A stretch of 64,000 nt of DNA, taken from Phycisphaerales bacterium. Lineage in GTDB: Bacteria; Planctomycetota; Phycisphaerae; Phycisphaerales; UBA5793. Under the pieces are notes generated by a model. It was not told the DNA's origin and ran no database searches. It saw only the letters and a list, made by a program, of their open reading frames with translations. Within the stretch, counting starts at the first letter, position 1. Each line of letters opens with the position of its first letter. This document shows positions 1 through 64,000 of this stretch, piece by piece. The stretch covers positions 248,001 through 312,000 of the forward strand of contig JADZAS010000002.1 of assembly GCA_020852515.1 (NCBI GenBank), in the 5' to 3' direction. Both the position numbers and the translations under genes were made by a program.

Positions 1-7
1 GGGCCCC

Positions 8-3865
<3,858 letters not shown>

Positions 3866-3912
3866 TGTTCCGCCGTCTGTGCTGATGCTTCGAGGCGCAA
3901 AGGCTGCTCTCC

Positions 3913-4977
3913 ATGCTCGAACTGGCCGCGTATCTCCACCGCCTCGACCCGTTCGCCTGGCGCATCTCCGGCGACTTCGGCATCCGGTGGTACGGCATCG
4001 CCTATGCGGCCGGCTTCGTTTGCCTCTATCTCCTGGCCACGCGCCTGGCCAGGCGGGGGCGAATCGTGCTCACGCCCGAGCAGGTCGGCGACTACGTCAT
4101 GTACGCCGTGGCCGGCGTGCTCCTCGGCGGCCGGCTCGGCTGGGTGCTCTTCTATCACCCGGCGGCGCTGTGGACCTTCACCTCGTCGGCGCCGTGGTGG
4201 GAAGTGCTGGCCATCAATCGCGGCGGCATGGCGAGCCACGGCGGCATGCTCGGCGTGATCATCGCCATGGCCATCTTCGCGCGCCGAAATCGCATCAATC
4301 CGCTCGGGCTGCTCGATGTCAGCGCGCTGCTCGTGCCGCTGGGTCTCTTCTTCGGACGCCTGGCCAATTTCATCAACGGCGAGTTGCGCGGCGAGCCCTG
4401 CGATCCGTCGTTTCCGCTCGCGGTGAAATTCCCTCACGAGATCGTCGAGGAGTGGGGCGCTGCCGAATTCCGCGCCGCGCCGGGGCTCGCCGACTACTTC
4501 AACATCCCCCCGCTGCGATGGCAGGAGTTCCTGCGCTCCGTGGAGGAGCGCGTTCCTGCCGCGCTCGTGCAGTTTCAGCAGTATCAGCACGATCTGCTCA
4601 CCGCCGTTCGCGCCGGCAACCAGCAGGTCATCTCGACTGTCGAGCCGATGCTCATCGCCCGCCACCCTTCGCAACTCTACCAGGCGTTCGCAGAGGGCAT
4701 CATCCTGGGCGCGGTGCTTGGTTTCATCTTCTTTGTCATCCGGCCCAGGCGCTACGGCGTGGTCGGCTGCTGGTTTCTGATCACCTACGGCATCCTGCGC
4801 ATCATCACCGAAATCTGGCGCCTGCCCGACGAAGGTATCGAACGCATCCTCGGCCTGAGCCGGGGCCAGTGGCTGAGCGTGGCGATGGTGGTTGTTGGCG
4901 TTGGCGCGCTGGTCTGGGTGCTTCGCCGCCCCCTGCCGCCGGACCGCCCGGCGGATTCGCCGCACGCTGCAGCATGA
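3913..4977 (+). CDS. lgt: Prolipoprotein diacylglyceryl transferase Lgt
   Basis: Lgt moves diacylglycerol from phosphatidylglycerol onto the lipobox cysteine of prolipoproteins in the inner membrane. The product has 354 residues, several hydrophobic helices, the HGG-M-LG motif at 109-114, and the Lgt signature GRLANFINGE (148-157) close to the family pattern GRxGNFxNxE. Arg-His-Pro-Ser-Gln-Leu-Tyr near residue 252 is also typical. Compared with E. coli Lgt (about 290 residues) there is an extra hydrophilic stretch between about 165 and 250, between the signature and the RHPSQLYQ motif. It follows secA by 47 bp and precedes a lipoprotein gene by 16 bp, so enzyme and probable substrate are neighbours. 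No strong Shine-Dalgarno is seen before the chosen ATG. Confidence 0.95.
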   Translation: MLELAAYLHRLDPFAWRISGDFGIRWYGIAYAAGFVCLYLLATRLARRGRIVLTPEQVGDYVMYAVAGVLLGGRLGWVLFYHPAALWTFTSSAPWWEVLAINRGGMASHGGMLGVIIAMAIFARRNRINPLGLLDVSALLVPLGLFFGRLANFINGELRGEPCDPSFPLAVKFPHEIVEEWGAAEFRAAPGLADYFNIPPLRWQEFLRSVEERVPAALVQFQQYQHDLLTAVRAGNQQVISTVEPMLIARHPSQLYQAFAEGIILGAVLGFIFFVIRPRRYGVVGCWFLITYGILRIITEIWRLPDEGIERILGLSRGQWLSVAMVVVGVGALVWVLRRPLPPDRPADSPHAAA

Positions 4978-4993
4978 ACCGATAGAATCGCAC

Positions 4994-5878
4994 ATGCGCG
5001 TCGCGTCGATTCTCTGCTGCGTTCTGGTTGCGTGCACCACGAGCGCGTGCCGCCGCACGGCGTCTCCTGCATCCGCGCCGCCCGCGCCGCCGCCGGGCAT
5101 GGTGTACATCCCGGGCGGGAAGACGAAGATCGGCTCGAGTGATGGCCTGCCGCAGGAGCAGCCGGTGTTCACCGCTGACGTCCAGCCGTTCTTTCTGGAC
5201 ATTCATCCGGTCACCGTCGCCCAGTTCCGCGAGTTCGTCCAGGCCACCGGTTACCGCACGCAGGCGGAAGAGTTCGGCGATTCGGCTGTGTTCGACTTCG
5301 ACACTGGCGAGTGGAGCCTCAAGAAAGGTGCGAACTGGCGGCATCCCTTCGGCCCCGACAAGTCGGCCGCCGCGGATGACCACCCGGTCACACAGGTGTC
5401 GTGGAACGATGCGATGGCGTACTGCAACTGGGCCGGCAAGCGGCTGCCGACCGAAGTCGAGTGGGAGCACGCGGCCCGCAACGCGCGCAACGGCGGGCCG
5501 CAGTACCCCTGGGGCGATGAACTGGTCGTGGATGGCAAGTACATGGCCAACGCGTGGCAGGGCTCTTTTCCAGATCTCAACACAGCCGCAGACGGCTACA
5601 TGGCGACGTCGCCCGTCGGCGCATATGGCGCCTCCCCACTGGGCCTGACGGACATGGGCGGCAACGTGTGGGAGTGGACGGCGGACTGGTTCCGGCCCTA
5701 TGCGAATCGCGATCAGCCCTTCACGCCCGGCAAGAACAGCAAGAAGGCCACGCGCGGCGGGTCGTTCCTCTGCGACCCGGTGGTGTGCCACGGCTATCGC
5801 GTCTCGGGCCGCTCGGACTCGACGCCCGAGACCGGCATGTGCCACACCGGCTTTCGCTGCGCCCGGGATATTCCCTGA
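4994..5878 (+). CDS. Formylglycine-generating enzyme (SUMF1/FGE family) lipoprotein
   Basis: FGE-sulfatase domain protein of 294 residues. FGEs oxidise a cysteine of sulfatases to formylglycine. Visible family motifs are GMVYIPGG (35-42), HPVTQVSWNDAMAYCNW (130-146), LPTEVEWEHAAR (151-162), GGNVWEWTADWF (222-233), RGGSFLC (254-260) and GFRCARD (286-292). The pair Cys260 and Cys265 in SFLC-x4-C matches the copper-binding active-site pair of true FGE enzymes, which many non-catalytic family members lack. The N terminus is a lipoprotein signal with LVAC (Cys14) or TSAC (Cys19) as lipobox. The ATG at 4994 is preceded by TAGAAT (4983-4988) and no Shine-Dalgarno. An in-frame start at 4892 would overlap lgt and destroy the signal peptide. 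Being extracytoplasmic, it would act on exported sulfatases; no sulfatase gene lies in this window. Confidence 0.85.
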   Translation: MRVASILCCVLVACTTSACRRTASPASAPPAPPPGMVYIPGGKTKIGSSDGLPQEQPVFTADVQPFFLDIHPVTVAQFREFVQATGYRTQAEEFGDSAVFDFDTGEWSLKKGANWRHPFGPDKSAAADDHPVTQVSWNDAMAYCNWAGKRLPTEVEWEHAARNARNGGPQYPWGDELVVDGKYMANAWQGSFPDLNTAADGYMATSPVGAYGASPLGLTDMGGNVWEWTADWFRPYANRDQPFTPGKNSKKATRGGSFLCDPVVCHGYRVSGRSDSTPETGMCHTGFRCARDIP

Positions 5879-5974
5879 TCATCGCGCGACGGCTCGCCGC
5901 GTCTGTGCCATGCGCGTATTCTGACCTGCTGGTGCGATTTCATTCAGTCGCCGGTCTTTCACGAGAGAAGAGAG

Positions 5975-7033
5975 ATGCCCAAGAAAGCAGTCCCCGATCC
6001 AGAGCGCCAGATCGATCTCGACCTTGTACGCGCCACCGAGAATGCCGCGATGGCAGCGTGGAAGTGGTTCGGCAAGGGCGACAAGAACATCGCCGACGGC
6101 GCCGCCTCCGACGCGATGCGCGGCATGTTCCAGCTCATCCACTGCAAAGCGCTCGTGCGCATCGGCGAGGGCCGCAAGGATGATGCGCCGGGAATCTTCA
6201 CCGACGAAAAACTCGGCACGTGGGTGGAGGGCAGCATCCCCCTTGCCGTCGCGGTTGATCCGATCGACGGCACCACGCTGACGGCCAAGGGACTGCCGGG
6301 CGCCGTTTCCGTACTCGCCGTAGCAGCCTGCGAAGATCCGCACGATGACCCGTCGGCACTGTTTCCGGTCATCCCCTCCTACTACATGGAGAAGATTGCA
6401 TTCGGCCCGAAGGTTGCCGAAGGTCCGGGCAAGATCCGCATGGATGCGCCGATCGATGAGAACCTTGACATCATCGCCTTCAAGTTGAAGAAGCGCGTGC
6501 GCGATCTCGTGGCGGTGTTGCTCGACCGGCCGCGGCACCAGCACATGATCGATGCCATCCGCAAAGCAGGCTGCGGCATCCGGCTCATCTCCGACGGCGA
6601 CGTGGCCGCGGCCATCGCGCCCAGCCTGCCCAACTCCGGGGTGGACCTCTATATCGGCATCGGTGGAAGTCCCGAGGCGGTGATCGCCTCCGCCGCGATC
6701 AAGTGCCTCGGTGGCGAGCACCTCTCGCGCATGTGGCCGCGCGACGATGCCGAACGCCAGGCGCTCGTCAAGGAGCACGGGTGCACCGAGGCGGACTTCT
6801 CCAAGATCTGGACCGTCAACGAAATGGCCAAGGGCGACCACATCATCTTCGTCGCCACCGGGATCAGCGACTCGCCGATGCTGCGCGGCATCCGCTACGA
6901 CCAGCAGCACTGCATCACCGAGTCGGTGCTTATGCGCTCGCGCTTCCGGACCGTGCGGCGCATCGAAGCGTTCCACAACATCGACAGCAAGACGATTCGC
7001 CTCGCGTCCACCGGCGAAGAAATGCGCCTCTGA
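5975..7033 (+). CDS. glpX: Class II fructose-1,6-bisphosphatase (GlpX family)
   Basis: Dephosphorylates fructose 1,6-bisphosphate (in some lineages also sedoheptulose 1,7-bisphosphate) in gluconeogenesis. The 352-residue product carries metal and substrate motifs of the family: ENAAMAAW (22-29), GKGDKNIADGAASDAMR (33-49), IGEGRKDDAP (63-72) and VDPIDGTT (94-101), plus GIGGSPEA later. The family usual form is IGEGxxDEAP and DPIEGT, so Asp replaces Glu in two conservative places. Length agrees with GlpX (about 330-350). A purine-rich run AGAGAAGAGAG just before the ATG can serve as ribosome site, although it is very close. It ends 73 bp before the convergent gene at 7106. Confidence 0.92.
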   Translation: MPKKAVPDPERQIDLDLVRATENAAMAAWKWFGKGDKNIADGAASDAMRGMFQLIHCKALVRIGEGRKDDAPGIFTDEKLGTWVEGSIPLAVAVDPIDGTTLTAKGLPGAVSVLAVAACEDPHDDPSALFPVIPSYYMEKIAFGPKVAEGPGKIRMDAPIDENLDIIAFKLKKRVRDLVAVLLDRPRHQHMIDAIRKAGCGIRLISDGDVAAAIAPSLPNSGVDLYIGIGGSPEAVIASAAIKCLGGEHLSRMWPRDDAERQALVKEHGCTEADFSKIWTVNEMAKGDHIIFVATGISDSPMLRGIRYDQQHCITESVLMRSRFRTVRRIEAFHNIDSKTIRLASTGEEMRL

Positions 7034-7105
7034 CGCGCTATGCCTGCCTGCAGCGGGCGGCGACGCGTGGCCATGGCACAGCGTGATTGAAGTCCGGCGC
7101 CGGCG

Positions 7106-7882
7106 TCAACCGCCGCCTTCACCCCCCGGCGGCGCCGGCTCCTCATCCTCGCCGGGCGGGGCCGGTTCGGCGCCACTCACCGGCGCTTCGGCCGCGTTTT
7201 CGTCGAAGATGAGGTCTCCGAGATCCGGATCGTGCAGGACGATGCGCGCGATGCCCACCTGTTCGAGCCGACCGTTCGGGCCGACGAGCAATTTGATCGT
7301 CATCGTCGTATCCAACGTCTTCTTGCTGAAGACGAGTTGGCTTCTCACATCCATCGACTGTTCGCCGACGCCCGAGCCGCCGATCGGCTGGTTGGTCGAG
7401 GAGGATTGGATCCCCTGCTGGACGCTGCCGTAGCGCGCGGTGACTTCATCGGCGAAGGCCTGAAGCTGCGCATCACTCACCTGGGTCTCGACGGGTGCAT
7501 ACAGGTGCGTCCGCGCCGAGGCGAAATCGCCAATCTGCACGTCGCTGATGAACTCCTTGGGCCCCTGCGCGACGAGCGTGAACATCTTCCAGTACTCCTG
7601 CGCGTACGGCCGCACCCACTGCATGAGCAGCGCCTGGCCGGCCAGCGACAAGATCGAGATGATGATCGCCGCCGCCGCCAGGCCGGTGCCCTTGCGCCGG
7701 CCGTTCGAAGACGAGACCGACAGCAGCCCGCCGACGCCCATCAGCAGCCCGAGCAGCGAAGTGAGCGGGCAGCAGATGATCACGCTGCAGACAAAGCCCG
7801 AGACCGCCAGCAGACTGGTGCGCGGCGGCTCGCCACCGTGGTCTCGATAGGGGTCCATTCCGCCGGCATCGAACTGACTCAT
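7106..7882 (-). CDS. DUF4190-like membrane protein
   Basis: Function unknown. The 258-residue product begins with a short Asp/Pro/Gly-rich cytoplasmic stretch, then SLLAVSGFVCSVI and a long hydrophobic pair of helices (about 23-57) and a third helix (about 68-88). This is the layout of DUF4190 proteins (small repeated-helix domain). The C-terminal half (95-230) is a soluble domain that reads like a NTF2/DUF4864-type fold: alternating helices and strands with YAPVETQVSDAQLQAFADEV. The tail is Pro/Glu/Gly-rich. An AAGGAAGA sequence precedes the ATG. It is the last gene of a minus-strand run and lies 70 bp after the Dabb lipoprotein gene. Domain naming is from overall look only. Confidence 0.7.
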   Translation of the reverse strand: MSQFDAGGMDPYRDHGGEPPRTSLLAVSGFVCSVIICCPLTSLLGLLMGVGGLLSVSSSNGRRKGTGLAAAAIIISILSLAGQALLMQWVRPYAQEYWKMFTLVAQGPKEFISDVQIGDFASARTHLYAPVETQVSDAQLQAFADEVTARYGSVQQGIQSSSTNQPIGGSGVGEQSMDVRSQLVFSKKTLDTTMTIKLLVGPNGRLEQVGIARIVLHDPDLGDLIFDENAAEAPVSGAEPAPPGEDEEPAPPGGEGGG

Positions 7883-7952
7883 GCTCTTCTTCCTTCTGAA
7901 AGCTCAGGGCGCTTACGGTCTTATTGGGATTCCCCGTGCGACCATACGGAGG

Positions 7953-8417
7953 TCAGGGAGACTCATCCAGCACGTCGTGGACCCGAATCCACTCCCAGCG
8001 CGGCTTCCATTTCTCGACCAGCGCCACGTGGCTCGGGTGATTGACGTAGGTGCGGTAGGCCTCCTCGTCCTCGAAGCCGACGTAGAAGCCCACGTCGTAG
8101 TCGCCATCCACGTTGGAGCGGCCGACGTCCAGGTGCGTGCCGCAGTAGTACGACACCACGCCTGGAATCACGGCGAGTTGCTCATCGCAATCAGCAATCA
8201 GTTCCAGCGCCTCCTCGGCATTCTTCAGTTTAAAGAACGCGAGATGGTTGATGCGGGCCGGGCGGGGCGGATTCGGGCTCAGCTGCGCTTCGGAGGGGCA
8301 GCAGATCGAGCGGCAGCCGCCCGCGAGCACGAGGAAGATCGCCACAACGGCCGGCAGAACGAAAGGACTCAGGGAGAGTCCGAGCAACGGCGAAACGCAA
8401 CGAGGTCGGTCCATCAT
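7953..8417 (-). CDS. Dabb-domain (stress-responsive alpha/beta barrel) lipoprotein
   Basis: A 154-residue exported protein. Residues 1-35 form a long lipoprotein signal ending in the lipobox LAGGC. The remainder, from RINHLAFFKLKNAEEALELI to the C terminus, fits the Dabb fold: INHLAFFKLK strand, a helix, IPGVVSYYCGTHLDVGR, YDVGFYVGFEDEEAYRTYVNHPSHVALVEK. Dabb proteins are small dimeric ferredoxin-like barrels; most have no proven function, and a secreted lipid-anchored version is typical of planctomycete-like genomes. The start ATG abuts the stop codon of the DUF1015 gene directly (TAAATG), so the two are translationally coupled. Stop and start positions leave no room for a separate promoter. 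Confidence 0.8.
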   Translation of the reverse strand: MMDRPRCVSPLLGLSLSPFVLPAVVAIFLVLAGGCRSICCPSEAQLSPNPPRPARINHLAFFKLKNAEEALELIADCDEQLAVIPGVVSYYCGTHLDVGRSNVDGDYDVGFYVGFEDEEAYRTYVNHPSHVALVEKWKPRWEWIRVHDVLDESP

Positions 8418-9731
8418 TTACTCCAGTGACTTGAACAGCAGGCCGGTCGGCATCTTGGGCCAGAAGAAAGTCGAATCCGCCGGCAGCAGGAATCCGCCGG
8501 CGGCAATGGCGAGCACATCTTCGAGACGCAGCGGCAGCATGACGATGCCGACCTGCGGCCGATCGAGTCGTCCATCCGCCCGGCGCATTTCGGGAATCTC
8601 AGCCACCGCGCGCTGAAGCGGATCGCGCCCAGCATTGCACCAATCGCGCAACACACGATCGACGACGAGGCGGCGGCAGACCACCGGCGCCGCCCGCCGC
8701 CATGCTTCGGGGGCCTCGGGCGCATTTTGAGCGAGCGGATCGACCTCGCGGGTGCTGATGACAAAGCACCGGCCGGATTCGAAATCGACCAGTCCCATGG
8801 GAATGGAGCGCTCAAACCAGGCCCGGAACACATGGCACTCCAGATCGGCTTCCGTCCCGGCCGTCTCTTCAATGCGGAACAGATCGCCGAGCTCTTTCAG
8901 CAGCTTCTCGAGGCTGAAATTCTCCATGCCGCCGTACACGTGGTGCAGCGGTCGGATCGCCATGCCTGCATCCTGATGCGCGACCAGCGCCATCATGCAG
9001 GCGCGCGCGGCCCGCGGCGCTGCCCCACCGAGCGACTCGAGGTAGGCGACCTGCGAGGCGTAGCGGTGGTGCCCGTCGGCGATGATGACATCGCGCGAGC
9101 CGAACGCGGCGGTAAGGCGGTTCACCTCAGCCTCGCGCTCGACAAGCCACAGCTCAGACAGCGTACCGTCGGGCGAAACGCCCACGGCGCGAGGCTCATC
9201 GCGGATGAGGCGATGCCGGATCTGCTCTTCGACAGCGCCCTCGTCGTCGCTGTAGATGCCAAAAATCGGCGACGTCTGTACCCGCAGCGCCTGCAGCAGC
9301 GCCAGCCGGTCGCCGCGCGGCCCCGAATCGGTCTCCTCGTGGGCGTAGAGCCCGGCGGACCGTCCCAGCGGGACCAGAGGCACGTCGGCGAAGATCGCGT
9401 GCCGCCGCGCGATCGAACCGCGATCGCGGAACGTCTGGCGCAGCAGGCCATAGACCGGGCGGTCGCACGGCGCCAAGGCTCCCCGGCCCAGCCACGACTC
9501 CAACAGTGAGCGGGCGCGCGCATAGCCCTCGCGCGGGCCGACTCGATCGATCGGCAACTGCGGCAGATCGATGGCGCAACTGTTGAGCGCATCAGCCTTG
9601 AGCAGTTGAGTGCGGAGCGCCGAGGTAACGACGTCGTAGGGCGGCGCCAGCCGGCTGGAGAGGTCGGCGCACCCACCCGCCGGGCTTCGAGCGTACATCA
9701 AAGCCTGCTGTATCGGCGCGATGCCGGGCAT
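8418..9731 (-). CDS. DUF1015 family protein
   Basis: Conserved protein of 437 residues. The signature IADGHHRYA (about 222-230) is diagnostic for DUF1015, along with APPYDVV near residue 29, the stretch SPIFGIYSD and a long central domain. Family members are widespread in bacteria and archaea; the family has no settled biochemical role that I can assign from this sequence, though the DGHHR motif suggests a metal- or phosphate-binding catalytic site. It sits in a minus-strand series: PDZ protein, this gene, Dabb lipoprotein, DUF4190-like protein. The start ATG is 69 bp after the PDZ gene stop. Confidence 0.88.
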   Translation of the reverse strand: MPGIAPIQQALMYARSPAGGCADLSSRLAPPYDVVTSALRTQLLKADALNSCAIDLPQLPIDRVGPREGYARARSLLESWLGRGALAPCDRPVYGLLRQTFRDRGSIARRHAIFADVPLVPLGRSAGLYAHEETDSGPRGDRLALLQALRVQTSPIFGIYSDDEGAVEEQIRHRLIRDEPRAVGVSPDGTLSELWLVEREAEVNRLTAAFGSRDVIIADGHHRYASQVAYLESLGGAAPRAARACMMALVAHQDAGMAIRPLHHVYGGMENFSLEKLLKELGDLFRIEETAGTEADLECHVFRAWFERSIPMGLVDFESGRCFVISTREVDPLAQNAPEAPEAWRRAAPVVCRRLVVDRVLRDWCNAGRDPLQRAVAEIPEMRRADGRLDRPQVGIVMLPLRLEDVLAIAAGGFLLPADSTFFWPKMPTGLLFKSLE

Positions 9732-9800
9732 GGCGTCCCCTGAACGATTGCTACAGACTAGGAATCGCGTCAGGAGTGAACAAGTGGACGCCGCGCTCGC

Positions 9801-10766
9801 TCAGCGCCGGCGCCGGCCGGAAGCCGAGGCCTCCAGCAGCCGCAGCCGCGCGTTGAGCCGGGCGAATTCGTCGATCAGCGGCAGGTACTGGGATTCCAGT
9901 TCGCGCCGGCGCTCGGGTGAGTCGGCGTCTGAACTGCTTTCCATCACTCGGGCAATGTCGCGCGAGACTTCCACGCGCCGGCGGTTGAATGCCTCGATCA
10001 ACTGGGCGTCATCCACGCCGCCGCTCAGCGAGACGGGCGCAGCCGAGGCTTGCCCGGCCGGCAGGATGTTCATGTCGATGAGCAGTCGTGCGTCGGGCGG
10101 GAGCTCCTTCTCGCGAATTTCATCCCACTTCTGGGCCATTTCGCGCTGCATCTGCGCGATGAAGTCCTCGAAACGGGGCAGGCCGCGCGGATCGGCCAGC
10201 GCGAACTCGACGTCCAGTTCGCGCATGCCGCGGCGGATGCGCGCCTTGACGACGTCGCCGGCCCGGCACCCGGCCATCCGCTTGAGCAGTTCGGGCTGCT
10301 GCTGCGCCCGCCGTTCCGGCAGCAACTGTCCGTTGAGCGCAAGAAACTGATCGCCGGGCTGAAGGACGCGCGCCGCAGGCGTGCCGTCGATCACGGTCTG
10401 TATCACGGCTATGTCCGACTCGCCAAACTGAATGCCGATCGCGCCGGGATTGTCAATGTAGCGTTGCCGCGACGCCATGAGAAAACGTTCGACGGCCTCG
10501 GGTGGCAAGGATCCCCAACGCGACTTCACGAATTCGATGATGACATCCGTCTCGATAGTCGGATCGCCGACAAGGCGATCGGTCGCAGCCTGACGGGTGC
10601 TGAGATCGGGGTCGTCCAGTTCGCGCGCGTAGGCTTCGAGCGAAGCCAGCACATCGGCGGCGCGGGCCCGATCGTCGGCTCGCGCGGCGCCGGGCAGCGC
10701 ACAAGCCAGCGCGCTCGACGCGCCGAGCAGTGTCGCCGCAATAAACATGTGGCGTAACTTTGCCAC
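9801..10766 (-). CDS. Exported PDZ-domain protein
   Basis: Predicted exported protein of about 321 residues. The GTG at 10766 is preceded by GGGAGGGAG with 5-nt spacing, which decides the start; an in-frame GTG at 10787 is less well placed. The N terminus VAKLRHMF followed by a hydrophobic run to ALACALPGAARA is a Sec signal peptide with an AxA-type cleavage site. Residues about 105-190 look like a PDZ domain: IGIQFGESDIAVIQTVIDG, TPAARVLQPGDQFLALNG, and a third strand RRGMRELDVEF. The C-terminal 120 residues are helical and charged. There is no protease domain, so it is a scaffold or substrate-binding protein rather than a DegP-type enzyme. A TAGAAT hexamer at 10814-10819 could be its -10 element. 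Confidence 0.78.
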   Translation of the reverse strand: MAKLRHMFIAATLLGASSALACALPGAARADDRARAADVLASLEAYARELDDPDLSTRQAATDRLVGDPTIETDVIIEFVKSRWGSLPPEAVERFLMASRQRYIDNPGAIGIQFGESDIAVIQTVIDGTPAARVLQPGDQFLALNGQLLPERRAQQQPELLKRMAGCRAGDVVKARIRRGMRELDVEFALADPRGLPRFEDFIAQMQREMAQKWDEIREKELPPDARLLIDMNILPAGQASAAPVSLSGGVDDAQLIEAFNRRRVEVSRDIARVMESSSDADSPERRRELESQYLPLIDEFARLNARLRLLEASASGRRRR

Positions 10767-10886
10767 CGACGCTCCCTCCCGCCGCACTCTTCAGGACCGC
10801 GACGTCAGGCTCTATTCTACGAACCGACGGCCCGGCGGGGGCAAGGGAAAGCCTGATGGCCGGACATGGGGGGGGGTCAGGCTGCC

Positions 10887-11672
10887 TCAGCGAGAGGAAG
10901 AGGGCGAGGCGAGCAGGCTGGCTCGATGCCGCCTGATGAGCGCCTGCAGATCTTCCAGCGTCACCCCGGCGAGCGAACCCGACGCGGACTGCGGCGACGG
11001 TCGCGATGTCCCGCCGAGGCGCGAGGGCAGGTCGATATCGCCGGTTTTGGCGGATTTCAGGCGATCCTGGGCCGTCTCAAGGGCCAGGCGCAGCCGGTCC
11101 AAGTCCGCTTCCGCCTGCTGCTGCAAGGCGCCAAGAGGCGCCAGATCGGCATGAAGCCGTTCACGGGCGCGCTCCTTGGTGCGAACAGCGAGGCTCCGGG
11201 CATTCAGCCCCTCGAACGGGCTGCCGTCTGTTTCGAGGTGATCTGCCTGTTGAAGGGCGCTCTCAGCCCGGCGCAGGGCCCGCGTCCGCGCCTCCACCCG
11301 GAGCAAGGCCAGACGCGCCTCGGCGGCCTGCACCTCTGCCTGGGTCTCGAGCACCGCCCGCTCGAGTTCTCGCGTGAGCGCAAGTTGGTCGGCCGAAGGA
11401 GCCGGCTGCACACTCGCGGCGGATTCGGTCTTCATCTCAGGCGACTCGACCGTGGGCTGGGCATCCAATTCGCCTGCAAGGCCCGCGCGCGGACCCGAGA
11501 CCGAGCCGGCCGTCCCCACCGCCAGCACCACCGCCACCAAGCCGACGCAGCTGCCCAATGCCCCACCCGCGCCCGCGAGCCGGCGGGATTGCGCCGGCGC
11601 GGTGATGAGAGCGTCATCGAGATCGAGGCTTTCCTCGGTGGCGGCAGCGGCAGATAGAAGCGGGTCAAGCAC
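10887..11672 (-). CDS. Membrane-anchored coiled-coil protein, unknown function
   Basis: Not a recognised family. From the GTG at 11672 the product has about 261 residues: a short acidic cytoplasmic segment (EESLDLDDALITAP), one membrane helix (GLVAVVLAVGTAGSV), then a long Ala/Glu/Arg/Leu-rich segment with heptad spacing predicted to be coiled coil, and a Ser-rich C terminus. The open frame continues upstream to 11969, but that part overlaps the tpiA start on the other strand and reads as noise, so the later start is preferred. Anti-sigma or RodZ-like topology (short cytoplasmic N terminus, one helix, extracytoplasmic coiled coil) is possible but not shown. The start is uncertain. Confidence 0.6.
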   Translation of the reverse strand: MLDPLLSAAAATEESLDLDDALITAPAQSRRLAGAGGALGSCVGLVAVVLAVGTAGSVSGPRAGLAGELDAQPTVESPEMKTESAASVQPAPSADQLALTRELERAVLETQAEVQAAEARLALLRVEARTRALRRAESALQQADHLETDGSPFEGLNARSLAVRTKERARERLHADLAPLGALQQQAEADLDRLRLALETAQDRLKSAKTGDIDLPSRLGGTSRPSPQSASGSLAGVTLEDLQALIRRHRASLLASPSSSR

Positions 11673-11922
11673 GCACGGCGCTCCGGCGCATCGGGGTCCG
11701 AGAACCAGCCGGACCAGCCGATCCGGTGGCGCATCGATGTGGGAAATCGGCCTTGAGTCTGGCGCGGTTAAGCCCCGGGCGGCGGATTGCGGAGATTTGC
11801 TCGATTCAGACCTCCCCGACCGGCTGCGGCTTCGGCCAGGTCGGGCTAAGATCGCCGTTCTTATCCCCTTCGCACAGAAGGCGGCGGGCGATTGCAACAC
11901 GCTCGCCGCCGAGGAGGTCATC

Positions 11923-12687
11923 GTGCCGCGCAAGCCGATCGTTGGCGGGAACTGGAAGATGAACACCAACCGCGGCTCGGCGGCGTCGCTCGCCTCGGCC
12001 GTGGCGTCGGCTCATCAGGCCGATGCGGGGGTCGAAGTCGTCATCTTCCCGCCTTTCCCCTACCTGCTCGAAGTCGGCCGAGCGATCAACGGTTCCGCGG
12101 TCGTGCTTGGCGCCCAGGACGTCTGCTGGGAAACCGACGGCGCGTTTACCGGGGAGGTCAGCGCCGCGATGCTGCGCGACTGCGGCTGCCGTTGGGTGCT
12201 CACCGGCCACAGCGAGCGGCGGCACGTCATCGGCGAAGATGATGCACTCGTCAACCGCAAGACCAGGGCGGCTCTGGCGGCCGGGCTCAGCGTCATTCTC
12301 TGCATAGGTGAGACCCGCCAGCAGCGCGAAGCGGGCGAGACAGATGAGATCAACGCCCGACAACTCACTGCCGGCCTGGACGGCGTCTCAGCCTCGCAAT
12401 CGGGGCGCATCGTGATCGCCTACGAGCCGGTCTGGGCGATCGGGACGGGCCTGACCGCCACGCCCGACGACGCCCAGACGGCGCACGCGGCCGTTCGCGC
12501 GACGTTGGGAGAGATCTTCGATCCGAGCACCGCTGCGGCGATGCGGATCCAGTACGGCGGGTCGATGAAGCCGGGGAATGCGGCCGGGCTGATGAAAATG
12601 CCGGATGTCGATGGCGGATTAATCGGTGGCGCCTCGCTCAACGCGGGGGATTTCAGCGCTATTGTTCAGGCTGCCGTTCGGGCCTGA
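11923..12687 (+). CDS. tpiA: Triosephosphate isomerase
   Basis: Interconverts dihydroxyacetone phosphate and glyceraldehyde 3-phosphate. The 254-residue product shows the complete TIM signature: GGNWKMN with the catalytic Lys12, LTGHSERR with catalytic His96, AYEPVWAIGTG with catalytic Glu168, and YGGSMKPGNA for phosphate binding, followed by GLIGGASL. A textbook Shine-Dalgarno AGGAGG (11912-11917) lies 5 nt before the GTG at 11923, which fixes the start even though the frame stays open far upstream. secG follows after 58 bp, the pairing tpiA-secG being common in bacteria. Confidence 0.97.
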   Translation: MPRKPIVGGNWKMNTNRGSAASLASAVASAHQADAGVEVVIFPPFPYLLEVGRAINGSAVVLGAQDVCWETDGAFTGEVSAAMLRDCGCRWVLTGHSERRHVIGEDDALVNRKTRAALAAGLSVILCIGETRQQREAGETDEINARQLTAGLDGVSASQSGRIVIAYEPVWAIGTGLTATPDDAQTAHAAVRATLGEIFDPSTAAAMRIQYGGSMKPGNAAGLMKMPDVDGGLIGGASLNAGDFSAIVQAAVRA

Positions 12688-12745
12688 GGACGGTCAGGCG
12701 GCCGGTTTTCCGCCGGCGTGTCTCTACCAGAGGTGGTTTTCGATC

Positions 12746-13405
12746 ATGGCTGTGCTTTCCGTTATTCTGTCACTGCTGTTCATCATCGTCGCCGTGGCGC
12801 TGATTCTGGTCATTCTCGTCCAGCGGCCGCAGGGCGGCGGGCTCGCGGGGGCGTTTGGTGGCGTGGGCGGCGCCAGTAGCCAGTCGGCCTTCGGCGCCAA
12901 GACTGGCGACATGCTCACGTTCGCGACCGTCGCGATGTTTGTGCTCTTCCTTCTGACCTCCATGGGCATGGTCTGGCTGAACCAGGCTCAGTTTGGCGCG
13001 TCCACTCCGGCCCCGCCCGACCCGCCGAGCAATCTGGCCGTCACCATCATCTCGCCGACCGAGGCTCGCCTCACCTGGAAGGACAACTCCAAGAACGAGA
13101 CCGGGTTCTTCATCGAGCGGTCGGAGGACGGTCTGACCGGCTGGACCGAAATCGGCAATGTGGATGCGGAAGCGATCACGTTCACCGACCAGAACCTCGA
13201 GCCGGAATCGACCTACTTCTACCGCGTCTCGGCTCGCAACACCGAAGGTCCATCGACGGCTACGGAGGCGATCAACATCACCCTCCCGGCGGCGGAGGCG
13301 CAGCCTGCGGAAGGTGAAGACGGAACCAGCGAAGAAGCACCACCCACTGGAGCCGAGCCCGGCGGCAATCCCGCCGGCCAACCGGCCGAGGATGACGGCA
13401 ACTGA
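12746..13405 (+). CDS. secG: SecG translocase subunit fused to a fibronectin type III domain
   Basis: SecG is the small SecYEG subunit that helps the SecA cycle. Residues 1-90 are a normal SecG: a first membrane helix, VQRPQGGGLAGAFGG, the Ser/Gln loop SSQSAFGAKTGD, and a second helix ending in GMVWLNQ. Ordinary SecG stops near 75-110 residues. Here a Pro-rich linker leads into a fibronectin type III domain (about 92-175: PSNLAVTII, ARLTWKDNSKNETGFFIERS, TYFYRVSARN) and an acidic Pro/Glu tail, total 219 residues. SecG of E. coli has both termini outside, so the added domain should face the periplasm. An AGAGGTGG ribosome site precedes the ATG at 12746. The fused domain was not expected from the SecG family and is reported as a finding. 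Confidence 0.92.
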   Translation: MAVLSVILSLLFIIVAVALILVILVQRPQGGGLAGAFGGVGGASSQSAFGAKTGDMLTFATVAMFVLFLLTSMGMVWLNQAQFGASTPAPPDPPSNLAVTIISPTEARLTWKDNSKNETGFFIERSEDGLTGWTEIGNVDAEAITFTDQNLEPESTYFYRVSARNTEGPSTATEAINITLPAAEAQPAEGEDGTSEEAPPTGAEPGGNPAGQPAEDDGN

Positions 13406-13424
13406 GTCGGGGGGTTTCCGCCAC

Positions 13425-14315
13425 GTGATCCGATCGATGACCGGTTTCGGCGAAGCGGCAACGGAAGTGCAGTCCGTCCACTACGCCGTCGAATTGCGCT
13501 CGATCAACAACAAGTTCTACAAGGCGGCCATTCGACTGCCGGAAGAACTCGAGGGGATGGAGGCGGAGATCGATAGCCGGCTGCGCCGCCGGCTCGTGCG
13601 CGGGTCGATCACGCTGAAAGTGCGGATTTCGGACCCGACCGCCCGCGCCGCCTACCGAATCAATACCGAAGCGCTGCAGTCCTACATCGAATACCTCGGC
13701 CGACTGCCTCACGAAGTCGGCCATCCCGTGCCCATCGACGTGGCGGCGCTCATCCAGTTGCCCGGAGTGCTCCAGCCGCCCGACGATTTCGAATCGCGCG
13801 TCGACACCGCCCGGCCGATCATCCACGACCTGATCGAGCGGGCGTGCGACCGACTCATCGAAATGCGCGACCGCGAAGGCGCCATGCTTCATCAGGACCT
13901 CCACCGGCACCACGGCGCCATCGTGGAGCGTCTCGAGGGCATTGCCCGCCGCACGCCCCTGGTGGTCGAGGAATACCACCAGCGCCTGCGGCAGCGGATC
14001 GAATCGATGCTCAAGGACGCGTCGGTGCACGTGAACGAGACCGATCTCGTGCGAGAAGTGGCGATCTACGCCGAACGCAGCGACATCGCCGAAGAGATTA
14101 CCCGGCTCAACGCGCACCTGAGCCAGTTTCGCGACCTCATTGACTCGAAAGACTGCGAGCCCATCGGCCGCACGCTCGATTTCCTTGCACAGGAACTGCT
14201 CCGCGAAGCGAACACGATCGCCAGTAAGTCCAACGATTCGCAGATCAGCCGCGATATCGTGGAGGTAAAAGGAGCGATCGATCGCATCAAGGAGCAGGTA
14301 CAGAACGTAGAGTAG
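13425..14315 (+). CDS. YicC/YloC-type endoribonuclease
   Basis: The product (296 residues from GTG 13425) begins VIRSMTGFGEA, the hallmark N terminus of YicC/YloC proteins, has ELRSINNKFYK and ends with IRNDI-like SRDIVEVKGAIDRIKEQVQNVE. YicC of E. coli (287 residues) is an endoribonuclease acting on small RNAs and stress-linked transcripts; YloC of Bacillus is a homologue. The alternative ATG at 13392 overlaps the secG stop and gives an atypical N terminus; ATG 13437 would remove the conserved IRS. The gene follows secG with a small separation and precedes the kinase gene at 14327 by 11 bp. Confidence 0.9.
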   Translation: MIRSMTGFGEAATEVQSVHYAVELRSINNKFYKAAIRLPEELEGMEAEIDSRLRRRLVRGSITLKVRISDPTARAAYRINTEALQSYIEYLGRLPHEVGHPVPIDVAALIQLPGVLQPPDDFESRVDTARPIIHDLIERACDRLIEMRDREGAMLHQDLHRHHGAIVERLEGIARRTPLVVEEYHQRLRQRIESMLKDASVHVNETDLVREVAIYAERSDIAEEITRLNAHLSQFRDLIDSKDCEPIGRTLDFLAQELLREANTIASKSNDSQISRDIVEVKGAIDRIKEQVQNVE

Positions 14316-14326
14316 GTCGAGGCAAC

Positions 14327-15391
14327 ATGGCAGAAGGCACTAACCAGGACGTCCGCAATGACGCTGCGCTCGCCATCGCGTGCAGCCAGTACGACGTCGG
14401 TCCGATCCAGACGATTGTGGAAGCGATCGTCGGCTCGCGCCGATCGCGCAAGTGGGTCATCCGCGCCAAGCGCGGCGACTTCGTGCTCAAGGAGCGCTCC
14501 GAGCAACTCGCCACGGTCGAACAGGTCGCGTTCGCCCATGAAGTTCAACTGCGCCTCGAAGAAGCAGGCTTTCCCGTTGCCGCCATCATCGGCACGCGCG
14601 AAGGCAACCGTTCACTCTACCAGGGCAATGAGCGGATCTACGAACTGACGCGGCTCATCCGGGGCAGTTCGTTCGATCGAGGCGCCGAGCAAGCCCGCGA
14701 GGCCGGCCGGACTCTGGCGTGGTTCCACTCGGCTCTGACGGGTATGGATGTGCCGGCGCTCATGTCCTCCAAGTCATTCCACCGTCGCGCGGACATCGCG
14801 ACCATTGCCGAGCACATCCCGCGTGCGATCCGAATCGTCACCAACGACGAGGCGTCGCGAAAGGCGGCCGGCGAGATCGTCAAGACGCTGCTGGCGACGT
14901 ACGAGCAACTCGTCCGCAAGACCGACGTGATGGGCTTTGCGCAGTGGCCCAGGTTCGTCGTGCACGGCGACTGGCATCCGGGCAATCTGCTCTTTGCCGA
15001 GGATGGCAACGTCGCGGGAGTATTCGATTTCGACACGGTGCGCCTCGAGCCGCGCATCGCCGACGTCGCCAACGGCGCGCTGCAGTTTTCGATGAAGATC
15101 ACCTCCGACGACCCGTTCAGCCATCCGGACGGCCTGAACGAATCGATCCTCATCTCGTTTCTGAGCGGCTACGACTCGTTCGAGCCTGCGTTCATGCTGA
15201 GCGTTGCTGAAATGCAGGCGCTGTGTTCGCTCATGTCCGAGGCGCTCATCGCCGAAGCGTTTCCGGTCATCGCCCAGACGGGCCGCTTCGGCCGCTGGGG
15301 CGGGCTCGAATTCCTTCAGATCGTGGACCGCAAGGTGCGGTGGCTGACGACCGCGGCCGAGGAACTGCTGGCGCGGATGAATCAGGATTAG
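14327..15391 (+). CDS. APH-type phosphotransferase
   Basis: A 354-residue kinase-like protein. Visible: the N-lobe lysine region KRGDFVLKERSE, the catalytic loop HGDWHPGNLLF (about residues 216-226) and the Mg-binding FDFDTVRLEPRIADVA (about 234-249). These are the APH/choline-kinase/homoserine-kinase type II signatures. The substrate cannot be read from sequence; homologues phosphorylate small alcohols, fructosamines, or act on CotS-type spore proteins. No neighbouring gene points to aminoglycosides, so a resistance role is not supported. It is tightly spaced behind yicC (11 bp), with a GAGG just before the ATG. Confidence 0.85.
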   Translation: MAEGTNQDVRNDAALAIACSQYDVGPIQTIVEAIVGSRRSRKWVIRAKRGDFVLKERSEQLATVEQVAFAHEVQLRLEEAGFPVAAIIGTREGNRSLYQGNERIYELTRLIRGSSFDRGAEQAREAGRTLAWFHSALTGMDVPALMSSKSFHRRADIATIAEHIPRAIRIVTNDEASRKAAGEIVKTLLATYEQLVRKTDVMGFAQWPRFVVHGDWHPGNLLFAEDGNVAGVFDFDTVRLEPRIADVANGALQFSMKITSDDPFSHPDGLNESILISFLSGYDSFEPAFMLSVAEMQALCSLMSEALIAEAFPVIAQTGRFGRWGGLEFLQIVDRKVRWLTTAAEELLARMNQD

Positions 15392-15444
15392 CCGCAGCGC
15401 AGATGGCGCTGGCGCGTCAATGATTCACCGGAGGTTCGTGTCAC

Positions 15445-16965
15445 GTGCAGGTCATCACGCTCCTGATCGTCGCGCTGGTGTATCTGTCGCAGGATGCCGC
15501 CGGGTGGTCGCCCTGGAAGCCCGAGCTCACTGACCAGCAGCGCGTGCTGTGGAGCCTGGCGGGCCCGGCGGCGATTGTCGGCGCCGCCTGGATTGCCTTT
15601 CGCCTCTGCCGACGCGCGATGGAGCGGCGCGGCTCATGGCGAGCCGTGCTGCTGGCGGATCGGTTGCTGGCGGCGTGCACGTGGTTGGCCGCCGCAGCGC
15701 ACGCATTCAACGTCATCGTGCTCGACGTGGTCGGCGCCAGTCGAGGAATCATCGGCGACTGGATCGCGCTCGACGAAGCGCTGGCCGTGCTCCCGCCGGT
15801 GCTGGCCATCCTGGGCGCGTGGTGGAGTTATTACCCGATCAACCGCCGCCTGCGCGAGGCGGCGCTCATCCGCTGCCTCGATACCGGCCGACCGATCTAC
15901 CCCATCTGGACGCGCGGGCAATATGTGCTGTCCCAGGCGCGGCTGCACTTCGGGCTGGTGTTGCTGCCGGCGATGCTCATCATGGGCTGGGCTGAAGCGG
16001 TCGAGTTCTACTTTCGCATGCAGGGACAGCAGCCTTCCTGGATGCCCGGCGGGCTCATCGCGGTGGGCACCGGCGCCATCTTCCTCTTCGCGCCGACGTT
16101 GATGACGCGCATCTGGGACACCACGCCGCTTGCGCCCGGCGATCTCCGCAGCCGGCTTGAGCATCTGTGCGCCGCGCACGGCGTCGGTGTGCGCGGCCTG
16201 CTCGTGTGGAACACGCACGGCGGGATGATCAACGGCGCGGTGATGGGCATCCTTGGCCGCCTGCGCTACATCCTGCTGACCGATGCGCTGCTCGACACCA
16301 TGACCACGAGACAGGTCGAAGCGGTGATGGCGCATGAAGTCGGCCATGCGCGGCGGCACCATCTTCCCTGGCTGGCGATCTGCCTCATCGCCATTCTGAC
16401 GACGACGGCGCTGCTCACCACGCTGGCCATGCGCGGCATCGAGCCGTGGCTCGATGCGCCGCCCGAGCCGGTCGCCGCGCAGCCGGCGCTGCAGCCCGCT
16501 TCTGATCTGCCCCGGGGCGAATCGCTCACCGTTGTCCGCGTGTTGGGCGGCCGCCGACCGGCGCAGTGGCTTGAGCCGCTGGGACTGGTTGCGACGATTG
16601 TCATGGCGCTGGGCGCGTTCGGCTGGACGAGCCGGCGCTTCGAGCGCCAGGCCGACGCCTTCGCGGTGCAGCATCTCAGCGGCCTGACGCGATCCGGCGG
16701 CGGCGAAGCGCCGATCACTGCCGAGGCGGCCGGCGCGATGAGCGAAGCGCTGCTCATCGTGGCTGAACTTAATCACATCCCGCTGCAGCGCCGCAGCTGG
16801 CGCCACGGCTCGATCCAGTGGAGGCGCGACTACCTCCGCTCGCTCATCGGCAAGCGCTGCGACGCCTTACCAATCGACCGGCATATGCGGTGGATCCAAC
16901 TCACCGCTGCACTGCTGCTGCTCATCTCATTCGCCGTGACCTGGTGGCTGGACGGGTTTGGGTGA
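15445..16965 (+). CDS. M48-family membrane metalloprotease
   Basis: Integral membrane zinc protease of 506 residues. About six hydrophobic helices surround the zinc site HEVGH (297-301) within EAVMAHEVGHARRHHLPW; the downstream ERQADAFAVQHL supplies the third ligand Glu, as in Ste24/HtpX-type M48 enzymes. These degrade or process misfolded membrane proteins. The start is GTG 15445, preceded by GGAGG (15430-15434). A long intervening segment with Pro-rich and charged residues lies between the HEXXH and ERQAD motifs. It converges with the oxidoreductase gene at 16976, leaving only 10 bp between stop codons. Confidence 0.88.
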   Translation: MQVITLLIVALVYLSQDAAGWSPWKPELTDQQRVLWSLAGPAAIVGAAWIAFRLCRRAMERRGSWRAVLLADRLLAACTWLAAAAHAFNVIVLDVVGASRGIIGDWIALDEALAVLPPVLAILGAWWSYYPINRRLREAALIRCLDTGRPIYPIWTRGQYVLSQARLHFGLVLLPAMLIMGWAEAVEFYFRMQGQQPSWMPGGLIAVGTGAIFLFAPTLMTRIWDTTPLAPGDLRSRLEHLCAAHGVGVRGLLVWNTHGGMINGAVMGILGRLRYILLTDALLDTMTTRQVEAVMAHEVGHARRHHLPWLAICLIAILTTTALLTTLAMRGIEPWLDAPPEPVAAQPALQPASDLPRGESLTVVRVLGGRRPAQWLEPLGLVATIVMALGAFGWTSRRFERQADAFAVQHLSGLTRSGGGEAPITAEAAGAMSEALLIVAELNHIPLQRRSWRHGSIQWRRDYLRSLIGKRCDALPIDRHMRWIQLTAALLLLISFAVTWWLDGFG

Positions 16966-16975
16966 CAAGTTCACG

Positions 16976-18007
16976 TCACGGCCGCGGAATGCTTGCTGCA
17001 AACTCGCGGGCGGCGGCGACGATGCGCTCGGCCGTGCGCACCGCGGCGAAGCCGGCGTGCACATCGACTCGCGGCCGGCCACCCTGGCGCACGACGGCCG
17101 TGAAGTCGCGCAGCTGCATCTGCAACTGATCGGCATCATCCACTTCGAGCGGCTCGATGTTGACGAGGTCGGTGTAATCGAGATCGGAGAGATCGCGGCC
17201 GGCGGCGAGCTGGGCCCGCACCCGCGCCAACTGCTCGGCGTTGGCTGTGTGCCGGATCATCAGCCCGTTCTTGCGCGCAAAGTCGATGCTCACGTAGGCG
17301 TCGTCGGCGACGATGCGGATCTTGCGCTCGGTCTTGAGCGCCAGCCGGCTCGCCGTGACGTTGGCCACGCAGCCGATGGGGAACTCAAGCCGCGCGTTGC
17401 ACACGTCCTCGGCCGCGCCCAGCACGGCCACGGCGCTGGCCTGCACGCGATGCGGCTCGCAGCCGGTGAGCATGAGCAGCACGTCCAAGTCATGAATCAT
17501 GATGTCGAGCACCACTCCGACGTCCACGCTGCGAAAGGTCATCGGGCTTACGCGGTGCACTTCGATGAATCGCGGCACGAGATTGTCCTGACTGGCCAGA
17601 GCGCGAACGGCGGGGTTGTAACGCTCGATGTGCCCGACCTGCAGGATCGTGCCGGTCGCGTCGGCCAGATCCGCCAGTCGCCTGGCTTGATCGACATCCG
17701 GCGCCAGCGGCTTTTCAATCAGGCACGCCACGCCGGCGCGGAGCAGCGGCTCGGCGACGCGAAGATGATACTGCGTCGGTACGGCGACGGTTACGGCATC
17801 GACCCCGGCGGCGATGAGTTCGCCCGTGTCACCAAACGCCGCCGCGCCATACTCACTGGCGATGGCGGTGCACCGGTTCGCGTCCGCATCGACCACGCCG
17901 ACGAGGCGCACCTCGGGCATCTGGCTGTAGATGCGGGCGTGGTGCCGGCCCATGCGGCCGACTCCGACGACCCCGACGCGCAGTGGCGCTTTCTGATCTG
18001 CTGGCAT
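16976..18007 (-). CDS. Gfo/Idh/MocA family NAD(P)-dependent oxidoreductase
   Basis: Product of 343 residues with a Rossmann domain, GVVGVGRMGRHHARIY, then the conserved EKPLAPDVDQA (catalytic Lys of the EKP motif), VGHIERYNP and a C-terminal alpha/beta substrate domain. Members oxidise sugar derivatives such as UDP-sugars, inositol or trans-dihydrodiols. No neighbouring gene defines the substrate. GHIERYNPAV resembles sugar nucleotide dehydrogenases of envelope polysaccharide pathways, but this is only an inference. The ATG at 18007 is preceded by AGGAG with 6-nt spacing; an in-frame TTG at 18025 is less likely. Its 5' end is close to the start of the zinc-ribbon gene stop at 18054 (46 bp), so cotranscription with that gene is possible. 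Confidence 0.88.
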   Translation of the reverse strand: MPADQKAPLRVGVVGVGRMGRHHARIYSQMPEVRLVGVVDADANRCTAIASEYGAAAFGDTGELIAAGVDAVTVAVPTQYHLRVAEPLLRAGVACLIEKPLAPDVDQARRLADLADATGTILQVGHIERYNPAVRALASQDNLVPRFIEVHRVSPMTFRSVDVGVVLDIMIHDLDVLLMLTGCEPHRVQASAVAVLGAAEDVCNARLEFPIGCVANVTASRLALKTERKIRIVADDAYVSIDFARKNGLMIRHTANAEQLARVRAQLAAGRDLSDLDYTDLVNIEPLEVDDADQLQMQLRDFTAVVRQGGRPRVDVHAGFAAVRTAERIVAAAREFAASIPRP

Positions 18008-18053
18008 GCCCTGCTCCTGGTTCAACGCGGCTGCTCTCTCATTCCTGCCCGAA

Positions 18054-18983
18054 CTACTCGCGCACGAGCGCGGTGCTCTCCCGGCCGCCAGCCTGGCGGG
18101 CGGCCTCGATGCGCTCGATCATCTCGGCCGTCTTTCCTTCAAAGCGGTGGCGATACCTGATTGCCCAGCGCACGAGGCTCAGCAGCCGCAGCATCGAGAC
18201 CGCGTAGTACACCTGCGCAAACGCGAAGCCGATGATGATGATGATGTAGCCTCCCATGCAGCACAGCGGCACGGCGCCGGCGCGACACTGAATCGTCTGG
18301 AGAATCGCGACGTATGGGCTGATGAACGCGATGCACAGCCCCAGCGCCCACGAGAGGTTGCGAAACCGGTCGGCGAGCCGGCTTTCCGCGCCCTCATCGG
18401 CGAGACGCGCCAGCAGCAGGCACGACAGCGCCTGCATGCCGACCCATGCAAACGCGGTGATCGAGACGACCGGCAGGATCAGCGCCGGCGAGTTGCTCGG
18501 CTTCCACGGATTGAGCACGAGCGCAACCAGAATGAGCCCGAAGGCCGAGAGCGCCATGACCAGGCGCAGCATCGCCGTGAGCGATCGGTGCATCTGCAGC
18601 GGCGGCTCCTGGATGCGGTTCCAGGCGCCCGTGAGCAGCACCACCGCCGCCGCAGCCGTCACGAGCAGGCAGCCGGCCAGGATCAGCCCCTGCTTCATGA
18701 GCAGGCCGTAGTAGCACCACATCCACACCGCCATGCCGGCGGCCCAGGCGAGCAGACCCAGCGTCAGCGCCAGCCGCAGGGACCTGAGCACGTCGGGCGG
18801 AGCTTCGTTGAGCCCGTCGCCGCGTGCTCGGAGAATGCGCCGGCCGCACTCGGGACACGCGCCGCCGAAGCGCATGCCGCGCAGCGCGTAGCCGCACTGG
18901 ATGCACCGGCGATCGTCGTCGATGAGATCGGCGCCGATCTGCCCTCGCGAGCGGTAGAAATGGTCCACACTGCTCTGAGCCAT
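18054..18983 (-). CDS. Zinc-ribbon polytopic membrane protein
   Basis: A 309-residue unknown with an N-terminal zinc ribbon, CIQCGYALRG (Cys27, Cys30) and CPECGR (Cys43, Cys46), followed by about seven hydrophobic segments and a charged C-terminal tail. The motif CxxCGYxLRG-x(n)-CPECG recurs in several proteins of this window and is a hallmark of planctomycete-type membrane proteins of unknown role. TACGAT (complement of 18992-18997) lies 8 nt before the ATG at 18983, a promoter-like placement that excludes an in-frame ATG at 19004. The opposite strand carries hslU, whose start is 69 bp away. Confidence 0.75.
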   Translation of the reverse strand: MAQSSVDHFYRSRGQIGADLIDDDRRCIQCGYALRGMRFGGACPECGRRILRARGDGLNEAPPDVLRSLRLALTLGLLAWAAGMAVWMWCYYGLLMKQGLILAGCLLVTAAAAVVLLTGAWNRIQEPPLQMHRSLTAMLRLVMALSAFGLILVALVLNPWKPSNSPALILPVVSITAFAWVGMQALSCLLLARLADEGAESRLADRFRNLSWALGLCIAFISPYVAILQTIQCRAGAVPLCCMGGYIIIIIGFAFAQVYYAVSMLRLLSLVRWAIRYRHRFEGKTAEMIERIEAARQAGGRESTALVRE

Positions 18984-19051
18984 GGCCGGCAATCGTAGCG
19001 GCAATCAGACTCATCCGGAGCGCCGCCGCCTGGCGCCTACGATCCATTTCC

Positions 19052-20422
19052 ATGACGCCACGTGAACTCACGCCGCGACAGATCGTCGCGGAACTCGACA
19101 AGTACATCATCGGCCAGAGGGATGCCAAGCGGGCCGTGGCCATTGCGGTGCGCAACCGCTGGCGGCGGCAACGGCTGCAGGGCGATCTTGCCCGCGAAGT
19201 CTCGCCGCGCAACATCATCATGGTCGGCCCCACCGGCGTGGGCAAGACGGAAATCGCCCGGCGACTGGCCCGGCTCGTCGACGCGCCATTCATAAAAATC
19301 GAGGCGACGAAGTTCACCGAAGTCGGCTACCACGGCCGGGATGTCGATTCGATGATCCGCGACCTGCTCGACCTGGCGATCAAAATGGTGCGCAACGAGC
19401 AGGCGGAGATAGTCAAAGTCAAGGCGCAGGAGGCGGTCGAGCAGCGGCTCGTGTCGATCCTGCTCGGGCGCGAGCCCTCGGCGGGCGGATACATCCGCGC
19501 TGAAGAATCCGAACTGGGCGGCGAGGAAACCAGCCGCACCACGCGCGACCGCATGCTCGAGCGTCTGCGCCAGGGAGTCTTTGACGATCGCGAGATCGAA
19601 CTCTCTGTGCGCGAGTCGGCGTCGGTGCCGCTCATCGGCGGCATGGGGCCGGATCAACTCGATCCCGGCGTGTCGAGCATGCTCGAGCAGCTCATGCCTG
19701 CCCGGCACAAGATGCGCAAGGTGAGCGTCACCGAAGCGCGGCGCATTCTGCTCGAAGAGGAAACGGACAAACTCATCGACCGCGACCTGATGATCAGCGA
19801 AGCGATCGCGCGCACCGAGCAGTCGGGCATCATCTTTCTCGACGAGATCGACAAGATCGCCGCCGGCTCCAAGGGCACGACCGGCAGCGCCGACGTCTCG
19901 CGCCAGGGCGTGCAGCGCGACCTGCTGCCGATCGTGGAGGGTTCGAGCGTCGCCACGCGGCACGGCATGGTGCAGACGGACCACATCCTCTTCATCGCCG
20001 CCGGCGCGTTTCACTCGGCGACGGTGAGCGATCTCATGCCCGAGTTGCAGGGGCGGTTTCCGATCCGCGTCGAACTGGCCGGCCTGACGCGCGATGACTT
20101 CGTGCGCATCCTGCGCGAGCCGGACCACTCGCTGCTCAAGCAGCAGAAGGCGCTGCTCGAGACCGAGGGGCTGACCATCGAGATCGATGACGACGCCATC
20201 GACACGATGGCCGACATCGCCGCCCGCGCCAACTCCACGATGGAGAACATCGGGGCCCGGCGGCTGATGACCATCGTCGAGCGCCTGTTCGAGAACATCA
20301 GTTTCGACGCGCCCGACATGCCGGCACGAGGCGAGACGCAGATCCGCATTTCCGCCGCCATGGTGCGCGAGCAACTCGAGTCGATCGTGGCCGATGAGGA
20401 CCTGAGCCGCTTCGTGCTCTGA
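19052..20422 (+). CDS. hslU: HslU, ATPase subunit of the HslUV protease
   Basis: AAA+ unfoldase that feeds substrates to HslV. The 456-residue product has the N-terminal ELDKYIIGQRDAKRAVAIA, Walker A GPTGVGKT (59-66), a typical HslU motif EVGYHGRDVDSMIRDL (90-105), an inserted I-domain, Walker B IIFLDEIDKIA (260-270) and a C terminus ending SRFVL, the tail that inserts into HslV pockets. Length slightly exceeds E. coli HslU (443). A TACGAT hexamer at 19038-19043 lies 8 nt before the ATG and no Shine-Dalgarno is seen, so transcription may start at the start codon. hslV follows after 12 bp. In E. coli the order is hslV-hslU; here it is reversed. Confidence 0.97.
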   Translation: MTPRELTPRQIVAELDKYIIGQRDAKRAVAIAVRNRWRRQRLQGDLAREVSPRNIIMVGPTGVGKTEIARRLARLVDAPFIKIEATKFTEVGYHGRDVDSMIRDLLDLAIKMVRNEQAEIVKVKAQEAVEQRLVSILLGREPSAGGYIRAEESELGGEETSRTTRDRMLERLRQGVFDDREIELSVRESASVPLIGGMGPDQLDPGVSSMLEQLMPARHKMRKVSVTEARRILLEEETDKLIDRDLMISEAIARTEQSGIIFLDEIDKIAAGSKGTTGSADVSRQGVQRDLLPIVEGSSVATRHGMVQTDHILFIAAGAFHSATVSDLMPELQGRFPIRVELAGLTRDDFVRILREPDHSLLKQQKALLETEGLTIEIDDDAIDTMADIAARANSTMENIGARRLMTIVERLFENISFDAPDMPARGETQIRISAAMVREQLESIVADEDLSRFVL

Positions 20423-20434
20423 CGAGGAACCACC

Positions 20435-21007
20435 ATGCACGGCAACGTCGAAGTCCAGCGCGGCCTGTTTCATGCCACCACCATCGTGTGCGTGCGCCGC
20501 GATGAACAGGTCGCCATCGCCGGCGACGGTCAGGTCACGCTCGGCCAGACGGTCGCCAAGGCCAACGCAGTCAAAGTTCGCAAGCTCGACGGCCTCGGCG
20601 CCGGCAGTCGCGGCGTGCTCGTCGGCTTCGCCGGCTCGGCGGCGGATGCGTTTGCGCTGCTCGATCGATTTGAGGCCCACCTGAAGGCCTCGCCGCAGAA
20701 CCTCATGAAGGCCGCGATCGAACTCGCCAAGCAGTGGCGCACCGACCGTGTCATGCGCCGGCTCGAGAGCCTGCTCGCCGTCGCCGACGCGAAGCAATCC
20801 CTGATGATCTCCGGCCAGGGTGATGTGATCGAACCTTCCGACGGCATCATCGCCATCGGTAGCGGCGGCTCCTATGCGCAGGCCGCGGCCCGAGCCCTGC
20901 TCACGCACACCTCGATGCCCGCCAAGGCCGTGGCGGAGGAGAGCCTCAAGATCGCGGGTGAGATTTGCGTGTATACAAACACCAATGTTACCGTGCTTAC
21001 GTTGTGA
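20435..21007 (+). CDS. hslV: HslV peptidase subunit
   Basis: Proteasome-like threonine protease partner of HslU. The 190-residue product carries the active-site region [23 protein letters not shown]; the catalytic nucleophile would be Thr15, exposed after cleavage of a 14-residue leader ending in FHA. The family cleaves a short propeptide or only Met, so this leader is on the long side. Further family motifs are [18 protein letters not shown] and [33 protein letters not shown] sequence lies before the ATG at 20435. An inverted-repeat hairpin follows its stop codon and may be the transcription terminator. Confidence 0.96.
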
Positions 21008-21014
21008 ACGAAGC

Positions 21015-21059
21015 GATGGATTATCGGTGTGTTGCGATGAAGCAACGGACCGATCCATC
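21015..21059 (+). terminator. Compound stem-loop after hslV
   Basis: From the sequence: GATGG(21015-21019) pairs CCATC (21055-21059); ATCGGT (21023-21028) pairs ACCGAT (21049-21054); GTTGC (21031-21035) pairs GCAAC (21042-21046), with a 6-nt loop. Three stacked stems with small bulges. It begins 8 nt after the hslV stop codon, so it can act as terminator or 3' protector. There is no T-tract after it, so intrinsic termination is not certain. Confidence 0.5.
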
Positions 21060-21157
21060 ATCAGGGTTTCGTTGATCGGGGTGCGCCGAACGCGTTGCCG
21101 GTCTGCGCAGGATCTCGCAGCCGGACGCCGGCGAATCGTGCCGATGGTTTCTGAGTC

Positions 21158-21547
21158 ATGTTCATGAGTGCACGACGTCGCAAACACGCTGCGCGCGCTG
21201 CCCGGCAGCGCCTCGGTTCAATGATGCTCGCCATGCTGTTCGGGCTGCAGGCGATCTGCCTGGCGATCTTCGCAGCCGATCCGGGTGGAGCGCCGCTGCG
21301 AGGCGGGCTGCTCGAGGCGATGTGGATGAACCGCCGGCCAGGTCTGGCCATGGCGTTCCTCGCGCTCATTGCGCTGGGCCCCGTGCTCTCACTCGTGCTG
21401 TGGCGCTGCACCGGCTGGCGAAGATGGCTCATGGTCGCGATGTGGATCGCATTCATCGTGCTGCTCGACGGCGTCAGCGCGCAGAAGATGGGCTCGGTCA
21501 GCCGCGTGCTGTGGTTCTGGAAGGTGGAGCCGTGGCTCAGTCCGTGA
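21158..21547 (+). CDS. Small membrane protein, unknown function
   Basis: A 129-residue protein with a basic N terminus (ARRRKHAARAARQR) and three hydrophobic segments (about 22-40, 58-78 and 83-105), so inside-start topology is likely. No family recognised. The ATG at 21158 or 21164 can serve; no strong ribosome site is visible. Codon usage and GC resemble neighbours. Its 3' end overlaps the 3' end of the convergent BFD gene by 11 bp. It could be cotranscribed with hslUV only if the intervening hairpin does not terminate. Confidence 0.5.
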   Translation: MFMSARRRKHAARAARQRLGSMMLAMLFGLQAICLAIFAADPGGAPLRGGLLEAMWMNRRPGLAMAFLALIALGPVLSLVLWRCTGWRRWLMVAMWIAFIVLLDGVSAQKMGSVSRVLWFWKVEPWLSP

Positions 21548-21824
21548 CAGGGTCTTCATCACCAATCGGCCGCTGCCCAGTCGCGTGGTAATCAAGCCGC
21601 TGCTTCGCGTACTGCTCGGGTGAGATGAGCAGGTCGGGCTCGAGGCCGGCTTCGTGCATCGCATAGAGACGCTTGAGATAGGGAATGCACCAGCCGCAGC
21701 CGGTGCCGGCGCCGAGGCACTCGCTAATGAGCGATGCCACGGGCGGGTTTTCGCGCTTGAGATACGCAACGATCTTGCGCTGGGTGACGTGGTAGCAGAG
21801 ACAGACTTCTTCATCGGGGTTCAT
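21537..21824 (-). CDS. BFD-like [2Fe-2S]-binding protein
   Basis: A 95-residue protein with the Fer2_BFD spacing C8-x-C10-x32-C43-xx-C46 (MNPDEEVCLCYH and TGCGWC). The domain binds a 2Fe-2S cluster; in bacterioferritin-associated ferredoxin it helps release iron from ferritin, and the same domain is found in NirB, NasB and other redox enzymes. Standalone here, with an extra 45-residue C-terminal tail rich in charged residues. No bacterioferritin gene lies nearby. The start at 21824 is chosen because upstream frame reads as noise. A ferredoxin-like role in iron handling is likely but not proven. Confidence 0.82.
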   Translation of the reverse strand: MNPDEEVCLCYHVTQRKIVAYLKRENPPVASLISECLGAGTGCGWCIPYLKRLYAMHEAGLEPDLLISPEQYAKQRLDYHATGQRPIGDEDPVTD

Positions 21825-21903
21825 GGGAGATGGTAGAGGGATGACGCGCGGGACAACGGCGGTGTGCGGTGCGCCAGAGTGCTCACTCACTCGGCCAAGT
21901 AAC

Positions 21904-22422
21904 TCAGTCGTCCTGCTCGGTCCAGTAGTCGATGTCGTGCAGCAGCGCCTCCGCAGACGGATCTGCCAACGCCCGCATCTGCGGAATGTAGTCCAGATCA
22001 TGTGACCTGTGAATGCCGTTCACTCGAATCCCACCTGCATCGACGGGAATTGCATGCCCATCGAAATAGACATACCTCTTACCCAACTCGATGTTTCCAA
22101 TCAGCGGCTGCATCGCCGCGATCCAGTCTTGAACCGTCGGAATGACGGCCTCTTCACGAAGCTCACCTTGCATTGAGAGGACCTTTCGGGTTCGAGGCAC
22201 CTCGCGAGCGGCGAGTTCTTCAAGCGACTCCTTCATCAGGACTGCCCGAGCAAATGTAAACGCGCGGCCGCAACGCAGGCACGTGAATAGCCACCCACAG
22301 CCGCACCACGGGCAGTCCGCCTGTGCGGGGAAGGCAATGGGAGCAATTCTGCAGTGGCACCCGGACACCAACTCGTCGTCGGCCTTGACAAGATAGAGTG
22401 TGCGACGCCTACGCCAGAACAC
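21904..22422 (-). CDS. Zinc-finger hypothetical protein
   Basis: A 172-residue protein, no family recognised. The N terminus has a metal-binding cluster C22-x-C24, then CPWCGCGWLFTCLRCGR with Cys37, 40, 42, 48 and 51, close to a treble-clef or zinc ribbon. The rest is alpha/beta with VYFDGHAIPVDAGGIRV and an acidic end (DIDYWTEQDD). Codon use is less GC-biased than its neighbours, and the surrounding 1.4 kb holds only BFD, this and an ankyrin gene, which together suggest an accessory block. Its upstream region resembles that of the ankyrin gene (see repeat features). Confidence 0.6.
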   Translation of the reverse strand: MFWRRRRTLYLVKADDELVSGCHCRIAPIAFPAQADCPWCGCGWLFTCLRCGRAFTFARAVLMKESLEELAAREVPRTRKVLSMQGELREEAVIPTVQDWIAAMQPLIGNIELGKRYVYFDGHAIPVDAGGIRVNGIHRSHDLDYIPQMRALADPSAEALLHDIDYWTEQDD

Positions 22423-22464
22423 CGCTGCTTCCCCTTTGCTTCGTCACGACCTCCACCGCGCCTT

Positions 22465-22503
22465 GACTCCGGATGGTCATTGTACGGACCGATCTTCGCC
22501 GAT
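22465..22503 (-). repeat. Upstream element B, related to 23361-23401
   Basis: Minus-strand sequence shares TACAATGAC, CGGCGAAGA-type text and spacing with element A upstream of the ankyrin gene. TACAAT is at complement of 22479-22484, 56 nt before the start of the 22422 gene. It may be a promoter copy or a remnant of a duplicated cassette. Confidence 0.45.
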
Positions 22504-22582
22504 GGCTTGCATGCGGTACGCGTCGTGTTCGACTGCGGCTCCGGCGGCGGCAGCCGAGCATGATAGTTTCAATCTCTTGTCG

Positions 22583-23281
22583 CTAGGGTCGTCTTCCGAG
22601 TTCCGAGTCGCTTGCGGCGCGTTCGAGGATCGCTCGCGCATCGTCGAGGCATCGTGCGAAAGCGCCCCGGATGGCTTCGTCGCTCAGCAGAGGGTTGTCT
22701 ACGGTCGAAATGCCGTAGTCACTAAGGTCCATCGGACCCCGTCTCACAGTTTCTTCCCACGTTGTCACGGAAACCCGCGCCAGATCAGCGGGTGACTCGC
22801 CGTCGGAGTTGCAGATCGACCAATCCGCGCCTGCGGCGAGCAGCGCATCGACACACGCGCGGGCCGCCTGTTCAACCGCGCCGTGCAACGGAGTCGAGCC
22901 GTCCGCATCCTGCGCATTTGGATTTGCGCCCGATCTGAGCAAGGCATGGACGGCAGTTACGTTGGGCGCATCGCCTTCTACCGCGTAGTGCAGCGGCGTG
23001 TACCCGTGCGCTTGACGAGCGTTCGGATCAGCTCCGGCTCGCAGAAGCGACTCGATGATCCGTCGCGTTAGTTCGCACTCTTCATCGCCGTTACCATCGC
23101 CCATCCAGGCCGCGGCATGCAGGGCTGTAACGCCACGCTCGTCGGTAACGTGTGGATCCGCGCCGGCGGCGAGCAAGGCATCAACCGCATTTGCATCGAA
23201 GAACATGGCAGCATCAATCAACGGATGTCGCTCGGGAAGGAGATCATCGGCGGCAGGTTCGCGATCCGCGTTCATTCTCAT
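22583..23281 (-). CDS. Soluble ankyrin-repeat protein
   Basis: A 232-residue protein with four ankyrin repeats between about residues 18 and 160: ANAVDALLAAGADPHVTDER, VTALHAAAW, a longer second repeat with ESLLRAGADPNARQAHGYTP, then AVHALLRSGANPNAQDADGS and VDALLAAGADWSICNSDG. A charged C-terminal part follows. Ankyrin repeats bind partner proteins; no catalytic domain or signal is visible. Two in-frame ATGs occur at 23281 and 23275; the frame stays open upstream but there runs antisense to the ketosynthase gene, so it is not used. The shared promoter-like element at 23361-23401 lies 80-120 nt upstream. Confidence 0.72.
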   Translation of the reverse strand: MRMNADREPAADDLLPERHPLIDAAMFFDANAVDALLAAGADPHVTDERGVTALHAAAWMGDGNGDEECELTRRIIESLLRAGADPNARQAHGYTPLHYAVEGDAPNVTAVHALLRSGANPNAQDADGSTPLHGAVEQAARACVDALLAAGADWSICNSDGESPADLARVSVTTWEETVRRGPMDLSDYGISTVDNPLLSDEAIRGAFARCLDDARAILERAASDSELGRRP

Positions 23282-23360
23282 CTCCGCACTCGGCGTGCGC
23301 CCCTTCCCCTTCACCTTCGCCTCGACGGACTCCGGCGCGAATGGCGGAGCGCCGCGTTTG

Positions 23361-23401
23361 GACGCTGGCCAGTCATTGTACAGGCCTGTCTTCCCGCCGA
23401 T
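23361..23401 (-). repeat. Upstream element A, related to 22465-22503
   Basis: Contains the minus-strand TACAATGAC (complement of 23372-23380), 93 nt before the ankyrin start. Together with element B it shares about 25 of 40 positions by eye, and weaker similarity extends towards the starts (GAGGCGAAGGTGAAG versus GAGGTCGTGACGAAG). Alignment was by eye only. Confidence 0.45.
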
Positions 23402-23455
23402 CGCGATCGCTCCTGACGGAGTCCCAATCACGACGAACCGCGCTATCCTTGGCTC

Positions 23456-24784
23456 ATGTCGCGTGCGGTTGGAATCACGGGTCTTGGGGTCGTTACGGGC
23501 CTTGGAATCGGCGGCGAGGCGCTCTGGGAGGGGTTGCTGGCCGGTCGGTCGGCGATCGGGCCGATTCGGCAGTTCGACGCCACGGCGTTTCCGGTGAACT
23601 TCGCGGCCGAGGTGGATGCGGCCGTGACGGTCCGAGACTTCGTACCCAAGAACTACCGCAAGGCCATCAAGGTCATGTGCCGGGATGTCGAACTGGCGGT
23701 GATTGGGGCGGCCAAGGCGATCGCCGACGCGAAGATGATCACCAAGGGCATCACCGACGGCGGCGAGCCGACCTTTGCCCCCAGCCGCGTGGGATGCCAG
23801 ATCGGCTCGGGTCTGATCGTGGCGGAGATCAATGAACTGACCACGGCGTTTGCCAGGGGCTGCGACGAGAGCGGCGCCTTTGACATGAAGCGCTGGGGCA
23901 GCGCCGGGATGAACGAACTCACTCCCCTCTGGCTGCTCAAGTACCTGCCGAACATGCTGGCGTGCCACGTGACGATCATCCACGACTGTCGCGGGCCCAG
24001 CAACACCATCACCTGCGGCGAGGCGTCGGGGGCGCTGAGCATCGGCGAGTCGCGTCGCGTCATCGAGCGCGGCGACGCGGATGTGTGCTTCTCGGGCGGA
24101 GCGGAGAGCAAGATCAACATGCTCGGCCTGCTCAGGCAGCACTACACCAGCATGATCGCCGACACCACGCCGAATATGGATCCGACCGGCGTCGTGCGCC
24201 CCTTCGGCAAGGACGCCATCGGCTCGCTCCCTGGCGAAGGCGCTGCCATCCTGATGGTCGAGTCGATCGAAACAGCTCAGCGCCGTGGCGCGCGCGTCTA
24301 CGCCGAGATCGTCGGCTTCGGCGCCACGCAGTCGGCGGATATGAGCCAGTGCCCGCCCAAGCCTGACGCAAGCGGCGACGGGCTGGCGATCGCGATTGAA
24401 CAGTCGCTGGGCGATGCGCGCGTGAAGGCAGATGCCATCGACGCGATTGTGCCCCTTGGCTGCGGCCAGGGCGACTACGACGCGGCCGAGGCGGCGGCGC
24501 TGCGCACGGTGTTCGGCCTCAATCTCCCGAAGATCCCTCTGGTCACCACGAAGCCCAACATCGGCCTGTGCGCCGCGGCGACCTCGGCTCTGGACGTAGC
24601 AGTGGGCGCGCTGTGCGTGAGCAACCAGACCCTGCCGGCGCGGATCGCGCCGCATGAGGTGATGGACGGGCTCGACGCCGGGCCGACCAGGCAGCGCGAT
24701 GCGCGCCTCGAGCATGTGCTCGTGTGCGGCAGCGGTTTTGGCGGGCAGAACACGGCCGTGGTCCTCAAGCGGCACAAGCGGTAA
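23456..24784 (+). CDS. Ketosynthase-like protein without catalytic residues (KS-beta/chain length factor type)
   Basis: A 442-residue thiolase-fold protein clearly related to FabF: ITGLGVVTGLGIGG at the start, GEGAAILMVES, and SGFGGQNTAVVLKR at the end. The active site is changed. The conserved GPxxxxxTAC motif here reads GPSNTITCGEASG, so the position of the nucleophile Cys is Glu189 (Cys187 is two residues too early by both flanking anchors). The first catalytic His (HGTGT) is Leu334 in LGCGQGD, and the second His (GHxxAAxG) is Leu371 in KPNIGLCAAAT. KS-beta or chain-length factors of type II polyketide systems also lack the nucleophile and form heterodimers with an active KS-alpha. The next gene is such an intact ketosynthase. 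TATCCT (23444-23449) sits 6 nt before the ATG. Confidence 0.85.
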   Translation: MSRAVGITGLGVVTGLGIGGEALWEGLLAGRSAIGPIRQFDATAFPVNFAAEVDAAVTVRDFVPKNYRKAIKVMCRDVELAVIGAAKAIADAKMITKGITDGGEPTFAPSRVGCQIGSGLIVAEINELTTAFARGCDESGAFDMKRWGSAGMNELTPLWLLKYLPNMLACHVTIIHDCRGPSNTITCGEASGALSIGESRRVIERGDADVCFSGGAESKINMLGLLRQHYTSMIADTTPNMDPTGVVRPFGKDAIGSLPGEGAAILMVESIETAQRRGARVYAEIVGFGATQSADMSQCPPKPDASGDGLAIAIEQSLGDARVKADAIDAIVPLGCGQGDYDAAEAAALRTVFGLNLPKIPLVTTKPNIGLCAAATSALDVAVGALCVSNQTLPARIAPHEVMDGLDAGPTRQRDARLEHVLVCGSGFGGQNTAVVLKRHKR

Positions 24785-24793
24785 GTGAACGCC

Positions 24794-26119
24794 ATGGCTA
24801 AGACACGAGTCGTCATCACGGGTATGGGCTGGGTCACGCCGCTTGGGCACTCCATCGGCGAGGTGTGGTCACGGCTGATCAGAGGCGAGTCAGGCGTGGA
24901 CCGCATCACCCGTTTCGACGCCGCAACCTACCCTACGAACTTTGCAGCGCAAGTGCGCGACTTCGACTACCGCGCCTACCTGCGCGATCCGGAGTTGCAC
25001 AAGCACGCGCGGCTGAACTCGCAGTATGCTCTGGGTGCGGCGGTGCAGGCGTGGCGCGAGTCGGGGCTGGACCGCTACAGCGCTCTGAATCGCAAGCGCG
25101 TCGGCATCTACTTCGGGGCCGGCGAAGGGCCGCCCGCCTTTGAAAAGTCGGTGGCCTCGAATCTGGCCGGCTGGAGGGCCGGCGGCGGCGCCGAAGTCGA
25201 TCCTGCGGCATGGATCGCGGCGGCCAGAGAGCACATCGTGATGCATGAAGAGGTCGAGCAGGAGGCGAACTTCCCCCTGCTGCACGTCTCGCAGGAACTC
25301 GGCGTGCGCGGCCCGGCGTACAACTGCCTCACCGCGTGCGCGGCCTCGACCCAGGCGGTGGGCGAAGGCATGGAAATCATCCGGCGCGGCGACGCGGATG
25401 TGATGGTTGCCGGTGGCACGCACACCATGCTCCATCCACTGGGCGTCACCGGCTTCAACCGACTCACCGCGCTGAGCACCCGACGCGACTCGCCCCAGAC
25501 GGCCTCGCGACCCTTTGATCTCACGCGCGATGGATTTGTCATGGGCGAAGGCTCGGGAGTCATCATCATCGAGACCCTCGAGCACGCCCTCAACCGCGGC
25601 GCCAACGTTCTGGCGGAACTCATCGGCTTCGGCTCGTCGGCGGACGCCTTTCGCATCACCGATATCCAGCCCGAAGGACTCGGCGCACAGGCGGCCATGC
25701 GCGAGGCGCTCGTTGACGCCGGCATCGACCCACACGAGCGCCTGCCGGACGGCCGGCCGCCCATTCACTACATCTCTGCACACGGCACCGGCACCCAGGA
25801 GAACGACTCCATCGAGTCGCTCGCCGTCAAGGGCGTGTTCGGCGAACTGGCGCCGCAGATCCCGGTCAGTTCCATCAAGTCGATGATGGGCCACCTCATC
25901 GCGGCGGCTGGAGCCGTGGAACTCATCACCTGCGTGCAGGCCATTCGCACCGGCTGGCTCCCTCCCACCATGAACCTGCAGACGCCCGACCCCGCGTGCG
26001 ATCTCGATTACGTGCCCAACCGGTCGCGCCAGGCGCAGGTAGACGTGGCGCTGTCCAACAGTTTTGGCTTCGGCGGGCAGAACGACACGCTCGTGGTCAA
26101 GCGGTTCCAAGGCGCATGA
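24794..26119 (+). CDS. Active beta-ketoacyl-ACP synthase (FabF/KS-alpha type)
   Basis: A 441-residue condensing enzyme with an intact triad: Cys182 in LTACAAS, His330 in SAHGTGTQEND and His366 in SIKSMMGHLIAAAG, plus GEGSGVIIIE and NSFGFGGQND. It extends acyl-ACP with malonyl-ACP in fatty-acid or polyketide synthesis. It starts 9 nt after the stop of the catalytically dead ketosynthase gene; a GTG at 24785 is an alternative start directly after that stop. The two likely form one heterodimer. No acyl carrier protein, ketoreductase or acyltransferase gene is present nearby, so the pathway's other parts are elsewhere. Its stop overlaps the next start (ATGA). Confidence 0.92.
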   Translation: MAKTRVVITGMGWVTPLGHSIGEVWSRLIRGESGVDRITRFDAATYPTNFAAQVRDFDYRAYLRDPELHKHARLNSQYALGAAVQAWRESGLDRYSALNRKRVGIYFGAGEGPPAFEKSVASNLAGWRAGGGAEVDPAAWIAAAREHIVMHEEVEQEANFPLLHVSQELGVRGPAYNCLTACAASTQAVGEGMEIIRRGDADVMVAGGTHTMLHPLGVTGFNRLTALSTRRDSPQTASRPFDLTRDGFVMGEGSGVIIIETLEHALNRGANVLAELIGFGSSADAFRITDIQPEGLGAQAAMREALVDAGIDPHERLPDGRPPIHYISAHGTGTQENDSIESLAVKGVFGELAPQIPVSSIKSMMGHLIAAAGAVELITCVQAIRTGWLPPTMNLQTPDPACDLDYVPNRSRQAQVDVALSNSFGFGGQNDTLVVKRFQGA

Positions 26120-26796
26120 GCCAGCCCCGCTCTGTCGCTCGCCGGGCCGTGTTCTGGTCTCTTGGCGCCGCAGCCGTGCTGGTACTGGCGGTGGTTTTCA
26201 TCGTCTGGCGGCTGCTGAGTGCCAGGCCCGCTTGGTGGAATCCCTCCCAGCCGCAACTGACCGAAAATATCAGCCGCGGCGAATACCTCGAGAACCAGGT
26301 GGTCACGGCGTTCCACAAGGTCCGGCCGGTCGAGTCGCGCACCTGGACCATGGAACTGGATGCTGACTGGATCAATGCGTGGTTCGCGACGCGCCTTCCG
26401 CTTTGGGCGGCTAACCGCAATTTGTCCTGGGCTCACCAGGTCAGCGAGGTCAACGTCAGCATCGAAGACAATCTTGTTCGCCTCGGAGGGCGGTACGGCT
26501 CGGGGAATGCCGGGCAGGTTTACAGCATCGAGTGCCGCCCCGTGCTCGGCGAAGATGGCCTTCTCGCCCTGAACGACCTGCGCCTCGTCGCCGGCCGGCT
26601 TCCGGTGCCGCTGGCGCTCGCTGCAGGGTCACTCTCGACGGTGACCCGCTCGCTGCCGGAACTCGAGGCGGCGCTGAACGGCCAGGCCGTCGATCCCGTC
26701 GCCGGATTGAGCGATGGCCGGCGGGTGCGCATTCGCGAACTGCGGGTTGCTGACGGCAGGATCGCGATGACGCTGGAGACGATGCCCGAGCATTAA
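26116..26796 (+). CDS. Single-pass membrane protein coupled to the ketosynthase pair
   Basis: A 226-residue protein translated from an ATG overlapping the ketosynthase stop codon (ATGA). A basic N terminus is followed by one membrane helix (AVFWSLGAAAVLVLAVVF) and about 190 extracytoplasmic residues with patterned strands: WTMELDADWINAWFATRLP, VNVSIEDNLVRLGGRYGSG, ALNDLRLVAGRLPVPLALAAGSL. The layout is like DUF2140/YpmS or other TULIP-type lipid-binding proteins, but I cannot assign a family with confidence. Coupling to condensing enzymes suggests a link to the lipid product, such as its transport or anchoring. This link is inference. Confidence 0.7.
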   Translation: MSQPRSVARRAVFWSLGAAAVLVLAVVFIVWRLLSARPAWWNPSQPQLTENISRGEYLENQVVTAFHKVRPVESRTWTMELDADWINAWFATRLPLWAANRNLSWAHQVSEVNVSIEDNLVRLGGRYGSGNAGQVYSIECRPVLGEDGLLALNDLRLVAGRLPVPLALAAGSLSTVTRSLPELEAALNGQAVDPVAGLSDGRRVRIRELRVADGRIAMTLETMPEH

Positions 26797-26875
26797 TCCC
26801 CTGGCGGTGTGACAATCGCCTGATTTACGGACGTTGCCACTTGCGAAGCCCCGCCGAGGTGCCGATGATGTCCCC

Positions 26876-27502
26876 ATGCGAATCATCCTCGACGATCACG
26901 AACTTCCAGCCATCGCCGGCGGGGCGGCCGAGGCCCTCGCCGCGGTGCGAATCGCATGCGAAGCGCAGGAGCGGATCATCACCGACGTTTTTCTTGATGA
27001 TCGCCGGCTGAGCGCGCCGGACCTGCAGGCCGTCCAGTCGGACAACCCGTCAGGCGAGGTGCTTCGCTGCACGAGCACCACGGCGCTCAATCTCGTCGCC
27101 GACACGCTCGAGTGCGTCGCCGACGCCCTCAACCAGTTGCGCGGGGCGCATCAGTCGATCGCGGAGAAGTTCCAGGCAAGCCAGATGGCTGAGGCCCTGG
27201 GCGAACTCAAAGATGCGCTGGCCCTGTGGAACAGCGTGCGCCAGGGCGTCGATTACGGGTGCACGCTCATCCGGCTCGACATCGAGAAGCTGCGCACGCA
27301 GGCCACCGAGGTGGACGCGGCGCTGACTTCGTTGGCCGACCGGCTCACCGACATCCGCGATGCCCTCGCCGGAGAAGACTGGTCGCGCGTCTCCGACACG
27401 ATCGGCTACGAGATGGGGCCCGTCGTCGATCACTGGCAGACGCTGGTGCAGGTCCTGTCGCAACGGGTGGAGGCGATGCAGGACGCGGGAGATCGAGCAT
27501 GA
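26876..27502 (+). CDS. Helical protein, unknown function
   Basis: A 208-residue protein from ATG 26876; no recognised family. The N terminus MRIILDDHELPAIAGGAAEA is short strand-helix, then mostly long amphipathic helices with heptad-like spacing (TALNLVADTLECVADALNQL, IEKLRTQATEVDAALTSLADRL). No signal peptide and no membrane helix. It shares an ATGA stop-start overlap with the next gene, so the two are translated together. A GAGGT lies upstream at 26856-26860, somewhat far from the start. Structural or adaptor function possible. Confidence 0.55.
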   Translation: MRIILDDHELPAIAGGAAEALAAVRIACEAQERIITDVFLDDRRLSAPDLQAVQSDNPSGEVLRCTSTTALNLVADTLECVADALNQLRGAHQSIAEKFQASQMAEALGELKDALALWNSVRQGVDYGCTLIRLDIEKLRTQATEVDAALTSLADRLTDIRDALAGEDWSRVSDTIGYEMGPVVDHWQTLVQVLSQRVEAMQDAGDRA

Positions 27503-28239
27503 GCCCGGGGACGAGGCAGGCGCGGGGAGCGGACGCGATGATGGAGCAGGCGTCGGCGGCCCTCGCGTCGGGCGACTACTTTCAGTGCGAACGAATCGCC
27601 GCCGAGGCGCTCCAGTCGGCTTTTGCCCGCCAGCAGTGGGAACAGGTGGCGCGCATCGCCATGCCGCTGCAGGAAGCGCGACGGCAGCGCCGGCTTATGG
27701 CCATCGACGCCGATCGCCTCTTCGTCTTTGAGAAGGATCCGCCGACGGGTGAGAAGCCGCTGGAGGCGGGTTGCTACGTCATATGCGCGCCCTGCGTGGC
27801 GGCCGATGCCCGAAGAATCAACGAGGCCGCGCTTGAACACGGCGTGCCGGTCATCGCACTGGCCTGTGAGCCGAAAACGCAACTGGGCCTGCTGCCCGTG
27901 GCGGTGGTCGGCCCGACGACGATTCGCGCCAAGATGAAGCCCGTCAAGACGTTCACCCCCCGCTGGTGCCTGCAGGCGCTGGATGCACTGACCGAATCGG
28001 CGCTTGAGACGTTCGATCCCGGCAGAGCTGTGCACCGGCAGGTGGAGGATCTCGTCGAGAAGGTGATGACGCTGCCCGAGAGCGAGTTGCTGCATCAGAA
28101 ACTGGCTGAGGTGGCGCACCACGCCGCGCGGGCTGCGCAGGAGGCCGCCCGGCCCGTGCGAGCTGCACCCGCCCCGCGCGCCACCCCGCGTCGGGGCAAG
28201 GCGGGTCATAAAGGCCCGCGGCGCAAGCGCAGCACGTGA
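27499..28239 (+). CDS. Conserved hypothetical with basic C terminus
   Basis: A 246-residue product coupled to the preceding gene by ATGA. The first half has helical segments (MMEQASAALASGDYFQCERIAAEAL, a TPR-like pair) and a mixed alpha/beta part: EAGCYVICAPCVAADARRINEAAL, GVPVIALACEPKTQLGLLPVAVVGP. The last 40 residues are Ala/Pro/Arg/Lys-rich and end in GKAGHKGPRRKR, a likely nucleic-acid or membrane binding tail. No family recognised. Being coupled with the helical protein suggests a joint complex. Confidence 0.6.
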   Translation: MSPGTRQARGADAMMEQASAALASGDYFQCERIAAEALQSAFARQQWEQVARIAMPLQEARRQRRLMAIDADRLFVFEKDPPTGEKPLEAGCYVICAPCVAADARRINEAALEHGVPVIALACEPKTQLGLLPVAVVGPTTIRAKMKPVKTFTPRWCLQALDALTESALETFDPGRAVHRQVEDLVEKVMTLPESELLHQKLAEVAHHAARAAQEAARPVRAAPAPRATPRRGKAGHKGPRRKRST

Positions 28240-28488
28240 GCCGAAGCGCCGCCCAAAAAAACGACATCGACCGCATTGAAACAACACGATCGAAGTCGGA
28301 AGGAGAGAAAGCGGAGTTGATGCGGCTTCCACTCGCCGAGGCCGTCGCGGCCGGCGCTGCGTGTGTCGAAAGCCACCGATAAATACGTATCGGCGAGCCA
28401 CGCGGTTCCGAGAACTTCTGTCCGTCGGCGCGCAGGATCCGTATCATCTGCACCAGCCTGGGCAGGAGCCACCAACGGAGGAACCCGC

Positions 28489-29433
28489 ATGCCCTTTGCC
28501 GCCACGACCGCCGCACTCGTATTCGCCGCGTCGACCCTCGCTGCCGCTTCACCGACCGGCGTCGCCGCGGGATTTCAGAGTGGACCCCCCGCTCTCAGCG
28601 CCCCGGCTCGGCCCGATCCGACCAATACGCTCTGGACGTCCGACGTTGTCTACGGCCGGGCCGGCGATGTGGAACTCCAACTCAACCTCGCCCAGCCTCC
28701 CGACTCGCCGGAGGTGATCCATCCGTGCGTCGTGATCATCCACGGCGGGGCGTGGCGCGCTGGCAACCGTGCCATGCACGACGAGTTGGCGCGCGAATTG
28801 GCGGCGAGGGGTTACGTCGCCGCCACGATCAGTTATCGCTTCTGCCCTCAGTTCACTTTCCCGGCACAGGTTGAAGACGCCAAGTGTGCTGTTCGCTTTC
28901 TGCGGGCCCATGCCGAGCAATACGGCATCGACGCGGAGCGCATCGGCGCCATCGGCTTCTCAGCCGGCGCTCATCTGGCCATGATGCTCGGCACCCTCGA
29001 CGCGGACGCGGGCATGGAGGGCGACGGCGGCTGGGCCGGGCAGTCGAGCAAAGTCCAGGCCGTCGTCGCGTTCTTCGGACCGACGGATCTGCTCGCCGAA
29101 TACCCCGCGGAGAGCGTGCGCCTCGTGAGCGACTTCATCGGTGGCTCAATCGAAGACAAACCGGGCGCGTATCAGCTTGCCTCGCCCATCGCGCACGTGA
29201 ACCGTGGCGATGCGCCCATGATGCTCTTTCAGGGAACGAAAGACAACCTCGTGCCGTGGACACAGGCGACGAGCATGGCCGACGCCCTCTCGAAGGCCGG
29301 CGTCACCGGCCGCGTCGAACTGCTCATCGGCAAGGCGCATGGCTGGCTCGGACCGGAACTGATCCGCACGCTCGAAGAGGGCGTGGCGTTTTTTGACGAG
29401 GTGCTCAACGGCACGGCCAAGAGCCTTCCATGA
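28489..29433 (+). CDS. Exported alpha/beta hydrolase (BD-FAE/lipase-like)
   Basis: A 314-residue secreted esterase-type hydrolase. The N terminus has a signal peptide (about 1-22). The oxyanion motif HGGAW is at 85-89, nucleophile elbow GFSAG with Ser158, acid Asp252 in GTKDNLVP, and His284 in GKAHGW. The HGG motif and the elbow place it with the BD-FAE/esterase-lipase group acting on small esters or acylated sugars. GGAGG (28477-28481) precedes the ATG by 7 nt, which decides the start. The downstream gene overlaps by ATGA. The 249 bp before it hold no gene that I can support. Confidence 0.88.
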   Translation: MPFAATTAALVFAASTLAAASPTGVAAGFQSGPPALSAPARPDPTNTLWTSDVVYGRAGDVELQLNLAQPPDSPEVIHPCVVIIHGGAWRAGNRAMHDELARELAARGYVAATISYRFCPQFTFPAQVEDAKCAVRFLRAHAEQYGIDAERIGAIGFSAGAHLAMMLGTLDADAGMEGDGGWAGQSSKVQAVVAFFGPTDLLAEYPAESVRLVSDFIGGSIEDKPGAYQLASPIAHVNRGDAPMMLFQGTKDNLVPWTQATSMADALSKAGVTGRVELLIGKAHGWLGPELIRTLEEGVAFFDEVLNGTAKSLP

Positions 29434-29903
29434 CGCCAGGCGACGCGAGCCCACTCGTGCTGCTGACCTGGCGCGACCATCCCGCAGCGCGCCGGCCGGG
29501 CGCCGCCGTCATCGCCGGCATCGTCATCATCGCATTCGCAGCGGCGCTGGGGCTGGCGTTCGACAGCGCGATATGGGCGGTCGTGAGCATCGCCGTGCTC
29601 TTCATTTCACTCAACCGCTTCTTCCTGCCCAGCGCGTTCACCATCGACGAGCAGGGTCTGACGGCCAGGTTTCCCTTCAGCACGCGGCGGATCGAGTGGC
29701 GCCACGTGCGGCGCATGGAAGTCACGCGCTACAACCTGCTGCTGGCGTCCAGCGCGAAACGCTCACTGCTCAGCGGAAGCCGCGAGTCGCGAGCGCCCTT
29801 CGGAGGTCGGAAAAAGACCATTCTTGAACTCGTCCGCGCTCGCGTCCGCGACGAGGTGTGGAATGCATCATTGCCGCAAGAAGGCACCCAAGCCGCAAAC
29901 TGA
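29430..29903 (+). CDS. Small membrane protein with PH-like soluble part
   Basis: A 157-residue protein whose ATG overlaps the hydrolase stop (ATGA), so translation is coupled. Two hydrophobic helices (about 26-43 and 47-62) are followed by FTIDEQGLTARFPFSTRRIEWRHVRRMEV, the bPH-type (YdbS/PH domain) strand pattern, and a basic tail. Such proteins are membrane-associated and poorly known. Functional link with the hydrolase is inference only. It converges with rnhA, 46 bp away. Confidence 0.65.
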   Translation: MTPGDASPLVLLTWRDHPAARRPGAAVIAGIVIIAFAAALGLAFDSAIWAVVSIAVLFISLNRFFLPSAFTIDEQGLTARFPFSTRRIEWRHVRRMEVTRYNLLLASSAKRSLLSGSRESRAPFGGRKKTILELVRARVRDEVWNASLPQEGTQAAN

Positions 29904-29949
29904 GCACGGCCCGCGCGGTGAGGCCAGCGCGGCGCCGTTGGGGCCACCG

Positions 29950-30417
29950 CTACCTGAACTGCTCGATCGCGGCGACGGCGAGCTGGTCGCAGCGTTCGTT
30001 CTCGGGATGTTCACTGTGGCCGCGCACCCAGTGCAGGCGCACGGTGTGGGCGTTGCGCAGGTCGTCGAGCGTCTTCCAGAGGTCCACGTTCTGCACAGGC
30101 TCGCGCTTCCTGCCGCGCGTCCAGCCCTGGCGCTTCCAGCCGGCGACCCACTCCTTGAGCCCGTTGATGACGTACTGGCTGTCGGAGTAGAGATCGACGA
30201 CGCTGGGCTTCTTGATCGCGCGCAGGCCCTCGATCGCGGCAATGAGTTCCATGCGGTTGTTGGTCGTGGCCTTTTCGCCGCCGCTGGCTTCGCGCTCGGT
30301 CCCGCTGGCGGGATGGCGGAGGATGTACGCCCAGCCCCCGGGCCCGGGATTGCCGCTGCAGGCGCCGTCGGTGAAGAGTTCGACGCGGGGAAGTTCGATC
30401 GATGCAGGATCAGGCAT
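29950..30417 (-). CDS. rnhA: Ribonuclease HI
   Basis: Degrades RNA in RNA-DNA hybrids. The 155-residue product has the full catalytic set: Asp17 in LFTDGACSGNPGPGGW, Glu57 in NNRMELIAA, Asp79 in LYSDSQYV, His134 in WVRGHSEHPENERCD and Asp144, exactly as in E. coli RNase HI (155 residues). TACACT (complement of 30425-30430) lies 7 nt before the ATG with no Shine-Dalgarno, a near-leaderless arrangement. It is an independent gene between a convergent membrane protein and a prepilin-like gene on its own strand. Confidence 0.97.
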   Translation of the reverse strand: MPDPASIELPRVELFTDGACSGNPGPGGWAYILRHPASGTEREASGGEKATTNNRMELIAAIEGLRAIKKPSVVDLYSDSQYVINGLKEWVAGWKRQGWTRGRKREPVQNVDLWKTLDDLRNAHTVRLHWVRGHSEHPENERCDQLAVAAIEQFR

Positions 30418-30492
30418 GAGGCGGAGTGTAGGAGCGCCTCATCGCGAGGATGAGACCAACCGAAACACCGCGCCCCATGCCCGCACGCGTCT

Positions 30493-31380
30493 TCATCGGC
30501 TCGGCTCCGGATCGGTCCCGAGGCCGTTCCACAGCGAGTTGTCACCGCGATTGTGTTCGACCTGGTTGCGCTGCTCGTCGATGACCACGTAGCCGAGTTC
30601 GGCCAGGCTCATGTTCGCTGCGTGTCCGTCGAGAAAGGCGACGCCTGCCTTGCGCTGGTGTCTCGCTTCAGCGGGCGACATGCCGCTGCTCTGGGCGAAG
30701 CGCTGCGCGTTGTTGTGCCGCGTGTCGAGGCGCGGCGGATCGAGGGTGTAGGCGTGTTCGCCGCGCGTGCCGCTGTCGGCAAAAATGCTCTGGTTGCCCA
30801 GGCTGTTGGCGATGCAGATCGTGCGATCCCACGTCTTGATGCGCGAGAGGCGAACGGGGAAGTTGTCGTACACCGGGTTGGGATTGTCCACACGGCTGTT
30901 GCCGAGGTACTGGTAGTTGTAGCCGTAGGATCCGTTGCGCATCGCGTCCACGCTGCCGCTGCTGCCGCCAAGATCCGCAAGCGTGTGGCTGGGATCGAGG
31001 AAGACCGCGTTGTCCACGCGCGGCAGCGCCGCGCCGCTGGTGATGATGTCGCGCTCGGCATCGCTGGTCGGCTTGAACGGATAGCCGACGTAGTCGCCGA
31101 TGAACCACTGCCAGCGCGCCTCGAGGCGCTCGGTCTTGCGATGACGCTCGCCGGGAGGCAGGCGGACGGGCACAAGCGCCTCCCACTCGTTGAGATAGTG
31201 ATGCAGCCCCTGACCCAGCGATCGCACATTGGAGAGATTGACTGCAGCCCGGCCCGCATCCCGCGCCACACCCAGCGCTGGTAGCAGCAGGCCGATGAGC
31301 AGCGCGATGATCGAGATGACCACGAGCAACTCGACGAGGGTGAATGCGGCCATCCGGCGGGGCGTCGGCGAGTGCGACAT
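30493..31380 (-). CDS. Prepilin-like protein (type II/IV N-methylation motif)
   Basis: A 295-residue pseudopilin. The N terminus is a short basic leader, then Ala12|Phe13 with TLVELLVVISIIALLIGLLLPAL; Glu17 is the +5 glutamate of the class. Most prepilins have Gly before the cleavage site; Ala here is unusual but allowed. The C-terminal part is the planctomycete-type large domain with VAFLDGHAANM near the end, as in DUF1559/SBP_bac_10-like pseudopilins. Exported, assembled at the envelope. AAAGGAG precedes the ATG at 31380. Upstream lies a promoter with a perfect palindrome between -35 and -10 (31427-31455), suggesting repressor control. Confidence 0.88.
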   Translation of the reverse strand: MSHSPTPRRMAAFTLVELLVVISIIALLIGLLLPALGVARDAGRAAVNLSNVRSLGQGLHHYLNEWEALVPVRLPPGERHRKTERLEARWQWFIGDYVGYPFKPTSDAERDIITSGAALPRVDNAVFLDPSHTLADLGGSSGSVDAMRNGSYGYNYQYLGNSRVDNPNPVYDNFPVRLSRIKTWDRTICIANSLGNQSIFADSGTRGEHAYTLDPPRLDTRHNNAQRFAQSSGMSPAEARHQRKAGVAFLDGHAANMSLAELGYVVIDEQRNQVEHNRGDNSLWNGLGTDPEPSR

Positions 31381-31426
31381 GAGCGGCTCCTTTGGAGGGT
31401 TCAGATCGACGGATCAATGACGCACA

Positions 31427-31455
31427 AATGTATTGAGACTGAGTCTCAATATCAA
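31427..31455 (-). promoter_or_regulatory. Promoter with palindromic operator (Fur-like) for the pseudopilin gene
   Basis: On the minus strand the -35 hexamer TTGATA (31455-31450), a 17-nt spacer and the -10 TACATT (31432-31427). The spacer is filled by a perfect palindrome: arms TATTGAGACT (31431-31440) and AGTCTCAATA (31442-31451) around a central G. The inner TGAGACT-N-AGTCTCA has the 7-1-7 geometry of Fur boxes and ends in TGA/TCA, but the sequence also fits other dimeric regulators. The operator overlaps both promoter hexamers, so binding would repress. The only downstream gene is the prepilin-like protein, starting at 31380. Confidence 0.72.
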
Positions 31456-31587
31456 TCGGGGAAATGGCCCTGATCGAAGCCACCGCCGGGCCGGCCGGGC
31501 GAACTGCCTGTACGTCTACAAGTTCTTTGATTGCTGTTATTTAGGCGGAGGAGGCAGCTGCTGGCGCCAATCGGCCCCACACCCTGC

Positions 31588-33000
31588 TCATTCGCCCAAA
31601 CTCCAGCTGGACCCGGCGTGCTGGGCGATCGTGTTGAGATCGAGCACGCAGTAGCCGGTGGCGCCGAGCATTGGGAACACCAGATACGCACCATCGGGTG
31701 AAGGGCTTGGAGACGTCTCGACACTGGCCGTCGGGAACGGCTCGGCCAAAACAACGTTGGCTGATTGAGTGTCGATGACGAGCACCGAGCCCGGGGCATT
31801 CCATGTTCCGTTCCAGAAGAAGGGAAGCGCCACTTGCGGCCGGCCCGGGCACATCGCCAGGAGGAGCCGTTCGTCTGGGCTCATCACCAGTACTCGACAA
31901 GCGCCCATTGAGGACCCTTCAATCTCCTCCGGCCGCGAAGACCCGTCTTCCAACTCAAGCGTGAGGACCATCTCGCTCTCCTCCGTGCCGTAATAGACTC
32001 GCGTCCCATCGGCTGTGACGATCGCAGCAGTGATGCTGTCACGACCGTGTTGCAGCGCGACGCCGCGCACTTCAAGCGCTCGAAAGACGCGGTCGCGAGC
32101 CTCGGCAGCGGAAGTCGAAGGCTGGCCGGCATCGATCGGCGCGTGCTGTGGTGGAGTGCTGACCGGCTGCGCCCGGAGTGGGATCGATTCATGCAGCCGA
32201 AGCGTGCGCGACATTCGCGACACCGATTCGTAGATGTCGAGTCTGCCGGCCTGCGCATCCAGCTCAACAAGAGCGACCCGGTACGCGAACGGTCCGTAAA
32301 GACGAGTGATGTTGCCGGTGCAGAGATCGACCTCACGCACGAACGGATACGAGCCGGTGCAGAGGTATCTGCCGTTCCACTGCTTGCGCAACGCATAGCG
32401 ATACAACTCCAATGACGGCCAATCGAAAGCGTCGTTGAATGGCACGACGCGGGACTGGTGACGCAGCAGCGCGCCATAGAGCACGGCGGCCAACACGAGT
32501 CCGGCCGCAGGAAACATCGCCGCCACCCACATTCGCTCGCCGCAGCAGAGCGCCCGCGCCTGCGTCAGATCAGCGCCGCACTCGCTGCACGTTGCCGGAA
32601 TCGGAGCGGGTGGATCGGGCATCTCATAGCGACATCGACGGCAGTACTGCTTCGTGCGATTTCGACGCTTTCGCCTGACGTAGATGAAGTACAAAGCGGG
32701 CCCGGGCACGAAAAGCAGGACACCGACCGCTTCCGGCCAGAACGTGGTAATGGCGGCCCAGACATTGATAGCAGCGCCATCGACTGAACCGATCAACTGG
32801 TGCGGTTCGCCAGGCGTGAAGAGCACCTCGCCGGTGGGCAGTCGTGTGTTCTCCGAGCGCAGAATCCAGTACGAGTCTGGGTCTCGTAGAGCATCCACTT
32901 GCCCAAAGACCCAGCGCACCGAGCAAAGTACCAGCATCGAGGCGAGTCCGATGCGCCAGGCAAGCCGGAATCGGCCGAGAATCTGCATCTTCCAATTCAT
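31588..33000 (-). CDS. Membrane protein with zinc ribbon and beta-propeller-like domain
   Basis: A 470-residue unknown. Order: signal-like first helix, second helix near 90-110, a zinc ribbon CRRCRYEMPD (Cys120, Cys123) and CSECGADL (Cys138, Cys141), a third helix near 155-175, and then a WD/TolB-like repetitive domain with LVMSPDERLLLAMCPG, VLVIDTQSANVVLAE and PSPDGAYLVF. The same order and similar pre-ribbon helices occur in the gene at 57559, so the two are paralogues. Probably an extracytoplasmic propeller domain. AT-level is lower than in its neighbours. A direct-repeat site lies at 33020-33037 just upstream. Confidence 0.7.
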   Translation of the reverse strand: MNWKMQILGRFRLAWRIGLASMLVLCSVRWVFGQVDALRDPDSYWILRSENTRLPTGEVLFTPGEPHQLIGSVDGAAINVWAAITTFWPEAVGVLLFVPGPALYFIYVRRKRRNRTKQYCRRCRYEMPDPPAPIPATCSECGADLTQARALCCGERMWVAAMFPAAGLVLAAVLYGALLRHQSRVVPFNDAFDWPSLELYRYALRKQWNGRYLCTGSYPFVREVDLCTGNITRLYGPFAYRVALVELDAQAGRLDIYESVSRMSRTLRLHESIPLRAQPVSTPPQHAPIDAGQPSTSAAEARDRVFRALEVRGVALQHGRDSITAAIVTADGTRVYYGTEESEMVLTLELEDGSSRPEEIEGSSMGACRVLVMSPDERLLLAMCPGRPQVALPFFWNGTWNAPGSVLVIDTQSANVVLAEPFPTASVETSPSPSPDGAYLVFPMLGATGYCVLDLNTIAQHAGSSWSLGE

Positions 33001-33019
33001 ACCAACGGGGTGCAGTGGA

Positions 33020-33037
33020 CTGTCACATCAGTGTCAC
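33020..33037 (+). promoter_or_regulatory. Pho-box-like direct repeat
   Basis: CTGTCAC (33020-33026), 4 nt ATCA, GTGTCAC (33031-33037): two 7-nt direct repeats with an 11-bp period, close to the E. coli PhoB box CTGTCAT-n4-CTGTCAY. It sits 20 nt before the start codon of the minus-strand gene at 33000 but is oriented on the plus strand, so its role for that gene is unclear. Confidence 0.35.
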
Positions 33038-33181
33038 AATTCGGTCGATTCTGCCCGGTCAACCGGTCGGTCCTGTTGATGCGGCGCAGATCGATGCCGC
33101 GATTGCCCTAAGTTGCGACGCTGCGCGGCTTCGAAGTCGTTCGCAGCGATGCGCCGCTTGAGAATTGGGGCTCCCTGATGC

Positions 33182-34582
33182 TCAGTTCGCTGGAGATTCT
33201 GATGGGACGCCTGCGGGGCCAATATCCGTCACCCCCGGCCCGAACGTGATGGCGTTCTTGCCGCTGCGCTTGGAGGCGAGGGCGTTGCGGTCGGCTTGTT
33301 CGAGCAGCGAGGCCACCTCGCCGCCGTCCCACGGAAACGTGGCCAGGCCGCCCGAGATCGTCAGCGTGCCGCGCGCCTCGGCGGAGAGTTTGGGGAAGCG
33401 GTGCTGGCAGATCTGCTGCTGGAAGCGGCGGGCGATCGTCTGAATGTCATCAGGATGACTCGACCCGCGCTCGCGCTGGCCCTGCGGATCGTGAAAGATG
33501 ACGACGAACTCATCGCCGCCGATGCGGCAGACGCGGTCGTTGGGCCGGATCACGCTGCGAAGGAGTTTCACGGTTTCGACGAGAATCTCATCGCCGGCCG
33601 CATGGCCGTAGGCATCGTTGTAATGCTTGAAGTCGTCGATGTCAAAAAGCAGCAGGCTCACGCACTGGCGCTGGGCCCGTGCGTCGTCCAGGGCCTTGTC
33701 CATGTACTGCTCGAAGAAGCGGCGGTTGTAGGCGCCGGTCAACTGGTCGGTGTACGCCTTTTCGCGCAGGTCGCGCATGGAGCGCTCGAGGTGCAGCCAG
33801 TGACCGAGCCAGTCGGCCCAGGGCCTGAGGCCCTCGGCAGTGGGCGCTGCAGAAGCCGTCTCCGCCGCGGCCACGAGCCATCCATACGACACCTGGCGGT
33901 CGCCTTCGGCTGCAGTGCAGATCTCAGCACACGCCGCCGTGTGCGATGCGGCGGCGTCGATGCGCAGCCCACTCCAGCCCGTTTCCTGCTCCACGAGTCG
34001 CAGCGCCATCGCTCGCACTTGTTCGGGCTGGCGCAGCAGCGCCGCCACGAGGTCCACATCTCCGAGCGGCCCGGCGGGGGCAGTCGAAGCGCACGCAACT
34101 GAATTGGACGCCGCGGCTCTCTGGCGGTCCTTCGCGTCAACGCCACCATCCGGACGCGCCGCCGTAATCGCCTGCCCGGCAATGGCGCGCTCGAGCGCCT
34201 CAGGTTCAAGCGGCGATCGAAGCAGCGCATCAAAACCGATCGTCGATTCCAGGCCCGCAGCGCCGTTGCTCACCACGCCCACCAGTTCCACGTTGGGATC
34301 GATGCGGCGCACGGCCTGCACGAACGGTTCCGCGCGAGCGCCCAGGGTCTCAATGGAGGCCACGATGGCGTCGGGCGCATCAAGTACGCCTGTCTGCACC
34401 AGTTCGCCAATGACGTCGTACATGTGGTGCGCGAGCGTCGTGGGCCGCTGCGTCGAACGCGCGACCGATTCAACCAGCTGCTCATCGCCGAGCACGATGA
34501 TGCGGCCGCGCGGCGCTCGCCGGCGCCGGTCAGCCTCTGCGCGCGATCCTGCTGCGCCGTTGGTGAGTTGGGATTCGCTCAC
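33182..34582 (-). CDS. GGDEF diguanylate cyclase
   Basis: Makes the second messenger c-di-GMP from GTP. The 466-residue product has a C-terminal GGDEF domain from about 275: TDQLTGAYNRRFFEQ, FDIDDFKHYNDAYGHAAGDEIL, GGDEF at 355-359 and a terminal ADRNALASKRSGKN. The inhibitory I-site is present: Arg346-Pro-Asn-Asp349, five residues before GGDEF, so product inhibition is expected. The N-terminal 250 residues contain a receiver-like part around 25-135 (RIIVLGD, DAIVASIETL) and a linker, without clear phospho-acceptor Asp geometry. No membrane helix. The ATG overlaps the stop of the upstream gene (ATGA), so it is coupled with the 35265-34579 gene. Confidence 0.93.
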   Translation of the reverse strand: MSESQLTNGAAGSRAEADRRRRAPRGRIIVLGDEQLVESVARSTQRPTTLAHHMYDVIGELVQTGVLDAPDAIVASIETLGARAEPFVQAVRRIDPNVELVGVVSNGAAGLESTIGFDALLRSPLEPEALERAIAGQAITAARPDGGVDAKDRQRAAASNSVACASTAPAGPLGDVDLVAALLRQPEQVRAMALRLVEQETGWSGLRIDAAASHTAACAEICTAAEGDRQVSYGWLVAAAETASAAPTAEGLRPWADWLGHWLHLERSMRDLREKAYTDQLTGAYNRRFFEQYMDKALDDARAQRQCVSLLLFDIDDFKHYNDAYGHAAGDEILVETVKLLRSVIRPNDRVCRIGGDEFVVIFHDPQGQRERGSSHPDDIQTIARRFQQQICQHRFPKLSAEARGTLTISGGLATFPWDGGEVASLLEQADRNALASKRSGKNAITFGPGVTDIGPAGVPSESPAN

Positions 34583-35265
34583 GACCTGTGCTCCCCGCGC
34601 GCCGGCTCCGGTCCGGGGTCATCGCCGAGCAGCATGGCCAGTTCAGCCTGTGTGATCAGCGCTTCGTGCTCCGGCTGCGAATCGAGCGCATCTTCTTCAT
34701 CGAAAGGCGAACCAGCGGCTCGCTCAGCACGCGGCACGAGCGGAGCGGGCGCATCGGCCAGACGAAGCGGCGGGCGGGCGCCTCGCGCGCGGCCGTTCGA
34801 CTCTGTTTCCCGGGCGGGCGCTGCCGCAGAACGCTCCGCCGTTTGACCGCGCCGCAGCACCTCCAGGCCAGCGCCGGACTGCGTGCTGTACACCGCGACG
34901 GTGACCTGCGGCATGGTGCGCTCGACGCACGCGGCCAGGTCGTCAAAGTCATCCCACCGGGGCGGCTCGACGACGACGAGAATGAGCGTCGGGTGCAGGG
35001 CGCTCGACTGGCCCGTCGCGTGGAAAGTGCTCTGCCGCGCCGCCTGCTGACGGTGCTCCACGATCGCCGCCCCCAGCGCCGCCAAAGCCAGCACCGGCTC
35101 GGCTTCGATGCTCACTTCGACGCCGCGGGCATGAAAGGAGTCCAGAAGCGACTCTGGCGGGCGACCGTGCTGGGCCAGCAGGACGCAACGCACCGCGCGC
35201 GCCGCGGCCCCGGCCGCGCTGCGGCTCGCGTGGTCCGTCTCAGAACTCCTGCGGCTGGACGCCAT
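34579..35265 (-). CDS. Hypothetical partner of the diguanylate cyclase
   Basis: A 228-residue unknown. Residues about 25-145 look like a receiver-type alpha/beta segment (AVRCVLLAQHGRPPESLLDSF, LHPTLILVVVEPPRWDDFDDLAACVERTMPQVTVAVYST), then a disordered, Pro/Arg/Glu-rich stretch and an acidic end. No phospho-acceptor pattern can be assigned. The stop codon shares ATGA with the GGDEF gene, so they are made together; it might regulate or localise the cyclase. TAGAAT (complement of 35272-35277) lies 6 nt before the ATG, giving a near-leaderless transcript. Confidence 0.65.
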   Translation of the reverse strand: MASSRRSSETDHASRSAAGAAARAVRCVLLAQHGRPPESLLDSFHARGVEVSIEAEPVLALAALGAAIVEHRQQAARQSTFHATGQSSALHPTLILVVVEPPRWDDFDDLAACVERTMPQVTVAVYSTQSGAGLEVLRRGQTAERSAAAPARETESNGRARGARPPLRLADAPAPLVPRAERAAGSPFDEEDALDSQPEHEALITQAELAMLLGDDPGPEPARGEHRS

Positions 35266-35339
35266 GCCATGATTCTACCACCACCGGGCACAGCCATGCC
35301 TCGAAAGCGGTGAGCAACCTCGAACACGGTCGAACAGGC

Positions 35340-35368
35340 TTGACATCCGCACGGCTTTCCGTCATACT
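35340..35368 (+). promoter_or_regulatory. Sigma70-type promoter for the secreted protein
   Basis: TTGACA (35340-35345), 17-nt spacer, CATACT (35363-35368): a perfect -35 and a good -10 at the optimal spacing. It reads toward the gene at 35431, with an AGGAGGAG ribosome site shortly before the ATG, so this is a conventional leader of about 55 nt. It contrasts with the many near-leaderless genes in the window. Confidence 0.72.
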
Positions 35369-35430
35369 GCCCGGTGTCGAGCCGCAGCGTGGCGGCCCGC
35401 GTAGTCTGACCCGTCAGGAGGAGAGACCCG

Positions 35431-36501
35431 ATGAGCCGTTTTTGGACCGCCCTGTTCGGCGCCGCAGCACCGCTTTGCCTGACCGCCGCACTCTCTGCCC
35501 AGAACCCGGCGGGAGTGGTATTCGACGCCTCAACCAGCCGGCTCGCTCCCGTCGCCGCGCCGGGGCAAGCCAATCCACAGGGTGAAGTGCTCTACGACAC
35601 GCTCTGGATCACCGACGAGCAGGCCGCCAACGCCGGGATCGGCAACGCGATCGGCGGCGCGGAGGCGTTCCCGTCTCTGGGCACAGTGGACAGCCAGTTG
35701 GCCGATGACTTCCACCTTGACGTGGCGCACCAGATCAACACCGTCATCGTTGATTGCCAGTCGTACTTCGCCAGCGATGGGCCCGATGAGGGATTCTGGA
35801 TTCAGTTCTACGAGAGCGATGGCCTCAAGCCGGCCGAGGCGCTGTACGCCGAAGCGACGGTGACGCAGTTCACCCGCGAGTACAAGGGGCAGTTCGCCAA
35901 TTTCGAGACCTATCGCTACACGCTGGACTTGAGCGGCGCCAACATCGTGCTCGACGCCGGGGACTGGTGGATGGACGTGCAGCCGCTCGACGAGACCGAC
36001 GGCGGCTGGTTCTGGTCGCTCTCCGTGCTCGATCTCAATCCGCCCGAGGGCAATCACGCACACGTGCGCGACGGCTGGCTGGCCCACGGCAACGGGTACT
36101 ACGGCCTGTGGAACTCGACGGTGTGGATCGAGCACAACTTCCGCGGCCGCGGCACGCCGGCGCGGCGCATCGAAGGCCAGCCGAGCAGCGCGCTGCGCCT
36201 GCGCATCGGAGGTGAGTGCCCCGGCTCGCAATCGCTCGAAGTGGTTGGCGCCACGCCCAACGGCATCATCGCGATCCTGATCGGCTTCCAGACCGGGTCC
36301 TACACACTGCCCGGCGGGCCCTGCGAGGGAACGATGCTGGGAATCGGCCCGCAGGCGCCGCGCGTCGTGGCCATCCGCCGCGCCGACGCCAACGGCCGGC
36401 TGACGCTGACGGGAAGCGTCGGCACGGCCGCCTGCGGCAAGTACCTCCAGGCGATCGACGGAGCGACCTGCGGCACGACCAACGTCGTGCAGATCAACTG
36501 A
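35431..36501 (+). CDS. Secreted protein with repeated C-terminal module
   Basis: A 356-residue exported protein of unknown role. Residues 1-23 form a signal peptide ending SAQ. The body is rich in aromatic and acidic residues (DDFHLDVAHQINTVIVDCQSYF, DAGDWWMDVQPL, YYGLWNSTVWIEHNFRGRG), the pattern of a jelly-roll or carbohydrate-binding sandwich. The last 90 residues (LPGGPCEGTMLGIG, ADANGRLTLTGSV, ACGKYLQAIDGATCGTTNVVQ) form a module also present at the end of the haloperoxidase at 49319-50887. Expression is from the strong promoter at 35340-35368 with AGGAGGAG upstream of the ATG. Confidence 0.78.
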   Translation: MSRFWTALFGAAAPLCLTAALSAQNPAGVVFDASTSRLAPVAAPGQANPQGEVLYDTLWITDEQAANAGIGNAIGGAEAFPSLGTVDSQLADDFHLDVAHQINTVIVDCQSYFASDGPDEGFWIQFYESDGLKPAEALYAEATVTQFTREYKGQFANFETYRYTLDLSGANIVLDAGDWWMDVQPLDETDGGWFWSLSVLDLNPPEGNHAHVRDGWLAHGNGYYGLWNSTVWIEHNFRGRGTPARRIEGQPSSALRLRIGGECPGSQSLEVVGATPNGIIAILIGFQTGSYTLPGGPCEGTMLGIGPQAPRVVAIRRADANGRLTLTGSVGTAACGKYLQAIDGATCGTTNVVQIN

Positions 36502-36567
36502 CGCCCCGGCCGCGCGCAGCGCTATCGCGGCTTCGCCGGTGAGTATCATGCCCGAGGTGGTGACCTC

Positions 36568-38472
36568 ATGACTCTCCGGCGAAGCCGCTGCTCAATCTGG
36601 CTCGCAATCATCCTGGCGCACCTGGCGCTGGGCGCTGCCCTGACCGTGCTGGGCGCCTGGCTCGTCGCAGCGCTGCCGGCGCTGCAGCCGGCGATCTACC
36701 AGCAGCCGTTCGGGAACTGGAACGGCTGGTCGGTCAACGAGTATCGAGGCGTGGCGACGGTGCTGCGATCCGCCCACGTCTTTGATGACCCCCGCTTCGA
36801 TCGTATGATCGACGCGCAGCCGTGGATCGAGCGAGCCGTGCGCGGCGACGAAGGCGTGACTTCGGTCAACGAAGAAGTGCGCGGCTGGCCCTGGCCGTGT
36901 GTGTCGTTTCGCACGATCGGCCGGGGGCCGGTGGTGTTCGATGGTGACCACGAGTTGCGCGGCGGCGTTCCCATCGAACCCATGCCCGATTCGATGTCTC
37001 GCGTCGGCGGAATGCAGGGGCATTTCGAACTGCATCGCGCCCTGCCGTGCACGATCGAGCCGCGCGCCTTCGCGGCCACGGTGCTGGCGTGGACGGGCGG
37101 GCTGGCGCTGCTCACGGCGCTGGCCGTCGCGTTTCGAGCGATGCGTCATCGGCATCGCACCCGCTGCGGCCGGTGCGTGTCGTGCGGCTACGACCTGCGC
37201 GAAACAAACCAGCCGCTCTGCTCCGAGTGCGGCTTTGCGCGCGGCGAGCGGCCCTCGCTCGCCTCGAAGCGCTTCGCGCTGCTGCCGCTCTCTGGTGCGG
37301 CGCTGGCCCTGAGCGCGATGGTGCTGCTCGCGGTGTGGAAATCCGCCGGCCGGCCGCGCCTTGACCTGCTTCACGCGGCAGCGCGCGATGGCGATGTCGA
37401 GGCGGTGACGGATCTGCTTGCGGCCGGGGCGGATGTGAACGCGCCGTGCCACGACGGGCCGTGGGACTACACCGATCTCACGCCGCTCATGTGGGCGGCG
37501 CGGCGGGGCCGGTCCGATGTGATCCAGCGCCTCATCGACGCCGGCGCCGACGTGCAAGCGGTCGACTCGAAGCGGCAGACGGCGCTGCACTGGGCGGCGT
37601 GGCGAGGCGATGTGGATTCGATCCAACTGCTGCTCGCGGCCGGGGCGGACCTGGAGGCGATCAGCGGCGATGACCTCTCCCCGCTGGCGTGCGCGATTAT
37701 GCAGGGCGCGCCGCGCCGGCAGGCGGCCATCGCCCTGCTCGACGCCGGCGCCGATGTGCACCGCAAAGTCGGCGGCGTCTCGCTGCTGTACTGGACCGGC
37801 GCGCGCCCGCCGGGCGATCTCGACTTGCTCCGCATCCTGCTCGACCGCGCGCCCGAACTGCTTGAAGATGAGAAAGATGTGCGATTGATCGTCCTCTGGA
37901 TGATCAAGTACCGCCGACTCGCGGAACTCCGCGAACTCGCCGATCGCGGATGCGACATCGCCACGATCGCAGCCGAATTCACCTCGGCGGCCGCAGCCGC
38001 GGGCGATCTTGAACTCGTGCAGTACCTAGCCGAACTGGGCGTGCCGATTACGCAGTCGCCCTACGGCGACATCCTCCACATGGCGTTCACTACCGGCAAC
38101 GTGGAGATGGCTCGCTACATGCTCGCGCAAGGACTCGACCCCACTGCGCGAAACAGCCGCGGCGAGACGATTCTCTTCTGGGGCGTCTGGGCGAGCACGC
38201 CCGAGATGGCCGACCTCGCGCTGAGTCTGGGCGTGGATGTCAACGCCACCGCCGACGACGGCAGCACGGCACTCATGTCCAGCGCCGGCAACGGCATCAC
38301 GGAAGCCGTGCGTCGGCTGCTGGCAGCGGGCGCCGATCCGAAGGCACAGGATAACGCCGGCATGAACGCTCTTGGCTACGTCAAACGCCGGGAGACAGCC
38401 TATCCGTACGACCCCCGGCTGGAAATCATTCGCATGCTCGAAGAAGCGATGGCGGATGCTCCGCGAAAGTAG
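36568..38472 (+). CDS. Membrane protein with zinc ribbon and ankyrin repeats
   Basis: A 634-residue unknown. Order: signal-like helix (about 10-35), a soluble stretch, second helix near 165-190, the zinc ribbon CVSCGYDLRETNQPLCSECGF (Cys203, Cys206, Cys218, Cys221; two short pieces), third helix near 236-258, then about ten ankyrin-type repeats to the end: DLLHAAARDGDVEAVTDLL, GADVNAPCHDG, TPLMWAARRG, ALHWAAWRGD and later TALMSSAGNGITEAVRRLL. The ankyrin part follows the third helix, so it lies on the same side as the loop after that helix; topology is not certain. A GAGGTGG run precedes the ATG. Ankyrin membrane proteins of this sort are known from planctomycetes without a role. Confidence 0.78.
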   Translation: MTLRRSRCSIWLAIILAHLALGAALTVLGAWLVAALPALQPAIYQQPFGNWNGWSVNEYRGVATVLRSAHVFDDPRFDRMIDAQPWIERAVRGDEGVTSVNEEVRGWPWPCVSFRTIGRGPVVFDGDHELRGGVPIEPMPDSMSRVGGMQGHFELHRALPCTIEPRAFAATVLAWTGGLALLTALAVAFRAMRHRHRTRCGRCVSCGYDLRETNQPLCSECGFARGERPSLASKRFALLPLSGAALALSAMVLLAVWKSAGRPRLDLLHAAARDGDVEAVTDLLAAGADVNAPCHDGPWDYTDLTPLMWAARRGRSDVIQRLIDAGADVQAVDSKRQTALHWAAWRGDVDSIQLLLAAGADLEAISGDDLSPLACAIMQGAPRRQAAIALLDAGADVHRKVGGVSLLYWTGARPPGDLDLLRILLDRAPELLEDEKDVRLIVLWMIKYRRLAELRELADRGCDIATIAAEFTSAAAAAGDLELVQYLAELGVPITQSPYGDILHMAFTTGNVEMARYMLAQGLDPTARNSRGETILFWGVWASTPEMADLALSLGVDVNATADDGSTALMSSAGNGITEAVRRLLAAGADPKAQDNAGMNALGYVKRRETAYPYDPRLEIIRMLEEAMADAPRK

Positions 38473-38493
38473 CGGCAAGCACGACAGCAGCCG

Positions 38494-39930
38494 TTACAGC
38501 AGCACCTCGGCGCCCGGCGCGATCGTCGCCGGCAGGTCCTTCACGTTCTGAAGATCCGCCGCTTCGAGCGCGGTGAGCGGGCTGATTTCGATCACGGCTG
38601 TGCATGCGCCCTTGTCGTTGCGCGGCGCCTTGACGCCCGCCGCCTCAAGCCAGCGCGCGGCCCGCTCGATCTGCAGCGCCCGGCTCGACTCGGCCGAATC
38701 GACGCCGCTGAGATTCTTGATCGGCGCGAACTCTTCGACGCGGTCGGTCTCGAGGATGATCGACGCTTCGCACAGCGGAAGCGCATCGAAGACAAAGGTT
38801 TCGAGTTTCACGCCGTTGGGCTCGGCCGGCTCGACGAGTTGGCCGGTGTCGAGATCGACGTGCGGGATCTTCTTGTCGGCGCGGTGGAAGGGCAGTGCGA
38901 ATCCAGCGGGATCGGTATTGAGCCGCCTGACGAACTCGACGCCGATGCAGTGAATGGCCAGCGAGCCGGCGCCGAAGCGCAGCTCGCCGCGCTCATCGCG
39001 CTGCTCGGCGAGTTCATCGGGCAGGTCGGAATACTCGATGATCGTGGTGCGGCCATTCACGCGGCAGAAGTTGCCAAGCTTCTCAAAGGGCCCGGTCTTG
39101 GGAAGCATCTTGCTGCTCATCTCGCCGGATGAATCTTCCGCGGCGGCGTGCAGGCCGATGAAGAGCGGATCGATGACGCGCACGTGCGGGTTGTCCACCT
39201 GGATGTAACTGATGTGCTCGACGCCTCGCTTGAGCATGTCATCGATGGCGCCGCTGCGATAGAGCGCGCGGAGCGAGCCGCCGTGCCCGTCGGGGTTTAC
39301 GGCCAGTTCATCCTTTGCCGCCAGCAGGATGCGGCCGCTGTCGCGATCGAAACTCGGCATGACGCCCTGCTGGAAGAACATGATGTCTTCGCGCCCCAGG
39401 CCGAAATAGTCGCGCTGCGCAAAGAACTCGACCGTCGGCTCGTGGTTGAGCGGGCTCGTCATGACGTACAGCGGAATGGCCCTTCCCCACCGCCTCCCCG
39501 CCGCGAGCAACTGCTCGGCGAACAGCTGAAAGAGCGGCTTGCGCGTGATGGGCGTGGCGGGATAGGTGCCTTTGGGCCCGTCCCAGCCCAGCCGCGTGCC
39601 CTGACCGCCGGCGACGCAGAACGCGGCGACCTTGCCCTGGCGGACGAGGTCCTCGCCGACGGTGCGGAAACTGGCCGCGTCGTACGGCCGCCTCGGGTTG
39701 CCGGCATCGCGCGGATACCAGACGGGCGGCTCGATCCGCTCGGGCAGTTCAAACTCCGGCTTGCGCAGCACGTACTGCTCGACCCACTCGCGCAGGCGAT
39801 CGAACTCGAGCGCTTCGATCTGCGCAGCAAGTTGAGCCTGCCGGCGATGGTCCAGCTCGTTCCAGAAGCGCAGAAGGTGTTCCTGCCCCACTTCCTCGAG
39901 TTGCGCCCGCAATGCGTCCATGTCCTTCAT
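38494..39930 (-). CDS. UDP-sugar pyrophosphorylase (UDPGP/UAP type)
   Basis: Transfers UMP to sugar 1-phosphates. The 478-residue product has the nucleotide-binding signature GGQGTRLGWDGPKGTYPATP, MTSPLNHEPT, FFQQGVMPSFD, NPDGHGGSL and QVDNPHVRVIDP. These match eukaryotic-type UDP-N-acetylglucosamine pyrophosphorylases (AGX/UAP) and the related bacterial UDPGP type 1. Substrate (glucose 1-phosphate versus N-acetylhexosamine 1-phosphate) cannot be fixed. The ATG at 39930 has GAGAG right before it; an upstream ATG at 39969 is also in frame. It lies on the same strand behind phoU with a 103-bp gap. Confidence 0.88.
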   Translation of the reverse strand: MKDMDALRAQLEEVGQEHLLRFWNELDHRRQAQLAAQIEALEFDRLREWVEQYVLRKPEFELPERIEPPVWYPRDAGNPRRPYDAASFRTVGEDLVRQGKVAAFCVAGGQGTRLGWDGPKGTYPATPITRKPLFQLFAEQLLAAGRRWGRAIPLYVMTSPLNHEPTVEFFAQRDYFGLGREDIMFFQQGVMPSFDRDSGRILLAAKDELAVNPDGHGGSLRALYRSGAIDDMLKRGVEHISYIQVDNPHVRVIDPLFIGLHAAAEDSSGEMSSKMLPKTGPFEKLGNFCRVNGRTTIIEYSDLPDELAEQRDERGELRFGAGSLAIHCIGVEFVRRLNTDPAGFALPFHRADKKIPHVDLDTGQLVEPAEPNGVKLETFVFDALPLCEASIILETDRVEEFAPIKNLSGVDSAESSRALQIERAARWLEAAGVKAPRNDKGACTAVIEISPLTALEAADLQNVKDLPATIAPGAEVLL

Positions 39931-40033
39931 CTCTCGTCCATCCGCTCTGAGGTCACCGTGCGACTGCATTGAATGCGCGGCACGGCGGCGCGGCTACCGG
40001 GAATCGACTCGCGCAGTCTGAGATGCATTCGGT

Positions 40034-40711
40034 TCAGGCCGGCATCGGCTCGGACCAGCCGGCGCTGAGGTGCCGGACGATCTGGCCGGACTCGACGTAG
40101 ATGACCTGCTCGGCGATGTTGGTCGTGTGGTCGGCCATGCGCTCGATGGCGTTGCCGATGGTCCAGAAAGCGGAGGCGAAGTCGACGGTGCAGGCGCCCC
40201 GGGAGAGTTCTTCCTGCACCTCGCGCAGGAGGGTGCGGCTGAACTTCTCGACCAGATCGTCGCTGGCGAGCACCTGGCGGGCCCGGCTCGAATCGAGATC
40301 GCGCATCGACATGTTCGCGTCGCGGATCATGCCGATCACGCTGTTGACCGTCACCCGCAGTGTCGGCGGAAACGCTTCCTTGCACCGGGAGACCAGCACG
40401 ACCAGTTCCGCCACGCCGGCGCCGAGGTCGGCGATGCGCTCCAGTTCGTTGTTCACCTTCACGATCGTGAGCACCATGCGCAACTGCGTCGCGTTACTGT
40501 CTCCCAGCGCCAGCAGCTCGACGGCCGCCTTTTCGATTTCGATGTCCACGCGGTCAATGAGGTCGTCGTCCTTGATGACCTGCTCGGCCTTGGCGCGGTC
40601 GGCGTCGAAGACGGACTCGAAGGCCCGCTCGACCATTGCTTCGACGCGCTGGCCCTGCTGGACGATGTCGTGGTGGAGTCGGTCGAGTCGCTGGCGGAAT
40701 GCGTCTGACAT
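40034..40711 (-). CDS. phoU: PhoU phosphate-transport regulator
   Basis: PhoU proteins negatively control the phosphate signalling cascade between the Pst transporter and PhoR/PhoB. The 225-residue all-helical product has two repeats with the metal-binding patterns: AFESVFDADRAKAEQVIKDDDLIDRVDIEIE, then LTIVKVNNELERIADLGAGVAEL in repeat one and TIGNAIERMADHTTNIAEQVIYVESG in repeat two. Length fits. No pst genes follow it in the window; upstream on the other strand is pdxJ. Standalone phoU is thus unusual and its partner operon must be elsewhere. Confidence 0.95.
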   Translation of the reverse strand: MSDAFRQRLDRLHHDIVQQGQRVEAMVERAFESVFDADRAKAEQVIKDDDLIDRVDIEIEKAAVELLALGDSNATQLRMVLTIVKVNNELERIADLGAGVAELVVLVSRCKEAFPPTLRVTVNSVIGMIRDANMSMRDLDSSRARQVLASDDLVEKFSRTLLREVQEELSRGACTVDFASAFWTIGNAIERMADHTTNIAEQVIYVESGQIVRHLSAGWSEPMPA

Positions 40712-40886
40712 GGCCCGGTCACCCCCCGCGGAGCGTGCGCCCCGGTCGCTGATCCCCCGCTGCCGCGCGTCCGCGGCATCTCACCCTTCACGATAGGCAC
40801 TTCCGGCGCACCGGAAGAATGAATCCGCGCCCTCTGAAGCGGTGCGCGCTGGTGTCCGCACCGGCAGCCGAATACCGTATGGCGGC

Positions 40887-41690
40887 ATGGTTGAACTGGG
40901 CGTCAATATCGATCACGTGGCCACGGTGCGTCAGGCGAGGCGCGGCGTCGAACCCGACCCCGTCTGGGCCGCGGTGCAGGCGCTGCTGGGCGGGGCCGAT
41001 GGCATCACCTTTCACCTCCGCGAAGACCGCCGGCACATGCAGGACCGCGACATCGAGCGGCTCAAAGAGGTCGTGCAGGGTCCGCTGAACTTCGAACTCG
41101 CCGCCGTGGAACCCATTGTCGATTTTGCGTGTGCGATCAAGCCGGCGATGGCCATGCTCGTACCCGAGCGTCGTGATGAAGTGACGACCGAGGGCGGCCT
41201 CGATGTCGCGGGACAAAAAAGCCGGATGCGCGAAGTGGTTGCGAAATTTGCATCGCATGGCATTCGCGCCAGCGCCTTCATCGACGCCCAGGCCAGCCAG
41301 ATCGACGCCGCGCGCGAGTGTGGTTTCGAAGTGTGCGAGGTCCACACCGGGCCCTACGCCATCGCATTCAACCGCCTGCACGACGTCACCCTGCCGGAAG
41401 TGGCTCGGGAACTGGAGCGCGTGGCGGAAGCGGGCCGACTCATTCAGAGCGCCGGCATGCAGTTCAACGCCGGGCATGGCCTGAACTACCGCAACGTCGG
41501 GCCGATCGCCGCCCTGCCGGGCGTGTGCGAACTGCACATCGGACACAGCATCGTGAGCCGGGCGATCTTCGACGGCATGCGCGAAGCCGTGCGGGAAATG
41601 AAGCGGCTGATCGTCGAAGCCGCTCGAGGTATCGACCCGCAACACTCACCACCAGGCCACGAAGGGCACAAAGGAAACACCAAGAGATGA
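40887..41690 (+). CDS. pdxJ: Pyridoxine 5'-phosphate synthase
   Basis: Condenses 1-deoxyxylulose 5-phosphate and aminoacetone phosphate in vitamin B6 synthesis. The 267-residue product starts MVELGVNIDHVATVRQARRG with the diagnostic NIDHVAT, and has ITFHLREDRRHMQDRDI, ELAAVEPIV, RVSAFIDA-like RASAFIDA, EVHTGPYA and AGHGLNYRNV. E. coli PdxJ is 243 residues; the extra C-terminal tail (about 20 residues, rich in His, Gly and Lys) comes from a short repetitive sequence, see findings. TACCGT (40874-40879) lies 7 nt before the ATG at 40887; an in-frame ATG at 40842 is upstream of it and less likely. Confidence 0.95.
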   Translation: MVELGVNIDHVATVRQARRGVEPDPVWAAVQALLGGADGITFHLREDRRHMQDRDIERLKEVVQGPLNFELAAVEPIVDFACAIKPAMAMLVPERRDEVTTEGGLDVAGQKSRMREVVAKFASHGIRASAFIDAQASQIDAARECGFEVCEVHTGPYAIAFNRLHDVTLPEVARELERVAEAGRLIQSAGMQFNAGHGLNYRNVGPIAALPGVCELHIGHSIVSRAIFDGMREAVREMKRLIVEAARGIDPQHSPPGHEGHKGNTKR

Positions 41691-41730
41691 ATCAGATTGC
41701 AAGGCACTTCAGAATCGCCGGAGCAGCGCT

Positions 41731-42609
41731 ATGAACTTTGCCGGTTGTTACACCGCGATCGTGACTCCGTTTGGCGGCGACGGCCAGGTTGATCTTGCCG
41801 CGCTGCGCCGGCAGGTCGAGTTCCAGGCGAAAGGCGGCGTGTCGGGCGTCGTTCCCTGCGGCACGACGGGCGAGTCGCCCACGCTCAGTGAGGCCGAGTG
41901 GGAGAAGGTGGTCGCCGCGACGGTGGAGATCGCCCGCCCCCTCGGACTGACGGTGATCGCCGGCACGGGATCCAACAACACGCACCACGCGGTGGACCTG
42001 CAGAAGCGGGCCGCGGCGCTGGGCGCCGACGCCGGTCTGAGCGTGAATCCCTACTACACCAAGCCGACGCAGGAAGGCATGCGCCGGCACTTCCTGGCCG
42101 TGGCCGAATCCACCGATTTGCCCGTCGTGCTCTACAACATCCCTGGCCGCACCGGTGTGGCCCTGCAGCCCGAGACCATCGCCCGGCTGTGTGAGCACCC
42201 GAACATCGCCGCCGTGAAAGAGGCGACGGGCTCGATGGATTCGGCCAGTTCGATCGCGGCGATGTGCGACATCACGATTCTCTCGGGCGATGATTCGATG
42301 ACGCTGCCCTTCTGCAGCATCGGCGCCACCGGCGTGGTGAGCGTGGTGTCCAACATCCTGCCCCGGCGCGTTCAGGACCTGTGCGATGCGTGCAACGGCG
42401 GGCAGTGGAGCCAGGCCCGCGACATCCACTTCGAGCTCTTTGACGTCTGCCGCAGTCTTCTCTCGCTCGAAACGAACCCGATTCCGATCAAGACGGCCAT
42501 GCGTTTGCTCGGGCGCGACAGCGGCACGCTGCGTTTGCCGATGACAGAGGGGACCGAGCAGACGGCCGCTGCGATCCGCGCTCTGCTCACGCGCCTGAAG
42601 ATGCTCTGA
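41731..42609 (+). CDS. dapA: 4-hydroxy-tetrahydrodipicolinate synthase
   Basis: First dedicated step of lysine and diaminopimelate synthesis: condenses pyruvate and aspartate semialdehyde. The 292-residue product is a TIM barrel with GTTGESPTL (44-52), Tyr135 in LYNIPGRTG, and the Schiff-base Lys163 in AAVKEATG. Length equals the E. coli enzyme (292). GGAG precedes the ATG. dapF follows with a 48-bp gap, so the two are likely one operon for meso-diaminopimelate. dapB, dapL or dapD/dapE partners are not in the window apart from the possible M20 enzyme downstream. Confidence 0.97.
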   Translation: MNFAGCYTAIVTPFGGDGQVDLAALRRQVEFQAKGGVSGVVPCGTTGESPTLSEAEWEKVVAATVEIARPLGLTVIAGTGSNNTHHAVDLQKRAAALGADAGLSVNPYYTKPTQEGMRRHFLAVAESTDLPVVLYNIPGRTGVALQPETIARLCEHPNIAAVKEATGSMDSASSIAAMCDITILSGDDSMTLPFCSIGATGVVSVVSNILPRRVQDLCDACNGGQWSQARDIHFELFDVCRSLLSLETNPIPIKTAMRLLGRDSGTLRLPMTEGTEQTAAAIRALLTRLKML

Positions 42610-42657
42610 TCCGTATCCTGAAAGCGCACCTCGCTGCCACGGAGGGATGATCTAATC

Positions 42658-43569
42658 GTGCTCAAGTTCACGAAAATGCACGGCATCGGAAACGACTACG
42701 TCTACCTGGATGCCGTCAGCGAACCCGCAATCGCCGAACGGACCGATCTGCCCGAGCTGGCCCGGCGCATCAGCGACCGGCACAAAGGCATCGGCTCTGA
42801 CGGGCTCATCGTCATCGCCCGGCCGACGAGCGAGAGCGGCCTCACCGATGCCGTGCGGATGATCATGTTCAACGCCGACGGCTCAGAAGGCGCCATGTGC
42901 GGCAACGGCATCCGCTGTGTCGCCAAGTTCGCCGTCGAACATGCGCTGGTCTCCGTCAACGCGCGGCCGCTGCTGGTTGAGACCAAATCGGGCGTGAAGT
43001 CGATCGACTACACGATGGACAACGGCCGAGTCTTCAGCGCCACGGTGGACATGGGCGAACCGATCCTCGATCTGCCGCGCATCCCCGTCAACGCGGAAGA
43101 GCTCGAGGAAGTCGGTGACGCCGGCGGCGTGCACCGGCTGAGCATCAAGTCGCAAGGGCGTCGCGCGACCGACCCGCCCAAGACGCTCGAGGGCACGTTC
43201 GTGAGCATGGGCAACCCGCACGCCGTGTTCTTCCACCCGGATGTCAACGCCATCAACCTGGAGGCGATCGGGCCGCTGGTGGAGAATCACCCGGCGTTTC
43301 CAGATCGCGTCAACGTGCACTTCGTGCAGTGCATTTCGCGGACCGAGGTGCGCATGCGAACCTGGGAACGCGGCAGCGGAATCACCATGGCGTGCGGCAC
43401 CGGAGCCGCGGCGGTGTGCGTGGCCTGCGTGCTGCGCAGCCGCACCGAACGCAGCATTCTCATGCACCTGCCCGGAGGCGATCTGCGCATGGAGTGGCGC
43501 ACCGGCGATCATCGCGTCTACAAGACCGGGCCGGCCGAGGAAGTGTTCAATGGAACGTGGGAAGAGTGA
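42658..43569 (+). CDS. dapF: Diaminopimelate epimerase
   Basis: Converts LL- to meso-diaminopimelate. The 303-residue product has both catalytic cysteines: Cys81 in AMCGNGIRC and Cys246 in TMACGTGAA, plus the N-terminal FTKMHGIGNDYVY and GSDGLI. The start is GTG 42658 with GGAGG (42641-42645) 12 nt before it. E. coli DapF is 274 residues; the excess is in the region 130-180 and the tail. It lies between dapA and the M20 hydrolase. The gap to the next gene is short, so the operon may continue. Confidence 0.97.
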   Translation: MLKFTKMHGIGNDYVYLDAVSEPAIAERTDLPELARRISDRHKGIGSDGLIVIARPTSESGLTDAVRMIMFNADGSEGAMCGNGIRCVAKFAVEHALVSVNARPLLVETKSGVKSIDYTMDNGRVFSATVDMGEPILDLPRIPVNAEELEEVGDAGGVHRLSIKSQGRRATDPPKTLEGTFVSMGNPHAVFFHPDVNAINLEAIGPLVENHPAFPDRVNVHFVQCISRTEVRMRTWERGSGITMACGTGAAAVCVACVLRSRTERSILMHLPGGDLRMEWRTGDHRVYKTGPAEEVFNGTWEE

Positions 43570-43612
43570 TCAAGCGGTGAGTTGATGGCTTTGTGACTTT
43601 TGCCGGGTGCTT

Positions 43613-44818
43613 ATGTCGCTGACCGACTTGCAGCAACGTGTGCATAATGAACTCGCCAGCCACGGCGAGGCGATGCTGAATGAACTCGCCGCGCACGTGG
43701 CGATTCCGACGGGAAAAGGACATGAACCCGGATTGAACCAGTACCGGGATGCGCTCACGGCGCGGCTCGCCGCGCTCACTCACTCGATCGACCGCATCCC
43801 CGGCGCCGCGCGACCGGCATGGATCGATGTCGTGCCGCGACCGCAAACAACCCACCCGCCCGTGACAGTCGTCGCCCGGCATCATGTGAGCGATGCGCTG
43901 CCGCGCCTGCTGCTGGCCGGGCACATCGACACCGTGCACGATCCGGCCGGCGCCTTTCGCACTCTGACGCTCTCGCCCGACGGCCGGACCGCGGTCGGGC
44001 CGGGCGCGGCGGATATGAAGGGCGGCATTCTCGTCGCGCTGCACGCAATCGAAGCTCTGCACCGGTGCGGCGCGAAGATCAACTGGACGTTTCTGCTCAA
44101 CAGCGATGAAGAGACGGGGTCGTTCCATTCCGATCCGGCGCTCGAAGCCGAAGCGAAGCGGCATGACTTTGGTCTGGCGCTCGAGCCCGCGCTGCCGGGC
44201 GGGGCGCTGGCCATCGAACGCATGGGCAGCGGTCAGTTCAAGATTGAAGTGCACGGGCGTTCTGCGCATGTGGGGCGTGATTTTGCCTCAGGCATTTCGG
44301 CGGTGACTCGACTGGGCGAGATCATCGCCGAGATCGGTTCCTGGCCGCGGCCCGCCGAGGGCGTGATCATCAACGTCGGACCGTTGCAGGGCGGCAGCGT
44401 GACCAACGCCGTCGCCGACTTCGCCGCGTGCTGGGGCAACGTGCGCTTCGCCGACGAGCGCGCTGCGACTGAACTTGAATCAAAGCTGCTTTCGCTGGCT
44501 ACGCCGGCGGATGTGCTGCCGCGCGTCGTGGTGCACCACCGCTGGAACCGCCCCGCCAAGCCGCTCGTACCCGCCACGCAGCAACTCGCGGATCGAGCTG
44601 CCGCTGTCGCGCGGTCGCTGGGCCAGGCGCTTCCCTTCACGAAAACGGGCGGCGTGTGCGATGGCAACATCCTCCAGCACGCAGGACTGCCGACGATCGA
44701 CACCCTTGGCGTGCGCGGCGGCGGCCTGCATACGACTGATGAGTGGATTGAGGTGGCGAGCCTGGTGGAGCGGAGCCAGTTGCTGGCCGTGCTCATGCTG
44801 GAACTTTCGGGCAGTTGA
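43613..44818 (+). CDS. M20-family zinc hydrolase (ArgE/DapE/CPG2 type)
   Basis: A 401-residue amidohydrolase. Zinc ligands and catalytic residues are visible: His104 and Asp106 in LLLAGHIDTVHD, Asp134 in GAADMKGG, catalytic Glu166 and ligand Glu167 in NSDEETGS, and the late His in GVRGGGLHTTDEW. The family includes succinyl-diaminopimelate desuccinylase, acetylornithine deacetylase and carboxypeptidase G2. Context fits either: dapA-dapF lie immediately upstream, and the AST-type genes follow. Activity on an N-succinyl amino acid is therefore a reasonable guess. A GTG at 43607 is an alternative start. Confidence 0.88.
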   Translation: MSLTDLQQRVHNELASHGEAMLNELAAHVAIPTGKGHEPGLNQYRDALTARLAALTHSIDRIPGAARPAWIDVVPRPQTTHPPVTVVARHHVSDALPRLLLAGHIDTVHDPAGAFRTLTLSPDGRTAVGPGAADMKGGILVALHAIEALHRCGAKINWTFLLNSDEETGSFHSDPALEAEAKRHDFGLALEPALPGGALAIERMGSGQFKIEVHGRSAHVGRDFASGISAVTRLGEIIAEIGSWPRPAEGVIINVGPLQGGSVTNAVADFAACWGNVRFADERAATELESKLLSLATPADVLPRVVVHHRWNRPAKPLVPATQQLADRAAAVARSLGQALPFTKTGGVCDGNILQHAGLPTIDTLGVRGGGLHTTDEWIEVASLVERSQLLAVLMLELSGS

Positions 44819-44966
44819 AACCGCGGCGCCGGCGACCTCAGCGGCCGCAGGGCGCGATTGCTCGGGGAGAGATGGCAATCGGCGGGCTGAAAATGCCGAT
44901 TATTCAGGTGTCTGCCGCATCCGCTGTTCTCTCCGCCCCACCGCCTGACCCGGATACAGTCCTCAC

Positions 44967-46460
44967 ATGAACGCCAGCACCACTACCGCCGCTCCCGCCA
45001 CCAAAGCCTCGAAACTCAACTCCAGCCCGATTGTCGAAGAGGCGATTGATCGCGCGATCGACGAAATGCGAAAGGTGCAGTCCGGCATCACCGCCGTGCG
45101 CCCGCCGCTGAACGACGAACTTGCGGCTCGATACCGCGATCTGCTGGCGCAGGCCAGCGAGGTGCGCGGCAAGAGCAAGCTCTTCTTCGATTACCACGGC
45201 TCGGGGCTGGGCAACGGGCCCTTTGTCGAACTCGCCGACGGCTCGGTGAAGATGGATCTCATCTGCGGCATCGGGCCGATGTTCTTCGGCCACAGCGATC
45301 CGGAGGTGACGCGCATCGCCATGCGTGCCGCGATGAGCGATCTCATCGTGCAGGGCAACCTGCAGATGAACGAGGACTCGACGCAGTTCTCGAATCTGCT
45401 CGTCGAAGAAGCGTCCAAGTGCAGTCGGTTGGCGCACGTGTTCCTGACCAACTCGGGCTGCATGGCCAACGAGTCGGCACTGAAGATCTGCTATCAGAAG
45501 CACGCGCCGGCCAGCCGCGTCATCGCTTTCGAGAACTGCTTCATGGGCCGCAGCGTGACCATGAGCCAGATCGGCGATAACGCCGGCAATCGCGTGGGCA
45601 TTCCTCTCTCGACGCTGGTCGACTACCTGCCCTTTTACGACGCCGAGCGAGGAGAAGCTTCCACGCGAGATGCGCTCGCGCGGCTCGACCGGCTCATCGA
45701 ACGCTACCCCGGACAGCACGCGTGCATGATCTTCGAACTCGTCCAGGGCGAGGGCGGCTTCAACCCGGCGCCGCGCGAGTTCTTCGCGGCGCTGATGGAG
45801 CGGTGCAGGAAAGCCGGCATCGCGGTGTGGGTGGATGAAGTGCAGACCTTCGGCCGCACGGGCGAAATGTTCGCCTTCGACCTGCTCAAGCTCGGCGAGT
45901 ACGTGGATGTGTGCACGATCGGCAAACTGAGCCAGATCTGCGCGTGTCTCTACTCCAAAGACTACAACCCCAAGCCGGGCCTGCTCAGCGGCACGTTTCT
46001 CGGCTCCACCGTCGCGCTCCAGGCAGGCATGTACATCCTCGACACGCTGCGCGGCGGAGACTACTACGGCCCGAACGGGTCGATTGCGCAGCACCACCAG
46101 CGTTTCGTCGCAGGCATTGAAGGCATCGCCTCGCGCCATCCGGAGTGGTTCGGGCCCGTTCTCAGTCCCGACGGCGCAGCGATGAAGCACGTGAAAGTGG
46201 CGGGGGGACTGGGCGGCATGATGCGGTTCACGCCGTTCGGCGGCCGCAAGGAACCCGTGAACAAGTTCATGTACAACCTCTATGACGAGGGTGTGCTGTC
46301 GTTCTACTGCGGCCACGGGCCGTATCACATCCGCTTTCTGCCCCCGCTGGGCGTGATGAAACTTCAGCAGTGGGACGCCGCGTTCGAGGTCGTGGAGCGG
46401 GCGCTGGCGCGCACCTTCGAAGAGATCAGCCGCAAAGAGGCGCCAAAGGCGCAGAATTGA
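44967..46460 (+). CDS. Class III (ornithine-type) aminotransferase
   Basis: A 497-residue PLP enzyme. Visible: NSGCMANESALKICYQKHA for the PLP phosphate, Asp290 in WVDEVQTFGRTG, and the Schiff-base Lys320 in CTIGKLSQIC. The usual class III context around the lysine is GKALGGG; here it is changed, so it is a diverged subgroup, about 90 residues longer than AstC or ArgD. Next genes are AstA and AstD homologues, so succinylornithine transaminase (AstC) is the expected role; N-succinyl-diaminopimelate transaminase is the alternative given dapA and dapF. TACAGT (44955-44960) is 6 nt before the ATG. Confidence 0.85.
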   Translation: MNASTTTAAPATKASKLNSSPIVEEAIDRAIDEMRKVQSGITAVRPPLNDELAARYRDLLAQASEVRGKSKLFFDYHGSGLGNGPFVELADGSVKMDLICGIGPMFFGHSDPEVTRIAMRAAMSDLIVQGNLQMNEDSTQFSNLLVEEASKCSRLAHVFLTNSGCMANESALKICYQKHAPASRVIAFENCFMGRSVTMSQIGDNAGNRVGIPLSTLVDYLPFYDAERGEASTRDALARLDRLIERYPGQHACMIFELVQGEGGFNPAPREFFAALMERCRKAGIAVWVDEVQTFGRTGEMFAFDLLKLGEYVDVCTIGKLSQICACLYSKDYNPKPGLLSGTFLGSTVALQAGMYILDTLRGGDYYGPNGSIAQHHQRFVAGIEGIASRHPEWFGPVLSPDGAAMKHVKVAGGLGGMMRFTPFGGRKEPVNKFMYNLYDEGVLSFYCGHGPYHIRFLPPLGVMKLQQWDAAFEVVERALARTFEEISRKEAPKAQN

Positions 46461-46586
46461 GCCGAAGCGGCCGGGATGATCGTTCGCACCGCGATTTCGC
46501 CGATAGATAAGACGAATTCCCTCACTTGCTCTTATGACTCCTGAGCCCTTTCGCGGCTGGTCAGAAAGCCGCCGGACCTCCCCGCC

Positions 46587-47651
46587 ATGTACGTCATCCG
46601 TCAAGCCCGGCCCGATGATGCCTCCATCCTGCTCAAGCTGGCGCGGATGGTTCACTTCATCAATCTCCCGGCCGACCCCGAGATCATCGCCGACAAGATT
46701 CGCCGCTCGCAACTCAGTTTCGAAGGCTCGATCACAGACCTGACGCGCGCCATCTACATGTTCGCGATCGAGGATGACACGACCGGCAATCTGCTGGGCA
46801 CGTCGCAGATCATTCCGCAGATCGGCACGCCGGAAGCGCCCAACACCTACTTCCAGGTCCGCAGCCGCACGATGTACGCCGACGACCTGCAGCAGGGCAT
46901 GACGCACACGACGCTGCAGCTGGGCTCCGTCACAGATGGCCCTACGGAAGTCGGCGGGCTCATCCTCGCGCCGAGTTATCGCGGGCACCCGGCCAAGCTC
47001 GGCAAGACGCTTTCGCTCATCCGCTTCCACTACATGGGACTCCATCCCGAGCGGTTCCGCGATGAGCTGCTTGCCGAAATGATGGCCCGCCTCACGCCTG
47101 AAGGCACCAACGCGTTCTGGGAGCATCTCGGGCGGCGGTTTATCAACCTCACCTACACCGAGGCGGACCGGCTTTCGACGCGCTCCAAGGGCTTCATTCT
47201 GAAACTCATGCCGCACGAGGAAATCTACGTCACGATCCTGCCGCCCGAGGCGCGCATGCTCATCGGCAAAGTCGGCAAGGACACCGAGCCGGCCAAGGCG
47301 ATGCTCGAGCGCATGGGCTTCAAGTACGAAGACCACATCGACCCGTTCGACGGCGGGCCGCACCTGCACGCGAAGACCGCGGATGTATCCGTCGTGCGCG
47401 ACACGAAGCGCCTGAAACTCGGCAAAGCGTGCACCAAGGCCCAGGCCAAGGGCGAAGCGCTGGTGAGCTTCGACGGCGAGGACGGCTTCCGCGCCGTCGC
47501 AACGGGGGCGATGCTCAGCAGCGACGGCAAGTGCGTGCGCATTCCTCGGGATGAGATGAAGGCGATCCACGCCAGCGAAGGCGATCGCGTGGGATTCACG
47601 CTGCTGAGCAAAGGCGAACGCAAGGGCGGCAGGCAACGCAGGCGAGCCTGA
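46587..47651 (+). CDS. astA: Arginine N-succinyltransferase family (AstA)
   Basis: Transfers succinyl from succinyl-CoA to arginine or ornithine. The 354-residue product starts MYVIRQARPDD, typical of AstA/AruF; central motifs include LGTSQIIPQIG, GPTEVGGLILAPSYRG, the GNAT-like core, and LGRRFINLTYTEADRLS and EEIYVTILPPEARMLIGKVG. Length is close to E. coli AstA (344). The C-terminal 60 residues are basic and extended. It sits between the aminotransferase and AstD genes, which supports the assignment. The start ATG 46587 has no ribosome site; its 5' region contains TAGATAAG. Confidence 0.88.
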   Translation: MYVIRQARPDDASILLKLARMVHFINLPADPEIIADKIRRSQLSFEGSITDLTRAIYMFAIEDDTTGNLLGTSQIIPQIGTPEAPNTYFQVRSRTMYADDLQQGMTHTTLQLGSVTDGPTEVGGLILAPSYRGHPAKLGKTLSLIRFHYMGLHPERFRDELLAEMMARLTPEGTNAFWEHLGRRFINLTYTEADRLSTRSKGFILKLMPHEEIYVTILPPEARMLIGKVGKDTEPAKAMLERMGFKYEDHIDPFDGGPHLHAKTADVSVVRDTKRLKLGKACTKAQAKGEALVSFDGEDGFRAVATGAMLSSDGKCVRIPRDEMKAIHASEGDRVGFTLLSKGERKGGRQRRRA

Positions 47652-47714
47652 GGCATCCCCGTCGCCGCGCTCGAGGCAGCGCTCCCTGCCGCGCTTGCGG
47701 TCATACGATCGTTC

Positions 47715-49241
47715 ATGGTTCACTCTTCACTGCTCGAACGGGCCCCGGCGGATTACATCGACGGCCGGTGGATCGAACTGGGCGCGGGCGATGGAATTAC
47801 CTCTACGAACCCTGCAGCGCCTGATGAGATCATCTGGCAGGCCGCGTCGAACATCGCGCATGTCGAAGAGGCCATCGCGGCAGCGCGGCGGGCGGCGCCG
47901 GGATGGGCGCAACTGCCCATCGCGCGGCGGCACGAGTATCTCCGCCGCTACCAGCAGGTCGTCAAGGCGCACCTCGATCGCATCGCAGGACTGATCTGCG
48001 ATGAGAGCGGCAAGACGATGGCCGAGTCCACGTTTGAAGCCAACGCGCTGATCGGCAAGGTGGACATCACGCTCGATCCGACGGGCGCGCTCGGCCGCAT
48101 CACCGATTTCGAAGTGCCCGTCAGCGCGACGCGGCGCGGCATCAACCGCTTCAAGCCGCACGGCGTGATGGCCGTCATCGGGCCGTTCAACTTTCCCGCC
48201 CACCTGCCCAACGGCCACTTCATTCCCGCACTGGCCGCCGGCAACTCGATCGTCTTCAAACCCAGCGACAAGACCCCGGCGGTCGGACAGGTGATCGCGG
48301 AGGTCTGGCACGAGGTCGGCCTGCCTCAGGGCGTCTTCAACCTCGTGCAGGGCGCAGCGGATGTGGCTTCGACGCTGGTCAGGCATGAGGGAATCGACGG
48401 CATTCTCTTCACCGGCTCGTGGGGCGTCGGCCGGCGCATTCTCGAAGCCAACCTCGACAGGCCCGGACGCATCATCGCGCTGGAGATGGGCGGCAACAAC
48501 CCGGCCGTCGTCATGGATGACGCTGATCTCCGCCAGGCGGTCATTGAGTGCGTTCGGGCCGGGTTCGCGACCACCGGCCAGCGCTGCACCTGCACGCGGC
48601 GGGTGATCGTGCACGAGAAGATCGTGGATCGATTCAAGAGGGCGTTTGTCGAGGCGGCGCGGAGCCTGACGATCGGACCCGGTCGCAGCGAGCCGGGACC
48701 GTTCATGGGACCGGTGATCAATGAAGCGACCGTTGAGGCGGTGATCGACTTCCAAAGCCGCCTGGCGAGTCGCCGCGGCAAGATACTCCTTGAGGCGAGG
48801 AAAGCTCGGGACATCGGGCACTTCATCTCACCCGGCGTTGTTGAAGTGGATGGTTCCCATTACAGACCCGGCGACGCCGAGCACGATTGCGAAGTCTTCG
48901 GGCCGATGGTTCAGCTGAGCACCTGCCGCGATCTGGATGACGCCATCGCCCAGGCCAACGCAACGCAATACGGCCTGGCGGCTGCGGTCTTCACGCGCGA
49001 CGCCGAGGCGGCGGAGCGCTTTTTCTGGCAGGTGCGAGCCGGATGCATCAACTGGAACACCGGCACAGCGGGCGCCTCGAGCAAGCTCGCGTTCGGCGGG
49101 CTCGGGCACAGCGGGAACCACCGACCGGCCGGTGCGTTCAGCGTGGACTACTGCGCCTATCCGGTCGCGGCGATGGTCGAGACCTCCGGCGACGCGGCGG
49201 TTCCGGCGGGCATGGCCTTTGACGACGACTGGCTGCGATAA
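47715..49241 (+). CDS. astD: N-succinylglutamate 5-semialdehyde dehydrogenase (AstD)
   Basis: NAD-dependent aldehyde dehydrogenase of the AST pathway. The 508-residue product has the general signatures: VIGPFNFPAHLPNGHF (154-169), FKPSDKTP, GSWGVGR, the catalytic Glu257 in ALEMGGNN and the nucleophile Cys291 in TGQRCTC. GPFNFPxHLPNGH is characteristic of AstD. It follows astA after 63 bp. TACGAT (47704-47709) lies 5 nt before the ATG with no Shine-Dalgarno. The set aminotransferase-astA-astD covers the oxidative part of arginine succinylation catabolism; astB and astE were not found in the window. Confidence 0.92.
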   Translation: MVHSSLLERAPADYIDGRWIELGAGDGITSTNPAAPDEIIWQAASNIAHVEEAIAAARRAAPGWAQLPIARRHEYLRRYQQVVKAHLDRIAGLICDESGKTMAESTFEANALIGKVDITLDPTGALGRITDFEVPVSATRRGINRFKPHGVMAVIGPFNFPAHLPNGHFIPALAAGNSIVFKPSDKTPAVGQVIAEVWHEVGLPQGVFNLVQGAADVASTLVRHEGIDGILFTGSWGVGRRILEANLDRPGRIIALEMGGNNPAVVMDDADLRQAVIECVRAGFATTGQRCTCTRRVIVHEKIVDRFKRAFVEAARSLTIGPGRSEPGPFMGPVINEATVEAVIDFQSRLASRRGKILLEARKARDIGHFISPGVVEVDGSHYRPGDAEHDCEVFGPMVQLSTCRDLDDAIAQANATQYGLAAAVFTRDAEAAERFFWQVRAGCINWNTGTAGASSKLAFGGLGHSGNHRPAGAFSVDYCAYPVAAMVETSGDAAVPAGMAFDDDWLR

Positions 49242-49265
49242 TGATCGCCGGCCGCGCAAATGAGA

Positions 49266-49291
49266 AGACCCCGGCGAATTCGCCGGGGTCT
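49266..49291. terminator. Bidirectional hairpin terminator
   Basis: A perfect inverted repeat: AGACCCCGGCG (49266-49276), 4-nt loop AATT, and CGCCGGGGTCT (49281-49291). It lies between the astD stop (49241) and the 3' end of the convergent gene at 49319, so it can end transcripts from both sides. No T-tract follows, a common feature of terminators in GC-rich planctomycetes. Confidence 0.82.
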
Positions 49292-49318
49292 GTGGCACAG
49301 GTACAGGATGCACGAGCC

Positions 49319-50887
49319 TTAGCGCGGGAAGTAGCCTTCGGCGACCGTGGAGGTCGTGCAGGTTGCCTTCTGGTACGCCTGCCCGAAGCGGGTCGTGCCT
49401 CGGAAGCCCAGCGGCACGCGACGTTCGCAGACCGCGTAACCATTCGCATCGGCCATCCGGCGCCCGAAGTGCTTCGGACGGGAGAGTTCGATGTACACGC
49501 CGGGGCAGCCGGGAAGCCGACGTTCGCCAACATCGGGGCTCCAGACGAACTTCACGAGCGATCCGGGCGTGAAGTTGAACGCCTCGAACACGTTGATGTA
49601 CTCAGTCCGGTAGTAGGTCGGCAGGCAGAGGATCGGCCCATTGCTCGTCACGGGCTGGAAGAAGTTGTCCTGGACGTAGTCCGCGAGGTCGCGGCCGTTC
49701 TGCTGGCCCAGTTGATTCGAAAACTCGTAGTGAATGCCGCCATAGATGCGGCTGCGGCCGGCCTCAACCGCGGCCTCGGAGAACGAGCTGTAGTACCGGG
49801 GAACGCCGGGCAGCGTGTCGGACACATCGACGAAGGCGAGGTGATCTGTTCCGAACTCGTTGGCGAGGATCTGAGCTGCTGCGGCGCTGAAGGTGCTGTG
49901 GCCGGAGGTGTACTCAGGGAACGGCGGAGTCACAACGAAACTCGACCACGTGGGATCGGGCTCGGTCAGTGGATTGCCGTCCTGATCAGCGAGAGTGATC
50001 GCGTGGTAGGGCCGCCACAGGCTGTAGTTGTACTTGTTGTCCCAGCAGAGAATCGCCGCATCAGCCAGCGCGACGTTCAACTTCGCGAACAACAGCGCGT
50101 TCTTACCCAGGCCGTAGCCGAGCGATTCAGAGCAATTCTCCGCAATCACGTTCCAGTGGCCCGGCGGCGTGCAGGTGCCGGGGTTGTCGGACCAGAACAG
50201 CGCGATCTCGGACTGATCGGCCGTGCGGCTCTGGCTGTCTACACGACCAAGGTCCTTGACCTCGTTCACGTCGGTGCCGTATTGAACGCTGTCGAGCGCG
50301 GGCGGAGCCGGCGCCCGGAATTGCGAGCCACTGGTCATGACCCACGGCGTGACCAGCGGCCACTGGGGCAGCAGAGCCGGCGCGTAGTTCGGCGGCGTCG
50401 GCCGCCACTGACCGGGCAGCGTGCCGGGCGTGTATTCGACATACCGATCCCAGCCGTCGTTGGCGCGCAGGTCGATAATCTGCTGCGCGACGTACTCACC
50501 CAGCGCGATGCCATCGGTCTTCGCCGGGCTGTCGGGAACGGTCTTAAGCGACTCATAGAGATGGAAGTCGAAGAACTCGATCTGATCCGGATAGAGACTG
50601 ACGAGCACGTTATACGCCGCCGTCGCAGCAGCCGCCTCGCGCGAGGTGTTGTACCCCGGCTGCGAAACAACGACGAACGGCTCGTGCGCTCCGTCGATCG
50701 CGTTCACGGCGTCGTAGATCGCGACATGCATCATCGCCAGCGAGCGAGTCGCCATCGGCGGGTTGGCGCGCGTTTCACGAATGGTGTCGATCGCCACGCG
50801 ATTCCACCGGATAACCATGTCCGTTCCGGCGAAGCAAGGGGCGGCGGCGCCCACGGCAGCAGCAACACAAAACAACAGCTTCTTCAT
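49319..50887 (-). CDS. Exported vanadium-dependent haloperoxidase family protein
   Basis: A 522-residue member of the PAP2/vanadium haloperoxidase superfamily. Active-site residues by family pattern: Lys285 in NKYNYSLWRPYH (with Arg292), Ser328-Gly-His330 in PEYTSGHSTFS, and Arg380 with His386 in AGRSRIYGGIHYEF. Signal peptide ends at Ala20 (PCFAG). These enzymes oxidise halides with hydrogen peroxide, or act as phosphatases when diverged. The C-terminal 95 residues (LPGCPGVYIELSRP, ADANGYAVCERRVP, AYQKATCTTSTV) repeat the module of the protein at 35431-36501. A GGAGA precedes the ATG. Confidence 0.9.
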   Translation of the reverse strand: MKKLLFCVAAAVGAAAPCFAGTDMVIRWNRVAIDTIRETRANPPMATRSLAMMHVAIYDAVNAIDGAHEPFVVVSQPGYNTSREAAAATAAYNVLVSLYPDQIEFFDFHLYESLKTVPDSPAKTDGIALGEYVAQQIIDLRANDGWDRYVEYTPGTLPGQWRPTPPNYAPALLPQWPLVTPWVMTSGSQFRAPAPPALDSVQYGTDVNEVKDLGRVDSQSRTADQSEIALFWSDNPGTCTPPGHWNVIAENCSESLGYGLGKNALLFAKLNVALADAAILCWDNKYNYSLWRPYHAITLADQDGNPLTEPDPTWSSFVVTPPFPEYTSGHSTFSAAAAQILANEFGTDHLAFVDVSDTLPGVPRYYSSFSEAAVEAGRSRIYGGIHYEFSNQLGQQNGRDLADYVQDNFFQPVTSNGPILCLPTYYRTEYINVFEAFNFTPGSLVKFVWSPDVGERRLPGCPGVYIELSRPKHFGRRMADANGYAVCERRVPLGFRGTTRFGQAYQKATCTTSTVAEGYFPR

Positions 50888-51174
50888 TTTCTGTCTCCCC
50901 GTCTCGATGACTACGACTCTGGGCCGGCGATCGCGAGAAGCATCGCTGCGGCTGATATTCCTGGGCGATGCCCTGCAGCATCACTTCAATTCCGCAATCT
51001 GACGCTAAAGGATGCGCCAAACTCCATGGAAGTCAAGCCGAAAGCTATGAACAGGATGAAAAAGTCCTCTGAAAAATCCAATTCAGGAAACGCACCCCGA
51101 TATTTCGCACATCCAGGACCTGCTGTTCCAGCAAACTGCTTACTTGCCGCCTTCCGAGACGCTAGCCTATCCCC

Positions 51175-52131
51175 ATGGCCGAACCGCCCAAAACCCGCCT
51201 GCCCAATGCCCGCCAATTTCCCCGTTTCGCGGGTATCTCCACTTTTTGCCGCTTTCCCCAGATCGACACGCTCGAATCACCGCCTGACTGGGCGCTGTAC
51301 GGCATTCCGTTCGACGGCGGCGTGACCTACCGGCCCGGGGCCCGCTTCGGTCCGCGGGCCATCCGCGAACAGTCCGCCTACATCAAGCCGTATCACCTCG
51401 AGCACGATCTGAATCTCGCCGACCGGCTCAGCGTGTGTGATGCCGGTGACGCACCGGTGCGGCCGTATTCGACGCGCGAGACCCAACAGGCCGCGTGCGA
51501 CTTCGCCCTCGCACTGGGTGACGGTGGGACGAAGCTGCTGGCCGTAGGCGGTGACCATTCGATCGCTTTGGCCAATCTGCGCGCCACGCAGCAGCGTCAC
51601 GGCGGCGGGCGTCCGCTGGCGCTGTTGCATTTCGACTCCCACCTCGACACCGTCGATGTCGCGTGGGGCGAAAAGTACACGCACGCGTCGCCGTTCATCC
51701 GAGCCATCGAAGAGAATCTCATCGACCCGAAGCGCATGCTTTCGGTGGGCATCAAGGGACCGCTCAATACCGCAACCGATCTCGACTATGGCCGCGCCCA
51801 GGGCATCGAACTCGTTACGTACGCCGATTGGAAGCACCGCAACGGCGCCGAGCGCATCGACGCCTTCCTGGACCGGCTGCGCAAGAGCGGCGAGCCGGCG
51901 TATCTCACCTTTGACATCGACTCGGTCGATCCCGCCTATGCGCCGGGCACCGGGACGCCTTCAATCGGCGGGTTCACCTCGGCCGAAGCGCTCGATCTGC
52001 TTCGCGCCTGCCGCGGCGTAAATCTCGTCGGCGCCGATGTGGTCGAAGTGCTGCCGGCGATGGACCCGGCCGGCATCACCGCACTGCTCGCAGCGCATGT
52101 CATCTTCGAGATCCTGTGCATCGCGGCGTAA
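51175..52131 (+). CDS. Agmatinase/arginase family ureohydrolase
   Basis: A 318-residue Mn-dependent ureohydrolase. Metal ligands: GGDHS (125-129, His128), Asp154-x-His156-x-Asp158 in FDSHLD, and Asp247 and Asp249 in FDIDSVDPAYAPGTGTPSIGG; GIPFDGGVTYRPGARFGPRAIR is at 43-64. The sequence is closest to agmatinase (SpeB) and related guanidino hydrolases. It could hydrolyse agmatine or another guanidine; arginase is less likely from the motif set. The AST-like cluster lies just upstream, pointing to linked arginine/agmatine use. TAGCCT (51163-51168) lies 6 nt before the ATG. It converges with leuS at a distance of 6 bp. Confidence 0.85.
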   Translation: MAEPPKTRLPNARQFPRFAGISTFCRFPQIDTLESPPDWALYGIPFDGGVTYRPGARFGPRAIREQSAYIKPYHLEHDLNLADRLSVCDAGDAPVRPYSTRETQQAACDFALALGDGGTKLLAVGGDHSIALANLRATQQRHGGGRPLALLHFDSHLDTVDVAWGEKYTHASPFIRAIEENLIDPKRMLSVGIKGPLNTATDLDYGRAQGIELVTYADWKHRNGAERIDAFLDRLRKSGEPAYLTFDIDSVDPAYAPGTGTPSIGGFTSAEALDLLRACRGVNLVGADVVEVLPAMDPAGITALLAAHVIFEILCIAA

Positions 52132-52137
52132 GCGGAT

Positions 52138-55056
<2,919 letters not shown>

Positions 55057-55104
55057 CGAGGCGGGTCTCCCGGCCCGTTGGCCGCCATTGGCCCGGGCCG
55101 GTCA

Positions 55105-55130
55105 TTGCCGTTCCAAAAACACAACGGCAA
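55105..55130 (-). promoter_or_regulatory. Perfect inverted repeat in the leuS leader region
   Basis: TTGCCGTT (55105-55112) and AACGGCAA (55123-55130), an 8-bp perfect stem around a 10-nt loop. It lies between folC and leuS on the minus strand, about 50 nt before the leuS ATG. It could be an operator, a terminator for folC read-through, or a leader hairpin. On the minus strand the loop carries TTTTT. Confidence 0.5.
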
Positions 55131-55172
55131 GGGTAGTCCGACAGGATGCGCCGAGCCGCCAAATCCCGTCCC

Positions 55173-56579
55173 TCACGCGCCGTCCGGAGGCGAAACGAAC
55201 ATCTTGCGCGCCTCGCCGGCGAGGTAGAACGAGCCGGTGATGCAGATGAGATCTTCGCGATTCACCGCCCGCTTGGCCAGGTCGAGCGCCTCGGAAAGCG
55301 ATGCGGCCGTCTGCGACATCTTGCCCGAGAGTTCGGCGAATCGCTGGGCCAGGAATTCCGGATCGCGTGCCTTCGGATTGAGCCGGGTCCGCGTGAAGAT
55401 GATCTTGTCGGCGCCCATCGCGACGGCCTTGAGCATGCTGTCCGCGTCCTTGTCGCGCCCGCAGCCGAAGACCACGACGAGCGAGTCGTAGCGAACGTGG
55501 GCCGGAAGGGTGCGCAACAGGGCGGCGATCGACAGCGGGTTGTGCGCCCCGTCGATGATGATGCGCGGATGGTTGCAGACCTGCTCAAAACGGCCGGCGA
55601 GCGTGGTGTGCGCCAGTCCCTCCACGATCGCTTCCTCGGCCAGGGCGTCGCCGCGCTCGCGCAGGCAGTCGATCACCGCCAGCGCCAGGCCGCAGTTCAG
55701 CGCCTGGTGCTCTCCTTTGAGCGGCACGGGAACGTGGTCGAAGACGGTGCGCGGCGTTTCGAGGCAGATGCGGCATCCCGGCCCGGCTTTCGCGGCGGTC
55801 TCAAAGCGGCTGGTAAACTCGATGTCCTTCTCAAGAAATCGAATCGGCGCGCCAACGCTCCCCGCCACTTCGCGCAGGGCGGCCTCGGCTTCGGGATCCT
55901 GAGGCGTACTGACCGCCGGCACTCCGGCCTTGAAAATGCCGGCCTTCTCGCGCGCGATCAGATCGAGCGTGTCGCCGAGGATCTCGGTGTGGTCGTAACT
56001 GATCTGCGTGACGGCGCAGACCTCGGGTGTAATGACGTTGGTCGCGTCCAGCCGTCCGCCGAGGCCGACTTCCATGATCGCCAGATCGACCGCCTGCTGG
56101 GCGAAGTGGTAGAGCCCGGCTGCGGTGAGAATCTCGAAGAAGTGAAGCTGCTCGACGTTGGCCGCCTCGGCCGCCCGGGCCACCTCTGCCAGCGCCTGGC
56201 GCAACTGGCTCTCGGAGATGTCGCGCCGGTCCACGCGAATCCGTTCGCGCACGTCGATGAGGTGAGGCGAGGTGTACTGGCCGACCGTCCAGCCGCAGCC
56301 TCCAAGGGCCGCGGCGAGCATGGCCACCGTCGAGCCCTTGCCCTTGGTGCCGGCGATGTGCACGGTGCGCAGGTGATCCTGCGGGTCGCCGAGCTGTTTG
56401 AGAATCGCTCGCGTGCGGTCGAGGCGAAACGCCTCGTCCGGCTTGGCGATGCGGTGGGTGCGTTCCAGATCGACATGGTCAAAAAGCCAGCGCATCGCGC
56501 CGGAATATGTTTCGAGAGTTGGCCCGTGCACGTGCGGTTCCTGAAGTCTTCGCGGACTCGGCTCTTCCCCGGTGACCAC
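55173..56579 (-). CDS. folC: Folylpolyglutamate/dihydrofolate synthase
   Basis: Adds glutamate to dihydropteroate or folates. The 468-residue product has the Mur-ligase P-loop IAGTKGKGSTVAML (about 75-88), SPHLIDVRERIRV, EVGLGGRLDATNVI, SYDHTEILGDTLDLIAREKAGI and IIDGAHNPLS. Start is GTG 56579, with TACCAT (complement of 56586-56591) 6 nt before it; ATG at 56495 is an alternative that begins right before the conserved WLF. E. coli FolC has 422 residues. It precedes leuS on the same strand. Confidence 0.95.
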   Translation of the reverse strand: MVTGEEPSPRRLQEPHVHGPTLETYSGAMRWLFDHVDLERTHRIAKPDEAFRLDRTRAILKQLGDPQDHLRTVHIAGTKGKGSTVAMLAAALGGCGWTVGQYTSPHLIDVRERIRVDRRDISESQLRQALAEVARAAEAANVEQLHFFEILTAAGLYHFAQQAVDLAIMEVGLGGRLDATNVITPEVCAVTQISYDHTEILGDTLDLIAREKAGIFKAGVPAVSTPQDPEAEAALREVAGSVGAPIRFLEKDIEFTSRFETAAKAGPGCRICLETPRTVFDHVPVPLKGEHQALNCGLALAVIDCLRERGDALAEEAIVEGLAHTTLAGRFEQVCNHPRIIIDGAHNPLSIAALLRTLPAHVRYDSLVVVFGCGRDKDADSMLKAVAMGADKIIFTRTRLNPKARDPEFLAQRFAELSGKMSQTAASLSEALDLAKRAVNREDLICITGSFYLAGEARKMFVSPPDGA

Positions 56580-56733
56580 ACGGGCATGGTACTGACGGCA
56601 GCGGAACGGTCAAGAGACATGGCGGTCAGTGAAAAGCCCGTGTCGCGGCCGACGCGCCGACCCGGCATCGTCCGACCGCGTACGATCGAGACCGCCGTTT
56701 TCTGCCGCCCGAATTTGAAAGGCCGCCCACTCC

Positions 56734-57525
56734 ATGACCGTTGAAGAGATCAGGCACCACAGCAGTTTCGGCTACGAGGCGTGGCGCGTGCTGCGCATCG
56801 TCGGGGAATTCGTCGAGGGCTTCGAGACCCTGGCCAGCATCGGCCCGGCTGTGTCGATCTTCGGCTCGGCCCGGACCCCGCCGAGCGACCCGTGGTACCA
56901 GGAAGCGGAAAAGTGTGGGCGACTCCTGGCCCAAGCCGGCACGGCGGTCATCACCGGCGGCGGGCCGGGCATCATGGAAGCCGCCAACAAGGGCGCCTGC
57001 GACGCCGGCGGCATCAGCGTCGGGCTCAACATCACCCTGCCCATGGAGCAGGACCCGAACCGCTACCAGACGCACGAACTCACGTTCAACTACTTCTTCT
57101 GCCGCAAGGTCATGTTCGTCAAGTACGCCAAGGGCTTCATCATCTTTCCGGGCGGCTACGGCACGTTCGACGAATTCTTCGAGGCCCTCACGCTCATTCA
57201 GACGTTCAAGATCGAGCCGTTTCCGATCGTCTGCGTGGGCCGCGAATTCTGGAGCGATCTCGTCGAGTGGATGCGCAACACACTGGGCGAGAAGTTCCAG
57301 ACCATCAGCCCGGAAGACATCGATCTGTTCAAGGTGACCGACACGGCCGAGGAAGCCGTCGAGATCGTCCAGGCGCACATCGCCGGCGAAGCGGTCACCT
57401 CGGCGGGGCTGCCCCAGTTCCCCGGCTCGGCGGGCGAAAAGTCCGCCGAAGGCACGCGTGTGGGCGTGGACAAGCACCACAATCGGCGGCCGAGGCGCAA
57501 CGGCAAGAAGCCGCCCGCCGACTGA
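56734..57525 (+). CDS. LOG-family protein (TIGR00730-like)
   Basis: A 263-residue protein with the LOG signatures ITGGGPGIMEAANKGA and FPGGYGTFDEFFEAL. LOG proteins hydrolyse cytokinin nucleotide 5'-monophosphates to free cytokinins and many bacterial members act as general nucleoside monophosphate phosphoribohydrolases or PpnN-like enzymes. The C-terminal 45 residues are an unstructured basic tail (HHNRRPRRNGKK). A TACGAT at 56681-56686 lies upstream with a leader of about 47 nt. Confidence 0.9.
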   Translation: MTVEEIRHHSSFGYEAWRVLRIVGEFVEGFETLASIGPAVSIFGSARTPPSDPWYQEAEKCGRLLAQAGTAVITGGGPGIMEAANKGACDAGGISVGLNITLPMEQDPNRYQTHELTFNYFFCRKVMFVKYAKGFIIFPGGYGTFDEFFEALTLIQTFKIEPFPIVCVGREFWSDLVEWMRNTLGEKFQTISPEDIDLFKVTDTAEEAVEIVQAHIAGEAVTSAGLPQFPGSAGEKSAEGTRVGVDKHHNRRPRRNGKKPPAD

Positions 57526-57558
57526 GCCTCGCCTGAAACCGGGACCGCTCGGCGCCAT

Positions 57559-59178
57559 ATGAGCACGAAGATGCGATCAACGCCCCGCAGCCGCCGCACG
57601 TTCTCCCGCGCGCTTTCAATGGGTCTGCTCCTCGGCTGCTTCGCGGCGAGCAACCTGCATGCGGCGACCGGGCGTCAGGACGATCCCCCCCACACGATCG
57701 ACCTCTCGAGCGCTGCGCCTGAGCAGGTCATCGAACCGACGACCACGTGCGCGCTGCCTGCGAATGAATTCCCAGACCAGGTCATCGTCGATGGCCAGCG
57801 CCATGTGGCGTACGCGGCGACGGAGTATGTGGCGATCAATCTCTTCTCGGTGGCGGCGGCGGTCTGGATCGAAGTGGTTGCGGCTGTGCTGGCCGTCGTG
57901 CTGCTCGTGCTGCTGCGAAGGATCTGGCGGCGGCCGCAGTCGCCCGGCAGCGCGTACTGCCGCCGGTGCAACTATGAACTGACCAACCTCGCAGGGTTCG
58001 TGTGCCCGGAGTGCGGCTCGGATGTGAGCGGCCGCGGCCGAATGCGCGGCCGCCGCCGCTGGCCGCGCGCCATGGTGACGGCTCTCTTGCTGCTGGCGGT
58101 GATCTTCGGGTACGCGCTCGCTTTCCGGCGCGTGCCCCGCCTCATCTGGCCGCAGCACTGGCCCGCATGGTGGTCGAGGCGGATGGATGAGGTCGCCGAA
58201 GCGAATTCGAAATACCCCTGGCTCATCCAGCACAGCCGGGTGCTCTCGCGCCTCGTCGAGATCGACCTCGCGAGCGGCTCGGCTCACACCATCGCCACGG
58301 GGCAACATCCGGAAGCTGATCACATCAACGCGCTGTTCCTGTCTGACGATGGCGACCGACTCACGGTCTGGCGGGGGGGACGGATCGAGACGCGCCGCGC
58401 GCCGGACTGGCGCATCGAAGCGAACATCGACCTGCCGCGCCTGCTCGCTCGCCACCGCCTGCTCAGCGTGATCGAGGTTCTGGCCGACCGCGACGGCGCC
58501 AGGCTTCTCGTGCTGGCCCGGGCGCTTGGCGGCGGCGATCAATCCACCTCGCCGTGTGCCGGCATGCTCATCGACGCCCTCTCCGGCGAGATGATCTGGC
58601 AACTGGAGGACTTCGCGGACCAGAGACTCGCATCGCTGCGCGCGGTGCATTCCGGCGACTTTGATCGCTTCATTCTCGCCGGCGATCTGCCGGCGACGGG
58701 GCAGACGACGCTCTCCGAGTGGTACATCGCCGGCGGCCAGCCCGTGCGCATGCGCCACTTCGACACCGCCGCGTACGTGCTCGGGCCGCGGCTGGCGCGC
58801 AACGGATTTGGCAATCGCATTTGGGCGAGCAACATGGACAGCCTTGAAGCGTGGAACCTGCAGACCGAGCGTATCGAGCGGCGCATCGCGCTGCCAGCTT
58901 CAGCCGCCCTGCTCACTGCCTGGCCGGGGCATGCGCCGCGGCTGATCGTCACCATGCTCGACAGCGCGACGACGGTGTGGATCATCGACCCGGAGAGCAA
59001 CCGCGTGCTCGCTGGCCTGGCTGGAGCGCCGCCGCGCACGCGCGGCGTGCAGGTGCTCGGCGATGGTCGAACGCTGGCGCTGTGGGGCTACGACGACAAC
59101 CTCGACCACAAGGTCGTGCTGCTCTTCGATGCGTCGAGCGTGGCGGCGAGCGGCGACGCGGGCGATCCATCGCGCTAG
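57559..59178 (+). CDS. Membrane protein with zinc ribbon and beta-propeller-like domain (paralogue of 31588 gene)
   Basis: A 539-residue unknown. Signal peptide (about 14-36), a soluble region, a helix near 92-120, a zinc ribbon CRRCNYELTN (Cys134, Cys137) and CPECGSDV (Cys149, Cys152), a basic loop, helix near 170-190, then a WD/YVTN-like propeller: ALFLSDDGDRLTVWRGG, LEVLADRDGARLLVLARA-type strands, TAWPGHAPRLIVTMLDSATTVWIID, VLGDGRTLALWGYDD. Architecture mirrors the protein at 31588-33000. Stop codon overlaps that of galK, which is convergent and shares the CTAG. Confidence 0.72.
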   Translation: MSTKMRSTPRSRRTFSRALSMGLLLGCFAASNLHAATGRQDDPPHTIDLSSAAPEQVIEPTTTCALPANEFPDQVIVDGQRHVAYAATEYVAINLFSVAAAVWIEVVAAVLAVVLLVLLRRIWRRPQSPGSAYCRRCNYELTNLAGFVCPECGSDVSGRGRMRGRRRWPRAMVTALLLLAVIFGYALAFRRVPRLIWPQHWPAWWSRRMDEVAEANSKYPWLIQHSRVLSRLVEIDLASGSAHTIATGQHPEADHINALFLSDDGDRLTVWRGGRIETRRAPDWRIEANIDLPRLLARHRLLSVIEVLADRDGARLLVLARALGGGDQSTSPCAGMLIDALSGEMIWQLEDFADQRLASLRAVHSGDFDRFILAGDLPATGQTTLSEWYIAGGQPVRMRHFDTAAYVLGPRLARNGFGNRIWASNMDSLEAWNLQTERIERRIALPASAALLTAWPGHAPRLIVTMLDSATTVWIIDPESNRVLAGLAGAPPRTRGVQVLGDGRTLALWGYDDNLDHKVVLLFDASSVAASGDAGDPSR

Positions 59179-60389
59179 TTGCCGCGCAGGTGCACGGCCG
59201 CGGCGCCGTCGGCCGCAGCCGTGGCGAAGATGGCCGGAAGGCGCGCAAACCGGGCGTTGAACGAATCGCCGATGGATCGGGCGACCTGTTCCGCGCTTTG
59301 AGGAGCGCACAGCACGATGGCGCAGCCGCCGAATCCGCCGCCCGTCATTCGCGCGCCCATGACGCCGCCGGCTGCGCCGAGTTGGCGGGCGGCCGCCACG
59401 ACGCAGTCGAGTTCGGCGCAAGACACTTCGTACTCATCTCGCAATGAATCGTGCGATTCGAACATGAGTTCGCCGAACGCGTCCAGTTGCCCGGCCCGCA
59501 GCGCGGCCACGGCCTTGAGCACGCGCTCGTTCTCTGTAATCACGTGCTGCGCTCGCCGGCGAATCAGCGGATCGAGGCGCGCCGCGCACGATGCGAGCAT
59601 GGGCGCATCGACATCGCGGAGCGAGTTGATCGGCCGCCCGGTGAGCCGGGCGATGGCGGTCACGGCCTGCTCGCACTGCCGCCGGCGCTGGCCGTACTCG
59701 TTCGTCGCCAGGTCATGATGCACGCCCGTGTCGATGACGAGCATGACGGCTCGATCGCGCGGCGGCATAGGCACATGCTCGATGGCGCCGCTGCGGCAGT
59801 CCAGGTGCAGGGCGTGATCGGCGCGGGCCATGATCGAGGCGCTCTGATCCATGATGCCGCATGGCACGCCTGCAAACTCATGCTCGACCCGCTGGCACAG
59901 CAGCGCCTTGTCGCGCGGCTCCAGGTTCTGGCCGCTCACCTGCTCAAGCAGCGTCGCCAGCGACACGCACAACGCCGCGCTGCTGCTGAGCCCGGAGCCG
60001 ACGGGCACGGTGCTGGCAATGATCGCAGCGATGTTGGGCAGCGCGACGCCGAGATCCTGGAACTGCCGCGCGGTGCCGCGCACATAGTTCGACCAGCCGC
60101 CACCGGCCGGTTCGATCGGCCGGGTGAAGTCCAGGTGCAGCGCCTCATCCTGCGCCAGGCTGAAGATGGTGGAGCGACCGGCATCCGAAGAGTCTGCGGC
60201 GATGGTGCACCAGCGCTCGATCGCCATGGGCAGCACGTGGCCGCCGTTGTAGTCGGTGTGCTCGCCGATGAGATTGAGCCGCCCTGGCGCCGCGACCACC
60301 CAGCGCGGCGAGCGGCCGAAGCGCGAAATGAACGCGCGGCCGGCCTGGTCGGCCACGGATTCGAGTTTCGGCGAAGCGGTCAGAGACAT
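59175..60389 (-). CDS. galK: Galactokinase
   Basis: Phosphorylates galactose. The 404-residue product has the GHMP signatures APGRLNLIGEHTDYNGG (34-50), GSGLSSSAALCVS (131-143), CGIMDQSAS and GARMTGGGFGGCAIVL. Length is close to E. coli GalK (382). The ATG at 60389 is preceded by a weak GGAG; the frame is open further upstream but there it is antisense to mutL. The remaining Leloir genes are not in this window. Confidence 0.95.
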   Translation of the reverse strand: MSLTASPKLESVADQAGRAFISRFGRSPRWVVAAPGRLNLIGEHTDYNGGHVLPMAIERWCTIAADSSDAGRSTIFSLAQDEALHLDFTRPIEPAGGGWSNYVRGTARQFQDLGVALPNIAAIIASTVPVGSGLSSSAALCVSLATLLEQVSGQNLEPRDKALLCQRVEHEFAGVPCGIMDQSASIMARADHALHLDCRSGAIEHVPMPPRDRAVMLVIDTGVHHDLATNEYGQRRRQCEQAVTAIARLTGRPINSLRDVDAPMLASCAARLDPLIRRRAQHVITENERVLKAVAALRAGQLDAFGELMFESHDSLRDEYEVSCAELDCVVAAARQLGAAGGVMGARMTGGGFGGCAIVLCAPQSAEQVARSIGDSFNARFARLPAIFATAAADGAAAVHLRGN

Positions 60390-60474
60390 CGGGCAACTCC
60401 AGCACGCGATCCGAGCCGAGTCAACCGCCGACCGCTCGCGACCCGCTCGGGCCACTTCGATACAATGCCGCCGG

Positions 60475-62295
60475 ATGCCCGAGATTCGCTCACTTGATCC
60501 ACTGCTGGTGAACCAGATCGCGGCCGGAGAGGTCGTCGAGCGCCCCGCGTCCGTGGTCAAGGAACTCGTCGAGAACTCCATCGACGCCGGCGCGCACCGC
60601 ATCCGCATCGAACTCGAGCAGGGCGGCATCGAGCGAATCGAGATCGTCGATGACGGCTACGGGATCCACGCGTCCCAACTTCCCCTGGCCGTGGCGCCCC
60701 ACGCGACAAGTAAACTCACGCGCGCCGAAGACCTGCACGCCATCGCGACCATGGGCTTTCGCGGCGAGGCACTCGCCGCCATCACTTCGGTGAGCCGGTT
60801 TTCCATCATCAGCCGCGCTGCGGGCCAGCCCAGCGGCGCCCGGCTCGATGGCGAAGGCGCTTCTCTCGCCCCCCCTGCTCCCTGCGGCTGCCCGCCAGGC
60901 ACGACCATCGTTGTTCGCAATCTCTTCTTCAACACGCCGGCGCGTCGCAAGTTTCTGCGTACGGTGCAGACCGAGTTCGGCCACATCTCCGATCTCGTCG
61001 GTCGCCTGGCCATGAGCCACCCCGCCCTGGGTTTCGTGCTCGTGCACGACGGCCGCACCGTGCTCGACCTCCCGCCCCAGCAGTCGCCGCGCCAGCGCAT
61101 CATCGAAGTGCTCGGCCGGGAACTTGAAAACGAACTGCTCGAAGTGAGCCTCGACAGCGCAGCCGTCGAGCGGCCGATCACGGTCTGGGGCTTTGTCGGC
61201 ACGCCTTCGGTCGCGCGGAGCAGCGCGCGCTTTCAGCACTTCTTCATTAATGGACGCTTCGTGCGTGACAAGACGATCGCGCACGCGCTCAAGGAGGGCT
61301 ACCGCGGCCTGCTCGATCCGACGCGCCTGCCCCTGGCGGTGCTCTACATCGAGATGGATCCGGCGCTGGTCGATGTCAACGTGCATCCGACAAAGGCCGA
61401 GGTCCGCTTCCGCGAGACCCAGTCGATCCACGGTCTGGTGCTCACGGCGGTGCGGCAGCGGCTGCTGCTGGCAGACCTCACGCCGGATGCGAGCGTCGCG
61501 CCCGCGCGCCCGTCGTTCACCTGGCCGGGCAGCGAAGCGCCGATCGTCTCGACGCAACCCAGCGCCGCGCGCGCCTTCGTCGAACATTTCAAGCAACTCG
61601 ACCCGGTGCAGCGCGGCGTCGCCTACCAGGAGATCCGCGAGGCCCTCAAGGAAGACGGCGTCGATGAGCCGGACATCTTCGCCGGAGCGCCGGCGTCCAA
61701 CGGCTCGGCGTCGCACACCGCCGTGCGCATCCTGCAGGTGCATTCGAGTTACATCGTCGTCGAAGACGCCGAAGGGCTGAGCATCATCGACCAGCACGCG
61801 CTGCACGAGCGCGTCATGTTCGAGGAACTCAAATCCCGCGTGCTCGTGGGGAGCCTTGAGTCGCAGCGCCTGCTCATGCCGGCGGTGGTCGAGGTCCGCG
61901 CCGAGCAGATGGACCTGCTCGACACCCTGGCGGGGCTGCTGGAGAAGATCGGCGTGCAGGCCGAGCCGATCGGGCCGCGCTCGATCGCGGTGCACGCTTT
62001 TCCGAGTTTTCTGTTTGAGCGGCGCGTCGATCCCGTCGTGTTTCTGACGGAACTGTTCGACCGCGCGGCTGAAGACGGCTTCTCGCCCGAGGATGAAGCG
62101 GCTCTGCACGAGGTGCTCGACATGATGAGTTGCAAGGCCGCCGTGAAAGCCGGCGACCGGCTCAGCGAAGCCGAACTGCTCGAACTGCTCAGACGCCGCG
62201 AAGCCATCGAGCGCGGCGGCAGTTGCCCGCACGGACGGCCGACGACCATCCGCATGACGCTGCGCGACCTGGAAAGGCAGTTCGGACGACGATGA
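60475..62295 (+). CDS. mutL: DNA mismatch repair protein MutL with endonuclease motif
   Basis: The 606-residue product starts MPEIRSLDPLLVNQIAAGEVVERPASVVKEL, with GHKL ATP motifs ENSIDAGA, DDGYGI, MGFRGEAL and GTTIVVRNLFFNTPARRKF. The C-terminal nicking motif DQHALHERVMFE (439-450, pattern DQHA-x2-E-x4-E) and SCPHGRPT are present, so this MutL is a latent endonuclease of the MutH-less type. TACAAT (60461-60466) is 8 nt before the ATG, with no ribosome site. Another in-frame start far upstream would overlap galK on the other strand and is rejected. Confidence 0.97.
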   Translation: MPEIRSLDPLLVNQIAAGEVVERPASVVKELVENSIDAGAHRIRIELEQGGIERIEIVDDGYGIHASQLPLAVAPHATSKLTRAEDLHAIATMGFRGEALAAITSVSRFSIISRAAGQPSGARLDGEGASLAPPAPCGCPPGTTIVVRNLFFNTPARRKFLRTVQTEFGHISDLVGRLAMSHPALGFVLVHDGRTVLDLPPQQSPRQRIIEVLGRELENELLEVSLDSAAVERPITVWGFVGTPSVARSSARFQHFFINGRFVRDKTIAHALKEGYRGLLDPTRLPLAVLYIEMDPALVDVNVHPTKAEVRFRETQSIHGLVLTAVRQRLLLADLTPDASVAPARPSFTWPGSEAPIVSTQPSAARAFVEHFKQLDPVQRGVAYQEIREALKEDGVDEPDIFAGAPASNGSASHTAVRILQVHSSYIVVEDAEGLSIIDQHALHERVMFEELKSRVLVGSLESQRLLMPAVVEVRAEQMDLLDTLAGLLEKIGVQAEPIGPRSIAVHAFPSFLFERRVDPVVFLTELFDRAAEDGFSPEDEAALHEVLDMMSCKAAVKAGDRLSEAELLELLRRREAIERGGSCPHGRPTTIRMTLRDLERQFGRR

Positions 62296-62365
62296 CTCAC
62301 GGCTCAACCGCGACCCGAAGGCTTTGCGCCGGGGAGCGAAAGAACCCGAGCACCCAGGAGACTCC

Positions 62366-63349
62366 ATGAGACAATTGCTGGAACGATGTATCGGGTGCCG
62401 TGGTCAAGTGACGCTTTGGGAGCGCAGGCCACGCGGACGCGCGAGCAGCAATCGAATCAGTTTGCCTGATCGTCCTCGCGACGGCGTGGCCCTCCGGTCG
62501 CAGAGCCTCCCTCCGGACCACGGCACCCCAACTCTCCATTGGCGCCTTCTGTGCGTTCCTGCGGCGATTTCCCTGTTGCTTAGTGCGACTGCCGCGCTGG
62601 CCCAGGGCCAGTCGGCCGCCCAGCCGACGGAGACCTCGTTCGCCGCAGCGTTCTTCCTGTCGCGCGGCTCGATCTTCGGCACGGCCATCATCTGGTTTCT
62701 GCTGGCGCTGTCGGTCTTCAGCGTCGGTCTCATGGGCTACATGTGGGTCATCAACCGCCGCGTCCACATCCTGCCCGACGGACTCGCTCAGCGCTCACGC
62801 CAACTCATCCAGACGCAGCAGTACCGCGAATTGCTCGGACTGCTCTCGGCCGATGTGAGTTACTTCGGCAAGGTGCTGGGCGCCTCGCTGCAGGAATCAT
62901 CGCACGGCTTTGGCGCGATGATCCGCGCGCTCGAGCAGGCCGCCGACGAGCACACCACCCGACGCCTGCGCCAGATTGAGATTCTCAACGTGATCGGCAA
63001 CGTCGCCCCGATGATCGGCCTCTTCGGCACGGTGTACGGCATGATTCTCGCCTTTCAGAGCATCGTCGCCGCAGGCGGGAGGCCAAGCCCCGTCGAACTC
63101 GCGGCGGGCATCGGCACCGCGCTGGTGACGACCTTCTGGGGGTTGATCATCGCCATTCCATCCGTCGCCGTTTACGCGCTGATCCGCAACAATGTCGATG
63201 CGCTCACGAGCGAAGCCATGCTGGAGGCTCAGGACCTGGTGAACCGGTTCCGCCCGAGCCAGGCGGCGCCGCCTGCCGCGTCTCCCGCGGCGCCGACGCG
63301 ACTGAACCGGCCGAGCACGCCCGGCGGCTCGGCGAATCCAGGCGCCTGA
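62366..63349 (+). CDS. MotA/TolQ/ExbB proton channel protein
   Basis: A 327-residue inner-membrane protein with three helices. A long N-terminal extension with a hydrophobic helix ending in AALAQG looks like a signal peptide preceding the ExbB core: IIWFLLALSVFSVGLMGYMWVI, then a cytoplasmic loop (HTTRRLRQIEILNVIGNVAPMIGLFGTVYGMILAF) and LVTTFWGLIIAIPSVAVYALI. The GNVAPMIGLFGTVYGMI box is diagnostic of the family. With ExbD it forms a proton-driven motor for TonB- or Tol-type energy transfer. AGGAG precedes the ATG at 62366. Two exbD-like genes follow directly. Confidence 0.92.
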   Translation: MRQLLERCIGCRGQVTLWERRPRGRASSNRISLPDRPRDGVALRSQSLPPDHGTPTLHWRLLCVPAAISLLLSATAALAQGQSAAQPTETSFAAAFFLSRGSIFGTAIIWFLLALSVFSVGLMGYMWVINRRVHILPDGLAQRSRQLIQTQQYRELLGLLSADVSYFGKVLGASLQESSHGFGAMIRALEQAADEHTTRRLRQIEILNVIGNVAPMIGLFGTVYGMILAFQSIVAAGGRPSPVELAAGIGTALVTTFWGLIIAIPSVAVYALIRNNVDALTSEAMLEAQDLVNRFRPSQAAPPAASPAAPTRLNRPSTPGGSANPGA

Positions 63350-63357
63350 GATCGAAA

Positions 63358-63846
63358 ATGCCACGCGCCCGCGCCATCCAACCCGGTGCCGCCAAGGTTC
63401 GCATGAACCTCACGCCCATGATCGACATGACGTTTCTGTTGATCGTGTTTTTCATTCTGACGTCGCAGATCAGCAACGTGGAAGTGGCCGAGGAGATCGA
63501 TCTGCCCGAGCCGCACGAATCGGTCGCAGCCGCGCCGGCCGAAGAGCACCGGATGGTGATCAATCTGATTCCCCACGCGTCGGAGCGTTCGCGCGTGGCA
63601 TCGATGAGGCTGGGCTTTCGCACACTGGCTGCCGACAGCGCCGGCCGCCGAGCGCTGCGCGATGAACTTCTCGCCGCAGTGGCCGCGGACCCGAATCTGA
63701 AGGTGGACATCCGGGCCGACCGCCAGGCCGCCTACGGCGAGGTCTACCCGATACTGCGCCTCGCCTCGGCCAGCGGCGCCAGCCGCGTGGACCTCGTGGT
63801 GGCGGCCACGCTCGACGGCGCCGGTTCGAAGGAGTCGCAGCCGTGA
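63358..63846 (+). CDS. ExbD/TolR biopolymer transport protein, copy 1
   Basis: A 162-residue protein: basic N terminus, MNLTPMIDMTFLLIVFFILTS membrane helix with the conserved Asp in MIDMTF for proton transfer, then the periplasmic part with LPEPHES and VDIRADRQAAYGEVYPILRLASASGASRVDLVV, matching ExbD. It starts 8 bp after exbB and its stop overlaps the next start (GTGA). Confidence 0.93.
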   Translation: MPRARAIQPGAAKVRMNLTPMIDMTFLLIVFFILTSQISNVEVAEEIDLPEPHESVAAAPAEEHRMVINLIPHASERSRVASMRLGFRTLAADSAGRRALRDELLAAVAADPNLKVDIRADRQAAYGEVYPILRLASASGASRVDLVVAATLDGAGSKESQP

Positions 63847-64000
63847 GCAGTCCCGCCAGCACTGGTCCGGCATCGGTCGAGACGGGCGCTTTGGCAAGCG
63901 CGTCTGAGGCGCTGGGCGGCTATCACCGGCCGCTCTCGCGGCGCCACCGCGTCGAGTCGGACCTGCGGCTGAATCTCGTCTCGATGATCGACGTCGTCTT
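63843..64000 (+). CDS. ExbD/TolR family protein, copy 2 (cut off by the window end)
   Basis: Starts at GTG 63843, overlapping the stop of copy 1 (GTGA). The first 45 residues have a Ser/Ala/Gly-rich region and then LNLVSMIDVVF, the ExbD membrane segment with the conserved Asp. The rest lies beyond the window, so only the N terminus can be read. One ExbB with two ExbD-type subunits is a known planctomycete and Bacteroidetes arrangement. Confidence 0.85.
   Translation, partial: MSSPASTGPASVETGALASASEALGGYHRPLSRRHRVESDLRLNLVSMIDVV

Follow-up and report, generated by a model that had tools for sequence, protein, structure and literature searches.

A fibronectin type III domain fused to SecG in one family of uncultured Planctomycetota

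Introduction

SecG is the smallest component of the protein-export channel. It has two transmembrane (TM) helices with a cytosolic loop between them (PMC8082313), an arrangement that places its C-terminus outside the membrane. During translocation in E. coli, SecG has been reported to invert its membrane topology (PMC9437254, PMC7156725), an inversion for which, according to a review, crystal structures gave no explanation (PMC9437254); a cryo-EM study described SecG as weakly attached and dynamic (PMC6776908). A typical SecG stops soon after TM2 or, in the order Phycisphaerales, ends in a disordered tail. The closest described case in which a soluble periplasmic domain is placed beside SecG, at the exit of the channel, is the E. 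coli PpiD-YfgM pair (PMC9643414).

Here we analyze a SecG gene in a 64,000-nucleotide stretch (the window) from a Phycisphaerales bacterium. Its product resembles bacterial SecG (PF03840, TIGR00810) in having two TM helices, conserved loop motifs, a single copy, and a tpiA-secG context, but differs in adding an immunoglobulin-like fibronectin type III (FN3) domain and a long acidic tail after TM2. It also differs from PpiD-YfgM, which are separate proteins with PPIase-like and TPR domains and no FN3, whereas the FN3 of the window protein is covalently part of SecG; the likeness to PpiD-YfgM is one of place and not of homology. SecG-FN3 in this family of uncultured Planctomycetota represents a modest, real, conserved, and lineage-restricted domain addition, for which the role proposed below is inferred.

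Gene layout and predicted structure

The gene and its neighbors, all on the plus strand, are laid out as follows (window coordinates):

11935..12687, +, tpiA (triosephosphate isomerase; PF00121, E 7e-92), 58 nt upstream of secG-FN3; start approximate
12746..13405, +, secG-FN3 gene, 219 aa, single copy in the genome
12746..12985, +, SecG core, aa 1-80: TM1, loop with QRPQGGG and FGAKTGD motifs, TM2 (PF03840, TIGR00810)
12986..13015, +, variable linker, aa 81-90, poorly conserved between relatives
13016..13279, +, FN3 domain, aa 91-178 (PF00041 profile, predicted fold, PDB matches)
13280..13402, +, acidic disordered tail, aa 179-219 (charge count, low pLDDT); an order-wide SecG feature
13437..14315, +, yicC-like endoribonuclease gene (PF08340/PF03755), 31 nt downstream of secG-FN3

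The secG-FN3 frame runs from an ATG at 12746, preceded by a ribosome-binding-like stretch (AGAGGTGG), to a TGA at 13403-13405 without an internal stop. Both halves of the protein exceeded curated profile cut-offs. The SecG part matched Pfam PF03840 over aa 7-77 (E 3.4e-14; 53.1 bits vs a cut-off of 29.2) and NCBIfam TIGR00810 (53.4 bits vs 30.85), and Pfam PF00041 (fn3) matched aa 92-176 (E 7e-10; 39.4 bits vs 25). Hydropathy was maximal in both predicted SecG helices.

An AlphaFold model built from an alignment of six homologues contained two helices (residues 2-25 and 46-84, with low confidence around the loop), followed by a sandwich of seven strands between residues 95 and 179 in a block with pLDDT 90-97; pLDDT fell below 50 in tail residues 190-219. 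The PDB matches listed by Foldseek were all FN3 domains, the best being FN3con (1.6e-08). The single frame, the two profile matches, and the predicted fold confirm the SecG-FN3 fusion recognized in the initial annotation of this DNA. The layout given there also stands, except that the SecG part had been assigned 90 residues: the profile match ends at about residue 77-80, the second helix extends to about residue 84, and the linker is about ten residues long. The acidic tail noted there was likewise borne out, the 41 residues from 179 to 219 including ten acidic and no basic ones.

The charge pattern of the protein—an uncharged N-terminus, a net basic loop, and a strongly acidic tail—agrees with an outside C-terminus. 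Given the established topology of SecG, and in keeping with this charge distribution, we infer that the FN3 domain lies outside the membrane.

Genomic context

The order tpiA-secG-yicC was found in all six genomes of the family and is kept by most other members of the order too; yicC is conserved 3' of secG in almost every relative compared. SecG, SecY, and YidC each occur once in the genome, and SecDF is represented by one 1271-aa frame plus two weak matches elsewhere in the genome. No second, plain secG was found in the genome. This single set of Sec components indicates that SecG-FN3 is the working SecG and not a spare copy.

A side observation concerns the +1 frame of yicC (window 13438-14312), whose translation is still 33-87% identical to those of relatives. 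The probable cause is the codon bias of high-GC DNA, and such matches can mislead frame calling.

Conservation within the family

The fusion was present in 6/6 family genomes examined, which belong to two genera and come from separate assemblies. Full-length identities of the five relatives to the window protein were 94, 76, 71, 68, and 44%. Relatives in genome_contigs came from assemblies labelled Planctomycetota/Phycisphaerales or uncultured planctomycete (KLAP200, UBA5793, PLA5, PNC21), apart from PLA1, which is labelled otherwise. The PLA1 genome (contig WYBR01000096.1, L089) is titled Vicinamibacteraceae, but it carries the planctomycete SecG-FN3 described here, and its TpiA shares 75% identity with that of the window; its public label looks wrong.

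Neither of the two observations that the initial annotation held to speak against a fusion, a frameshift splitting the two parts and its absence from close relatives, was encountered: the frame was continuous in six genomes, and every close relative carried the fusion. That an assembly or gene-prediction error, such as a frameshift or a missed stop, had joined two genes can be regarded as a negligible prospect, for which we found no supporting evidence and against which stands the same continuous frame in separate assemblies.

The FN3 domains of four of the five relatives passed the PF00041 cut-off. The exception, in genome G005, scored 14 bits (E 0.06), but a profile made from the other genus alone found it with an E of 1.7e-13 (within the set of SecG tails). 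A predicted model of the G005 protein had seven strands and FN3 matches in the PDB, the alignment behind this model including the clearer members.

In codon comparisons within the genus, omega was 0.03-0.16 in the SecG core and 0.05-0.41 in the FN3 domain, the second genus being too diverged for the comparison to be read. These values show purifying selection acting, within the genus, on the part of the gene that encodes FN3; this part changes faster than the SecG core does. The linker and tail are hypervariable among family members.

Distribution outside the family

We compared 57 distinct SecGs in full, six from the SecG-FN3 family and 51 from other families. Beyond TM2, the 51 carried tails with a median length of 77 aa (range 15-104) that were rich in P, A, D, and E, and some were helical; an FN3 profile matched none of them, even at E 10. 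Because these proteins have tails without FN3, the acidic tail is a trait of the wider group and FN3 is the addition. Similarly, since long acidic tails are general in the SecGs of this order, only the FN3 domain sets the window SecG apart. The sequence comparison thus indicates that the disordered SecG tail came first and that FN3 was later inserted at its base.

The initial annotation had called for a search for SecG homologues with a C-terminal FN3. These were found in the six family genomes, and searches of 397 genomes of the class and 392 of the phylum with a fusion profile gave no match spanning SecG and FN3 outside the family among the matches listed, which reach down to ~1e-15 and ~1e-19, so that a very divergent fusion could be missed. 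The other rows listed covered the SecG part or the FN3 part, apart from the following exceptions. Two long matches were rejected as fusions: that in G030 (3-149) has a helical, LEA-like tail, and that in G388 (31-210) belongs to a frame of 1306 aa that lacks a SecG core. The matches in G065 and G824 run through stop codons. A pattern scan of genome_contigs returned only family members as full-length matches, and nothing was found in viral_contigs. Rare or divergent SecG-FN3 proteins may exist elsewhere, because the listed matches are limited and other phyla were covered by the pattern scan only. The literature searched, which included few subscription journals, yielded no description of a SecG-FN3 fusion or of any SecG bearing an additional folded domain.

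Such a distribution could arise if FN3 were a near-neutral decoration, i.e., if freely varying tails had captured a stably folding domain that was then kept as harmless. The great differences among SecG tails in the order (Pro/Ala-rich, acidic, helical repeats, FN3), the absence of FN3 from the other families examined, the hypervariability of linker and tail, and the faster evolution of FN3 are all consistent with this explanation, and selection for folding alone could account for the low omega. However, FN3 has been kept in every family genome, across two genera and with the within-genus omega values given above, whereas some losses would be expected were it useless. We consider near-neutrality somewhat unlikely.

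A different family of the order, chiefly genus g24 (L015 1207-1827 on the minus strand, L032, L037, L040), has another unusual SecG extension, a tail of ~100 aa that is an amphipathic LEA/apolipoprotein-like repeat (EAVKEGAAKAAEATGEAVDKAV...).

Possible function of the FN3 domain

We think it probable that the genome's normal and sole secG, which lies where it usually does, with tpiA before it and yicC after it, acquired an FN3 domain (in the simplest case a single time, in the family's ancestor) that serves as a passive, tethered docking or spacer module. The two helices would work as an ordinary SecG beside SecY, and FN3 would hang outside on its linker of ~10 residues, no more than a few nanometres from the channel exit. 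There it might dock an envelope partner, for example another translocon protein or a cell-wall protein, or hold the tail and its neighbors at a distance, and would not act as a chaperone for exported chains.

The initial annotation had suggested that the domain could receive exported chains. In a fuller form of this suggestion, FN3 would be a chaperone-like domain at the exit that contacts emerging polypeptides and aids their release or folding. Its likely location near the channel exit is in keeping with such a role, as is the cross-linking of the membrane-anchored periplasmic chaperone unit PpiD-YfgM to SecG in E. coli (PMC9643414), where accessory domains thus do operate at this site. Against it, the positions invariant in the six FN3 domains are mostly those of the generic FN3 core plus a D-N-S motif that also occurs in an FN3 protein encoded elsewhere in the genome and unrelated to SecG; the SecG core is slower to change than FN3; and the linker and tail are hypervariable. 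The suggestion of chain reception is therefore unsupported, and we judge a chaperone-like role very unlikely. Passive docking or spacing is preferred to chain reception because nothing in the invariant FN3 residues suggests a SecG-specific binding face. A docking module would itself be expected to have a conserved surface, but residue conservation among the six sequences, few as they are, revealed none specific to SecG, which would count as a point against docking.

With its outer end occupied by a folded FN3 domain and an acidic tail of 41 residues, the protein would be expected to be unable to invert. SecG-FN3 therefore offers a natural test of the topology-inversion model. A bolder reading, which we hold to be unlikely, sees FN3 as an integral periplasmic part of the translocon, which brings in an envelope assembly factor or acts on chains as they emerge. 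As a folded domain fixed in place outside, it would also make inversion impossible, so that Sec in these bacteria would work without an inversion cycle of the kind proposed for E. coli. More generally, the SecG C-terminus appears to be a site that tolerates lineage-specific periplasmic additions.

Origin of the FN3 domain

A single gain of FN3 in the family ancestor is the simplest reading, because the position of the domain and the gene context agree among members. On the other hand, there may have been two separate gains, since the G005 FN3 is slightly closer to the FN3 of another protein (37% identity) than to that of the window SecG (~31%). An FN3 tree was without resolution as to the origin of the domain.

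Just one further FN3 protein was found in the genome, a 1321-aa FG-GAP/FN3 protein (L170, 1420-5385, minus strand). Its FN3 (PF00041) shares with that of SecG-FN3 the fold, a W-x-D-N-S-type motif, and 37-44% identity, but it occurs as three repeats in a large, probably extracellular protein, unlike the single FN3 on a translocon subunit. The L170 protein also has an LEPR-x-LL-like N-terminal motif and FG-GAP repeats, and its FN3 domains have relatives in the other genomes of the genus.
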